Shown here: positions 1-35,040 of the stretch, piece by piece | Position numbering within the stretch: position 1 is the stretch's first letter | Layout: each line of letters begins with the position of its first letter | Assembly (NCBI GenBank): GCA_903901425.1 | Contig: CAIURC010000193.1 | Span: 1 to 35,040 of the forward strand | DNA: 35,040 bases | Direction: 5' to 3' | DNA from: an uncultured Spartobacteria bacterium | Lineage (GTDB): Bacteria > Verrucomicrobiota > Verrucomicrobiia > Chthoniobacterales > Chthoniobacteraceae | Position numbers and translations under genes: made by a program | The notes under the pieces: generated by a model | Seen by the model: only the letters and a program-made list of their open reading frames with translations | The model's database searches: none | Told to the model about the DNA's origin: nothing

Positions 1-121
1 CTCTCACCCCGAAACAATCCGATGTCCGGCTCCCCGCAGCGAGGCCCGCTTTCCGTCAGCCCACTCTCCCCGTTCTCAACGAAGCGACCTCGGCAGTTTC
101 CGGAAACAAAAAAATCTCCCG

Positions 122-1834
122 ATGAGCGCGCGGAAACCGCTGCACGAGATTCTGCTGGGGTGCGGCCTTTCTGAGGAGGACGCCGCGCCGCTGGCCGGGC
201 TTCCGGTTCCCACTGGGAGCACATGGACCTCCGAGGTCCTCAACTCCGGCAAGGTGGACGAGACCCTCCTGACCGGGGAACTGGCCCGGCTGTTTCAGAC
301 CCCGTTGGAAATGGTGGATCCGGAACGAATCGACCGGGCAGCGCTTTCCCTGCTGCCGAGCCGGTTTGTCTTCAAACACCACATCCTTCCCCTGGCTGGC
401 TCCCAGGACGAGGTGCGACTGGCCAGTTACGACGTGTTCAACCATGTCGCCCGTCGTCTCGCCTCACAACAGTTTGAGGGCCGGAAAATCCGCTGGGTCT
501 TGTGCCCGCGCGGACATCTCCTGCGCTCCATCAAAACTGTCTACGGGGTCGGCGCGGAGACGTTTGAGGAAATCCTTCAAAGCAGCCGGACCTACGACTA
601 CCAGGACGAACGCCAGCAATCGCAGGACATTACCGCAGACGACCCGGAGGCGAGTGTCGTCAAGTTTGTCAACCAAGTGATCCGGGAGGCCATTGTCGAG
701 CGGGCCACGGACATCCATGTGGAACCTCTGGAGAACGATCTCAGGATCCGGTACCGGATTGATGGGATGCTGCATGAGGTGGCGGTCCCTCCCCAACTGC
801 GCCTACTCCAGAACGCCATCATTTCGCGGCTCAAAGTCATGGCGCACATGGACATCGCTGAAAAGCGGCTCCCTCAGGACGGCCGGATCAACCTCACGAC
901 CAGCGCCGGAGCGATCGACGTCCGGGTGTCCACCATCCCCACCGTGAACGGGGAAAGCATCTCGCTGCGTTTGCTCAGCCGCAGCGAAACCCTCCAGTTC
1001 GGTCTGGAGCGGCTCGACATGAGCGCAGCCCAACTCGAGAACGTCCGCAAACTCCTCGCTGAACCGAACGGAATTATTCTGGTCACAGGCCCCACCGGTT
1101 CGGGCAAATCCACCTCGCTCTACTCCTTCCTCTCCAGCATCAACGCCGTCTCCCGCAGGATCATCACCGTTGAGGAACCCGTCGAATACCGTCTCCCGGG
1201 CGTCTCCCAGATCGACGTGAAGCCCGACATCGGCCTGACCTTTGCCAACGGTCTCCGGGCCATCCTTCGGCAGGATCCCAACATCGTCATGGTCGGCGAA
1301 ATCCGCGATTTTGAAACTGCGGAGATCTCCATCCGTGCCGCGATGACCGGCCACCTCGTGTTTTCCACCCTTCACACCAACGATGCCGTCAGCGGGATCA
1401 CCCGTCTGCTGGACATGGGAATCGAACCCTTTCTTCTCGCCAGCGTCGTCCGGGCGTTTCTTGCCCAGCGTCTGGTTCGGACCCTGTGCAACCATTGCAA
1501 GGCGCTGGCGGAGTATCCCGAGGATTACCTCCGCGAAACGGGCGTGCCGCCCGGAGCAGGCCGCCATTTCCACCGCGGAAAAGGCTGCGAACACTGCCGG
1601 AACACCGGGTACCGCGGACGGGCAGCCATCTACGAACTGGTCACCATCAACGAAAACCTGCGCCGCCTCATCATCGCCAAGCAACCCGGCTCGGCGCTCA
1701 AAAACCGTGCGGTGGCGGACGGCATGCACACCCTTCGGCAGGATGGCTGGCGCCGCGTCCTTCAAGGGATGACCTCCGTGGAAGAGGTCCTCCGAGTGAC
1801 CCAGCAGGACGAATCCATCGCGGAAACCGACTAG
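122..1834 (+). CDS. GspE/PilB-type secretion or pilus assembly ATPase
   Basis: This 570-residue protein is a hexameric cytoplasmic ATPase that powers a type II secretion or type IV pilus machine. Residues about 1-150 form the variable N-terminal part (T2SSE/MshEN-like). From about 180 the catalytic core begins, with the Walker A motif GPTGSGKS at 323-330, a Walker B region around NIVMVGEIRD (387-396) and the histidine-box segment FSTLHTN (414-420). The four-cysteine zinc site characteristic of GspE/PilB is intact: C456xxC459 and C489xxC492. The length is normal for the family. The ATG follows an A-rich stretch without a clear ribosome binding site. No other secretion or pilus gene lies in the window, so the choice between GspE and PilB cannot be settled here. 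Confidence 0.93.
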   Translation: MSARKPLHEILLGCGLSEEDAAPLAGLPVPTGSTWTSEVLNSGKVDETLLTGELARLFQTPLEMVDPERIDRAALSLLPSRFVFKHHILPLAGSQDEVRLASYDVFNHVARRLASQQFEGRKIRWVLCPRGHLLRSIKTVYGVGAETFEEILQSSRTYDYQDERQQSQDITADDPEASVVKFVNQVIREAIVERATDIHVEPLENDLRIRYRIDGMLHEVAVPPQLRLLQNAIISRLKVMAHMDIAEKRLPQDGRINLTTSAGAIDVRVSTIPTVNGESISLRLLSRSETLQFGLERLDMSAAQLENVRKLLAEPNGIILVTGPTGSGKSTSLYSFLSSINAVSRRIITVEEPVEYRLPGVSQIDVKPDIGLTFANGLRAILRQDPNIVMVGEIRDFETAEISIRAAMTGHLVFSTLHTNDAVSGITRLLDMGIEPFLLASVVRAFLAQRLVRTLCNHCKALAEYPEDYLRETGVPPGAGRHFHRGKGCEHCRNTGYRGRAAIYELVTINENLRRLIIAKQPGSALKNRAVADGMHTLRQDGWRRVLQGMTSVEEVLRVTQQDESIAETD

Positions 1835-1912
1835 CGGGCCCGTGGTTTTTCTGACGGCTGCAAAATTCGTTTCGCTGGAAATCCAGCCTGATCCCCACTA
1901 GGACTGAGGGGG

Positions 1913-3085
1913 ATGTTCAGCCCCAAGTTTTCCCCCGCCCTCGGCCGCCCCCTGCTCCAAGCCTTTTCCCCTGCCCTTTTCGCATGGCTCTGCATGGCGC
2001 CTCCTGCGCAAAGCCAGGCGCCCGCTGGAAACAAACCAGAAACCAAACCGGCTTCCGCCAAGGGAGATGCCAAAGCTCCTGTGGCTCAAAAGAAGAAGGC
2101 TGCCGCCCGGAGTCTGCAGGTTTCCATGCGGGACGGCCTCCGCTTTGATCCGCCCCGGTTGAGCGTCGCGCCCGGCCAGGATTTTGTGCTCACGGTGGAA
2201 AACGCCGATACCACTCATCAAACCCACAACCTGGTTCTTCTCAACCCGGGCACCCTTCAGGCAACTGTCCAGGCCTCGATGGAACTGGGGGAAAAGGGCC
2301 CTGAACTCCATTTCGTCCCGAAATCGCCCAATGTTCTAGCCAGCACCACGGTTCTTGGTCCGGACCAGAAAGTGCAGCTCAAACTGAAGATCGAGAAACC
2401 TGGCATCTACCCGTACGTCTGCACCTTCCCTGGCCACGGCATGGTCATGTACGGCGCCCTGTATGTCGGGGAACCCATGCCGGAACTCTCCAAGGACCCC
2501 AACGTCCCCAGTGTGACCCTCCAAGCCATGACAGCCGGCGGCGGCCGCAGGCCTTTCATTCAGCGCATGTTCATGCCGGATACCGGCCCGGCTTCCATCG
2601 CTGTCGCGCTTCCAGGCAAACAGAACTACTGCTGGGACAGCGTCCTGTGCAGGCTGCGCTATTCATGGACCGGGTCGTTTCTGGATGCCTCCGAACACTG
2701 GTCTGGAAACGGAAAGGCGCTTGCCACGCTCCCCGAAAAACCGTGGTGGACTGCTCCGCGTGAAACCCTGGACCTGCGCTTTGGCAAGCCCGAGTCGCCC
2801 GCACCAAAACTCAAGTTCCGCGGGTACAGGGTTTCTGAGGGCCTCCCCGAATTCCATTACACCGCCGACGGCAAAGACGTTTTCCAATCCGTCACTGAAA
2901 TGCCTGAGGGCGCTGGCATCGTGCTCAAGTACCGGATCCCTGAACCGCCACCGATGACGGTGTTAATCTTGGGAAAAAACACGCCCTTCAAAACAACCTC
3001 GGGCGAAATGCGGGAAGGCGCACTCCGTCTGACTGCCGATCAAGCCCGCGAGTTCACCCTCCAACTCTCTGTCCCCCAGCCATGA
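1913..3085 (+). CDS. Secreted azurin-type cupredoxin with an added C-terminal domain
   Basis: This 390-residue exported blue-copper protein probably shuttles electrons in the periplasm. A hydrophobic N-terminal segment (about residues 10-34) looks like a signal peptide and is followed by a Lys/Ala/Pro-rich linker. The cupredoxin domain spans about 68-187. All type 1 copper ligands can be placed: H105 in THNLVL, then C170, H175 and M179 in CTFPGHGMVM, with the same spacing as azurin. Residues about 200-390 form a second domain (with YCWDSVLCRLRYSWTGSFLD), of a type I recall from large multi-domain secreted proteins of Verrucomicrobiota; its function is unknown to me. There is no CxxCH haem motif. 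The stop overlaps the next start by 4 bases (ATGA), so the two are probably translationally coupled. Confidence 0.88.
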   Translation: MFSPKFSPALGRPLLQAFSPALFAWLCMAPPAQSQAPAGNKPETKPASAKGDAKAPVAQKKKAAARSLQVSMRDGLRFDPPRLSVAPGQDFVLTVENADTTHQTHNLVLLNPGTLQATVQASMELGEKGPELHFVPKSPNVLASTTVLGPDQKVQLKLKIEKPGIYPYVCTFPGHGMVMYGALYVGEPMPELSKDPNVPSVTLQAMTAGGGRRPFIQRMFMPDTGPASIAVALPGKQNYCWDSVLCRLRYSWTGSFLDASEHWSGNGKALATLPEKPWWTAPRETLDLRFGKPESPAPKLKFRGYRVSEGLPEFHYTADGKDVFQSVTEMPEGAGIVLKYRIPEPPPMTVLILGKNTPFKTTSGEMREGALRLTADQAREFTLQLSVPQP

Positions 3086-4629
3086 AACCGATTGCCCTGC
3101 TCCTGCCGCTTGCCTTCCCGCTTCTGGCGAACGCCCAAACCGCCGCGACCCACGGATCGCCCTCCGCAACCGCCCCGTACTACGCCGTAGAAAAAATCCA
3201 GACTCCGCCCGGCGTTGACCCCCAGATCGGCGCACTGCTCGTTCTTCCCGACCAACGGGTGGCAGCTGCGTTTCACCATGGCGAGGTGGGTATCTACAAT
3301 CCCGCGGACAACTCCTGGAAAATATTCGCAGAGGGCCTCCATGAACCCTTGGGCATGCTCGCTGAAAAGGACGGCTCGCTCCTGGTCATGCAACGGGCGG
3401 AACTCACCCGCCTCAAGGACACCAACCTCGATGGCGTGGCCGACCACTACGAAACCGCATGGTCCGATTTCGGACTGACGGGCAACTACCACGAATTCGC
3501 TTTCGGACCGGCTCAGGCCCCGGACGGCAGGATTTTTGTGGGGCTCAACCTCGCCTCTAACGGCGACACCATTGCCCGCGAAATCCGTGGTCCATGGAGT
3601 CCCGTAGGCCTTGCAAGAGAGGAGTTTTACGGAGACTGGAAAAAAGCGGGGCCTTTGGCGGGCCGCATGTACTCGCGGGTTCCGTGGCGGGGTTGGATTA
3701 TGGAGGTGGACCCAAAAACAGGGACTGCCAAACCCTTTGCACTTGGGTTCCGGTCCCCGGATGGCCTCGGATTTACCGCATCGGGAGAGCTCGTGGTCTC
3801 GGACAACCAGGGCGACTGGCGGGGCAGCAGCGAGCTCCATGTCGTTCAAAAGAACGGTTTTCACGGGCACCCGGCCAGCTTGGTTTGGAAAAAGAACTGG
3901 GATGGAACAAACCCACTGGATGTGCCGACAGCGAAACTGGAGTCCCAGCGGACACCGCCCGCGCTTTGGTTTCCGCACAACATCTACGCCAACTCACCAA
4001 CCCAGCCCGTCACGATTCCGAAAACAGCCGCCTGGGGTCCATTTGGAGGCCAGACTTTGATCGGTGAAATGAACAGCCCCCGCCTGCTCCGGCTGCTCCT
4101 GGAAAAGGTGGACGGCGTTTGGCAGGGCGCCTGCGTGAACCTCGGCGAGTTCAAGGAACTCAAACTGGGACTCCATCGCCTGGCGTTCCGCGGAGACAGC
4201 CTATGGGTGGGGCGCACCCACCTTTCCTGGGCTGGCAGCGAGGGCATCGCCACGGTCACTCCAAGAGGCAAACTGCCTTTCGACCCGCTCGACATCCACG
4301 TCACCCCGAAGGGATTCAACCTCTCATTCACAGAACCCCTCTCCGATTCCGCCTCGGAAATCGGGTCCTGGAAGGTGGAGCACTACACCTACGCGTACCA
4401 CTCCACGTACGGCTCACCCCAACTCGAAAAGGGGACTTCCACCCCAACCCGGGTCTCTGTCGCACCCGACCGGAAATCCGTGGAGTTGGAATTCCCGTCT
4501 CTGAAACCGCACTTCGTCTACGACTTCAATCTGTCAGACATCCAGTCGGCAGCGGGCACAAAACCCCTCAATCCGCGGATTGCATACACCCTTCACCGGA
4601 TTCCAAAACAGTCTCCCTCAAAGAAGTAG
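3082..4629 (+). CDS. Secreted sorbosone/glucose dehydrogenase-like beta-propeller protein
   Basis: This 515-residue protein starts with a Sec signal peptide (about residues 1-19). Residues about 30-400 form a six-bladed propeller of the soluble PQQ sugar dehydrogenase/sorbosone dehydrogenase group, with features such as the calcium-type loop DTNLDGVADHYE, GFRSPDGLGF and VVSDNQGDW. Residues about 405-510 form a beta-sandwich-like tail that in PVC-group proteins often follows such propellers. No CxxCH haem site is present, unlike many of the larger PVC homologues. The 4-base overlap with the azurin gene upstream suggests the two act together, with azurin as a possible electron acceptor; that is inference. 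Whether it binds PQQ and oxidises a sugar, or only keeps the fold, cannot be read from the sequence. Confidence 0.8.
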   Translation: MKPIALLLPLAFPLLANAQTAATHGSPSATAPYYAVEKIQTPPGVDPQIGALLVLPDQRVAAAFHHGEVGIYNPADNSWKIFAEGLHEPLGMLAEKDGSLLVMQRAELTRLKDTNLDGVADHYETAWSDFGLTGNYHEFAFGPAQAPDGRIFVGLNLASNGDTIAREIRGPWSPVGLAREEFYGDWKKAGPLAGRMYSRVPWRGWIMEVDPKTGTAKPFALGFRSPDGLGFTASGELVVSDNQGDWRGSSELHVVQKNGFHGHPASLVWKKNWDGTNPLDVPTAKLESQRTPPALWFPHNIYANSPTQPVTIPKTAAWGPFGGQTLIGEMNSPRLLRLLLEKVDGVWQGACVNLGEFKELKLGLHRLAFRGDSLWVGRTHLSWAGSEGIATVTPRGKLPFDPLDIHVTPKGFNLSFTEPLSDSASEIGSWKVEHYTYAYHSTYGSPQLEKGTSTPTRVSVAPDRKSVELEFPSLKPHFVYDFNLSDIQSAAGTKPLNPRIAYTLHRIPKQSPSKK

Positions 4630-4672
4630 CCCCCCCCTCAAATCCCGCCCCAGAACGGAGTTCAGCCCCCCC

Positions 4673-5554
4673 ATGAACCGCATTCTCTCCCTTACCATCG
4701 CACTGACCCTCTTTCTTCCCGCCCTGCATGGAGCGGACGACTACGCTCCAGGCCCGGACTCCCAGCCCAACCCGGATGTTCCGAAGGGCAAGGTCATCCA
4801 GATGCCTCCATGGACGGACTCCAAGGTTTTTCCGGGTACCAAGCGCGACTGGTGGATCTATGTTCCCAGCCAGTACCAACCCTCCCAGCCCGCCTGCGCG
4901 ATGGTGTTTTGTGACGGCGCAGGATTTGTAAAACCCGATGGCGCATTCCGTGTCCCGGTGGTTTTCGACAACCTGATTGCGCGCCATGAAATCCCGGTGA
5001 CCCTCGGGATTTTCATCAACCCGGGCGCATTCCCGGCGCTGCAATCCGGCCAGAAAGACCGCAGCAACCGGAGTTTTGAGTACGACTCCCTCGGAGACCG
5101 GTACGCCCGGTTTCTCCTTGAGGAAATCCTGCCCGAAGTCCGCAAAGAATATCAAATCAGCGAGGCTCCAGGGGATCTGGCACTCTGCGGCAACAGTTCC
5201 GGCGGGATCTGTGCGTTCACCGCCGCATGGGAACACCCCGAACGCTTTGGCAAAGTCATCAGCCACATCGGAAGCTTCACCAATATCCGGGGCGGACACG
5301 TCTACCCGGCCTTGGTGCGGGAAACCAAAGACAAACCCAGACCGATCCGGGTCTTTCTTCAGGATGGTTCCAATGACCTCGACAACCTCCATGGCAACTG
5401 GCCTCTGGCAAACCAGGAAATGGCGGCAGCCCTGAAGTTTGCCGGCTACGATTACCAGTTCGTGCTCGGTGAGGGCGGACACAGCGGCAAACACGGCGGC
5501 AGCATCTTCCCGGAAACCCTCCGCTGGATCTGGAGGGATCATCCCCGCCGTTGA
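4673..5554 (+). CDS. Secreted esterase, alpha/beta hydrolase of the esterase D/enterochelin esterase type
   Basis: This 293-residue hydrolase has a signal peptide (MNRILSLTIALTLFLPALHG, cut near residue 20). The nucleophile elbow is GNSSG with S175. Likely acid and base are D231 or a nearby Asp in FLQDGSNDLDN, and a histidine in GEGGHSGKHGG (H270 or H274). Motifs such as FVPxx and RDWWxYVP match carbohydrate-acting esterases (putative esterase family PF00756). The in-frame ATG at 4580 lies inside the upstream gene and would bury the signal peptide, so I chose 4673. The neighbouring gene 36 bases downstream carries a second copy of this domain. The substrate could be an acylated sugar or phenolic ester; nothing in the sequence fixes it. 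Confidence 0.87.
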   Translation: MNRILSLTIALTLFLPALHGADDYAPGPDSQPNPDVPKGKVIQMPPWTDSKVFPGTKRDWWIYVPSQYQPSQPACAMVFCDGAGFVKPDGAFRVPVVFDNLIARHEIPVTLGIFINPGAFPALQSGQKDRSNRSFEYDSLGDRYARFLLEEILPEVRKEYQISEAPGDLALCGNSSGGICAFTAAWEHPERFGKVISHIGSFTNIRGGHVYPALVRETKDKPRPIRVFLQDGSNDLDNLHGNWPLANQEMAAALKFAGYDYQFVLGEGGHSGKHGGSIFPETLRWIWRDHPRR

Positions 5555-5590
5555 CCCCCCCCCACTCTCCCAGCTCCCCCCCACTGTCCT

Positions 5591-7357
5591 ATGTCCAAGC
5601 TCTCTCTCCTGTTCGGGTGCGCACTCCTCGGTGCACCCTTCTTGGCATCGCTCTCCAAGGCCGCCGAACCGCATCCGCTCGCATTGGAACAACCCGGCGT
5701 TCCCAAGGGCACGCTGCACCCCATGCCTCCGTGGGAATCCCAAATTTTCGCGGACACCATTCGGGACTGGTGGGTTTATGTGCCCGCTCAGTACACCCCC
5801 GAAAAACCTGCTGCGGTCATGGTGTTCCAGGATGGCCACGACTACATCAAGCCGTCTGGCGCATGGCGGGTTCCCACCGTGTTCGACAACCTGATTTCTT
5901 CAGGCAAAATGCCTGTCACCATCGGAGTTTTCATCAATCCCGGCCACTCCAAGTCCAAACCAAAACCGGAGTCCCCGTGGAAAAGCAGCAACCGCAGCTT
6001 TGAATACGACTCCCTGGGGGACCGCTACTCCCGTTTTCTTCTTGAGGAGATTCTTCCCGCAGTCGAGGCCCGTTTTCCTCTCACCAAAGACCCGGCTCAG
6101 CGTGCCATCTGCGGGGCGAGTTCCGGCGGGGCCTGTTCCTTTACCGTGGGCTGGGAACGCCCAGATGCTTTCCGGAAGATCCTCTCCACCATCGGCAGTT
6201 TCACCAACCTGCGCAGCGCCCACAATTATCCCTCGTGGATTCGGAAAACGGAACGCAAACCACTTCGGGTATACCTCGAAGACTGCGGCGGCGATGTCGA
6301 CAACCTCTACGGAAACTGGCCTCTCGCCAACCAGCAGATGGCGGCCGCCCTCCGCTACATGGGCTATGACACCCGGTTCGATTACGCCGAAGGATTTGCC
6401 CACAATTCCCAGCACGCAGGCCCCCTCCTCCCGGAGGCCCTCCAGTGGCTCTGGCGCACTGAAACGCCCGAACCCCTCATCTCCACCCGGGGCGATCTCG
6501 GCGGCGACATGACCCTTCACAGGCTCCTCATCGAAAACGAATCATGGTCTGTGGTGGCAGAAAACCTCGGGTTCGCGGATGGCCCCTGCTCCGATGCGGA
6601 TGGCAACTTCTATTTTTCCGACATGAAAGCCCCTGGAATCTTCCGGGTCGGAAAGGACGGCAAACCCGTCAAACTTCTGGATGAACCCGCCAGTGGACTT
6701 GAGTTCGGCCCCAACGGCCTGCTGTACGCCTGTCAGGGAAGCAAAAAGCGCCTTATCTCCATTGACCTTTCCAGCGGCCGCATCGAGGTCGTTGCCTCCG
6801 AGGTCCAACCCAATGACCTGGCTGTCTCCAAGACGGGCCACGTTTATTTCACTGAAACTGGCAAAAAACAGGTGAGCTGGGTTCCGGCAGGAACCACGGA
6901 ACTCCGCGTGGCAGATACCGGAATTCAAGCCCCCAACGGAATCGCGCTCTCTCCAGACCATGGCACTCTGGCCGTTTCGGACTACCGGGGCGAGAATGTT
7001 TGGACGTTTTCCGTGCACCCCGATGGAAGTCTTTCCGCCAAGACGCCCTACATGACCCTCTGCACCGAAGTGGACATTCAGAACACGGCCACCAACGGCC
7101 GCGGCGCCGCATTCAAAACGGCCTCTGGCGGGGATGGGATGGCCACCGACCGTGCCGGCCGTTACTACGTCGCCAGCAATCTGGGAATCCAAGTGTTCGA
7201 CCCCACTGGCCGACTCTGTGGAATCGTTTCACGCCCGCAGCTGCAAAAGCCGCTGACCAGTTGCATCCTCTCTGGCGAAAACTTCGGGTATCTCTACGCC
7301 ACAAACGGCGACAAAATCTATCGCCGCAAGGTCCAGAACAACGCGTCGTCCAAGTAA
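5591..7357 (+). CDS. Secreted esterase fused to SMP-30/gluconolactonase-like propeller
   Basis: This 588-residue protein has a signal peptide (about 1-24) and two catalytic-type domains. Residues about 26-290 repeat the esterase encoded just upstream, with nucleophile S177 in GASSG, acid candidates in [10 protein letters not shown] (231-238) and histidines H271 and H275. Residues about 315-580 form an SMP-30/gluconolactonase/LRE-like six-bladed propeller. Expected metal-site segments are visible as [18 protein letters not shown] and GGDGMATD. The first ligand position, usually Glu in an EGP motif, is Asp here (FADGP, residues 328-332). Fusion of an esterase and a lactonase suggests sequential hydrolysis of a sugar ester and a lactone, or binding to one polymer; this is inference. 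Confidence 0.86.
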
Positions 7358-7392
7358 GCCTACCCCACAAAGGCCCCAGGCATGTCGAGGAA

Positions 7393-7406
7393 AGGCGCTG
7401 GCGCCT
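7393..7406 (-). terminator. GC-rich inverted repeat after the methyltransferase stop
   Basis: AGGCGC and GCGCCT are separated by two bases, which would fold as a five-base-pair stem with a small loop. On the minus strand it begins 4 bases beyond the stop codon of the methyltransferase gene and is followed by TT. It lies between two convergent genes, where a terminator would be useful. The U-tract is very short, so the call is tentative. Confidence 0.3.
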
Positions 7407-7409
7407 CCG

Positions 7410-8333
7410 TCAGCTTTTCAGACAGATCCACAGGGTTTTTGCCGCGAGTTCCGCCGGAATGTCCTCCAACTCCGGTTCAGATCGGAAATCTGCGGACTGC
7501 CTTCTGGATCGAAGAACCCCGCGAGCCAGCAACTCCATGTTTTTCCGAGTCATCCTGGAGCAGTTGGTAGACAACAAAATTTTGGCGCCGGGGGTTGCGA
7601 CCTCTAAGGCAAGCGCCAGCAGGTCGCCAAGATGCTGCTCCACTTGAAACTTTCGCCCCTTGTTGCCCCGCGAAAATGTGGGCGGATCCAAGATCACCGC
7701 GTCGAACCGTTCCCCCTTCCTTGCCAGACGCGGCAAAAGGTCAAAGGTGTCCTCCGCATAAAACCGGTGTCCTGCATCTGGAACCGGATTCAGCCCGTTC
7801 AAGGTGAAGTTGGATCGGCCTCGATCGAGCGACTTCCTTGAAAGATCCACGCTGGTGGTCTGAGCGCCCGCCAGTGCGGCAACAACCGAGAAAGAGCAGG
7901 TGTAGGCAAAGGTGTTCAGAACTTTTTTGGGCGACATCCGCCTCAAAAACGCCCGGTTAGCGCGTTGATCCAGAAACAAACCAGCCGAGTATCCCGCGCC
8001 AAAATCCATGCCGTACCGGACACCCCCCTCTTCCACAACCGTCTCAAGACCTGCCCCGGCATCTCCGTCCAGAAGCACTGGAGCAGACCGCTCCACATTT
8101 TGAACGGGAACAAACCGTCCAAACAGCCGGGAGGAAAGAACCCCGGTTGCCTGTTGAAAGGCAGGGATCTCCTCGCGCACCCGGTCCAAGGCCGTTTCCT
8201 CCTGGTAGGACAACAGCCAGTCCCCACCGAACCGTTCAATCCACGCGAGGCCCGAGGAGAACAGGCGATGCGCGTTGGTCTGTTCCATGGCCATTTTCTG
8301 CAAAAAAGCCGGTGAAACCCACCGTCCCGGCAT
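7410..8333 (-). CDS. RlmI-like class I SAM-dependent methyltransferase
   Basis: With the start at 8333 the protein has 307 residues. It belongs to the SAM-dependent methyltransferase group that includes RlmI/RlmK rRNA cytosine methyltransferases (PF10672). Visible motifs are the SAM-binding segment VLNTFAYTCSFSVVAALAGA, the ribose-binding acidic strand SVDLSRKSL, and the catalytic-type motif ILDPPTFSRG. The N-terminal PUA domain found in RlmI is absent or very reduced. The reading frame runs open back to 8555, but that would overlap the divergent gene starting at 8461 and adds unlikely sequence, so I prefer ATG at 8333; ATG at 8294 is also possible. The substrate is probably RNA, but this is not certain. 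Confidence 0.8.
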   Translation of the reverse strand: MPGRWVSPAFLQKMAMEQTNAHRLFSSGLAWIERFGGDWLLSYQEETALDRVREEIPAFQQATGVLSSRLFGRFVPVQNVERSAPVLLDGDAGAGLETVVEEGGVRYGMDFGAGYSAGLFLDQRANRAFLRRMSPKKVLNTFAYTCSFSVVAALAGAQTTSVDLSRKSLDRGRSNFTLNGLNPVPDAGHRFYAEDTFDLLPRLARKGERFDAVILDPPTFSRGNKGRKFQVEQHLGDLLALALEVATPGAKILLSTNCSRMTRKNMELLARGVLRSRRQSADFRSEPELEDIPAELAAKTLWICLKS

Positions 8334-8460
8334 TTCGGGTTTGGGAACCGGGCGTCCGCCTTCGCGGTGATTGGAAAAAGAGCGTTTCAAGATACCCGGA
8401 GAACTGATTGCATACGGCCGCTTGTTCAAGTAGTTTAGCGCGCTTTTTTCGCTACTTCCT

Positions 8461-10770
8461 ATGCAGAAGCCCTTTCCTCTGATGATGACGGCCATGACCT
8501 TGGCGGTGTCCCCCGCTTGGGGACAGGCCAGCGATCCCGGCGATTTTTTCACCAAGGGCTACCTGGCCTGCAAGAAGGCCGAACAGGCCGAGGCAGGCGG
8601 CCAGTTCGGAACCGCCATCAACCTCTACAGAGAGGCCGAAGCTGCCCTTTCCCAGCTTTCCAAACAGTTCCCGGACTGGCAGCCGCCCATGGTGAAGTTC
8701 CGGCTTGAACAGGCCAACGAGGGACTCGCCCGCCTCAAATCTAAGGTTGGCGGTACCAAGCCCAAAGTCGAAGACCCCATTGCGCCACTCCCAGCAGAGG
8801 ATTCCCCCATCCCCCAGGAATTCCCGAAGGCGTCCAAACCCCAGCAGCGCAACACAAACCTCGACCCCATCCGGGAAATCCAAGACCGTCTCCGGTCCTT
8901 GGAAACCGAGTCGGAGGACCTCCGCAACCAGCTCAGGACCGCCACCCAAGATCGCGAAGATCTAACACGCCGTTACGAAGACTCCCGCCGCGAGGCCCAG
9001 AAGGCGTCCGAAATGCTTCAGCGCCTCCAGAACCGGGCCGACCGGGCTGAAGACGCCCTGATGAAGGCGGAAACCGAGGGCGCAAAAATCATCGCCTCCA
9101 ACAAGGATCTCGCCGGCGAGAACGAGAAACTCAAAAAGGAACTCAACTCCGCCCGCATCGACCGCGATGCCACCGACGAACTCCGCTCCCAGACCATCGA
9201 CAGCCTGACTTCCGCCCGGAAAAAGGTCGAGGCCGCCAATCAGGAACGCGACCAAGCCAAAAAGGCCCTGGGCGAGTTCCCCGCGAAAATCGCCGCTGTC
9301 CAGAAGGAACTCGAACGCGAATCCAAGGAGAAACAGGAGATCTCCTCCAAACTTTCCAAGACCGAAGAAACCCTCAAGAAGGTGTCTGGCGAACGCGATG
9401 AGGCCCGCAAGGCCAACGCGGAAATGCCGGCCAAAATCGCGTCTCTTGAGAAAAAGCTCTCCAAAACCGAGGAGGAACTCAAGAAGGTCACCACTCAGCG
9501 GGATACCGCCGTCGCGCAGCTGGACAAAATCCGGGCCTCAGGGAAACAGGTCGACAAACTCATTTCGGAGAATACGTCGCTCATGGCGAAACTCGCGGAT
9601 GCGGAAAAATCGATCGTCCAGTTCAAGGACGAGGGAGGGAAGAAGGACGAACAGATTGCGGGGCTCAAGCGGGACATTGCAGCGGCGCAGAAGGAACTGG
9701 GCGACACCCAAAAAACCAGCTCGGACGCTCAGAAACAGATGGCTGACCTTCAGGCCAAGCTCGAACAGCAGGCCAAGGAACTGGCGGCGGTCCAAACGGA
9801 TAGCTCCTCCAGCAGTGCCGAACGCAAGCGTTTGACCGAAGAAAATGACACCCTCCGTGGGATCATCGTGCGCGAGATGAAAGAAAACGCGCGGCGCGAC
9901 CAGACCAAAAAACTGGTTCTCGGGGAACTCGCCAAGTTGGAGGTCAAGAGCCAGAGCCTGCTTCAGCAGATCGATTTCCTTGGCCAACCCGTGCTCCAGT
10001 TGACAGAGCAGGAGCGCCGGCTCTTCAAAACTCCGGTTGTCGAGGTCAGCGATGTGGAACTCTCCATTGCCGCGCCCAAGGACGGCACCGCCCCGAAACC
10101 GGCAGAGAGCGCTAAAACTGGTGAGATGGCGAAGCTGAATCCGCCTGAAAAACCAGACGCCAAGCCTGCGCCTCAAACCACCGCCCAGCCTGCTGCAGAC
10201 TCCGGCCCCAACGTGCCTCCTGCCCTGATGAGCTTTGCCAAGGAGGCCAAGGAACATTTTGACCGAGGGAACTACCGCGAGGCAGAGAAGTGCTACGACA
10301 AGATCCTGGCCAAGGCGCCAAACAACTTGTACGCGCTCAGCAACTTGGGCGTCGTCCGGTTCCGCAACGGAAAACTCAAACTGGCTGAGGAAGCATTCAA
10401 AAAGGCCATCGCAATCGCGTCCGAAGACGCGTTCAGCCACTGGAATCTGGGCATCATTTACTACGCGCAGGGCAAGTATGACGAAGCGGTGGAGGTCCTG
10501 ACCAAGTCCCTCGCCATCCAACCCAAGAACGCAACTGCCCACAATTACCTGGGTATCACCGCCAGCCAAAAGGGCTGGCAGGAAGCCGCTCGTAAGGAAC
10601 TGGACACCGCCATCAGCCTCGACCCGGGTTACGCAGACGCGTATTTCAACCTCGCAGTGGTCTGCGCCACCCAGCAACCGCCTGACAAAGAGTCGGCTCT
10701 CAAAAACTACAAGCGCGCTATCGAACTCGGCGCCGAACCCGACCCGGCCCTCGAACAACTCATCAAGTAA
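8461..10770 (+). CDS. Secreted long coiled-coil protein with C-terminal TPR repeats
   Basis: The 769-residue protein starts with a signal peptide (about 1-22), then a helical N-terminal segment resembling a single TPR (about 28-70), a Pro-rich linker, and a very long coiled coil (about 135-500) rich in Lys, Glu, Ala and Gln. A Pro/Ala-rich linker (about 545-590) leads to about five tetratricopeptide repeats (about 595-769), with consensus elements such as ALSNLGVVRFRNGKLKLAEE and FSHWNLGIIYYAQGKYDEAV. It probably acts as an envelope scaffold or structural protein, by analogy to TPR/coiled-coil architectures; no enzyme motif is seen. Its last TPRs closely resemble those of the shorter TPR protein at 18496-19344. 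It converges with the next gene with 3 bases between stops. Confidence 0.82.
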   Translation: MQKPFPLMMTAMTLAVSPAWGQASDPGDFFTKGYLACKKAEQAEAGGQFGTAINLYREAEAALSQLSKQFPDWQPPMVKFRLEQANEGLARLKSKVGGTKPKVEDPIAPLPAEDSPIPQEFPKASKPQQRNTNLDPIREIQDRLRSLETESEDLRNQLRTATQDREDLTRRYEDSRREAQKASEMLQRLQNRADRAEDALMKAETEGAKIIASNKDLAGENEKLKKELNSARIDRDATDELRSQTIDSLTSARKKVEAANQERDQAKKALGEFPAKIAAVQKELERESKEKQEISSKLSKTEETLKKVSGERDEARKANAEMPAKIASLEKKLSKTEEELKKVTTQRDTAVAQLDKIRASGKQVDKLISENTSLMAKLADAEKSIVQFKDEGGKKDEQIAGLKRDIAAAQKELGDTQKTSSDAQKQMADLQAKLEQQAKELAAVQTDSSSSSAERKRLTEENDTLRGIIVREMKENARRDQTKKLVLGELAKLEVKSQSLLQQIDFLGQPVLQLTEQERRLFKTPVVEVSDVELSIAAPKDGTAPKPAESAKTGEMAKLNPPEKPDAKPAPQTTAQPAADSGPNVPPALMSFAKEAKEHFDRGNYREAEKCYDKILAKAPNNLYALSNLGVVRFRNGKLKLAEEAFKKAIAIASEDAFSHWNLGIIYYAQGKYDEAVEVLTKSLAIQPKNATAHNYLGITASQKGWQEAARKELDTAISLDPGYADAYFNLAVVCATQQPPDKESALKNYKRAIELGAEPDPALEQLIK

Positions 10771-10773
10771 GGG

Positions 10774-11997
10774 CTACGGCTTGTAGTATGGCCCGAGAAC
10801 TTCCAAGACCTTTGCCCGGAGTTCCTCGCCGTCCACCATCCCGTTCTTTCTCCAGAGGATCTCACCTCCGGCTCCCACCAGAATCGTGTGTGGAATTGCC
10901 CCGGGCCAATCCGGATCGAGAGCCGTCATAAGGTCGGCTACCCGGGTACCGCTGAACAGGTAACTGTTTGTGCTCCGCCCCTCGGCTTGGACCGACTTGC
11001 GCAACCGGTCCGACATCCCCGCCCCACGCTTTTCCAGAAAGGCCTTGACCTGCCCCGCGGCCCCGGGATCGTCCGCGCTGATTGAGACAAACTCAAAGTT
11101 GCGGAGGTCAAACTTCCGGGCGGTGGCGACCAACTCCGGGAACTCGGCCACACACGGGCCGCACCACGTCGCCCACACATTGATCAAGCGCACCTTCGAG
11201 GTCCCGTTTTTCCTGAGGCGCTCGGCACCCGCAACGTCCACCAACTCCACATCCACCGGGGTGGAGTCCCACTTCGCAAGCCGCTCGGCAACCTTCGCCT
11301 TTTTTTCAAGCCACTTTGTAGAGCACCCATGCGGCTTGGTGACCGGCACGGCAAGCTCCCGACCCGCCAGCAACGATTCCACAGCATTGCGCGCATCCGC
11401 ACTCCTCACCGTTGCCGGGTCAGCGTACCGCGAATCATCCAACTGCCCCCGGTAACGCAACCTGCGGTCCGCGTCAAAAATGAACACATGCGGTGTCGCC
11501 AGACATCCATACGCCTTGGCGACCGCCTGAGTCTCTCCGTCGTACAAGTACGGAAACTTGAACCCCGCCTCGGCCGCATACTTTTTCATGTCCTCGAAAC
11601 CATCATCGTACTTGGAGTACCCAAGTTCGTCCGGAGTGAGTCCCTCCGGGTTGTTCGGATTGATGGCCACCACCTCCACCCCCATCCCCTTGTAATCCTG
11701 CTGGAGGCGCATCAGGCGGCCCTCTGCAGCATGCGAATCGGGACAATGATTTGAGATGAACGCCACCAGCAGGACCCGCGCTCCGGAGTAATCCTTGAGC
11801 CGATGCGTTTTCCCATCAATCCCAGGCAGACTGAAGTCGGGTGCCGCATCTCCAATCGCCAGTTCCTTCAGGTCCCCAGGAAGCACCGCGCTCGCCGGTT
11901 TTTTTTCCTGCGCTGCAGCCCCCGCTGTCCATGTGCCAAAACCGATCCAAACCAGACCCAGCGCAATGCCAATCGGGGAAAAAATGGGGGGCTTCAT
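10774..11997 (-). CDS. Exported double-thioredoxin-fold protein (redoxin plus TlpA-like)
   Basis: This 407-residue protein has an N-terminal signal or anchor segment (about residues 8-30) and two thioredoxin folds. The first (about 45-215) is AhpC/TSA-like with a single cysteine in SNHCPDSHA (C85), where many relatives also have an NHCP motif. The second (about 265-400) is TlpA/ResA-like, with a complete CxxC active site, WATWCGPC (C279, C282), and the cis-proline-type segment GAIPHTILVG. This suggests thiol-disulfide exchange or peroxide reduction outside the cytoplasm. The ATG at 11997 places the hydrophobic segment at the N terminus; the frame is open further upstream to 12117, into the PBP gene end, but that extension has no signal-like start. 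Confidence 0.84.
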   Translation of the reverse strand: MKPPIFSPIGIALGLVWIGFGTWTAGAAAQEKKPASAVLPGDLKELAIGDAAPDFSLPGIDGKTHRLKDYSGARVLLVAFISNHCPDSHAAEGRLMRLQQDYKGMGVEVVAINPNNPEGLTPDELGYSKYDDGFEDMKKYAAEAGFKFPYLYDGETQAVAKAYGCLATPHVFIFDADRRLRYRGQLDDSRYADPATVRSADARNAVESLLAGRELAVPVTKPHGCSTKWLEKKAKVAERLAKWDSTPVDVELVDVAGAERLRKNGTSKVRLINVWATWCGPCVAEFPELVATARKFDLRNFEFVSISADDPGAAGQVKAFLEKRGAGMSDRLRKSVQAEGRSTNSYLFSGTRVADLMTALDPDWPGAIPHTILVGAGGEILWRKNGMVDGEELRAKVLEVLGPYYKP

Positions 11998-12088
11998 TCC
12001 CAAAGTTTCCCGGCAACCCCAGCGGCTGGCAATCCCGATTTCTGCTCCTGAACATCTGCCGGCACAGCCCAAACCAAACCCAGAAAAC

Positions 12089-14557
12089 TCAGAACCGAAT
12101 CGGAGCCGGAGGCGCAAGCTTCAACCCTGCCGGATCCTGATTCTCAATCAAATCCGCCGGCTTGACCGGCGCCGCCCGGCGCACATTGGAGGCCGGTTCA
12201 TCCTCCGGAACCGGTCGCGCAGCGGGTTCGGGTGGCGGCGCCACGGCGCGGGCGGTTCCGAAGGGATCCCGGCTTCCCAGTACGGTGGGCCCTTTCATCG
12301 CGATCGGAGACCGGGTCTCGGCCTCCACCGAAAGCGCCGCAACCGCTTTGCCGCCCTCTTTTCCAGAAGCGGCTCCCGGCTTGGATCGTGGGATTCCGCT
12401 ATGCACGTCACAGGGTTCGGTGGGCACTTGGCTGGGAGCAGCGATTTCCGTGATCACCGTACGGCGCCGCACCTTCTCTCCAGTCTCTTTGTTTTCGAGG
12501 TTCTCGAAGCATTTCTCCGTGGGCAACAGCCCCGAAACTGAACACACCTCACAGGAGGACAACCCATCCGGCTTGGGGATTTCTTTCGGGGGATACCGGC
12601 CGTAGGTGGCTCCCATAATGTCGACCCAGATGGGAAGGGCCACCTCGCTCCCAAAAGCGCCGAAATAAATGCTCGGATGGTTTTTGTCGAACCCGGCCCA
12701 TACCCCGCAGGTCACCTCGCTGCTGTAGCCCAAAAACCAGGCATCGGTGAAATTGTAGGCCGTGCCGGGCTTGCCCCCGAGAGGAGCGCGTTTCAAACCC
12801 AGTTCACCGAAGGTTTTGAAAGCGGGCCCGCGTTCGAGGACTTCCGTGAGGCAGGAATGCACCTCATAGGCGGTGGTTGGCTTTAAAACCCGTTTCACCT
12901 GCGGCTGAGCGCGGAAAACCACCTGCCCGTCCTGATTCTCAACCCGCGTGATCAAATACCCCTGTTTGGGACGGACCCCTCCATTGGGAAAGAGGGTGTG
13001 GGCGAGCGTCATCTCCATCAAGCTCACCTCGCTGCTGCCCAGAAAAGTCGACGGATAGGGCCGGAACGGATGCTCGAATCCTGCCTCCTTGGCCAAGGCA
13101 ATCACACGGTCCAGCTTCGCCTGAGTGCCAAACCGCACCGTCGCTGCATTCTTGGATTTCACCAGGGCCTCCCGGGCCGTAATCGGCCCCTCGTACTGGT
13201 TGTCCTCCTGTTCCACGCCCCATTCCGGCAGAAGTCCCGTGGTGCCTCCGATCATGACCTGGCGGTTGTCCATCTGGGTGTCCTGCACCACCGTCCCCGG
13301 AAACAGCCCCCCTTCAAAACCCGCCGCGTACACCATCGGCAGAAAACCCGTCCCGGCCGGCACCAGCGCATTGACCCGGTTAAACTCACTGTGCTGGCAG
13401 TCGCGCCCTCCCACCATCGAAAGAATCGCTCCCGTTTTGTTGTCCAAAACCAGAACCGCACCCTGCAAGTACTCGGGTGCCCCCAATTCCGGCAGTTCCC
13501 CCTTGGGCCCGCGCGTGTGAACCTTAAACAGAGCCTCGTAACTTGAAAAATTCGGGTGTTTGTACCCTTCCCGCTTCTCCACCTGGGTTAGCCGGTCCCG
13601 GAGCGCCTGTTCCGCCTTCTTCTGAAGCGCCGGATCAATGGTCGTGAAAATCCGGTAGCCGTCGCTCATCGCACTGTCACGACCCACCATTTTTTCCATC
13701 TCCCGCGCCACCATGTCCGCCGGATAGGATTCCTGATGCGTCGGACGCCGGTTCTTTACCAGAAGCTGTTTTTCACGATTCGCCTCATACTCCTCGCTGG
13801 AGATCAGCCCCAGATCCAGCGCCCGCATCAAAACATAGTTCCGCTGATCCAAACATGCCTGGCGGTTCCGCCACGGCGAAAGATTGCTCGGGCTCTTCAA
13901 CAGTCCAGCCAGAGTCGCCGCCTCCGAAAGATCCAAATCCCGGGCATGCTTCCCAAAATACCCGCGCGCCGCCGCCTCCGCACCGTAAAAGCCGGACCCG
14001 AAAAACACCCGGTTCAAATACAGTTCGAGGATGGTTTTCTTGTCGCACCTCCGCTCGATCTCCAGAGCCACAAAAATCTCCAGAATTTTCCGGCCCGGAG
14101 TCTTGTCCGCAGCGGGCAGTTGATCCGGGAAAGTGTTTCGGGCGAGCTGCTGGGTGATGGTGCTTGCCCCCTGGGCCGCCCTGCGCTTCTGCCAGTTGCG
14201 GACCACGGCCCGGACGATCCCTTGGTAATCCACGCCGTGATGCTGGTAAAACCGTGCGTCTTCTGCAGCCACGACCGCCGTTAAAAGAGCTGGCGAAAGA
14301 TCCCCCAGCGCCACCTGCTCCCGGTTCTGGACAAAAATCCTGCCCAAAATTCCTCCGTCCCGGTCATAAATGATGCTGGCAGATTCCATCTGGGCAAGCC
14401 GCCCATAATCGAACCCGCGGGCCTTTGCCTCCCAGCGCCCTTTTTCCAACCAGAGCCAGCCAGAACCGAGGATCAGGAGGCTTCCCAACACTCCCGCAAG
14501 CCCCAGAAACCAGGTTCTGAGGTAAATCGGCTTAGGGGGACGCAAATCTTGCCACAT
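12089..14557 (-). CDS. Class A penicillin-binding protein (PBP1A type) with degenerate transpeptidase motifs
   Basis: The 822-residue membrane protein has a transmembrane anchor (about residues 14-37) and a GT51 glycosyltransferase domain (about 60-235) with the catalytic EDARFYQHHG motif (E99), GASTITQQLARN and ELYLNRVFFG all intact. The transpeptidase domain (about 365-660) keeps SKN (468-470), but the SxxK box reads TGFL (403-406), with Thr for the nucleophilic Ser and Leu for the Lys, and the KTG box reads KPG (596-598). I checked these codons on the DNA: ACG, CTG and AAG-CCC-GGC. A cysteine-containing Pro/Ala-rich tail follows. The ATG at 14557 has AGGAGG ten bases upstream, which decides the start over ATG 14626. 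It probably polymerises glycan strands but may not crosslink them. Confidence 0.9.
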   Translation of the reverse strand: MWQDLRPPKPIYLRTWFLGLAGVLGSLLILGSGWLWLEKGRWEAKARGFDYGRLAQMESASIIYDRDGGILGRIFVQNREQVALGDLSPALLTAVVAAEDARFYQHHGVDYQGIVRAVVRNWQKRRAAQGASTITQQLARNTFPDQLPAADKTPGRKILEIFVALEIERRCDKKTILELYLNRVFFGSGFYGAEAAARGYFGKHARDLDLSEAATLAGLLKSPSNLSPWRNRQACLDQRNYVLMRALDLGLISSEEYEANREKQLLVKNRRPTHQESYPADMVAREMEKMVGRDSAMSDGYRIFTTIDPALQKKAEQALRDRLTQVEKREGYKHPNFSSYEALFKVHTRGPKGELPELGAPEYLQGAVLVLDNKTGAILSMVGGRDCQHSEFNRVNALVPAGTGFLPMVYAAGFEGGLFPGTVVQDTQMDNRQVMIGGTTGLLPEWGVEQEDNQYEGPITAREALVKSKNAATVRFGTQAKLDRVIALAKEAGFEHPFRPYPSTFLGSSEVSLMEMTLAHTLFPNGGVRPKQGYLITRVENQDGQVVFRAQPQVKRVLKPTTAYEVHSCLTEVLERGPAFKTFGELGLKRAPLGGKPGTAYNFTDAWFLGYSSEVTCGVWAGFDKNHPSIYFGAFGSEVALPIWVDIMGATYGRYPPKEIPKPDGLSSCEVCSVSGLLPTEKCFENLENKETGEKVRRRTVITEIAAPSQVPTEPCDVHSGIPRSKPGAASGKEGGKAVAALSVEAETRSPIAMKGPTVLGSRDPFGTARAVAPPPEPAARPVPEDEPASNVRRAAPVKPADLIENQDPAGLKLAPPAPIRF

Positions 14558-14632
14558 CGGATGGGCTTCCTCCTTCCCATTTAATCTCCCCTCAGGCAAT
14601 GAAACTTTGCCATCAGCCCTGCCCACTCTCCC

Positions 14633-15778
14633 GTGCCCAACCCCTCACGCCTTGCCAGTCTGCTCGCCCAACGCATCCATTCCGAGGGCCCAATGTCCTT
14701 TGCCAGCTTCATGGCACAGGCACTATACCATCCTGACGAAGGCTATTACCGGGCTTCCCAGCAACGCACCGGCCGCGCAGGCGACTTCTACACCAGCGTC
14801 AGCGTTGGCCCCCTCTTTGGCCGTCTGCTGGCACGCCAGTTCATCGAACTCTGGCACCGGATGGGATGCCCGGCCCCGTTCACTCTCGTCGAGCAGGGTG
14901 CCAACGACGGCACCCTCCTCCGGGATGTCCTCGAGGCAATCCGCGCCTTCGCACCCGAGTGCTTTGCCCAAACCCTCTGCTTCATTGTCGAACCGTTCCC
15001 GGAACTTGAGGCCCGGCAGAGGCAGACCCTCGCCCAGTTCCCCCACACAGAATGGGTGCGCGACCTCCTACACCTCCCAAAATTCGAGGGCATCCATTTT
15101 TCAAATGAACTCCTCGACGCCTTTCCCTTTCACCGGGTGTTCTGGACCGGCTCCCACTGGGAAGAACTCGCCGTGGCATGGGCGGAGCCCGGCTTCTTCT
15201 GGATCCGGGTGCCCATCACGCATCCGGAGCTTCAACACGCCGTAAAAATTCTCCCGGACGACAGACCACCTGGCTACACCACGGAGGTCAGGACATCCGT
15301 GACTCACTGGATCAAAACTCTCGCCGACCGCCTCCAAACCGGAGCCGTGCTTGTGGTGGACTACGGATACCCCCGTTCAGAGTTGTACAGGCCAGAGCGT
15401 TCTGAAGGAACGGCCACCGCATACCACGGGCACAGGCAGCACTCAAATCTCCTCGCAAACCCGGGTGCGGATGATCTCACAGCCCACGTGGATTTTACAA
15501 CGTTGGCAGAGGCCGCACTCGCATCCCGCTTCCAACTCCGCGGCTTCTGCGACCAGTCCCGCTTCCTGGCCGGACTCGGCCCCCTGCACTTCGAGGACTG
15601 CCCAGTGCCAGGCCCCGAAATGGAAAAGGAACTCCGCGCATTCAAAACCCTGTTCCATCCAGGAATCATGGGCTCGAGCTTCAAAGCCCTTTGTCTGGCG
15701 AAACTGCCGGATCCGAAACCGCTCTCAGGATTCCGTTTCGGGCCAGATCCTGCGACGGTGCTGGAAATTGGAGGGTAG
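14633..15778 (+). CDS. MidA/NDUFAF7-family SAM-dependent methyltransferase (DUF185)
   Basis: This 381-residue protein matches the DUF185/MidA family, whose mitochondrial member NDUFAF7 methylates an arginine in a complex I subunit. The diagnostic motifs are all present: GDFYTSVSVGPLFG near residue 50, the SAM-binding VEQGANDGTLLRDVL, SNELLDAFPFHRV, VDYGYPRSELY and a conserved YHGHR. The length agrees with the family. The start is GTG at 14633, since the first in-frame ATG would remove the start of the conserved N-terminal region. It is divergent from the PBP gene, 75 bases away. The bacterial substrate is not known. Confidence 0.9.
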   Translation: MPNPSRLASLLAQRIHSEGPMSFASFMAQALYHPDEGYYRASQQRTGRAGDFYTSVSVGPLFGRLLARQFIELWHRMGCPAPFTLVEQGANDGTLLRDVLEAIRAFAPECFAQTLCFIVEPFPELEARQRQTLAQFPHTEWVRDLLHLPKFEGIHFSNELLDAFPFHRVFWTGSHWEELAVAWAEPGFFWIRVPITHPELQHAVKILPDDRPPGYTTEVRTSVTHWIKTLADRLQTGAVLVVDYGYPRSELYRPERSEGTATAYHGHRQHSNLLANPGADDLTAHVDFTTLAEAALASRFQLRGFCDQSRFLAGLGPLHFEDCPVPGPEMEKELRAFKTLFHPGIMGSSFKALCLAKLPDPKPLSGFRFGPDPATVLEIGG

Positions 15779-15792
15779 CGCAAAAAAGAGAT

Positions 15793-15819
15793 GGGGTGGC
15801 ACCACGGTTGTCCCACCCC
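15793..15819 (+). terminator. Seven-base-pair hairpin between two genes, possible terminator
   Basis: GGGGTGG (15793-15799) pairs with CCACCCC (15813-15819) around a 13-base loop, directly after the MidA gene and before the next gene. There is no T-tract after it, so it may equally be an RNA-stability or attenuator structure. A resemblance of its first part to a T-box core is discussed among the rejected items. Confidence 0.3.
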
Positions 15820-15873
15820 CTGTGGCAGAGTGATGGGCATAACCCCGCCGGATCACCGGAATTCACACCGACC

Positions 15874-16410
15874 ATGCCACACATTCACTCCCGACTCGTC
15901 CGCGTCCCGAAAAGACATTCTGAGGACAAGAACAATTGTCTGGTGGTGGCCCTGCACACCCTGCTGGCACCGCTCCACCCAGCATTCAGTTACGCAGCCG
16001 TACACCGGCTCCTTGCTGCAGCCGGCCGCGAAAAAAACAAGCGCTTCTGCATCAAAAAGGCCGTCCTGGCCCTCCGCGAACATACCCTGCTCCGCCTGAG
16101 TCAGCTTTCCATCCCGGGCACATGGATCTCCACCCGCACATTTGCGCGGCTCCATCCGTCCGGACGTTTCCTCATCCGTACCGGCGGCCACGCGATGGCC
16201 TGCATCAACGGAGTTTTCTACGACACCCAGAACGTCGGTGACCGCCTCCAAGTCACCCATGGATGGAAGGTGCCAGAACCAATCCCGGAGGAACTCCAGC
16301 AAACCATCGTCCTCCGGATGGCCTCAATCGCCCAAATCGCCAGGGAGAGGGCCGAGCCCCTTCAATTCCCGGCACAACGCCAGCACCCGGGAACTCTCGT
16401 GGCACGCTGA
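15874..16410 (+). CDS. Small protein with papain-like cysteine-peptidase active-site pattern, function unknown
   Basis: I do not recognise a named family for this 178-residue protein. Its pattern resembles papain/C39-like cysteine peptidases: an N-terminal cysteine in KNNCLVVALHTLL (C22) at the start of a helix, a later GGHAMACINGVFYDTQN segment with H106 and D117 or N120 as possible base and polar residue. Similar segments occur in small phage and bacterial proteins that I recall as peptidase-like. There is no signal peptide or membrane segment. The last 87 bases overlap the 3' end of the convergent bioF-like gene. A longer upstream start (15691) would lie in the preceding gene, so ATG 15874 is preferred. 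Catalysis is inference. Confidence 0.66.
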   Translation: MPHIHSRLVRVPKRHSEDKNNCLVVALHTLLAPLHPAFSYAAVHRLLAAAGREKNKRFCIKKAVLALREHTLLRLSQLSIPGTWISTRTFARLHPSGRFLIRTGGHAMACINGVFYDTQNVGDRLQVTHGWKVPEPIPEELQQTIVLRMASIAQIARERAEPLQFPAQRQHPGTLVAR

Positions 16411-17511
16411 AAGAGTCACCCGAAGGCGAGCACGCCCCCTGGGGACCGTTGGATACCGGATGGCCGGCACAAAAAAACCAGCCCGCAAAAGCTGCTCCGC
16501 CGCGCTGAGGGCACGGGCCGCCTCCCCCATCGCCACCGGCACAATCGCGCTCTGGACCGGGCCAAAACCGGCCTGTTCCATCTCCAAACAGTGGGTATTG
16601 AGCCTTTTTAAAAGTGCGGCCCCTTCCTCTCCTGCCAGAAGTTCCAGCCCCGCAAGGGCCGCCGCAGCCACCGGAGGCGGTGGAGCGGTCGAGTACACAA
16701 AACTCCGGGCCCGGTTGACCATGAGGTCCACCAGGAGCCGTCGGGCGCACACATAGCCACCCGCAGCCCCAAGCGCCTTGCTGAGGGTGCCCAACTGGAG
16801 ATCCACGGAGCCAGACACCCCGGCCAACTCACACAGGCCGCGCCCGCCGCGCCCCAACACCCCGGTGGCATGGGCCTCATCCACCAGCAGCAAGGCTCCC
16901 GCTGCCTCCTTCAAACGGACAATGTCCGCCAGCGGCGCCCGGTCCCCATCCATGCTAAAAACAGACTCCGTCACCACCAGGACACGGGCTCCCGGGTGAC
17001 GGCGCGCAGCCCAGTCCAGATGGGCTGCAAGTTTTTCAAGATGATTGTGTGGAAACACCCGCAGATGGGCACCGCTCAGGCGGGCCCCGTCGATCAGTGA
17101 GGCATGAGCGAGCTTGTCGAGAATGACCACATCTCCAGAGCCCACCACCGCGCTGATGCATCCCACGGCAGCTGCGTACCCACTCGAAAAAGTCAGCGCC
17201 GCCTCCGTGCCTTTGAATTCCGCAAGCCGTTCCTCAAGTTCCCGGTGGACGGGCAGGCTCCCACACACCAAACGCGAAGCTCCTGAACCGCACCCGTACC
17301 GGGCCGCAGCACGCGCAGCCGCTTCACGCAGAGCCGGATGCCGGGACAAGCCCAGATAGTCGTTGGAGCTGAAACCATCGACCTCGCGCCCGTCCAACTC
17401 CAAAACACCACTGCCCCCCACGGGTTCCACCGTCCGTAACCGGCGCAACAACGCCTGCTGCTCAAGGCCGGCAAGCTCTTCCTCAATGCCGGAGAGTGGG
17501 GACCTCGCCAT
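16324..17511 (-). CDS. bioF: 8-amino-7-oxononanoate synthase-like alpha-oxoamine synthase (BioF family)
   Basis: This 395-residue PLP enzyme joins an amino acid to an acyl-CoA or acyl-ACP with loss of CO2; in BioF these are alanine and pimeloyl thioester, giving a biotin precursor. Visible family features are SSNDYLGLSRHPAL, GSGASRLVCG, TESVFSMDGD, DEAHATGVLG and the PLP-binding lysine K245 in GTLSKALGAAGGY. The start ATG at 17511 follows TGAGGAAA and sits 5 bases after the dac stop, so it is translated from the operon with proC, TPR and dac. No other biotin gene lies in the window. Other alpha-oxoamine synthases (Kbl, SPT) are possible, but length and motifs fit BioF best. Confidence 0.82.
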   Translation of the reverse strand: MARSPLSGIEEELAGLEQQALLRRLRTVEPVGGSGVLELDGREVDGFSSNDYLGLSRHPALREAAARAAARYGCGSGASRLVCGSLPVHRELEERLAEFKGTEAALTFSSGYAAAVGCISAVVGSGDVVILDKLAHASLIDGARLSGAHLRVFPHNHLEKLAAHLDWAARRHPGARVLVVTESVFSMDGDRAPLADIVRLKEAAGALLLVDEAHATGVLGRGGRGLCELAGVSGSVDLQLGTLSKALGAAGGYVCARRLLVDLMVNRARSFVYSTAPPPPVAAAALAGLELLAGEEGAALLKRLNTHCLEMEQAGFGPVQSAIVPVAMGEAARALSAAEQLLRAGFFVPAIRYPTVPRGRARLRVTLSACHESSRVLALCRELKGLGPLPGDLGD

Positions 17512-17516
17512 TTTCC

Positions 17517-18437
17517 TCAGGAGCGGGTGAGGCCCCACGCCAGAAGCCGGTGCGAGTCGGTCCAGATCGAGTCCCTCTTATCTCCCAGAACCACCGCGAT
17601 CACCTCGCGCGATCCGACTGCGGCACTCGACACCAGACAGAATCCCGCCGCATCCGTGTACCCCGTCTTCAACCCGTTGCAGGCACTCAGACTGGTCAGC
17701 ACCCGGTTGGTGTTGTTGAAGACCTTCTGGCTGCCGTCGGGATAGGTCCACGCGAGCGACTTCATGCAGGTGATCCCGCGCAAAGCCTTGTTCCGGTAGG
17801 CAGCCCGGGCCAGCACAGACATGTCCCGAGCCGTCGAGTACTGCCCCTTGGCCGGCAGCCCGTTGGGATTCACAAAGTGCGAGTTCACCATCCCCAACTG
17901 CTGCGCCTTCTGGTTCATCCGCTCCGCAAATGCCTCCACGCTGCCCGCATGGTCGCGAGCAAGGCACCGCGCCACATCGTTCATGCTCTTCACCAGCAGG
18001 ACCTGCAAAAGTTTCAACCTCGAATAAACCTCACCGGGCTTGATGTACAACTTCGACGGCTCCGCGTACGTGTCCGGCACCGCCACCCGCACCGGTTCCT
18101 CCAGACCGCCCCGCTCCGCCACCAGCAACGCCGTCATCAACTTCTGGGTGCTCGCCACCGGCCGCTTCTGGTCCGCATTCCACTCGTACAAAACCGCCCC
18201 ACTCCGTGCATCCACCAGAATCGCAGCCGCCGCCTGAACCGCAGGCGCACCCCGTCCTGTTGACGCATCGGTCCCGGGTACCTTTGCAGACGAAACTTTC
18301 GGCGCAGCACTGGCTCCGGAGGGCTTGGCCGGCGCCACCGGCAACGCCTTGCGCACCGTTGCCGGAGCCTCGGCAGCTTCCAGGCGCCACCCCAGGAAAA
18401 GGGAACACAGAGACAAAACCAAAAGAAAACGATGCAT
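17517..18437 (-). CDS. D-alanyl-D-alanine carboxypeptidase family protein (peptidase S11)
   Basis: The 306-residue exported protein trims or opens peptidoglycan peptides. After a signal peptide (about 1-22) and an Ala/Pro-rich linker, the S11 domain (about 65-300) has all three active-site boxes: STQK (96-99), SMN (151-153) and KTG (257-259). The C-terminal beta domain and amphipathic anchor of DacA are missing, so it may be a soluble periplasmic enzyme. The ATG at 18437 has AGAGGAGG six bases upstream; the longer frame to 18830 lies over the preceding TPR gene. It is the third gene of the proC-TPR-dac-bioF operon. Confidence 0.88.
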   Translation of the reverse strand: MHRFLLVLSLCSLFLGWRLEAAEAPATVRKALPVAPAKPSGASAAPKVSSAKVPGTDASTGRGAPAVQAAAAILVDARSGAVLYEWNADQKRPVASTQKLMTALLVAERGGLEEPVRVAVPDTYAEPSKLYIKPGEVYSRLKLLQVLLVKSMNDVARCLARDHAGSVEAFAERMNQKAQQLGMVNSHFVNPNGLPAKGQYSTARDMSVLARAAYRNKALRGITCMKSLAWTYPDGSQKVFNNTNRVLTSLSACNGLKTGYTDAAGFCLVSSAAVGSREVIAVVLGDKRDSIWTDSHRLLAWGLTRS

Positions 18438-18495
18438 CCCATCCTCCTCTCTCAATTTGCGCGGGGAATCAAGCGCACCCTCCTCGCTCTCCACT

Positions 18496-19344
18496 CTACT
18501 GCCCCTCAAAAGCCCCCGGACTCGGCAACGCCCCCTCGCCCGCAAACGTTTTTTCCATGCCCGAATCCGGTGCAGTGCCCAGCTCCCGGGCCCTGGCATA
18601 ATGCCGCCGGGCCAACTCCAAGGCCGGCGGCGTCCGTTGCAGGTAAAACACCGCCAGATTGAAATGCGCCTCCGCGTACTCCGGATCCAACTCCACCGCA
18701 CGCCGCATTTCGGCCTCCGCCGCAGAATACCATCCCTTGGCGCCGAGTGCCGCACCCAGGAAATGGTGGGCCCTAGCGTCTTTGGGCGCGTAAAGAACCG
18801 CCTGCGCCAACGCGGCAAACGCATGCTCAATTCTGTCCGACTCGTACTCCACCATCCCCAAAATCAACCATCCCAGCCCGTTTTCAGGCTGCCATCGCAC
18901 CAGGCGCGTCAGAAGTTGTCGCGCCTCCCCGTACTTTCGACGCCGGTACTCCACCAACCCCAAGTTGACCGTTGCGGAGGGATTGACCGGCGACAACTCC
19001 AGCACCTGACGAAAATCCCGTCCCGCAGCCTCCAGATCCCCCCGCCCAAACGCCGCCACAGCCCGGTCAAAAAGCCGTTGCGCCTCCGGGTTCTTCCGCG
19101 GTGACGCCCCCTCCTTGGGCGCCGTCCCACCACCCCCTGGCCCGGTTGGCTGCATCGGCTGCAACAAATCCCGGATCCCGCCCCCCGCAGGCTTGGTCCT
19201 GAACCCGATTCCCGGCGCTTTTGCCTCAGTCGCCGGACCGCCCCCTTCTGCCGCGCACAACACGGGCACGAAAAGACAAAGCCCACCCAAAAATGTGGCG
19301 ACCCCAAAAAGGGAAAGCCCGCGAAGGAATGCGCTGCACCTCAT
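18496..19344 (-). CDS. Secreted TPR-repeat protein
   Basis: This 282-residue protein carries a signal peptide (about 1-31), a Gly/Pro-rich linker, and about five tetratricopeptide repeats (about 84-262), for example ATVNLGLVEYRRRKYGEARQ and AHHFLGAALGAKGWYSAAEA. Its C-terminal repeats closely match those at the end of the large coiled-coil protein at 8461-10770. Its start overlaps the proC stop by 4 bases (ATGA), so it is translationally coupled to proC. The likely role is a periplasmic or envelope scaffold, with the two peptidoglycan-related genes nearby; no partner is identifiable. Confidence 0.82.
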   Translation of the reverse strand: MRCSAFLRGLSLFGVATFLGGLCLFVPVLCAAEGGGPATEAKAPGIGFRTKPAGGGIRDLLQPMQPTGPGGGGTAPKEGASPRKNPEAQRLFDRAVAAFGRGDLEAAGRDFRQVLELSPVNPSATVNLGLVEYRRRKYGEARQLLTRLVRWQPENGLGWLILGMVEYESDRIEHAFAALAQAVLYAPKDARAHHFLGAALGAKGWYSAAEAEMRRAVELDPEYAEAHFNLAVFYLQRTPPALELARRHYARARELGTAPDSGMEKTFAGEGALPSPGAFEGQ

Positions 19345-20138
19345 TTTCCAGCCGCCAGATTTCGGGACCGTTCTGAAGCCGCGCGCACCGCCCCCATGAG
19401 CGCCGCGCGGAGCCCTCCTTTTTCAAGAGCCTCCATCCCCGCGATGGTCGTGCCTCCCGGGCTGGCCACCCGGTCCCGCAGCACCCCGGGGTGTTCACCG
19501 GTGCTGAGCACCATCTCGGCCGCTCCTGCAACGGTCTGGGCTGCCAAACGCAGAGAAAGTTCCCGAGGCAACCCCATGAGCACCCCGCCGTCCGCCAACG
19601 CCTCGATGATGGTGTACACGTAGGCCGGACCGCTCCCGCTCAAACCCGTCACCACATCCATCAGCCCCTCCTTCACCCGAACCACCTCGCCCACCGAGGA
19701 GAAAAGCTTTTCGACACACTCAAAGTCCGCAGCCACTAACCCTTCGCCCTCAGAATACGCAGCCGCTCCTTTGCCCACCAGCGCTGGCGTGTTTGGCATC
19801 ACCCGGACCACTCGGGCTCCCGCTCCTGCAACCCGCTGCAACTCGGCCACGGTCAAACCCGCCACCACCGAAACCACCAATCGGCCCCGGAGATCCAAAC
19901 CGCTCAGGGCGCCCGCCACATCGCCTGGCTTTACACAGAGAAGAACCACCTCCGAAACCGAAGCCAGTTCCCGGTTGTCCGCGCACACCCGGACGCCCCA
20001 TTCGCGCCCCCAAACCTCCGAAAAGGCCCGGTGCGCATCTGCCACCGCCATGGATGACGCTTCCCATGCCCCGCCGCGAATCACGCCGCCCGCGAGCGCC
20101 GATGCCATTTTTCCCGCACCAATAAATCCGAGTTTCAT
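19341..20138 (-). CDS. proC: Pyrroline-5-carboxylate reductase
   Basis: This 265-residue NAD(P)H enzyme reduces pyrroline-5-carboxylate to proline, the last step of proline synthesis. The Rossmann start MKLGFIGAGKMASALAGG, the GLSGSGPAYVYTI segment and the family signature VASPGGTTIAGMEALEKGG are intact, and the length is normal. I chose the ATG at 20138 over 20174 because it begins directly at the Rossmann beta-strand and has GGGAAGG just before it. It heads the minus-strand operon with the TPR, dac and bioF genes, and diverges from the propeller gene at 20331. Confidence 0.95.
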   Translation of the reverse strand: MKLGFIGAGKMASALAGGVIRGGAWEASSMAVADAHRAFSEVWGREWGVRVCADNRELASVSEVVLLCVKPGDVAGALSGLDLRGRLVVSVVAGLTVAELQRVAGAGARVVRVMPNTPALVGKGAAAYSEGEGLVAADFECVEKLFSSVGEVVRVKEGLMDVVTGLSGSGPAYVYTIIEALADGGVLMGLPRELSLRLAAQTVAGAAEMVLSTGEHPGVLRDRVASPGGTTIAGMEALEKGGLRAALMGAVRAASERSRNLAAGK

Positions 20139-20330
20139 TGCCTTCCCTTTTATCTGCCCCCCCCTTGGAGGCAAAGCTCAAGTGCTTCCCCCGCGCTCTC
20201 TGCATCCCAATCCGATCTCAAGTCAAAAAAGATCAGTGTCACCGCATCCGGGGCCGGGCCGTCCCGGCGATGAAACATTTGCGATGAAATGGAGTTTCCG
20301 TGAGACTCGCGGAGTCCCTGATTTCCCCCC

Positions 20331-21887
20331 ATGAAACTCTTGATTTTGCCCCTGTTATCCTTGGCTGGACTCCTCTCTGCACAGGCAGGTCCCCGAGACT
20401 GGCCCCAGGCCGGTGGCCCCAATGGTTCGTGGGCGGTGGAGGCGGACTCGGTACCCGTGGAATGGAGCGCAGTGAAAAACGAGCAGATCCTCTGGCGTAC
20501 CCAGCTGCCTGAGCAGGGCCAGAGCGGGATTGCTGTCTGGGGGGAGCGCGTTTTTCTTACCACCTATAAACCTGAGGCGGATAAGCCCCCCACGGGCCGG
20601 GACATTGTCGGGTATTGCCTGGACGCCCGGACAGGCCGGGTGTTGTGGACGGTCGACGTGCCCGGAACAACTGACAGTATCCCCGCCTACTTCTTCTCGG
20701 ATGCCACCTCCCCGACACCCGTGACGGACGGGAACCGTGTGTGGTTTGTCAACGCTGCGGGCGGCATGGGCTGCTTTGATTTGCAGGGAAAACCCGTTTG
20801 GACCCGGCAATGGCCCCCGAGCGGGAACCGCCCCCCGAACAAACTTTTTGAGCCCATCCTTTTGGGGACCACCCTGCTCAACATGGAGCCGCGCGATCTG
20901 GGAGATCCCAAGCGCGAGTCCGACCCATGGAATTACATCCGGGGGATCGACGCGAGCACGGGCAAAACTCTCTGGGTGAGCGATGATGCAGTGAACCACT
21001 ACAACACGCCTGTGCTGGGAACGATGGCCGATGGAACACCGGCGGTTTTGCAGGGCCGCGGCGGATACCACGGAGTGCCCGAGACTCCGATCGGACTGAG
21101 TCTCACCAGCCTCGCTCCGGGCCGGGAAGGACGTACCCTCTGGCAGTTCGAGGCGGAATCCGACGGAAAAGCGCTTTATGTGCAGCACTGGAATGCTCGG
21201 TACGCATTCTGGTTCAAGAACACGGCGGCTGAGCATCAGGTACTGGACATACAAACGGGACAACTGCTCCGCACCCAACCCCTGATGCAGCGGGCGGACT
21301 GGCGGCGGTTCAACCCGCAAAGCGGCAAGCACGAACTGCTCGCTGACGTCGATCTCACCGCGCAGAGGCCTCCCATCAAGGTGTTTCCGGCGCAACTCTG
21401 CAACGTGGTCTGCGGAGACTGGCACTGGTTCCTCTGCTACACCGAACCGAAAAAAAATGTGGGGCCGCCCTATTGTGTGGGCCGGGTGCACATCGAAACC
21501 GGTAAGGTGGAGTACTTGGAACTGCCGGTTTCCGTGGAGCGAGCCCCGGGGCAGGCGGACAAGTTCCTCTGGGGCAAACCGCAGCAATCCAGCACGCTGA
21601 ACTCCCGGGGGATGGATGTCGCTCAGGACAAAAGGAGCAAAGGCGACGGCTGGTGGTGGGGGTACCTCGGCAGCCCGACGGTCGTGGGCGGCAAGGTGTT
21701 TTTTACGACGATGCTCGGAATCACCTACGTATTGGAGGGCAACGCCCAGGTGCTCGACGAAAAGGCCCTGCTTTCCGTCAACGACCTCGGAAAACCCGGG
21801 GAGACGTGGAGCCTGAACTCGATTTCGTTCGCACAGGGCAGGTTGTTTCACCGCAGCATCACCGAGGTCTTTTGTATCGGCCGCTGA
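20331..21887 (+). CDS. Secreted PQQ-like beta-propeller repeat protein
   Basis: The 518-residue protein has a signal peptide (about 1-19) and a PQQ-like propeller. The opening DWPQAGGPNGSW and blades such as CLDARTGRVLWTVDVPG and GIDASTGKTLWVSDD carry the typical AxDxxTGxxxW motif. Such proteins in Verrucomicrobiota and Planctomycetota are usually exported and of unknown function; some may bind PQQ or act as scaffolds like BamB. No haem site or membrane segment is seen. There is no convincing Shine-Dalgarno site before the ATG. It starts a divergent pair with proC across 192 bases, in which I see no clear promoter. Confidence 0.83.
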   Translation: MKLLILPLLSLAGLLSAQAGPRDWPQAGGPNGSWAVEADSVPVEWSAVKNEQILWRTQLPEQGQSGIAVWGERVFLTTYKPEADKPPTGRDIVGYCLDARTGRVLWTVDVPGTTDSIPAYFFSDATSPTPVTDGNRVWFVNAAGGMGCFDLQGKPVWTRQWPPSGNRPPNKLFEPILLGTTLLNMEPRDLGDPKRESDPWNYIRGIDASTGKTLWVSDDAVNHYNTPVLGTMADGTPAVLQGRGGYHGVPETPIGLSLTSLAPGREGRTLWQFEAESDGKALYVQHWNARYAFWFKNTAAEHQVLDIQTGQLLRTQPLMQRADWRRFNPQSGKHELLADVDLTAQRPPIKVFPAQLCNVVCGDWHWFLCYTEPKKNVGPPYCVGRVHIETGKVEYLELPVSVERAPGQADKFLWGKPQQSSTLNSRGMDVAQDKRSKGDGWWWGYLGSPTVVGGKVFFTTMLGITYVLEGNAQVLDEKALLSVNDLGKPGETWSLNSISFAQGRLFHRSITEVFCIGR

Positions 21888-22079
21888 CCCAGCGCCTCCG
21901 CTCCCGCCGAGGTTTTCAGCCACCGTGCCCACTCCGGCCGGCAAAGCTTTCAGTCAAGTGCCGTCTCCCGGGTATCGTTCCGGTTTCAGATTTGTGACGA
22001 CCGGGTAAATTCCAACCTCTGCCTGCACCCCGGCTTTGACCGAGACGCTCTCTAGTCCCAGACGTAGTGAAGTACACAC

Positions 22080-22862
22080 ATGAATCCTCACTACCGTGCT
22101 GGCTGGATCTCTGACGTCCATCTGGGAACCCGTGGCTGTCAGGTCGACGCGCTCCTGGCATTCCTCCGCGACCATGACTTTGACACCCTTTACATCGTAG
22201 GCGACCTGATCGACGTCTGGCAGTTGCGCCGGGGCATCTACTGGCCACAGTCCCACAACGATGTCCTTCAAAAACTCCTGCGCAAAGCCCGGAAAGGAAC
22301 ACGGCTTGTCTATATTCCGGGCAACCATGACGAGTTTGTGAGCGGATTCCTCGGCCAGTACGGGGCTGTCCAGATCATGGACCACGCCATCCATGAAACC
22401 GCCGAGGGTGTCCGCCTTCTGGTCATGCACGGACACGAACTCGACACCGTAGTCCAGAACCTCAAGTGGCTGGCACATATCGGCGACTGGGGCTACCAAC
22501 TCCTGCTTCGGCTCAACCGGCCCGTCAACGCGTTCCGGAGGCTCATGGGCTGGGATTACTGGTCCCTGAGTTCGTACGTGAAACGCAGCGTCAAGAACGC
22601 CGTGAGCTTCATCGGCGCCTTCGAGGACGCCATCGCGCGCTACGCCCTCCGCGAAAATGTTCAAGGCGTCATCTGCGGCCATATCCATCATCCCGCGGCC
22701 CGCCAGATTGGCGGGATTCAGTACTACAACACCGGCGACTGGGTGGAGAGCCTTTCAGCCTTGGTGGAACATCCCAGCGGCAAGCTGGAACTCCTCACCC
22801 ATCTCCAAGTCCAAGCGCCCGTTAAAGAAATCAGCCGTCCCAGAATTGCTCAGGTTGCCTGA
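22080..22862 (+). CDS. LpxH-like metallophosphoesterase (probable UDP-2,3-diacylglucosamine hydrolase)
   Basis: The 260-residue calcineurin-like phosphoesterase has the full two-metal motif set: SDVHLG near residue 11, GDLIDVW, GNHDEF, a histidine in VMHGHELD and CGHIHHPA. The layout matches LpxH and its LpxH2-like relatives, which cleave UDP-2,3-diacylglucosamine in lipid A synthesis. This would agree with an outer membrane in this organism. The 192 bases before it hold no other gene that I can see. Because several non-LpxH phosphoesterases share these motifs, the specific enzyme name is moderate in confidence. Confidence 0.82.
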   Translation: MNPHYRAGWISDVHLGTRGCQVDALLAFLRDHDFDTLYIVGDLIDVWQLRRGIYWPQSHNDVLQKLLRKARKGTRLVYIPGNHDEFVSGFLGQYGAVQIMDHAIHETAEGVRLLVMHGHELDTVVQNLKWLAHIGDWGYQLLLRLNRPVNAFRRLMGWDYWSLSSYVKRSVKNAVSFIGAFEDAIARYALRENVQGVICGHIHHPAARQIGGIQYYNTGDWVESLSALVEHPSGKLELLTHLQVQAPVKEISRPRIAQVA

Positions 22863-22920
22863 AAAAGATGGACCGCGCCGTTCAGACCCACGGCCCGACG
22901 GCCCATGGAGTTTCCATCGC

Positions 22921-23120
22921 TCAAGCCAGAGTTTCTCGGACCGCCTCGCCGCACACATCGGTGAAATAAAATCGCGTCCCAGACGTCGCGCGGTGAGTTT
23001 GGGGCGATCACTGCGGAGCAGATAGAACAGGGTGGCGTGAAGGTCGTGCATGTGGACATTGCCGTCCAACACCTTGCGCCCCATGTCGTCCGGACTTCCG
23101 CAAGTGAACCCCGGTTTCAT
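22921..23120 (-). pseudogene. Frameshifted 3' remnant of a DUF1501 gene
   Basis: Translation from 23120 gives KPGFTCGSPDD, VHMHDLHATLFYLL and RRLGRDF, which match the C-terminal end of DUF1501 (sulfatase-like) proteins of PVC bacteria. After GRDF the frame breaks: dropping to the frame that starts at TTC after the bases at 22966-22967 gives FTDVCGEAVRETLA and a TGA at 22921-22923, the usual ending of the family. A single base is missing there. Everything upstream of the remnant is recF, so the bulk of the gene has been lost. No protein should be made from it. Confidence 0.72.
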
Positions 23121-24148
23121 CCCATCCGGACCGTCCGCCCACCGCTCTCCGCCTCCAACCAGCCCAAGTGCGTTGTAGTAATCAGTTTTTGCGCCCCCCC
23201 GGGCAACGCTCCCAGCAACGCATTCCGACGCCCAGGATCCAACTCCCCAAAAACGTCGTCCAACAAAAGCACCGGCGGATCCTCAAAATGCGCCGCCAAA
23301 AGGTTCGCACCACCCAGACGCAGCGCCAGCGCGAGAGTCCTTTGCTGCCCTTCAGAGCCGAATTCCGCACCCCGCCCATCCAGATCCAGTTCCAGATCAT
23401 CCCGATGCGGGCCGCGGGTGCTTTGCCGCAACCGGGCATCCTCGGAGCGCGCCGCCTTGAGTTCCCCGCAAAAATCCGGCCCGCAGCCTGGCCGATACCG
23501 GAGTGCGAGGAGCTCACGGCCTCCGCTGATGGCTTGGTGCGCGGCGGCGGCGGCGGGTTGCAGTTCCTCCACCAGACGTTCCCGAGCCGTCCGAATGCGT
23601 TCCCCGGAAGCCACCAAGGGTTCATCGAACGCCGCAATCTCCCGCCACCTCGGCGCGGGCGATTTCAGGAGCAGATTCCGCGACCGCAGGGCCCGTTCGT
23701 AACTCCGCAGCGCGTTGCGGTAGGTAGCGTCCCGCTGGCTCGCCAAAAAATCCAGAAACCTGCGGCGCCCCTCCGCTCCTCCGCGCACCAACTCGATGTC
23801 GGAATTGGAAAAATACACCACCCTCCCCACAGCCAGATACTCCGTGGCATCCCGCTGTTCGACTCCGTCGAGCATGAGCTTTTTCCGTTCCCGGCTGAAA
23901 TAGAACTGGAGGTGCCGGTTGCCGGCATAGCCATCCACAGCAAACCCGCGGCGTCCGTGCTGGACCACGTACGGGAGCCGGGAAACGCGGGGCGACTGGA
24001 GCCGGAGCAGGATGCAAACCCCCTCCAGCAGGGAGGTCTTTCCCTGCGCGTTTGGCCCCACAATAAAGTTCAAGCCCGGCTCAAACTGGACTTCGTGCGC
24101 ATCGAAGCACCGGAAATGTCTCAACTTGAGCGCGCTAACCACACCCAT
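23117..24148 (-). CDS. recF: DNA replication and repair protein RecF
   Basis: RecF is a cytoplasmic ABC-type ATPase that helps load RecA at single-stranded gaps. This 343-residue copy has Walker A GPNAQGKTS (31-39), the ABC signature region GSEGQQRTLALALRL and Walker B VLLLDDVFGELD, and starts with the family opening LKLRHFRCFDAHEVQFEPG. The stop codon touches the end of the DUF1501 remnant downstream. dnaA, dnaN and gyrB, common partners of recF in other bacteria, are not in the window. It diverges from hisS across 134 bases. Confidence 0.93.
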   Translation of the reverse strand: MGVVSALKLRHFRCFDAHEVQFEPGLNFIVGPNAQGKTSLLEGVCILLRLQSPRVSRLPYVVQHGRRGFAVDGYAGNRHLQFYFSRERKKLMLDGVEQRDATEYLAVGRVVYFSNSDIELVRGGAEGRRRFLDFLASQRDATYRNALRSYERALRSRNLLLKSPAPRWREIAAFDEPLVASGERIRTARERLVEELQPAAAAAHQAISGGRELLALRYRPGCGPDFCGELKAARSEDARLRQSTRGPHRDDLELDLDGRGAEFGSEGQQRTLALALRLGGANLLAAHFEDPPVLLLDDVFGELDPGRRNALLGALPGGAQKLITTTHLGWLEAESGGRTVRMG

Positions 24149-24282
24149 GTGGTTTATCTGCCCGCCCGGTCTCGGAAAGCAAAAACCCGGTTCTCACTCG
24201 TCCTGCGTGGGCATGTCCGGGAAACTGCCCCCAGAAAACCTGCGCTTGAAACCGGGATTTGCTCCCCTAGCCTTCCGGCCCC

Positions 24283-25542
24283 ATGCAACTGCTCCCTGGT
24301 TTCCGCGACTTCTTTCCCGAGGACTGCGCGCAGCGCAACTACATCCTTGCCACTTGGCGCGAAGTGGCACGGCGCTACGGTTTTGTGGAATACGATGGCC
24401 CCGTGCTCGAACCCATTGAGCTGTACCGGAAAAAAAGCGGCGGCGAGCTGGTAGGCCAGCTCTTTGACTTTGTGGACAAAGGCGAGCGCCACGTCGCCAT
24501 GCGCCCGGAAATGACCCCCACCCTCGCCCGCATGGTTGCGGCCCGGGAACGCGACTTCAAAAAGCCCCTCAAATGGTTCTGCGTCCCCCAGTTTTTCCGG
24601 TACGAAAAACAACAGCGGGGCCGGCTCCGGGAGTTCTACCAACTCAACTGTGACCTCATTGGCGAGGCTTCCGCATCGGCTGACGCGGAACTTTTGGCCC
24701 TCCTCATCGATATGCTCCGCGCCTTTGGCCTCTCGCAGCAGGACTTTGTGGTGCGAGTGAGCGACCGGAATGCTTGGTGCCAGTTTGCCCTCAACCGCGG
24801 CGTATCCGAGGAGCGCCTTCTGGATTTCCTCGCGGTGATCGACAAATGGGAGCGCGCCTCCCGCGAGGAATCCGGGCGGCGTCTTGCCGAGTTCGGCCTG
24901 ACACCAGAAGACATCGAACAGTTTTTGGCCAGTCCCGGTCCGGAGGCAGACCATCTCAAATCCTTGGCTGCGGACCTCAAAGCGCGCGGGCTCGATGGCT
25001 ACATTGAACTGGATCTCACCATCGTCCGCGGTCTGGCCTACTACACCGGGTTTGTGTTCGAAGTGTTTGACCGGGCCAAATCCGAACGCGCGCTTGCCGG
25101 AGGAGGACGCTACGACCGCCTCATTGAACTGATGAGCGACGGAAAACTCTCGCTGCCCGCCCTCGGATTCGGGATGGGTGACGTCGTTCTGGCGAACCTC
25201 ATTCAGGACATTCCCGCAGCCAAATCCCTCCGGGACCAGTGGGTCGCCCAACAGCACGCCGCCGATGTCTTTGTGGTTTTGGCCGATGAAAACCGGCGAC
25301 CTGAGGCACTCGGGATTCTCCAAACCTTGCGCGAAGCCGGCTACCGCACAGATTACGCCCTCGCCCCGGCCAAGGTCGGCAAACAGTTCCAACAGGCTGA
25401 ACACCGCGGGGCCACGCTTGCTGTGGTGATAGGCCAAGAATGGCCAGCGGTGAAACTCAAACATCTTGCACGCCGCGAGGAGTCTACAATCGACCAGACT
25501 GAACTTCTCACAGCGCTCTCACCGCTTCTGGCCAAAAGCTGA
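24283..25542 (+). CDS. hisS: Histidine--tRNA ligase
   Basis: The 419-residue class II aminoacyl-tRNA synthetase charges tRNA-His. Visible motifs are the opening LPGFRDFFPEDCAQRN, the motif 2 region FRYEKQQRGRLREFYQLNCDLIG (split here across residues about 107-129), the histidine-A peptide RGLAYYTGFVFEVF, and motif 3 GGGRYDRLI with LPALGFGMG. A C-terminal anticodon-binding domain follows. A weak TTGAAA (24246-24251) and TAGCCT (24269-24274) pair with 17-base spacing precedes the gene and could be a promoter. There is no obvious ribosome binding site. Confidence 0.95.
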   Translation: MQLLPGFRDFFPEDCAQRNYILATWREVARRYGFVEYDGPVLEPIELYRKKSGGELVGQLFDFVDKGERHVAMRPEMTPTLARMVAARERDFKKPLKWFCVPQFFRYEKQQRGRLREFYQLNCDLIGEASASADAELLALLIDMLRAFGLSQQDFVVRVSDRNAWCQFALNRGVSEERLLDFLAVIDKWERASREESGRRLAEFGLTPEDIEQFLASPGPEADHLKSLAADLKARGLDGYIELDLTIVRGLAYYTGFVFEVFDRAKSERALAGGGRYDRLIELMSDGKLSLPALGFGMGDVVLANLIQDIPAAKSLRDQWVAQQHAADVFVVLADENRRPEALGILQTLREAGYRTDYALAPAKVGKQFQQAEHRGATLAVVIGQEWPAVKLKHLARREESTIDQTELLTALSPLLAKS

Positions 25543-25552
25543 TCCGGAGTAC

Positions 25553-25578
25553 TGGGGCCCGGTTGGCGCAAGGCCCCA
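25553..25578. terminator. Hairpin between convergent hisS and LOG-family genes
   Basis: TGGGGCC (25553-25559) and GGCCCCA (25572-25578) form a seven-base-pair GC-rich stem around a 12-base loop. The stem lies in the 62-base gap between two convergent genes, where a bidirectional terminator is expected. No T-tract follows on either strand, so the mechanism is uncertain. Confidence 0.42.
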
Positions 25579-25604
25579 ACGCCCCCCCGGTGCTGGACTT
25601 CGCG

Positions 25605-26687
25605 TCAGGCCTCGTCCAAACGCTCCGCAGCGTTGATCGCGTTGAGCAGTTGCCGGATGCGCCCAAAATCGCGGCGTTCGGGCGTCAGGATCAAACGCGG
25701 CAGCGTCGCCAGATCCGGCTCGTTCCGCTCCTCATTCAGAGGTTCGGTGCGTTCAATGGCACCCTCCCTAAGCATGTCCTTGAACTCCCGGTTGATTTCC
25801 CTCAAGGCACGGTCCGAAATCGCGTGGATCAACCGGATCACCATCCGGTCTCCCACCCAGCGGTAGGAGCGGAAGTTGCGGTAAAAATGAGTCACAGCCT
25901 CCACCGCCGCATCCACGTCCGCAGCAACCGTGAACAACTGGAAATCGTTTTCCGAAATGAGCCGTAACCCGAGGAGATGTTCCCTCAGAAAGCTCATCCA
26001 TGTTTCCCAGTACTTGCCACCGGGCTTGTCCACCAGCACCACGGGCATCAAACGCGCCTTTCCGGTCTGCATGAGTGTCAACACCTCAAACCCCTCGTCC
26101 ATCGTTCCAAACCCGCCAGGGAAAAGCGCAATGGCATGCGTTTCCTTCAGGAAATTGAGCTTCCGCGTGAAGAAATAGTTGAAGTTGATGAGCTTCGGGT
26201 CCCCGTCAATCACCTCGTTCGCCCGCTGCTCAAAGGGCAGCCGGATGTTCAAACCAAAACTGTTTTCCCGTCCGGCTCCGCGCTGCGCCGCCCCCATGAT
26301 CCCGTCCCCACCCCCTGTCACAATCATGTAGCCGCGGTCTTTCATCCGCCTCCCAAACTCTTCGGCCGCCACGAATTCAGGCTCCTCCGGACGCGTCCGG
26401 GCGCTCCCAAAAACGGCCACTTTTCGGTACTCACGGTACGGGGCAAAAACACGGGCCGCATTTCGAAGCTCGTTCAGGGAACGGTTGAACAGCTTGAGGT
26501 CCGCCATGTTGACCTTGTCCCGGACCACCTTGTAGGCGCTGGCCACCAACTGTTCGACGAGTTCCGGGGACTCTGTTGGCCCCCAACTTGCCACCAACTG
26601 CCGGATCTGCTCGTCCACCTCTGGGTTGCCCGTGGATTTGCGTTTAGATGAGAGTGCGTGAATGCCGCCGCCTGTGAAATCGTGCAC
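25605..26687 (-). CDS. LOG-family (lysine decarboxylase-like) nucleotide-processing protein
   Basis: This 360-residue protein carries the LOG family core: GSARTRPEEPEF, TGGGDGIMGAAQRG and the PGGFGTMDE motif (PGGxGTxxE) that defines the family. LOG proteins of this type cleave the N-glycosidic bond of nucleoside monophosphates; they are often misnamed lysine decarboxylases. The protein is longer than the short LOG form (about 190 residues), with N- and C-terminal extensions such as those of larger bacterial members. The start is GTG at 26687; no Shine-Dalgarno site precedes it, and a start a few codons later cannot be excluded. Confidence 0.87.
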   Translation of the reverse strand: MHDFTGGGIHALSSKRKSTGNPEVDEQIRQLVASWGPTESPELVEQLVASAYKVVRDKVNMADLKLFNRSLNELRNAARVFAPYREYRKVAVFGSARTRPEEPEFVAAEEFGRRMKDRGYMIVTGGGDGIMGAAQRGAGRENSFGLNIRLPFEQRANEVIDGDPKLINFNYFFTRKLNFLKETHAIALFPGGFGTMDEGFEVLTLMQTGKARLMPVVLVDKPGGKYWETWMSFLREHLLGLRLISENDFQLFTVAADVDAAVEAVTHFYRNFRSYRWVGDRMVIRLIHAISDRALREINREFKDMLREGAIERTEPLNEERNEPDLATLPRLILTPERRDFGRIRQLLNAINAAERLDEA

Positions 26688-26918
26688 GTGAAGTTTTAGG
26701 GGGTTAAATTTGAGGGATCAAAAAGGGGTCAAAGACTGCTGGCGGCCGGGCGGGCTCCCGGGAGAAACTTCCTCCCTAAAGCACGCCTGCGCGCACCGCT
26801 TGAAGTACTGCAGGAACCGGGCCAAAGTTGCACCTTGTTCATCCGGCTCCACGCCCCAAACAATGCCCCCCGAATCCGCTTCCTTCAACCCATCTCTTCA
26901 CCCAACCCTGCACGCTCC

Positions 26919-27935
26919 ATGATTGTGATCCTCAAGCCGCACACGCCCACGCCTCAGGTCGACGAGGTGCTCCGGGAAATCCAACGCCTCGGCTACGAAC
27001 CACGGCCCATTTTTGGCTCAGAACAAACCGTCGTTGCCGCCATCGGAGACGAACGCACCCATCTCACGCTCGAATCCCTCTCCGCCATGCCTCAGGTCGA
27101 ACGCGTCGTCCCGGTTCAGAAACGCCACAAACTCGTCAGCCGGGAGTCGCATCCCGCCAACTCGGTCCTCGACATCGATGGCGTCCTCGTCGGCGGCAGC
27201 CAGTTCTGCGTCATGGCCGGGCCGTGCTCCGTGGAAAGCGAGGAACAACTCCTCTCCACCGCACGCGCCGTCAAAGCTGCCGGCGCCACCATTCTCAGGG
27301 GCGGCGCATACAAACCCAGAACCTCCCCCTACGAGTTCCAAGGTCTCGGTCAGGAAGGCCTCGCACTGCTCAAACTGGCGCGCAAAGAAACCGGACTCAA
27401 AATCATCACGGAAGTCCTCTCCGAACGCCACGTGGAACAAGTTGCCGAGGCGGCGGACATCCTCCAAATCGGCGCCCGGAACGCCCAGAATTACCAACTC
27501 CTCATCGAATGCGCCCGCTCGGGAAAACCCATCCTGCTCAAACGGGGTCTGAGCGAGCGGATCGAGGAATGGCTTCTGGCTGCCGAATACATCCTTGCCC
27601 ATGGGAACTCCAAGGTCCTGTTCTGCGAACGCGGCATCCGGACCTTTGAGACCTACACGAGAAACACCTTGGACCTTGGCGCGGCAGCCATTCTCAAAAA
27701 TGAAAGCCATCTTCCCGTGATCATCGACCCCTCCCAGGGCTGTGGCCGGGCGGATCTCGTCTCGGCGTTGTGCCGTGGCGCCGCAGCCGTGGGCGCAGAC
27801 GGCATTCTGGTGGAAGTCCATCCCAATCCCAAAAAGGCACTCAGTGACGGCCAACAGCAACTCGACATCGAGGGATTCCAGAGCCTGATGTCGGGGCTTG
27901 AGCCGATTTTGAAGGCGTTGGGAAGGTCGCTTTGA
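26919..27935 (+). CDS. aroF: 3-deoxy-7-phosphoheptulonate synthase (type I beta, with N-terminal regulatory domain)
   Basis: This 338-residue enzyme condenses PEP and erythrose 4-phosphate, the first step of the shikimate pathway. Residues about 1-75 form the ferredoxin-like regulatory domain of the Thermotoga-type enzyme. The barrel shows MAGPCSVES, RGGAYKPRTSPYEFQGLG, LLKRGLS, CERGIRTFE, IIDPSQGCGRADLV and VEVHPNPKKALSDGQQQL. I chose ATG 26919 because it starts the regulatory-domain beta strand; the earlier in-frame start at 26835 adds unstructured sequence. The 231 bases upstream hold no other gene that I can see. The sufE gene follows. Confidence 0.93.
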   Translation: MIVILKPHTPTPQVDEVLREIQRLGYEPRPIFGSEQTVVAAIGDERTHLTLESLSAMPQVERVVPVQKRHKLVSRESHPANSVLDIDGVLVGGSQFCVMAGPCSVESEEQLLSTARAVKAAGATILRGGAYKPRTSPYEFQGLGQEGLALLKLARKETGLKIITEVLSERHVEQVAEAADILQIGARNAQNYQLLIECARSGKPILLKRGLSERIEEWLLAAEYILAHGNSKVLFCERGIRTFETYTRNTLDLGAAAILKNESHLPVIIDPSQGCGRADLVSALCRGAAAVGADGILVEVHPNPKKALSDGQQQLDIEGFQSLMSGLEPILKALGRSL

Positions 27936-27940
27936 ACCCC

Positions 27941-28357
27941 ATGGCGGCACTCACGCTTCCAGAGAAACACAGGGCACTCGTGTCCCGGCTCCTCCTCATC
28001 GAGGATCCCCAAGAACGGCTCGCAGCGATCCTCCAGCGTTCTTCCAAGATCCCTCCCCTGCCTGCCGAACACCGGACCGAATTCCACCGCGTGGAGGGCT
28101 GCGTTTCCGGAGTCTGGCTGAGGGCGTTCCTCGCAGATGGGCTCTGCTCCTTTGAACTCCATGCGGAGTCCCAACTCGTAAGGGCCCTGGCCGCTCTGGT
28201 GTGCGAACCCTGCCAGCTTTCCTCTCCCTCTGAGGTCGCAGTCTACTCGGGCGACATCCTCGGAGAATTGCAGATCGTCCTCACCCCCACACGGGCGGAA
28301 GGCCTAGGGCGACTCCTCGCCCAGATACGAGCACTGGCCGCCGGGTATGTGGCTTGA
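27941..28357 (+). CDS. sufE: SufE-like sulfur-transfer protein
   Basis: This 138-residue protein accepts persulfide sulfur from a cysteine desulfurase and passes it on for iron-sulfur cluster assembly. The active-site cysteine is C54 in RVEGCVSGVWL, as in the SufE/CsdE family, with conserved neighbours on the helix of the fold. No suf operon genes lie nearby. The frame also permits a TTG start at 27932 that overlaps the DAHP synthase stop and lies 5 bases after GGAAGG; I prefer the ATG at 27941 for simplicity. The stop overlaps the tatD start by 11 bases. Confidence 0.85.
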   Translation: MAALTLPEKHRALVSRLLLIEDPQERLAAILQRSSKIPPLPAEHRTEFHRVEGCVSGVWLRAFLADGLCSFELHAESQLVRALAALVCEPCQLSSPSEVAVYSGDILGELQIVLTPTRAEGLGRLLAQIRALAAGYVA

Positions 28358-29147
28358 CGCCCACAACCATCTCCAAGACCCCCGGCTTGCCATGCTTGCA
28401 AACGCCTGGCTTCCCGCCCTCCAAAGCCTTCCCGTCGGAGGCGCGGTGGTCAACGGCACCTCAGAGGCAGACTGGCCAGCCGTGGCGGATATGGCCGGCC
28501 GCCATTCTTGGGTCGTCCCCTCCTTCGGTCTCCATCCATGGAAGGTGGGACACGAGTCCAAGCTTTGGGAACGCCTTTTAAAAGATCTCCTTGTCGCACA
28601 TCCCCGCGCGGGCGTCGGCGAAATCGGGCTGGACCGCTGGATCCAGCCTCATGACCTGCCGGCACAAATCCGGGTTTTCCAATCACAACTCCAAATCGCA
28701 GCGGAATTGGACCGCCCAGTCTCCATCCATTGTCTGAGGGCTTGGGGAGCCCTTCGGCAAATTCTCGCCGAGTCCAAACTTCCCAAGCGGGGATTTCTCC
28801 TCCATGCCTACGGCGGGCCTGCCGAAATGATCCGGGATTTTGAGAAACTCGGCGCCTATTTTTCCTTTTCCCCCGCGTTTCTGCACCCGACCAGAACTCA
28901 GAAACGGGAACTCTTCCTGCACATGTCGCCAGAAAGAATTCTGGTGGAAACGGACGCACCGGATATGGCGCCTCCTGAGGAGATCAACCCGTTTCCGATG
29001 GATGACGGAGAAGGGCAACCGCTCAACCACCCGTGCAACCTCAGGACTGCTTATGAGGGGCTGGCGGGTCTGCTAAAAATGAACTTGGCCGAACTTCAGC
29101 CGTTGGTTCACCGCAACTTTGAACGGCTCTTCACGGAACGACGCTGA
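28347..29147 (+). CDS. TatD-family metal-dependent hydrolase (deoxyribonuclease)
   Basis: The 266-residue protein is a TIM-barrel metallohydrolase of the TatD DNase family. Metal ligand motifs are all visible: DAHNH (HxH) at the N terminus, VGEIGLDRW with its Glu, SIHCLRAW and LHAYGG histidines, and TDAPD aspartate near the C terminus. The start overlaps the sufE stop by 11 bases, so the aroF-sufE-tatD run is probably one transcript. It converges on the PiT transporter gene 15 bases away. Members act on DNA 3' ends or RNA; the precise substrate here is unknown. Confidence 0.9.
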   Translation: MWLDAHNHLQDPRLAMLANAWLPALQSLPVGGAVVNGTSEADWPAVADMAGRHSWVVPSFGLHPWKVGHESKLWERLLKDLLVAHPRAGVGEIGLDRWIQPHDLPAQIRVFQSQLQIAAELDRPVSIHCLRAWGALRQILAESKLPKRGFLLHAYGGPAEMIRDFEKLGAYFSFSPAFLHPTRTQKRELFLHMSPERILVETDAPDMAPPEEINPFPMDDGEGQPLNHPCNLRTAYEGLAGLLKMNLAELQPLVHRNFERLFTERR

Positions 29148-29162
29148 AGCGCCTGAGCGGCT

Positions 29163-30269
29163 CTACTGGCCGAGCCCGATCCAAAATCGCATTACAGAGT
29201 AACCGATCAACGCAGTGGATGGGATCGTGAGAATCCACGCCCAGAGAATCCTCTGAACCACTTCCATGTTCAAGGCACCGGAGCGTTTGGCGCACCCCAC
29301 TCCCATGATGGATGTGGTGATGGCATGGGTGGTGGAAACCGGCATTCCAAAATGACCCGCAATGCTCAGAACCGTGGCCGCCGTAGTTTCTGCGGCAAAA
29401 CCGTCCACGGGCTGGAGCCGGACCATTTTGTGACCCATGGTTTTGATGATTTTCCAACCGCCCGCTGCGGTCCCGGCAGCCATCACAAGGGCGCAGGTCA
29501 CCTTGATCCACGTGGCGATGCTTTCGTTGCCTGCGGCATCCTTCATCATCGGATGCTGCATGAAGGAGAGCCAGGAAGGAAGCTCAGCGACCGCACCGCT
29601 CTTGATACCGGCCACCAACGACAGGGCAATAATCCCCATGGTCTTCTGGGCGTCGTTGCTGCCGTGGCTGAATCCCATGTAGGCTGCACTCAGCAACTGG
29701 CCCCTGCCAAAAAAACGGCTCACAAAACCCGGAGACGCCTTCTGGAGAAGGATGTACAGGAGGGTGATGGTGAGCATCCCCACGATCAGCCCCAGGATAG
29801 GCGAGAGAAACATCGGGATCACCACCTTGTAGAGCAGCCCTTCGTACTTGAACCACGGCATGCCAGCCTTGGCCTTGGCAAAAATGATTACCCCGAGGTT
29901 GTTCTGAGCGGCAGCAAGACCCGCCCCCACCAACCCGCCAATCAGGGCATGGCTGGAACTGGAGGGCAGACCGAACCACCACGTCACGAGGTTCCAGACA
30001 ATCGCCCCAAACAGCGCACAGATCAGATAGGATTGCCCCAATTCCTTGGGAATCAACGTCTGCTCAAGCAATCCGGAACTGATGGTCTTGGCCACCGCCG
30101 TCCCGTACAGCGCCCCGACAAGGTTCGTGAACGCCGCAAGCAGGATCGCCATGCGCGGCGTCAGCACCTTGGTGGAAACCACCGTGGCAATCGAGTTGGC
30201 CGTGTCGTGGAATCCGTTGATGTACTCGAACACCAACGCCACTAAAATGACCGAAAGCAAAAGGGTCAT
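29163..30269 (-). CDS. PiT-family inorganic phosphate transporter
   Basis: The 368-residue integral membrane protein imports phosphate with a cation. The two PiT signature repeats are visible: GFHDTANSIATVVSTK near the N terminus and GFSHGSNDAQKTMG in the middle, with about ten hydrophobic segments. A ribosome binding site CCGGAG precedes the ATG at 30269. The gene follows the DUF47 gene, with a 21-base gap and the same direction; this pair is a standard arrangement in which the DUF47/PhoU-like protein is thought to modulate the transporter. Confidence 0.92.
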   Translation of the reverse strand: MTLLLSVILVALVFEYINGFHDTANSIATVVSTKVLTPRMAILLAAFTNLVGALYGTAVAKTISSGLLEQTLIPKELGQSYLICALFGAIVWNLVTWWFGLPSSSSHALIGGLVGAGLAAAQNNLGVIIFAKAKAGMPWFKYEGLLYKVVIPMFLSPILGLIVGMLTITLLYILLQKASPGFVSRFFGRGQLLSAAYMGFSHGSNDAQKTMGIIALSLVAGIKSGAVAELPSWLSFMQHPMMKDAAGNESIATWIKVTCALVMAAGTAAGGWKIIKTMGHKMVRLQPVDGFAAETTAATVLSIAGHFGMPVSTTHAITTSIMGVGCAKRSGALNMEVVQRILWAWILTIPSTALIGYSVMRFWIGLGQ

Positions 30270-30290
30270 GGAGTCTCCGGAAAAATCCGA

Positions 30291-30926
30291 TCAGGCGTTC
30301 TTGAGGACGATCCGGACCACTTCCGATCCCACGTCCCGGCAGCGGTCGATGCTCTTCTCCAAAAGCTCGTAGATGTCTTTCCAGAAAAGAATGATCCGCG
30401 CCTCGGTGTCGCTCCGGTAGAGCGAGCCCAAGAGCTCGTTAATCAACCGGTCCGCCTCGGACTCGAGTACGTGCAACCGCTCATAGTCGTCCTTCACCAC
30501 GCCGTGTTCGCGGGTCCGCAGTTCCTTGACCATCTTGAGCATGATGGTAGCTGCCTGATCCAGAATCGACACCTGCTTCTGGATACTATCCATCTTTACC
30601 CCGGAAGGAGCGATGGTGAGACGTTCCCCAATCTTTTCGACCGTCTTCGAAATTTTGTAGATCAGACTTGAGAGCGCCGCGATGTCCTCCCGTTCCAGGG
30701 GGGTGACAAACTTCTCGCAGAGCTGTTCGTTGGTTTCTTGAGCGATCCGCCGATGCTTTCGGCGGCTATCCGCCAGATCGCCCAGAGCTTCGTCCATCGC
30801 GCGGTCCCCGATCAAACCGACCAAACGCACCAGAAGGGTGGTTCCGTTCTTGGCTTCAGACGCCCCGGACTCCAGCAACTGAAAAAAACGGTCGTCTTTC
30901 CCGAAAAACAATTGGATTAGCGGCAT
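30291..30926 (-). CDS. DUF47 family (PhoU-like) phosphate transport accessory protein
   Basis: The 211-residue cytoplasmic protein is predicted to be almost all helix and matches DUF47 (Pit accessory protein, PhoU-like). Typical segments include FFQLLESGASEAKNG at the start, REDIAALSSLIYKISKTVEKIGERL in the middle (shown here only in part) and LFWKDIYELLEKSIDRCRDVGSEV near the end. It precedes the PiT gene in the same operon. Its role in regulating phosphate uptake is inferred from the conserved pairing and is not read from a catalytic motif. Confidence 0.9.
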   Translation of the reverse strand: MPLIQLFFGKDDRFFQLLESGASEAKNGTTLLVRLVGLIGDRAMDEALGDLADSRRKHRRIAQETNEQLCEKFVTPLEREDIAALSSLIYKISKTVEKIGERLTIAPSGVKMDSIQKQVSILDQAATIMLKMVKELRTREHGVVKDDYERLHVLESEADRLINELLGSLYRSDTEARIILFWKDIYELLEKSIDRCRDVGSEVVRIVLKNA

Positions 30927-31091
30927 AAAAATCTCTTTCCCACCGGACCACTACCAGCCCCCCCCGCCCTCCAGCAAAGCAAAAGCCGCACTGGAATGTT
31001 ACGATCACGTTTCAGCCCCAACCCGGGCCCACCCCTCCCTCCCGTGGGAAAAGGTTTGCCAGGCCCGCTTCTTTCCTCTGTAGGAATGTCC

Positions 31092-31763
31092 ATGCCGGAT
31101 ATCCGCCGTCTTCTTGACCAAAACCGCCTCTGGGCCGAGGAAACCCACCGCAAAGATCCCGGTTTTTTCGAAAACCTCTCCCGGCAGCAGTCCCCGCGCT
31201 ACCTCTGGATAGGATGCTCCGACAGCCGCGTGCCGGCCAACGAAATCACCGGACTGCGGCCCGGTGAAGTTTTCGTGCACCGCAACATAGCCAACGTGGT
31301 GGTGCACACCGACCTCAACTGCCTCTCGGTGCTCCAGTATGCGGTGGACGTCCTGCAGGTCCGCCACGTGATTGTCTGCGGCCACTACGGGTGCGGAGGC
31401 GTCAAGGCGGCTTTGGAGAGAAAAAATGTCGGCCTTGCGGACAACTGGCTTCGACACGTCGAAGACGTGCATCTCAAGCACGCCCAGTGGATTGACGCCA
31501 TTGAGGATGCAGAGGCGCGCGCCGAGCGGCTCTGCGAAGTCAATGCCGTCGAACAGGCCCTCAATGTCTGCCAAACCACAGTCGTCCGCGATGCCTGGCT
31601 CCGCGGCCAGGAACTTTCCGTCCACGCCTGGGCTTACGGCCTCAAGGACGGCCTCATCTGCGACCTCGGCATCCGGGTCTCCTCTGCCGCTGAATCGGCG
31701 TCCGCCTATCAGAGGTCGCTTGGAAAAATGGGTGCCCCCGCCTTTACCCCTCTCTCGCCATGA
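31092..31763 (+). CDS. can: Beta-carbonic anhydrase
   Basis: This 223-residue zinc enzyme interconverts CO2 and bicarbonate. It aligns closely with E. coli Can: MPDIRRLLDQNRLWAEE at the start, DPGFFENLS, the zinc and active-site segment WIGCSDSRVPANEITG, PGEVFVHRNIANVV, and VCGHYGCGGVKAAL with the His and Cys zinc ligands. I chose ATG 31092 because it aligns with the Can start and has TAGGA six bases before it; ATG 31086 and a longer frame to 30996 are possible. Its stop overlaps the EVE gene start by 4 bases. Confidence 0.93.
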   Translation: MPDIRRLLDQNRLWAEETHRKDPGFFENLSRQQSPRYLWIGCSDSRVPANEITGLRPGEVFVHRNIANVVVHTDLNCLSVLQYAVDVLQVRHVIVCGHYGCGGVKAALERKNVGLADNWLRHVEDVHLKHAQWIDAIEDAEARAERLCEVNAVEQALNVCQTTVVRDAWLRGQELSVHAWAYGLKDGLICDLGIRVSSAAESASAYQRSLGKMGAPAFTPLSP

Positions 31764-32212
31764 CTCCCCCCCAATTCTGGATGGTCAAATCCGAACCCGA
31801 GGCCTACGCGTGGCCGACTTTCGTAAAGGAAGGGCGCACCGCATGGACCGGCGTCCGGAACTTTCAGGCTAGAAACAACCTCCGCGCGATGAGGGAGGGC
31901 GACGCGGTCCTGTTCTATCACAGCGTCTCCGAAAAGGCTCTGGTGGGCGTTGCCCGCGTCTGTCGCACGGCCTATCCAGACCCTACGGCTTCCGAAGGCA
32001 ACTGGGATTGCTTGGACCTCACCCCGGCCTGTCCGCTGCCCGAGCCGGTTACACTCGCCTCGATCAAGGCGCATCCCGATCTGCAAGAACTCGCGCTGCT
32101 GCGCCAGTCCAGACTCTCTGTTCTTCCCGTCACTCGGCCCCAGTTTGTTCTCCTCCTGAGCTTGGGCGGTATCGCAGAGGGCACTCTCAAAAAAGAGGGT
32201 CTTCTGCCGTAA
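31760..32212 (+). CDS. EVE domain-containing protein
   Basis: The 150-residue protein is one EVE domain, a PUA-like fold that in other proteins reads modified DNA or RNA bases. The opening FWMVKSEPEAYAW, WTGVRNFQARNNLRAM and GDAVLFYHS are typical of the family (thymocyte nuclear protein 1 type). It starts inside the last codons of the carbonic anhydrase gene (ATGA overlap), so the two are probably translated together. No modification enzyme is nearby, so I cannot assign a ligand. Confidence 0.9.
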   Translation: MTPPQFWMVKSEPEAYAWPTFVKEGRTAWTGVRNFQARNNLRAMREGDAVLFYHSVSEKALVGVARVCRTAYPDPTASEGNWDCLDLTPACPLPEPVTLASIKAHPDLQELALLRQSRLSVLPVTRPQFVLLLSLGGIAEGTLKKEGLLP

Positions 32213-32333
32213 ACCCGGGCCGCAGCACCCCTCCGCCGGAACTCCCATCCAGAGAGTCGGCTCCCGCTTTCATGCCAACCCCAGCGCCTTGCAGCCCAGC
32301 GGATCCCCCCCTAGAGTGACGGCAATTTTTCCG

Positions 32334-33719
32334 ATGAATTCTCAAATCCGTAACGTTCATTTCATTGGCATCTGTGGAACCGCCATGGGTGCTGTGGCAA
32401 GTGCCATGCACGCCCTAGGATACCGGGTCACAGGCTCTGACGCGAAGGTCTACCCCCCCATGTCGACTTTTCTTCAACAGCGGGGAATCGCGCTGTCGGA
32501 GGGATATGCCGCTCAAAACCTGCCGGTGGACGCGGACCTGATCGTGGTCGGAAACGCCATCTCCCGAGGCAACCCCGAGCTGGAGGCTGTTCTGAACCGG
32601 AAGCTCTACTACGTCTCGCTTCCTGAAGCGCTCAAACAGTTTTTTCTCCGGGGCAGACACAACCTGGTGGTGACCGGGACGCACGGCAAAACCACAACAA
32701 CCTCCCTCCTGACCTGGATTCTCCAGTCGGCCGGGTTCAACCCCGCCTACATGATTGGAGGCATTGCCAACAACCTCGGCCAAGGCTGTTCCCTTCACGA
32801 AAGCAAACACGTGGTGCTGGAGGGGGACGAGTACGACACCGCTTTCTTCGACAAACGCTCCAAGTTCCTGCATTACCTTCCCGAATTGGTGGTGGTAAAC
32901 AACCTCGAGTTTGACCACGCGGACATCTTTCGCGACCTAGATGAAATCAAACTCAGTTTCCGCAGACTTTTGAACGTCGTGCCCTCCGAGGGCATGGTGC
33001 TCATCAACGGAGACGATCCCAACTGCCGGGACGTCGCCGAAGGCTGCCGGGCCGAGATCGTCGAGGTTGGGCTTTCCCCAAACTGCAGCCGCAGGATCCA
33101 TTCCATCCACTACTCCACGCACTCCTCCAAGTTCCAACTGCTGGACACAGAATTTGAGTTGCCCATGGTCGGCGAGTTCAATGTCCGCAACGCCGCCATG
33201 GCCATTTCAGCCGCCCATTTTTACGGGGTGCCTCTGGACGCCATCCAGAAGGCGGTTGCCACCTTTGCCGGTGTCCGACGCCGGCAAGAGGTCCGGGGCG
33301 AGACCCGCGGGATCACTGTGCTGGATGACTTCGGCCATCATCCCACCGCCATCCGCGAAACGCTCCGCGGCCTGCGCCACCAGTTCCCCGGACGCCGCCT
33401 TTGGGCGCTGTTCGAGCCCCGCTCCAACACCACCCGGCGCAGCGTTTTCCAAGACTCCCTTCCCGAGGCACTCGCCGAGGCCGACGGCGTCATTCTCGCG
33501 CAGGTGGCACGTCTGGACCAACTGCCCGAGGAGGTCCGCCTCAACCCCGGAAAAGTCGTGGCCACCATTACCGCGAAAGGGATCCCGGCCTTCTACGAAC
33601 CCGGCGTGGACGAAATCGTGGCCCGTCTCAAACCCTTGGCTCAACCCGGTGACGTGGTCGCCATTTTCAGCAACGGCGGGTTCGACAATATCCATCAACG
33701 CCTTCTGGCGGAACTCTGA
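32334..33719 (+). CDS. mpl: UDP-N-acetylmuramate:L-alanyl-gamma-D-glutamyl-meso-diaminopimelate ligase
   Basis: The 461-residue Mur ligase recycles peptidoglycan by joining the murein tripeptide to UDP-MurNAc. Features are the Rossmann start VHFIGICGTAMGAVASAMHA, the ATP-binding GTHGKTTTTS (115-124), EGDEYDTAFFDKRSKF (typical of Mpl rather than MurC), NNLEFDHADIF and DDFGHHPTAIRETL. The start ATG at 32334 begins the first strand; the frame runs back to 32289. The gene implies diaminopimelate-containing peptidoglycan. Its 3' end converges with trmL. Confidence 0.92.
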   Translation: MNSQIRNVHFIGICGTAMGAVASAMHALGYRVTGSDAKVYPPMSTFLQQRGIALSEGYAAQNLPVDADLIVVGNAISRGNPELEAVLNRKLYYVSLPEALKQFFLRGRHNLVVTGTHGKTTTTSLLTWILQSAGFNPAYMIGGIANNLGQGCSLHESKHVVLEGDEYDTAFFDKRSKFLHYLPELVVVNNLEFDHADIFRDLDEIKLSFRRLLNVVPSEGMVLINGDDPNCRDVAEGCRAEIVEVGLSPNCSRRIHSIHYSTHSSKFQLLDTEFELPMVGEFNVRNAAMAISAAHFYGVPLDAIQKAVATFAGVRRRQEVRGETRGITVLDDFGHHPTAIRETLRGLRHQFPGRRLWALFEPRSNTTRRSVFQDSLPEALAEADGVILAQVARLDQLPEEVRLNPGKVVATITAKGIPAFYEPGVDEIVARLKPLAQPGDVVAIFSNGGFDNIHQRLLAEL

Positions 33720-33763
33720 GCCCGGTGCCCGCCCGGGCGCAGCCTCAGAACACCGCAGAGGCT
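33720..33763. terminator. Tandem hairpins between convergent mpl and trmL
   Basis: The 57-base gap between the two convergent genes holds GCCCGG/CCGGGC (33720-33725 and 33733-33738), then AGCCTC/GAGGCT (33741-33746 and 33758-33763), followed by a short CCGGAACCGG palindrome. These GC stems sit where a bidirectional terminator is expected. There is no T-tract on either strand, so this is tentative. Confidence 0.4.
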
Positions 33764-33776
33764 CCGGAACCGGGGC

Positions 33777-34235
33777 TCACTTCACCACTGCAGCCTGACG
33801 GCACGCCTCGTACAAAACGATCCCTGCCGCTGTCGCCAGATTCAGGCTGCGCGTCTCCGGTTGCATCGGAATCGTCAGACACCCCCCGGCGTTTGCTTCC
33901 AACAACGGTTCCGGCAACCCCCGGGTTTCCCGCCCAAAAACCAGAAAGTCCCCGGGCAGGAACTTTTCCTCCCAGTAAACCCGATCTGTTTTGGTGGTGA
34001 AAAAAAAGAACCGGGCATTCTCAGGCTGGCTGCCACGCAGCACCTCAAAACTTTCCCAGAGCCGGACATCGACTTTTTCCCAATAATCGAGCCCGGCCCG
34101 GCGGACCGCTTTTTCGTCCAGCGAAAACCCCAGGGGTTGGACCAGATGCAAGGTTGAACCTGTCGCAAGGCAAAGCCTCCCGATGCTGCCCGTATTGTGC
34201 GGGATCTCGGGCTCCACCAAAACCACGTTGAACAT
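33777..34235 (-). CDS. trmL: tRNA (cytidine(34)-2'-O)-methyltransferase (TrmL-like SPOUT enzyme)
   Basis: The 152-residue SPOUT-fold methyltransferase matches TrmL, which methylates the wobble ribose of tRNA-Leu isoacceptors. The three SPOUT motifs are EIPHNTGSIGRLCLA, LVFGRETRGLPEPLL and IPMQPETRSLNLATAAGIVLYEA. The ATG at 34235 has AAGGAGG eight bases upstream, and this Shine-Dalgarno site lies in the 3' end of the aldo/keto reductase gene; the longer frame to 34406 is therefore rejected. The gap to the aldo/keto reductase stop is 4 bases, so the genes are co-transcribed. Confidence 0.93.
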   Translation of the reverse strand: MFNVVLVEPEIPHNTGSIGRLCLATGSTLHLVQPLGFSLDEKAVRRAGLDYWEKVDVRLWESFEVLRGSQPENARFFFFTTKTDRVYWEEKFLPGDFLVFGRETRGLPEPLLEANAGGCLTIPMQPETRSLNLATAAGIVLYEACRQAAVVK

Positions 34236-34239
34236 ATCT

Positions 34240-35040
34240 CTAGCCTCCTTCGCTGAGCCGTTTCTTGGGAGCCGTGTAGAGCATCCGGTGCGCCTTCTCC
34301 AAGATGGCAGGAATTTCGTCCGCAAACCGATGCCCCGCCAGCGCCTTTCTAACGGCTGGGGCATCCATCGCCGCTGCGTTGCTGCCGGGAAACCAGTGCC
34401 CGGCATTTCCCATCAAATTATACCGCATCCGCCCCCATTCTTGGAGATCAAACGCCTCCGCATAGGTCCACAAACGGAGAATCTCCTGCACATTGACCTC
34501 CCCCGGCATCTTTTCGAAGTTGGGCAGTCCCATCAAGCCCTGCCGGCACCAGTCTGCTCCGAGCACCCGCTCCATCTCCGCCTGCAACCGATCCACAATC
34601 GGCCCTGTGATCTCCGCTGCACGGTCGTAATACTCCAGAGACGCGACGTGCTCCTCAAAATCCTCGGGCCGCGCCGCCCCTACGCTGAGCGTATGCACCT
34701 CCGGCCGGGCCAGACAGTAAAGGTCGTTGAACGCAATCGGACTCAAAGGCGCCGTGAGGCTCCGGATCTTCTCGGAAGGCGCCTGCAGCATCCCGCCTTT
34801 GTCCGTGGGACTGATCAAAAAAACGCCCATGTCCTGACGCCTTGCAGCCTCCACCGCCGGCCAGTTGTATGGATTCACAAAATACCAGTGCAGGTTGACG
34901 TAATCGAACTCCCCGGTGTTCACCGCATCCAGAATCACGTCGGTGGTTGCGTGCGTGCTGAAGCCCAAATGCCTGCATCGGCCTTCCCTCTGGAATTCAC
35001 GGGCCACCTCAAGGCAGCCCCCCTTCCGGATCGTCCAATC
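34240..35040 (-). CDS. Aldo/keto reductase, C-terminal part (truncated at window edge)
   Basis: The stop is at 34240 and the open frame runs off the window end, so only the last 266 residues are seen and the N-terminal barrel part with the catalytic Tyr is missing. Visible features are GFSTHATTDVILDAV, ISPTDKGGML and the NADP-binding-side loop LSVGAARPEDFEEH. The C-terminal extension (EVNVQEILRLWTYAEAFDLQ, MRYNLMGNAGHWFPG) is the one that in related reductases carries 4Fe-4S cysteines, but the cysteine clusters are absent here. The GTG at 35007 is internal and not the true start. Substrate unknown. Confidence 0.82.
   Translation of the reverse strand, partial: DWTIRKGGCLEVAREFQREGRCRHLGFSTHATTDVILDAVNTGEFDYVNLHWYFVNPYNWPAVEAARRQDMGVFLISPTDKGGMLQAPSEKIRSLTAPLSPIAFNDLYCLARPEVHTLSVGAARPEDFEEHVASLEYYDRAAEITGPIVDRLQAEMERVLGADWCRQGLMGLPNFEKMPGEVNVQEILRLWTYAEAFDLQEWGRMRYNLMGNAGHWFPGSNAAAMDAPAVRKALAGHRFADEIPAILEKAHRMLYTAPKKRLSEGG

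Follow-up and report, generated by a model that had tools for sequence, protein, structure and literature searches.

A paralog clade of PBP1A-like proteins in Verrucomicrobiota with intact glycosyltransferase residues and graded loss of transpeptidase motifs

Class A penicillin-binding proteins (PBPs) are taken to be bifunctional enzymes, each molecule coupling glycan polymerisation to crosslinking, and are also regarded as β-lactam targets. There are precedents in other bacteria for a dispensable transpeptidase. In Escherichia coli, the glycosyltransferase (GT) activity of PBP1b, and not its transpeptidase (TP) activity, is required for YcbB-mediated crosslinking, and a GT paired with a dead TP serine (PBP1b S510A) suffices given an L,D-transpeptidase and a D,D-carboxypeptidase (PMC5089857). 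In Clostridioides difficile, cells can divide without the TP activity of PBP1, but they need it to grow (PMC12154710). Here we describe a class A PBP homologue encoded in a 35,040-nucleotide stretch of DNA (the window) that, to judge from its sequence, would resemble S510A in using its GT without a TP serine. S510A is a laboratory point mutant, whereas the window PBP belongs to a natural, conserved lineage (clade I).

Its closest described relatives are the bifunctional enzymes of the PBP1A family (TIGR02074; structures 4oon, 5u2g and 3udf), with which it shares architecture, GT catalytic residues, TP fold and the SKN motif. Unlike them, it lacks both the serine and the lysine of SxxK, reads KPG for KTG, carries an additional conserved motif in its tail and scores below the curated TIGR02074 (PBP_1a_fam) cut-off (474.8 against 508.75). 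In predicted output, glycan polymerisation without crosslinking, it resembles the monofunctional MtgA (TIGR02070). However, it retains a full-length TP domain under selection and also falls below the MtgA cut-off (140.3 against 182.65). Because two catalytic boxes are altered and the PBP_1a_fam cut-off is not reached, we classify it as a PBP1A-family paralog with a degenerate TP and not as a bifunctional PBP.

Table 1 Features of the window PBP and of the nearby S11 gene; residues are numbered from Met24 of the 845-residue open reading frame
Feature	Position	Strand	Details
Full open reading frame of the window PBP	12092-14626	-	845 aa; GTG start at 14626
Clade I class A PBP homologue	12092-14557	-	822 aa from Met24
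GT domain (Transgly, PF00912)	13823-14350	-	profile match
TP domain (PF00905)	12719-13462	-	above cut-off; catalytic motifs degenerate
T-G-F-L in the place of SxxK	13340-13351	-	T403 (ACG, 13349-13351), G404, F405, L406 (CTG, 13340-13342); codons and alignment
S-K-N (SxN motif), kept	13148-13156	-	S468, K469, N470; codons and alignment
K-P-G in the place of KTG	12764-12772	-	K596 (AAG), P597 (CCC), G598 (GGC); codons and alignment
PTVLGSRDPF, clade-I-specific motif	12260-12289	-	low-confidence C-terminal tail
S11 D-Ala-D-Ala carboxypeptidase homologue	17517-18830	-	STQK, SMN and KTG complete

An earlier note on the window had described an intact GT joined to a TP domain with TxxL and KPG in place of its catalytic boxes, in secure alignment. 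Direct reading of the codons confirmed these changes where the note had placed them, the span 12764-13351 running exactly from T403 to G598. The GT51 domain scores about 200-204 bits and holds the catalytic glutamates of both EDxxF and RKxxE. The C-terminal PF00905 domain scores low, at about 48.6-51 bits, yet lies above its cut-off of 22.1 and is predicted to keep the expected fold; within it only SxN conforms to the class A pattern. The motif register is fixed by orthologs and by a phmmer alignment to Pseudomonas aeruginosa PBP1A (4oon), in which GTGFLP falls on GSSFKP and GKPGT on GKTGT. An AlphaFold2 model (mean pLDDT 87.5, with about 95 for the greater part of the TP domain and 64-81 around residues 431-460) agrees with this register: T403 opens helix 402-415 and K596 lies within strand 594-599, as fits the SxxK and KTG elements. 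The best matches of the model in the PDB are bifunctional PBPs, headed by 5u2g (Foldseek E = 1.6e-38). A different active site elsewhere in the protein was considered and ruled out, since S-x-x-K does not occur once among the 845 residues. The prediction that transpeptidation by the usual serine and lysine is lost is thus supported for this protein, as far as sequence can indicate.

The window lies in a 5.1-Mb assembly of 224 contigs, and KPG is a single base away from KTG, so we weighed whether the motif codons could be artefacts of sequencing or assembly. Such an artefact is extremely improbable, because orthologs from other assemblies carry the same changes: TGFL or TEFL in five genomes, and KPG in two further loci (L067 and L097). 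TGFL and KPG recur in other clade I branches, and threonine at the catalytic serine position (S*) is found in most of the clade, including on a complete chromosome. Assembly error was accordingly rejected for the clade as a whole, and the observation of the earlier note stands as real.

The note had treated the protein as a single case. That view is incomplete, because the protein is one member of an old clade of paralogs whose motifs have been lost to differing degrees. Nearly all relatives within the order have two PBP1A-like proteins, a canonical paralog (on contig 103 in the window genome) and an ortholog of the window PBP, and the two separate with support of 100/100 in a tree from which the motif columns were excluded. 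Clade I is present in Chthoniobacterales and in two further families, the Akkermansia-family (f15) and f35, all within one class of Verrucomicrobiota. The nearest isolate-named relative of the window genome among those searched is Chthoniobacter flavus, whose ortholog reads TAFK. A complete single chromosome of the Akkermansia-family (G149), which we take to be A. muciniphila ATCC BAA-835, has a clade I copy reading TAIL, SKI and KTG. Among 195 genomes drawn from the phylum, clade I members were found only within the class; matches beyond it reached about E = 1e-61 at best and lay mainly over the GT part. One sequence titled Akkermansia muciniphila (L042, CAMCYN010000029.1) appears to be mislabelled, because its PBP is identical in motifs, length and score to that of L026, from genus g4 of the window's own family.

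We compared the motifs of 77 clade I sequences with those of 24 sister-clade proteins. The canonical paralog carries S-x-x-K, SRN and KTGT or KTGN in 24 of 24. Within clade I, S* is threonine in 67 and serine in ten. The SxxK lysine is kept in 30 and replaced in the other 47 by leucine (24), threonine (18) or another residue (five; the replacements overall are L, T, G, Q, I, V or A). Both residues are gone in 46 members and at least one in 68, which leaves nine with fully canonical TP motifs, nested within the clade; those nine, at least, may therefore be active. A further pattern, TAFK/SKN/KTG, is retained in 18. The SxN serine has become glycine in 16 sequences and alanine in one, and the asparagine has become isoleucine in 16. 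The lysines of KTG (77/77) and SxN (76/77) are invariant or nearly so, as are both catalytic GT glutamates (77/77). KTG is kept in most members, with proline in the middle in three (the window PBP, L067 and L097). Loss is thus graded: replacement of serine by threonine is nearly universal, lysine is lost in many, and most members retain KTG and SxN. The earlier note had proposed checking for a conserved lineage with TxxL and KPG; such a lineage exists as regards the SxxK changes, but KPG is confined to the three proteins named.

With the tree rooted on the canonical paralog, the serine forms (genus g4 and L016) sit within the threonine clade, so regain of serine is the parsimonious reading: three changes when regain is allowed (one loss, two regains) against twelve losses without it. 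The corresponding figures for lysine are seven and ten. Serine may then have been regained, although change between serine and threonine is easy. Gene conversion from the canonical paralog was considered as a source of the SAFK forms and judged unlikely, as the flanks differ (PPGSAFKP versus RQVGSTFKP).

Purifying selection on the clade I TP domain is strong. In close pairs, TP dN/dS is about 0.03-0.14 among most TxxL proteins of the Akkermansia-family, near the values of the GT, and 0.05 in a TGFL pair (L020/L023), again similar to the GT domains; a canonical pair (L132/L134) gives 0.027, not far from these. The estimates are restricted to close pairs, as distant pairs were saturated or biased in composition and were ignored. 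The TP positions that are invariant and specific to clade I include D430, N431 and E445, and DP[YF] occurs in the last 150 residues of 65 of the 77 members, compared with one of the 24 sister-clade proteins. Low dN/dS, the invariant positions, a confident model and the conserved tail motif together indicate that the domain is maintained and not decaying.

Further degenerate homologues were noticed. The Akkermansia-family encodes homologues of about 600 aa (L172, at G149:C1:1489800-1492600, and L166, L167 and L168; L121 is of the same kind) with an intact-looking GT and no TP motifs. Like clade I, they appear to have kept the GT and lost TP catalysis. They represent another paralog, however, one that has none of SxxK, SxN and KTG and in which no Pfam TP domain is detected; in L172, Pfam recognises the Transgly domain only. 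TP motifs have also been lost, as a separate instance, in two very long class A PBP homologues of about 1300-1380 aa from other families of the class, which read SVLQ/GNQ/MPG (L135, G103:C104) and AVLQ/GNT/MNG (L136, G138:C23). A homologue of about 697 aa (L138, G121:C1:363000-366000) reads TAFL/GKT/WGG and lies on a long branch.

The earlier note had predicted that the enzyme cannot crosslink by the usual route. This applies to the window PBP alone and not to its genome, where an inventory of PBPs found one canonical class A PBP, three PBPs of class B type in which STFK, SxN and KTG are canonical, two SEDS proteins and 11 matches to YkuD (the L,D-transpeptidase family). Because these other crosslinking enzymes are present, the activity lost from the window PBP can be covered. 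The S11 peptidase does have the full active site that the note had ascribed to it. Besides it, the genes near the window PBP include bioF, a methyltransferase, a TPR protein and P5C reductase. Of the eleven loci compared, some of which are short, only that of C. flavus (L039) shares this neighbourhood, and the same holds for the S11 gene as a neighbour among the loci checked. Operon context is for that reason uninformative on function, and we dropped it as a clue. A further reading frame of the window (10774-12117, minus strand) encodes a two-part protein, an AhpC/TSA (redoxin) part and after it a thioredoxin-like part that contains a WCGPC motif. Two 0.9-Mb single-contig genomes of the order (G041 and G050), possibly those of reduced symbionts, have 0-1 YkuD matches and lack any class A PBP that matches the window PBP.

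We consider it probable that the window PBP is a glycan polymerase whose non-catalytic TP domain is retained for a structural, regulatory or docking role, with crosslinking left to other enzymes. A membrane-anchored PBP1A-like GT would polymerise lipid II into glycan, as its intact catalytic residues suggest, and the attached TP domain would no longer acylate or crosslink. Going by the inventory, crosslinks would be made in trans by the canonical class A paralog, the class B PBPs and/or L,D-transpeptidases. The TP domain would persist as a folded module that may position or activate the GT, bind stem peptide (conceivably through the near-invariant lysines of KTG and SxN) or dock partners, and the conserved DP[YF] tail perhaps aids this role. 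Counting against this reading are the nine nested canonical members, the 18 TAFK/SKN/KTG members and the retention of KTG in most of the clade; the hydroxyl at S* may also still matter, because it is never lost in 77 members. That same hydroxyl, the conserved KTG and SxN lysines, the invariant D430, N431 and E445 and the strong purifying selection on the domain speak for a rival reading in which Thr403 would be a slow working nucleophile, in a threonine-based transpeptidase or carboxypeptidase with another base (the KTG lysine, the SKN lysine or an acidic residue particular to the clade, for example E445 or D430). A threonine nucleophile is most plausible for the TAFK members and possible for TxxK members generally. 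For the window PBP we rate it as improbable, because the general-base lysine and the KTG threonine are both gone; across the clade, SxxK lysine is lost in 47 of 77, SxN serine in 17 and SxN asparagine in 16, and in the model the threonine may merely cap the N-terminus of helix 402-415.

The opposite possibility, a TP domain that is dead, has no function of its own and is kept only for folding or stability of the GT, would suit the graded and variable loss of residues, as expected once catalysis is dispensable, and also the Akkermansia-family homologue of about 600 aa that has lost all three TP motifs. We regard it as unlikely, given that close pairs show TP dN/dS values about as low as those of the GT and that a selected role is indicated by the clade-specific invariant positions and the conserved tail motif. 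In a special case of the preferred polymerase reading, the protein would be a dedicated GT of a β-lactam-insensitive L,D-transpeptidase pathway, in which a D,D-carboxypeptidase such as the nearby S11 enzyme would supply tetrapeptides and YkuD enzymes would form 3-3 crosslinks. E. coli requires just such a trio of GT, L,D-transpeptidase and D,D-carboxypeptidase (PMC5089857), and YkuD matches number 4-17 in the clade-holding genomes of the order and 7-14 in those of f15 and f35. The sole genus with mostly canonical clade I sites (g4) has fewer, a mean of 6.1 compared with 11.2 in its family. However, this is a single phylogenetic contrast, other families break the trend, other genomes with a degenerate TP (G036, G044 and G056) have just 4-5 YkuD matches, and the S11 linkage is confined to Chthoniobacter among the loci checked; we rate the pathway reading as rather unlikely. 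Similarly unlikely is a fuller scenario of an ancient class A paralog whose TP domain became a non-catalytic regulatory or peptide-sensing module, with β-lactam-insensitive polymerisation coupled to L,D-transpeptidases and serine regained twice.

We found no description of clade I, and nothing relevant on class A PBPs with an inactive TP or on serine-to-threonine change in SxxK, in the open-access literature searched, a body that does not cover most subscription journals; clade I proteins go unmentioned in the main text of the essential-genome paper on Verrucomicrobium spinosum. The clade is a half-disarmed PBP lineage, conserved across a large part of a single class of Verrucomicrobiota, including the human gut species A. 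muciniphila. For genes annotated as PBP1A in this phylum, those of A. muciniphila among them, crosslinking or penicillin binding should therefore not be assumed. Clade I offers a natural series that begins with SAFK, passes through TAFK and ends with TAFT, TGFL and TAIL. With it, the contribution of a TP domain to a GT beyond catalysis becomes testable, as does the regain of lost active sites.
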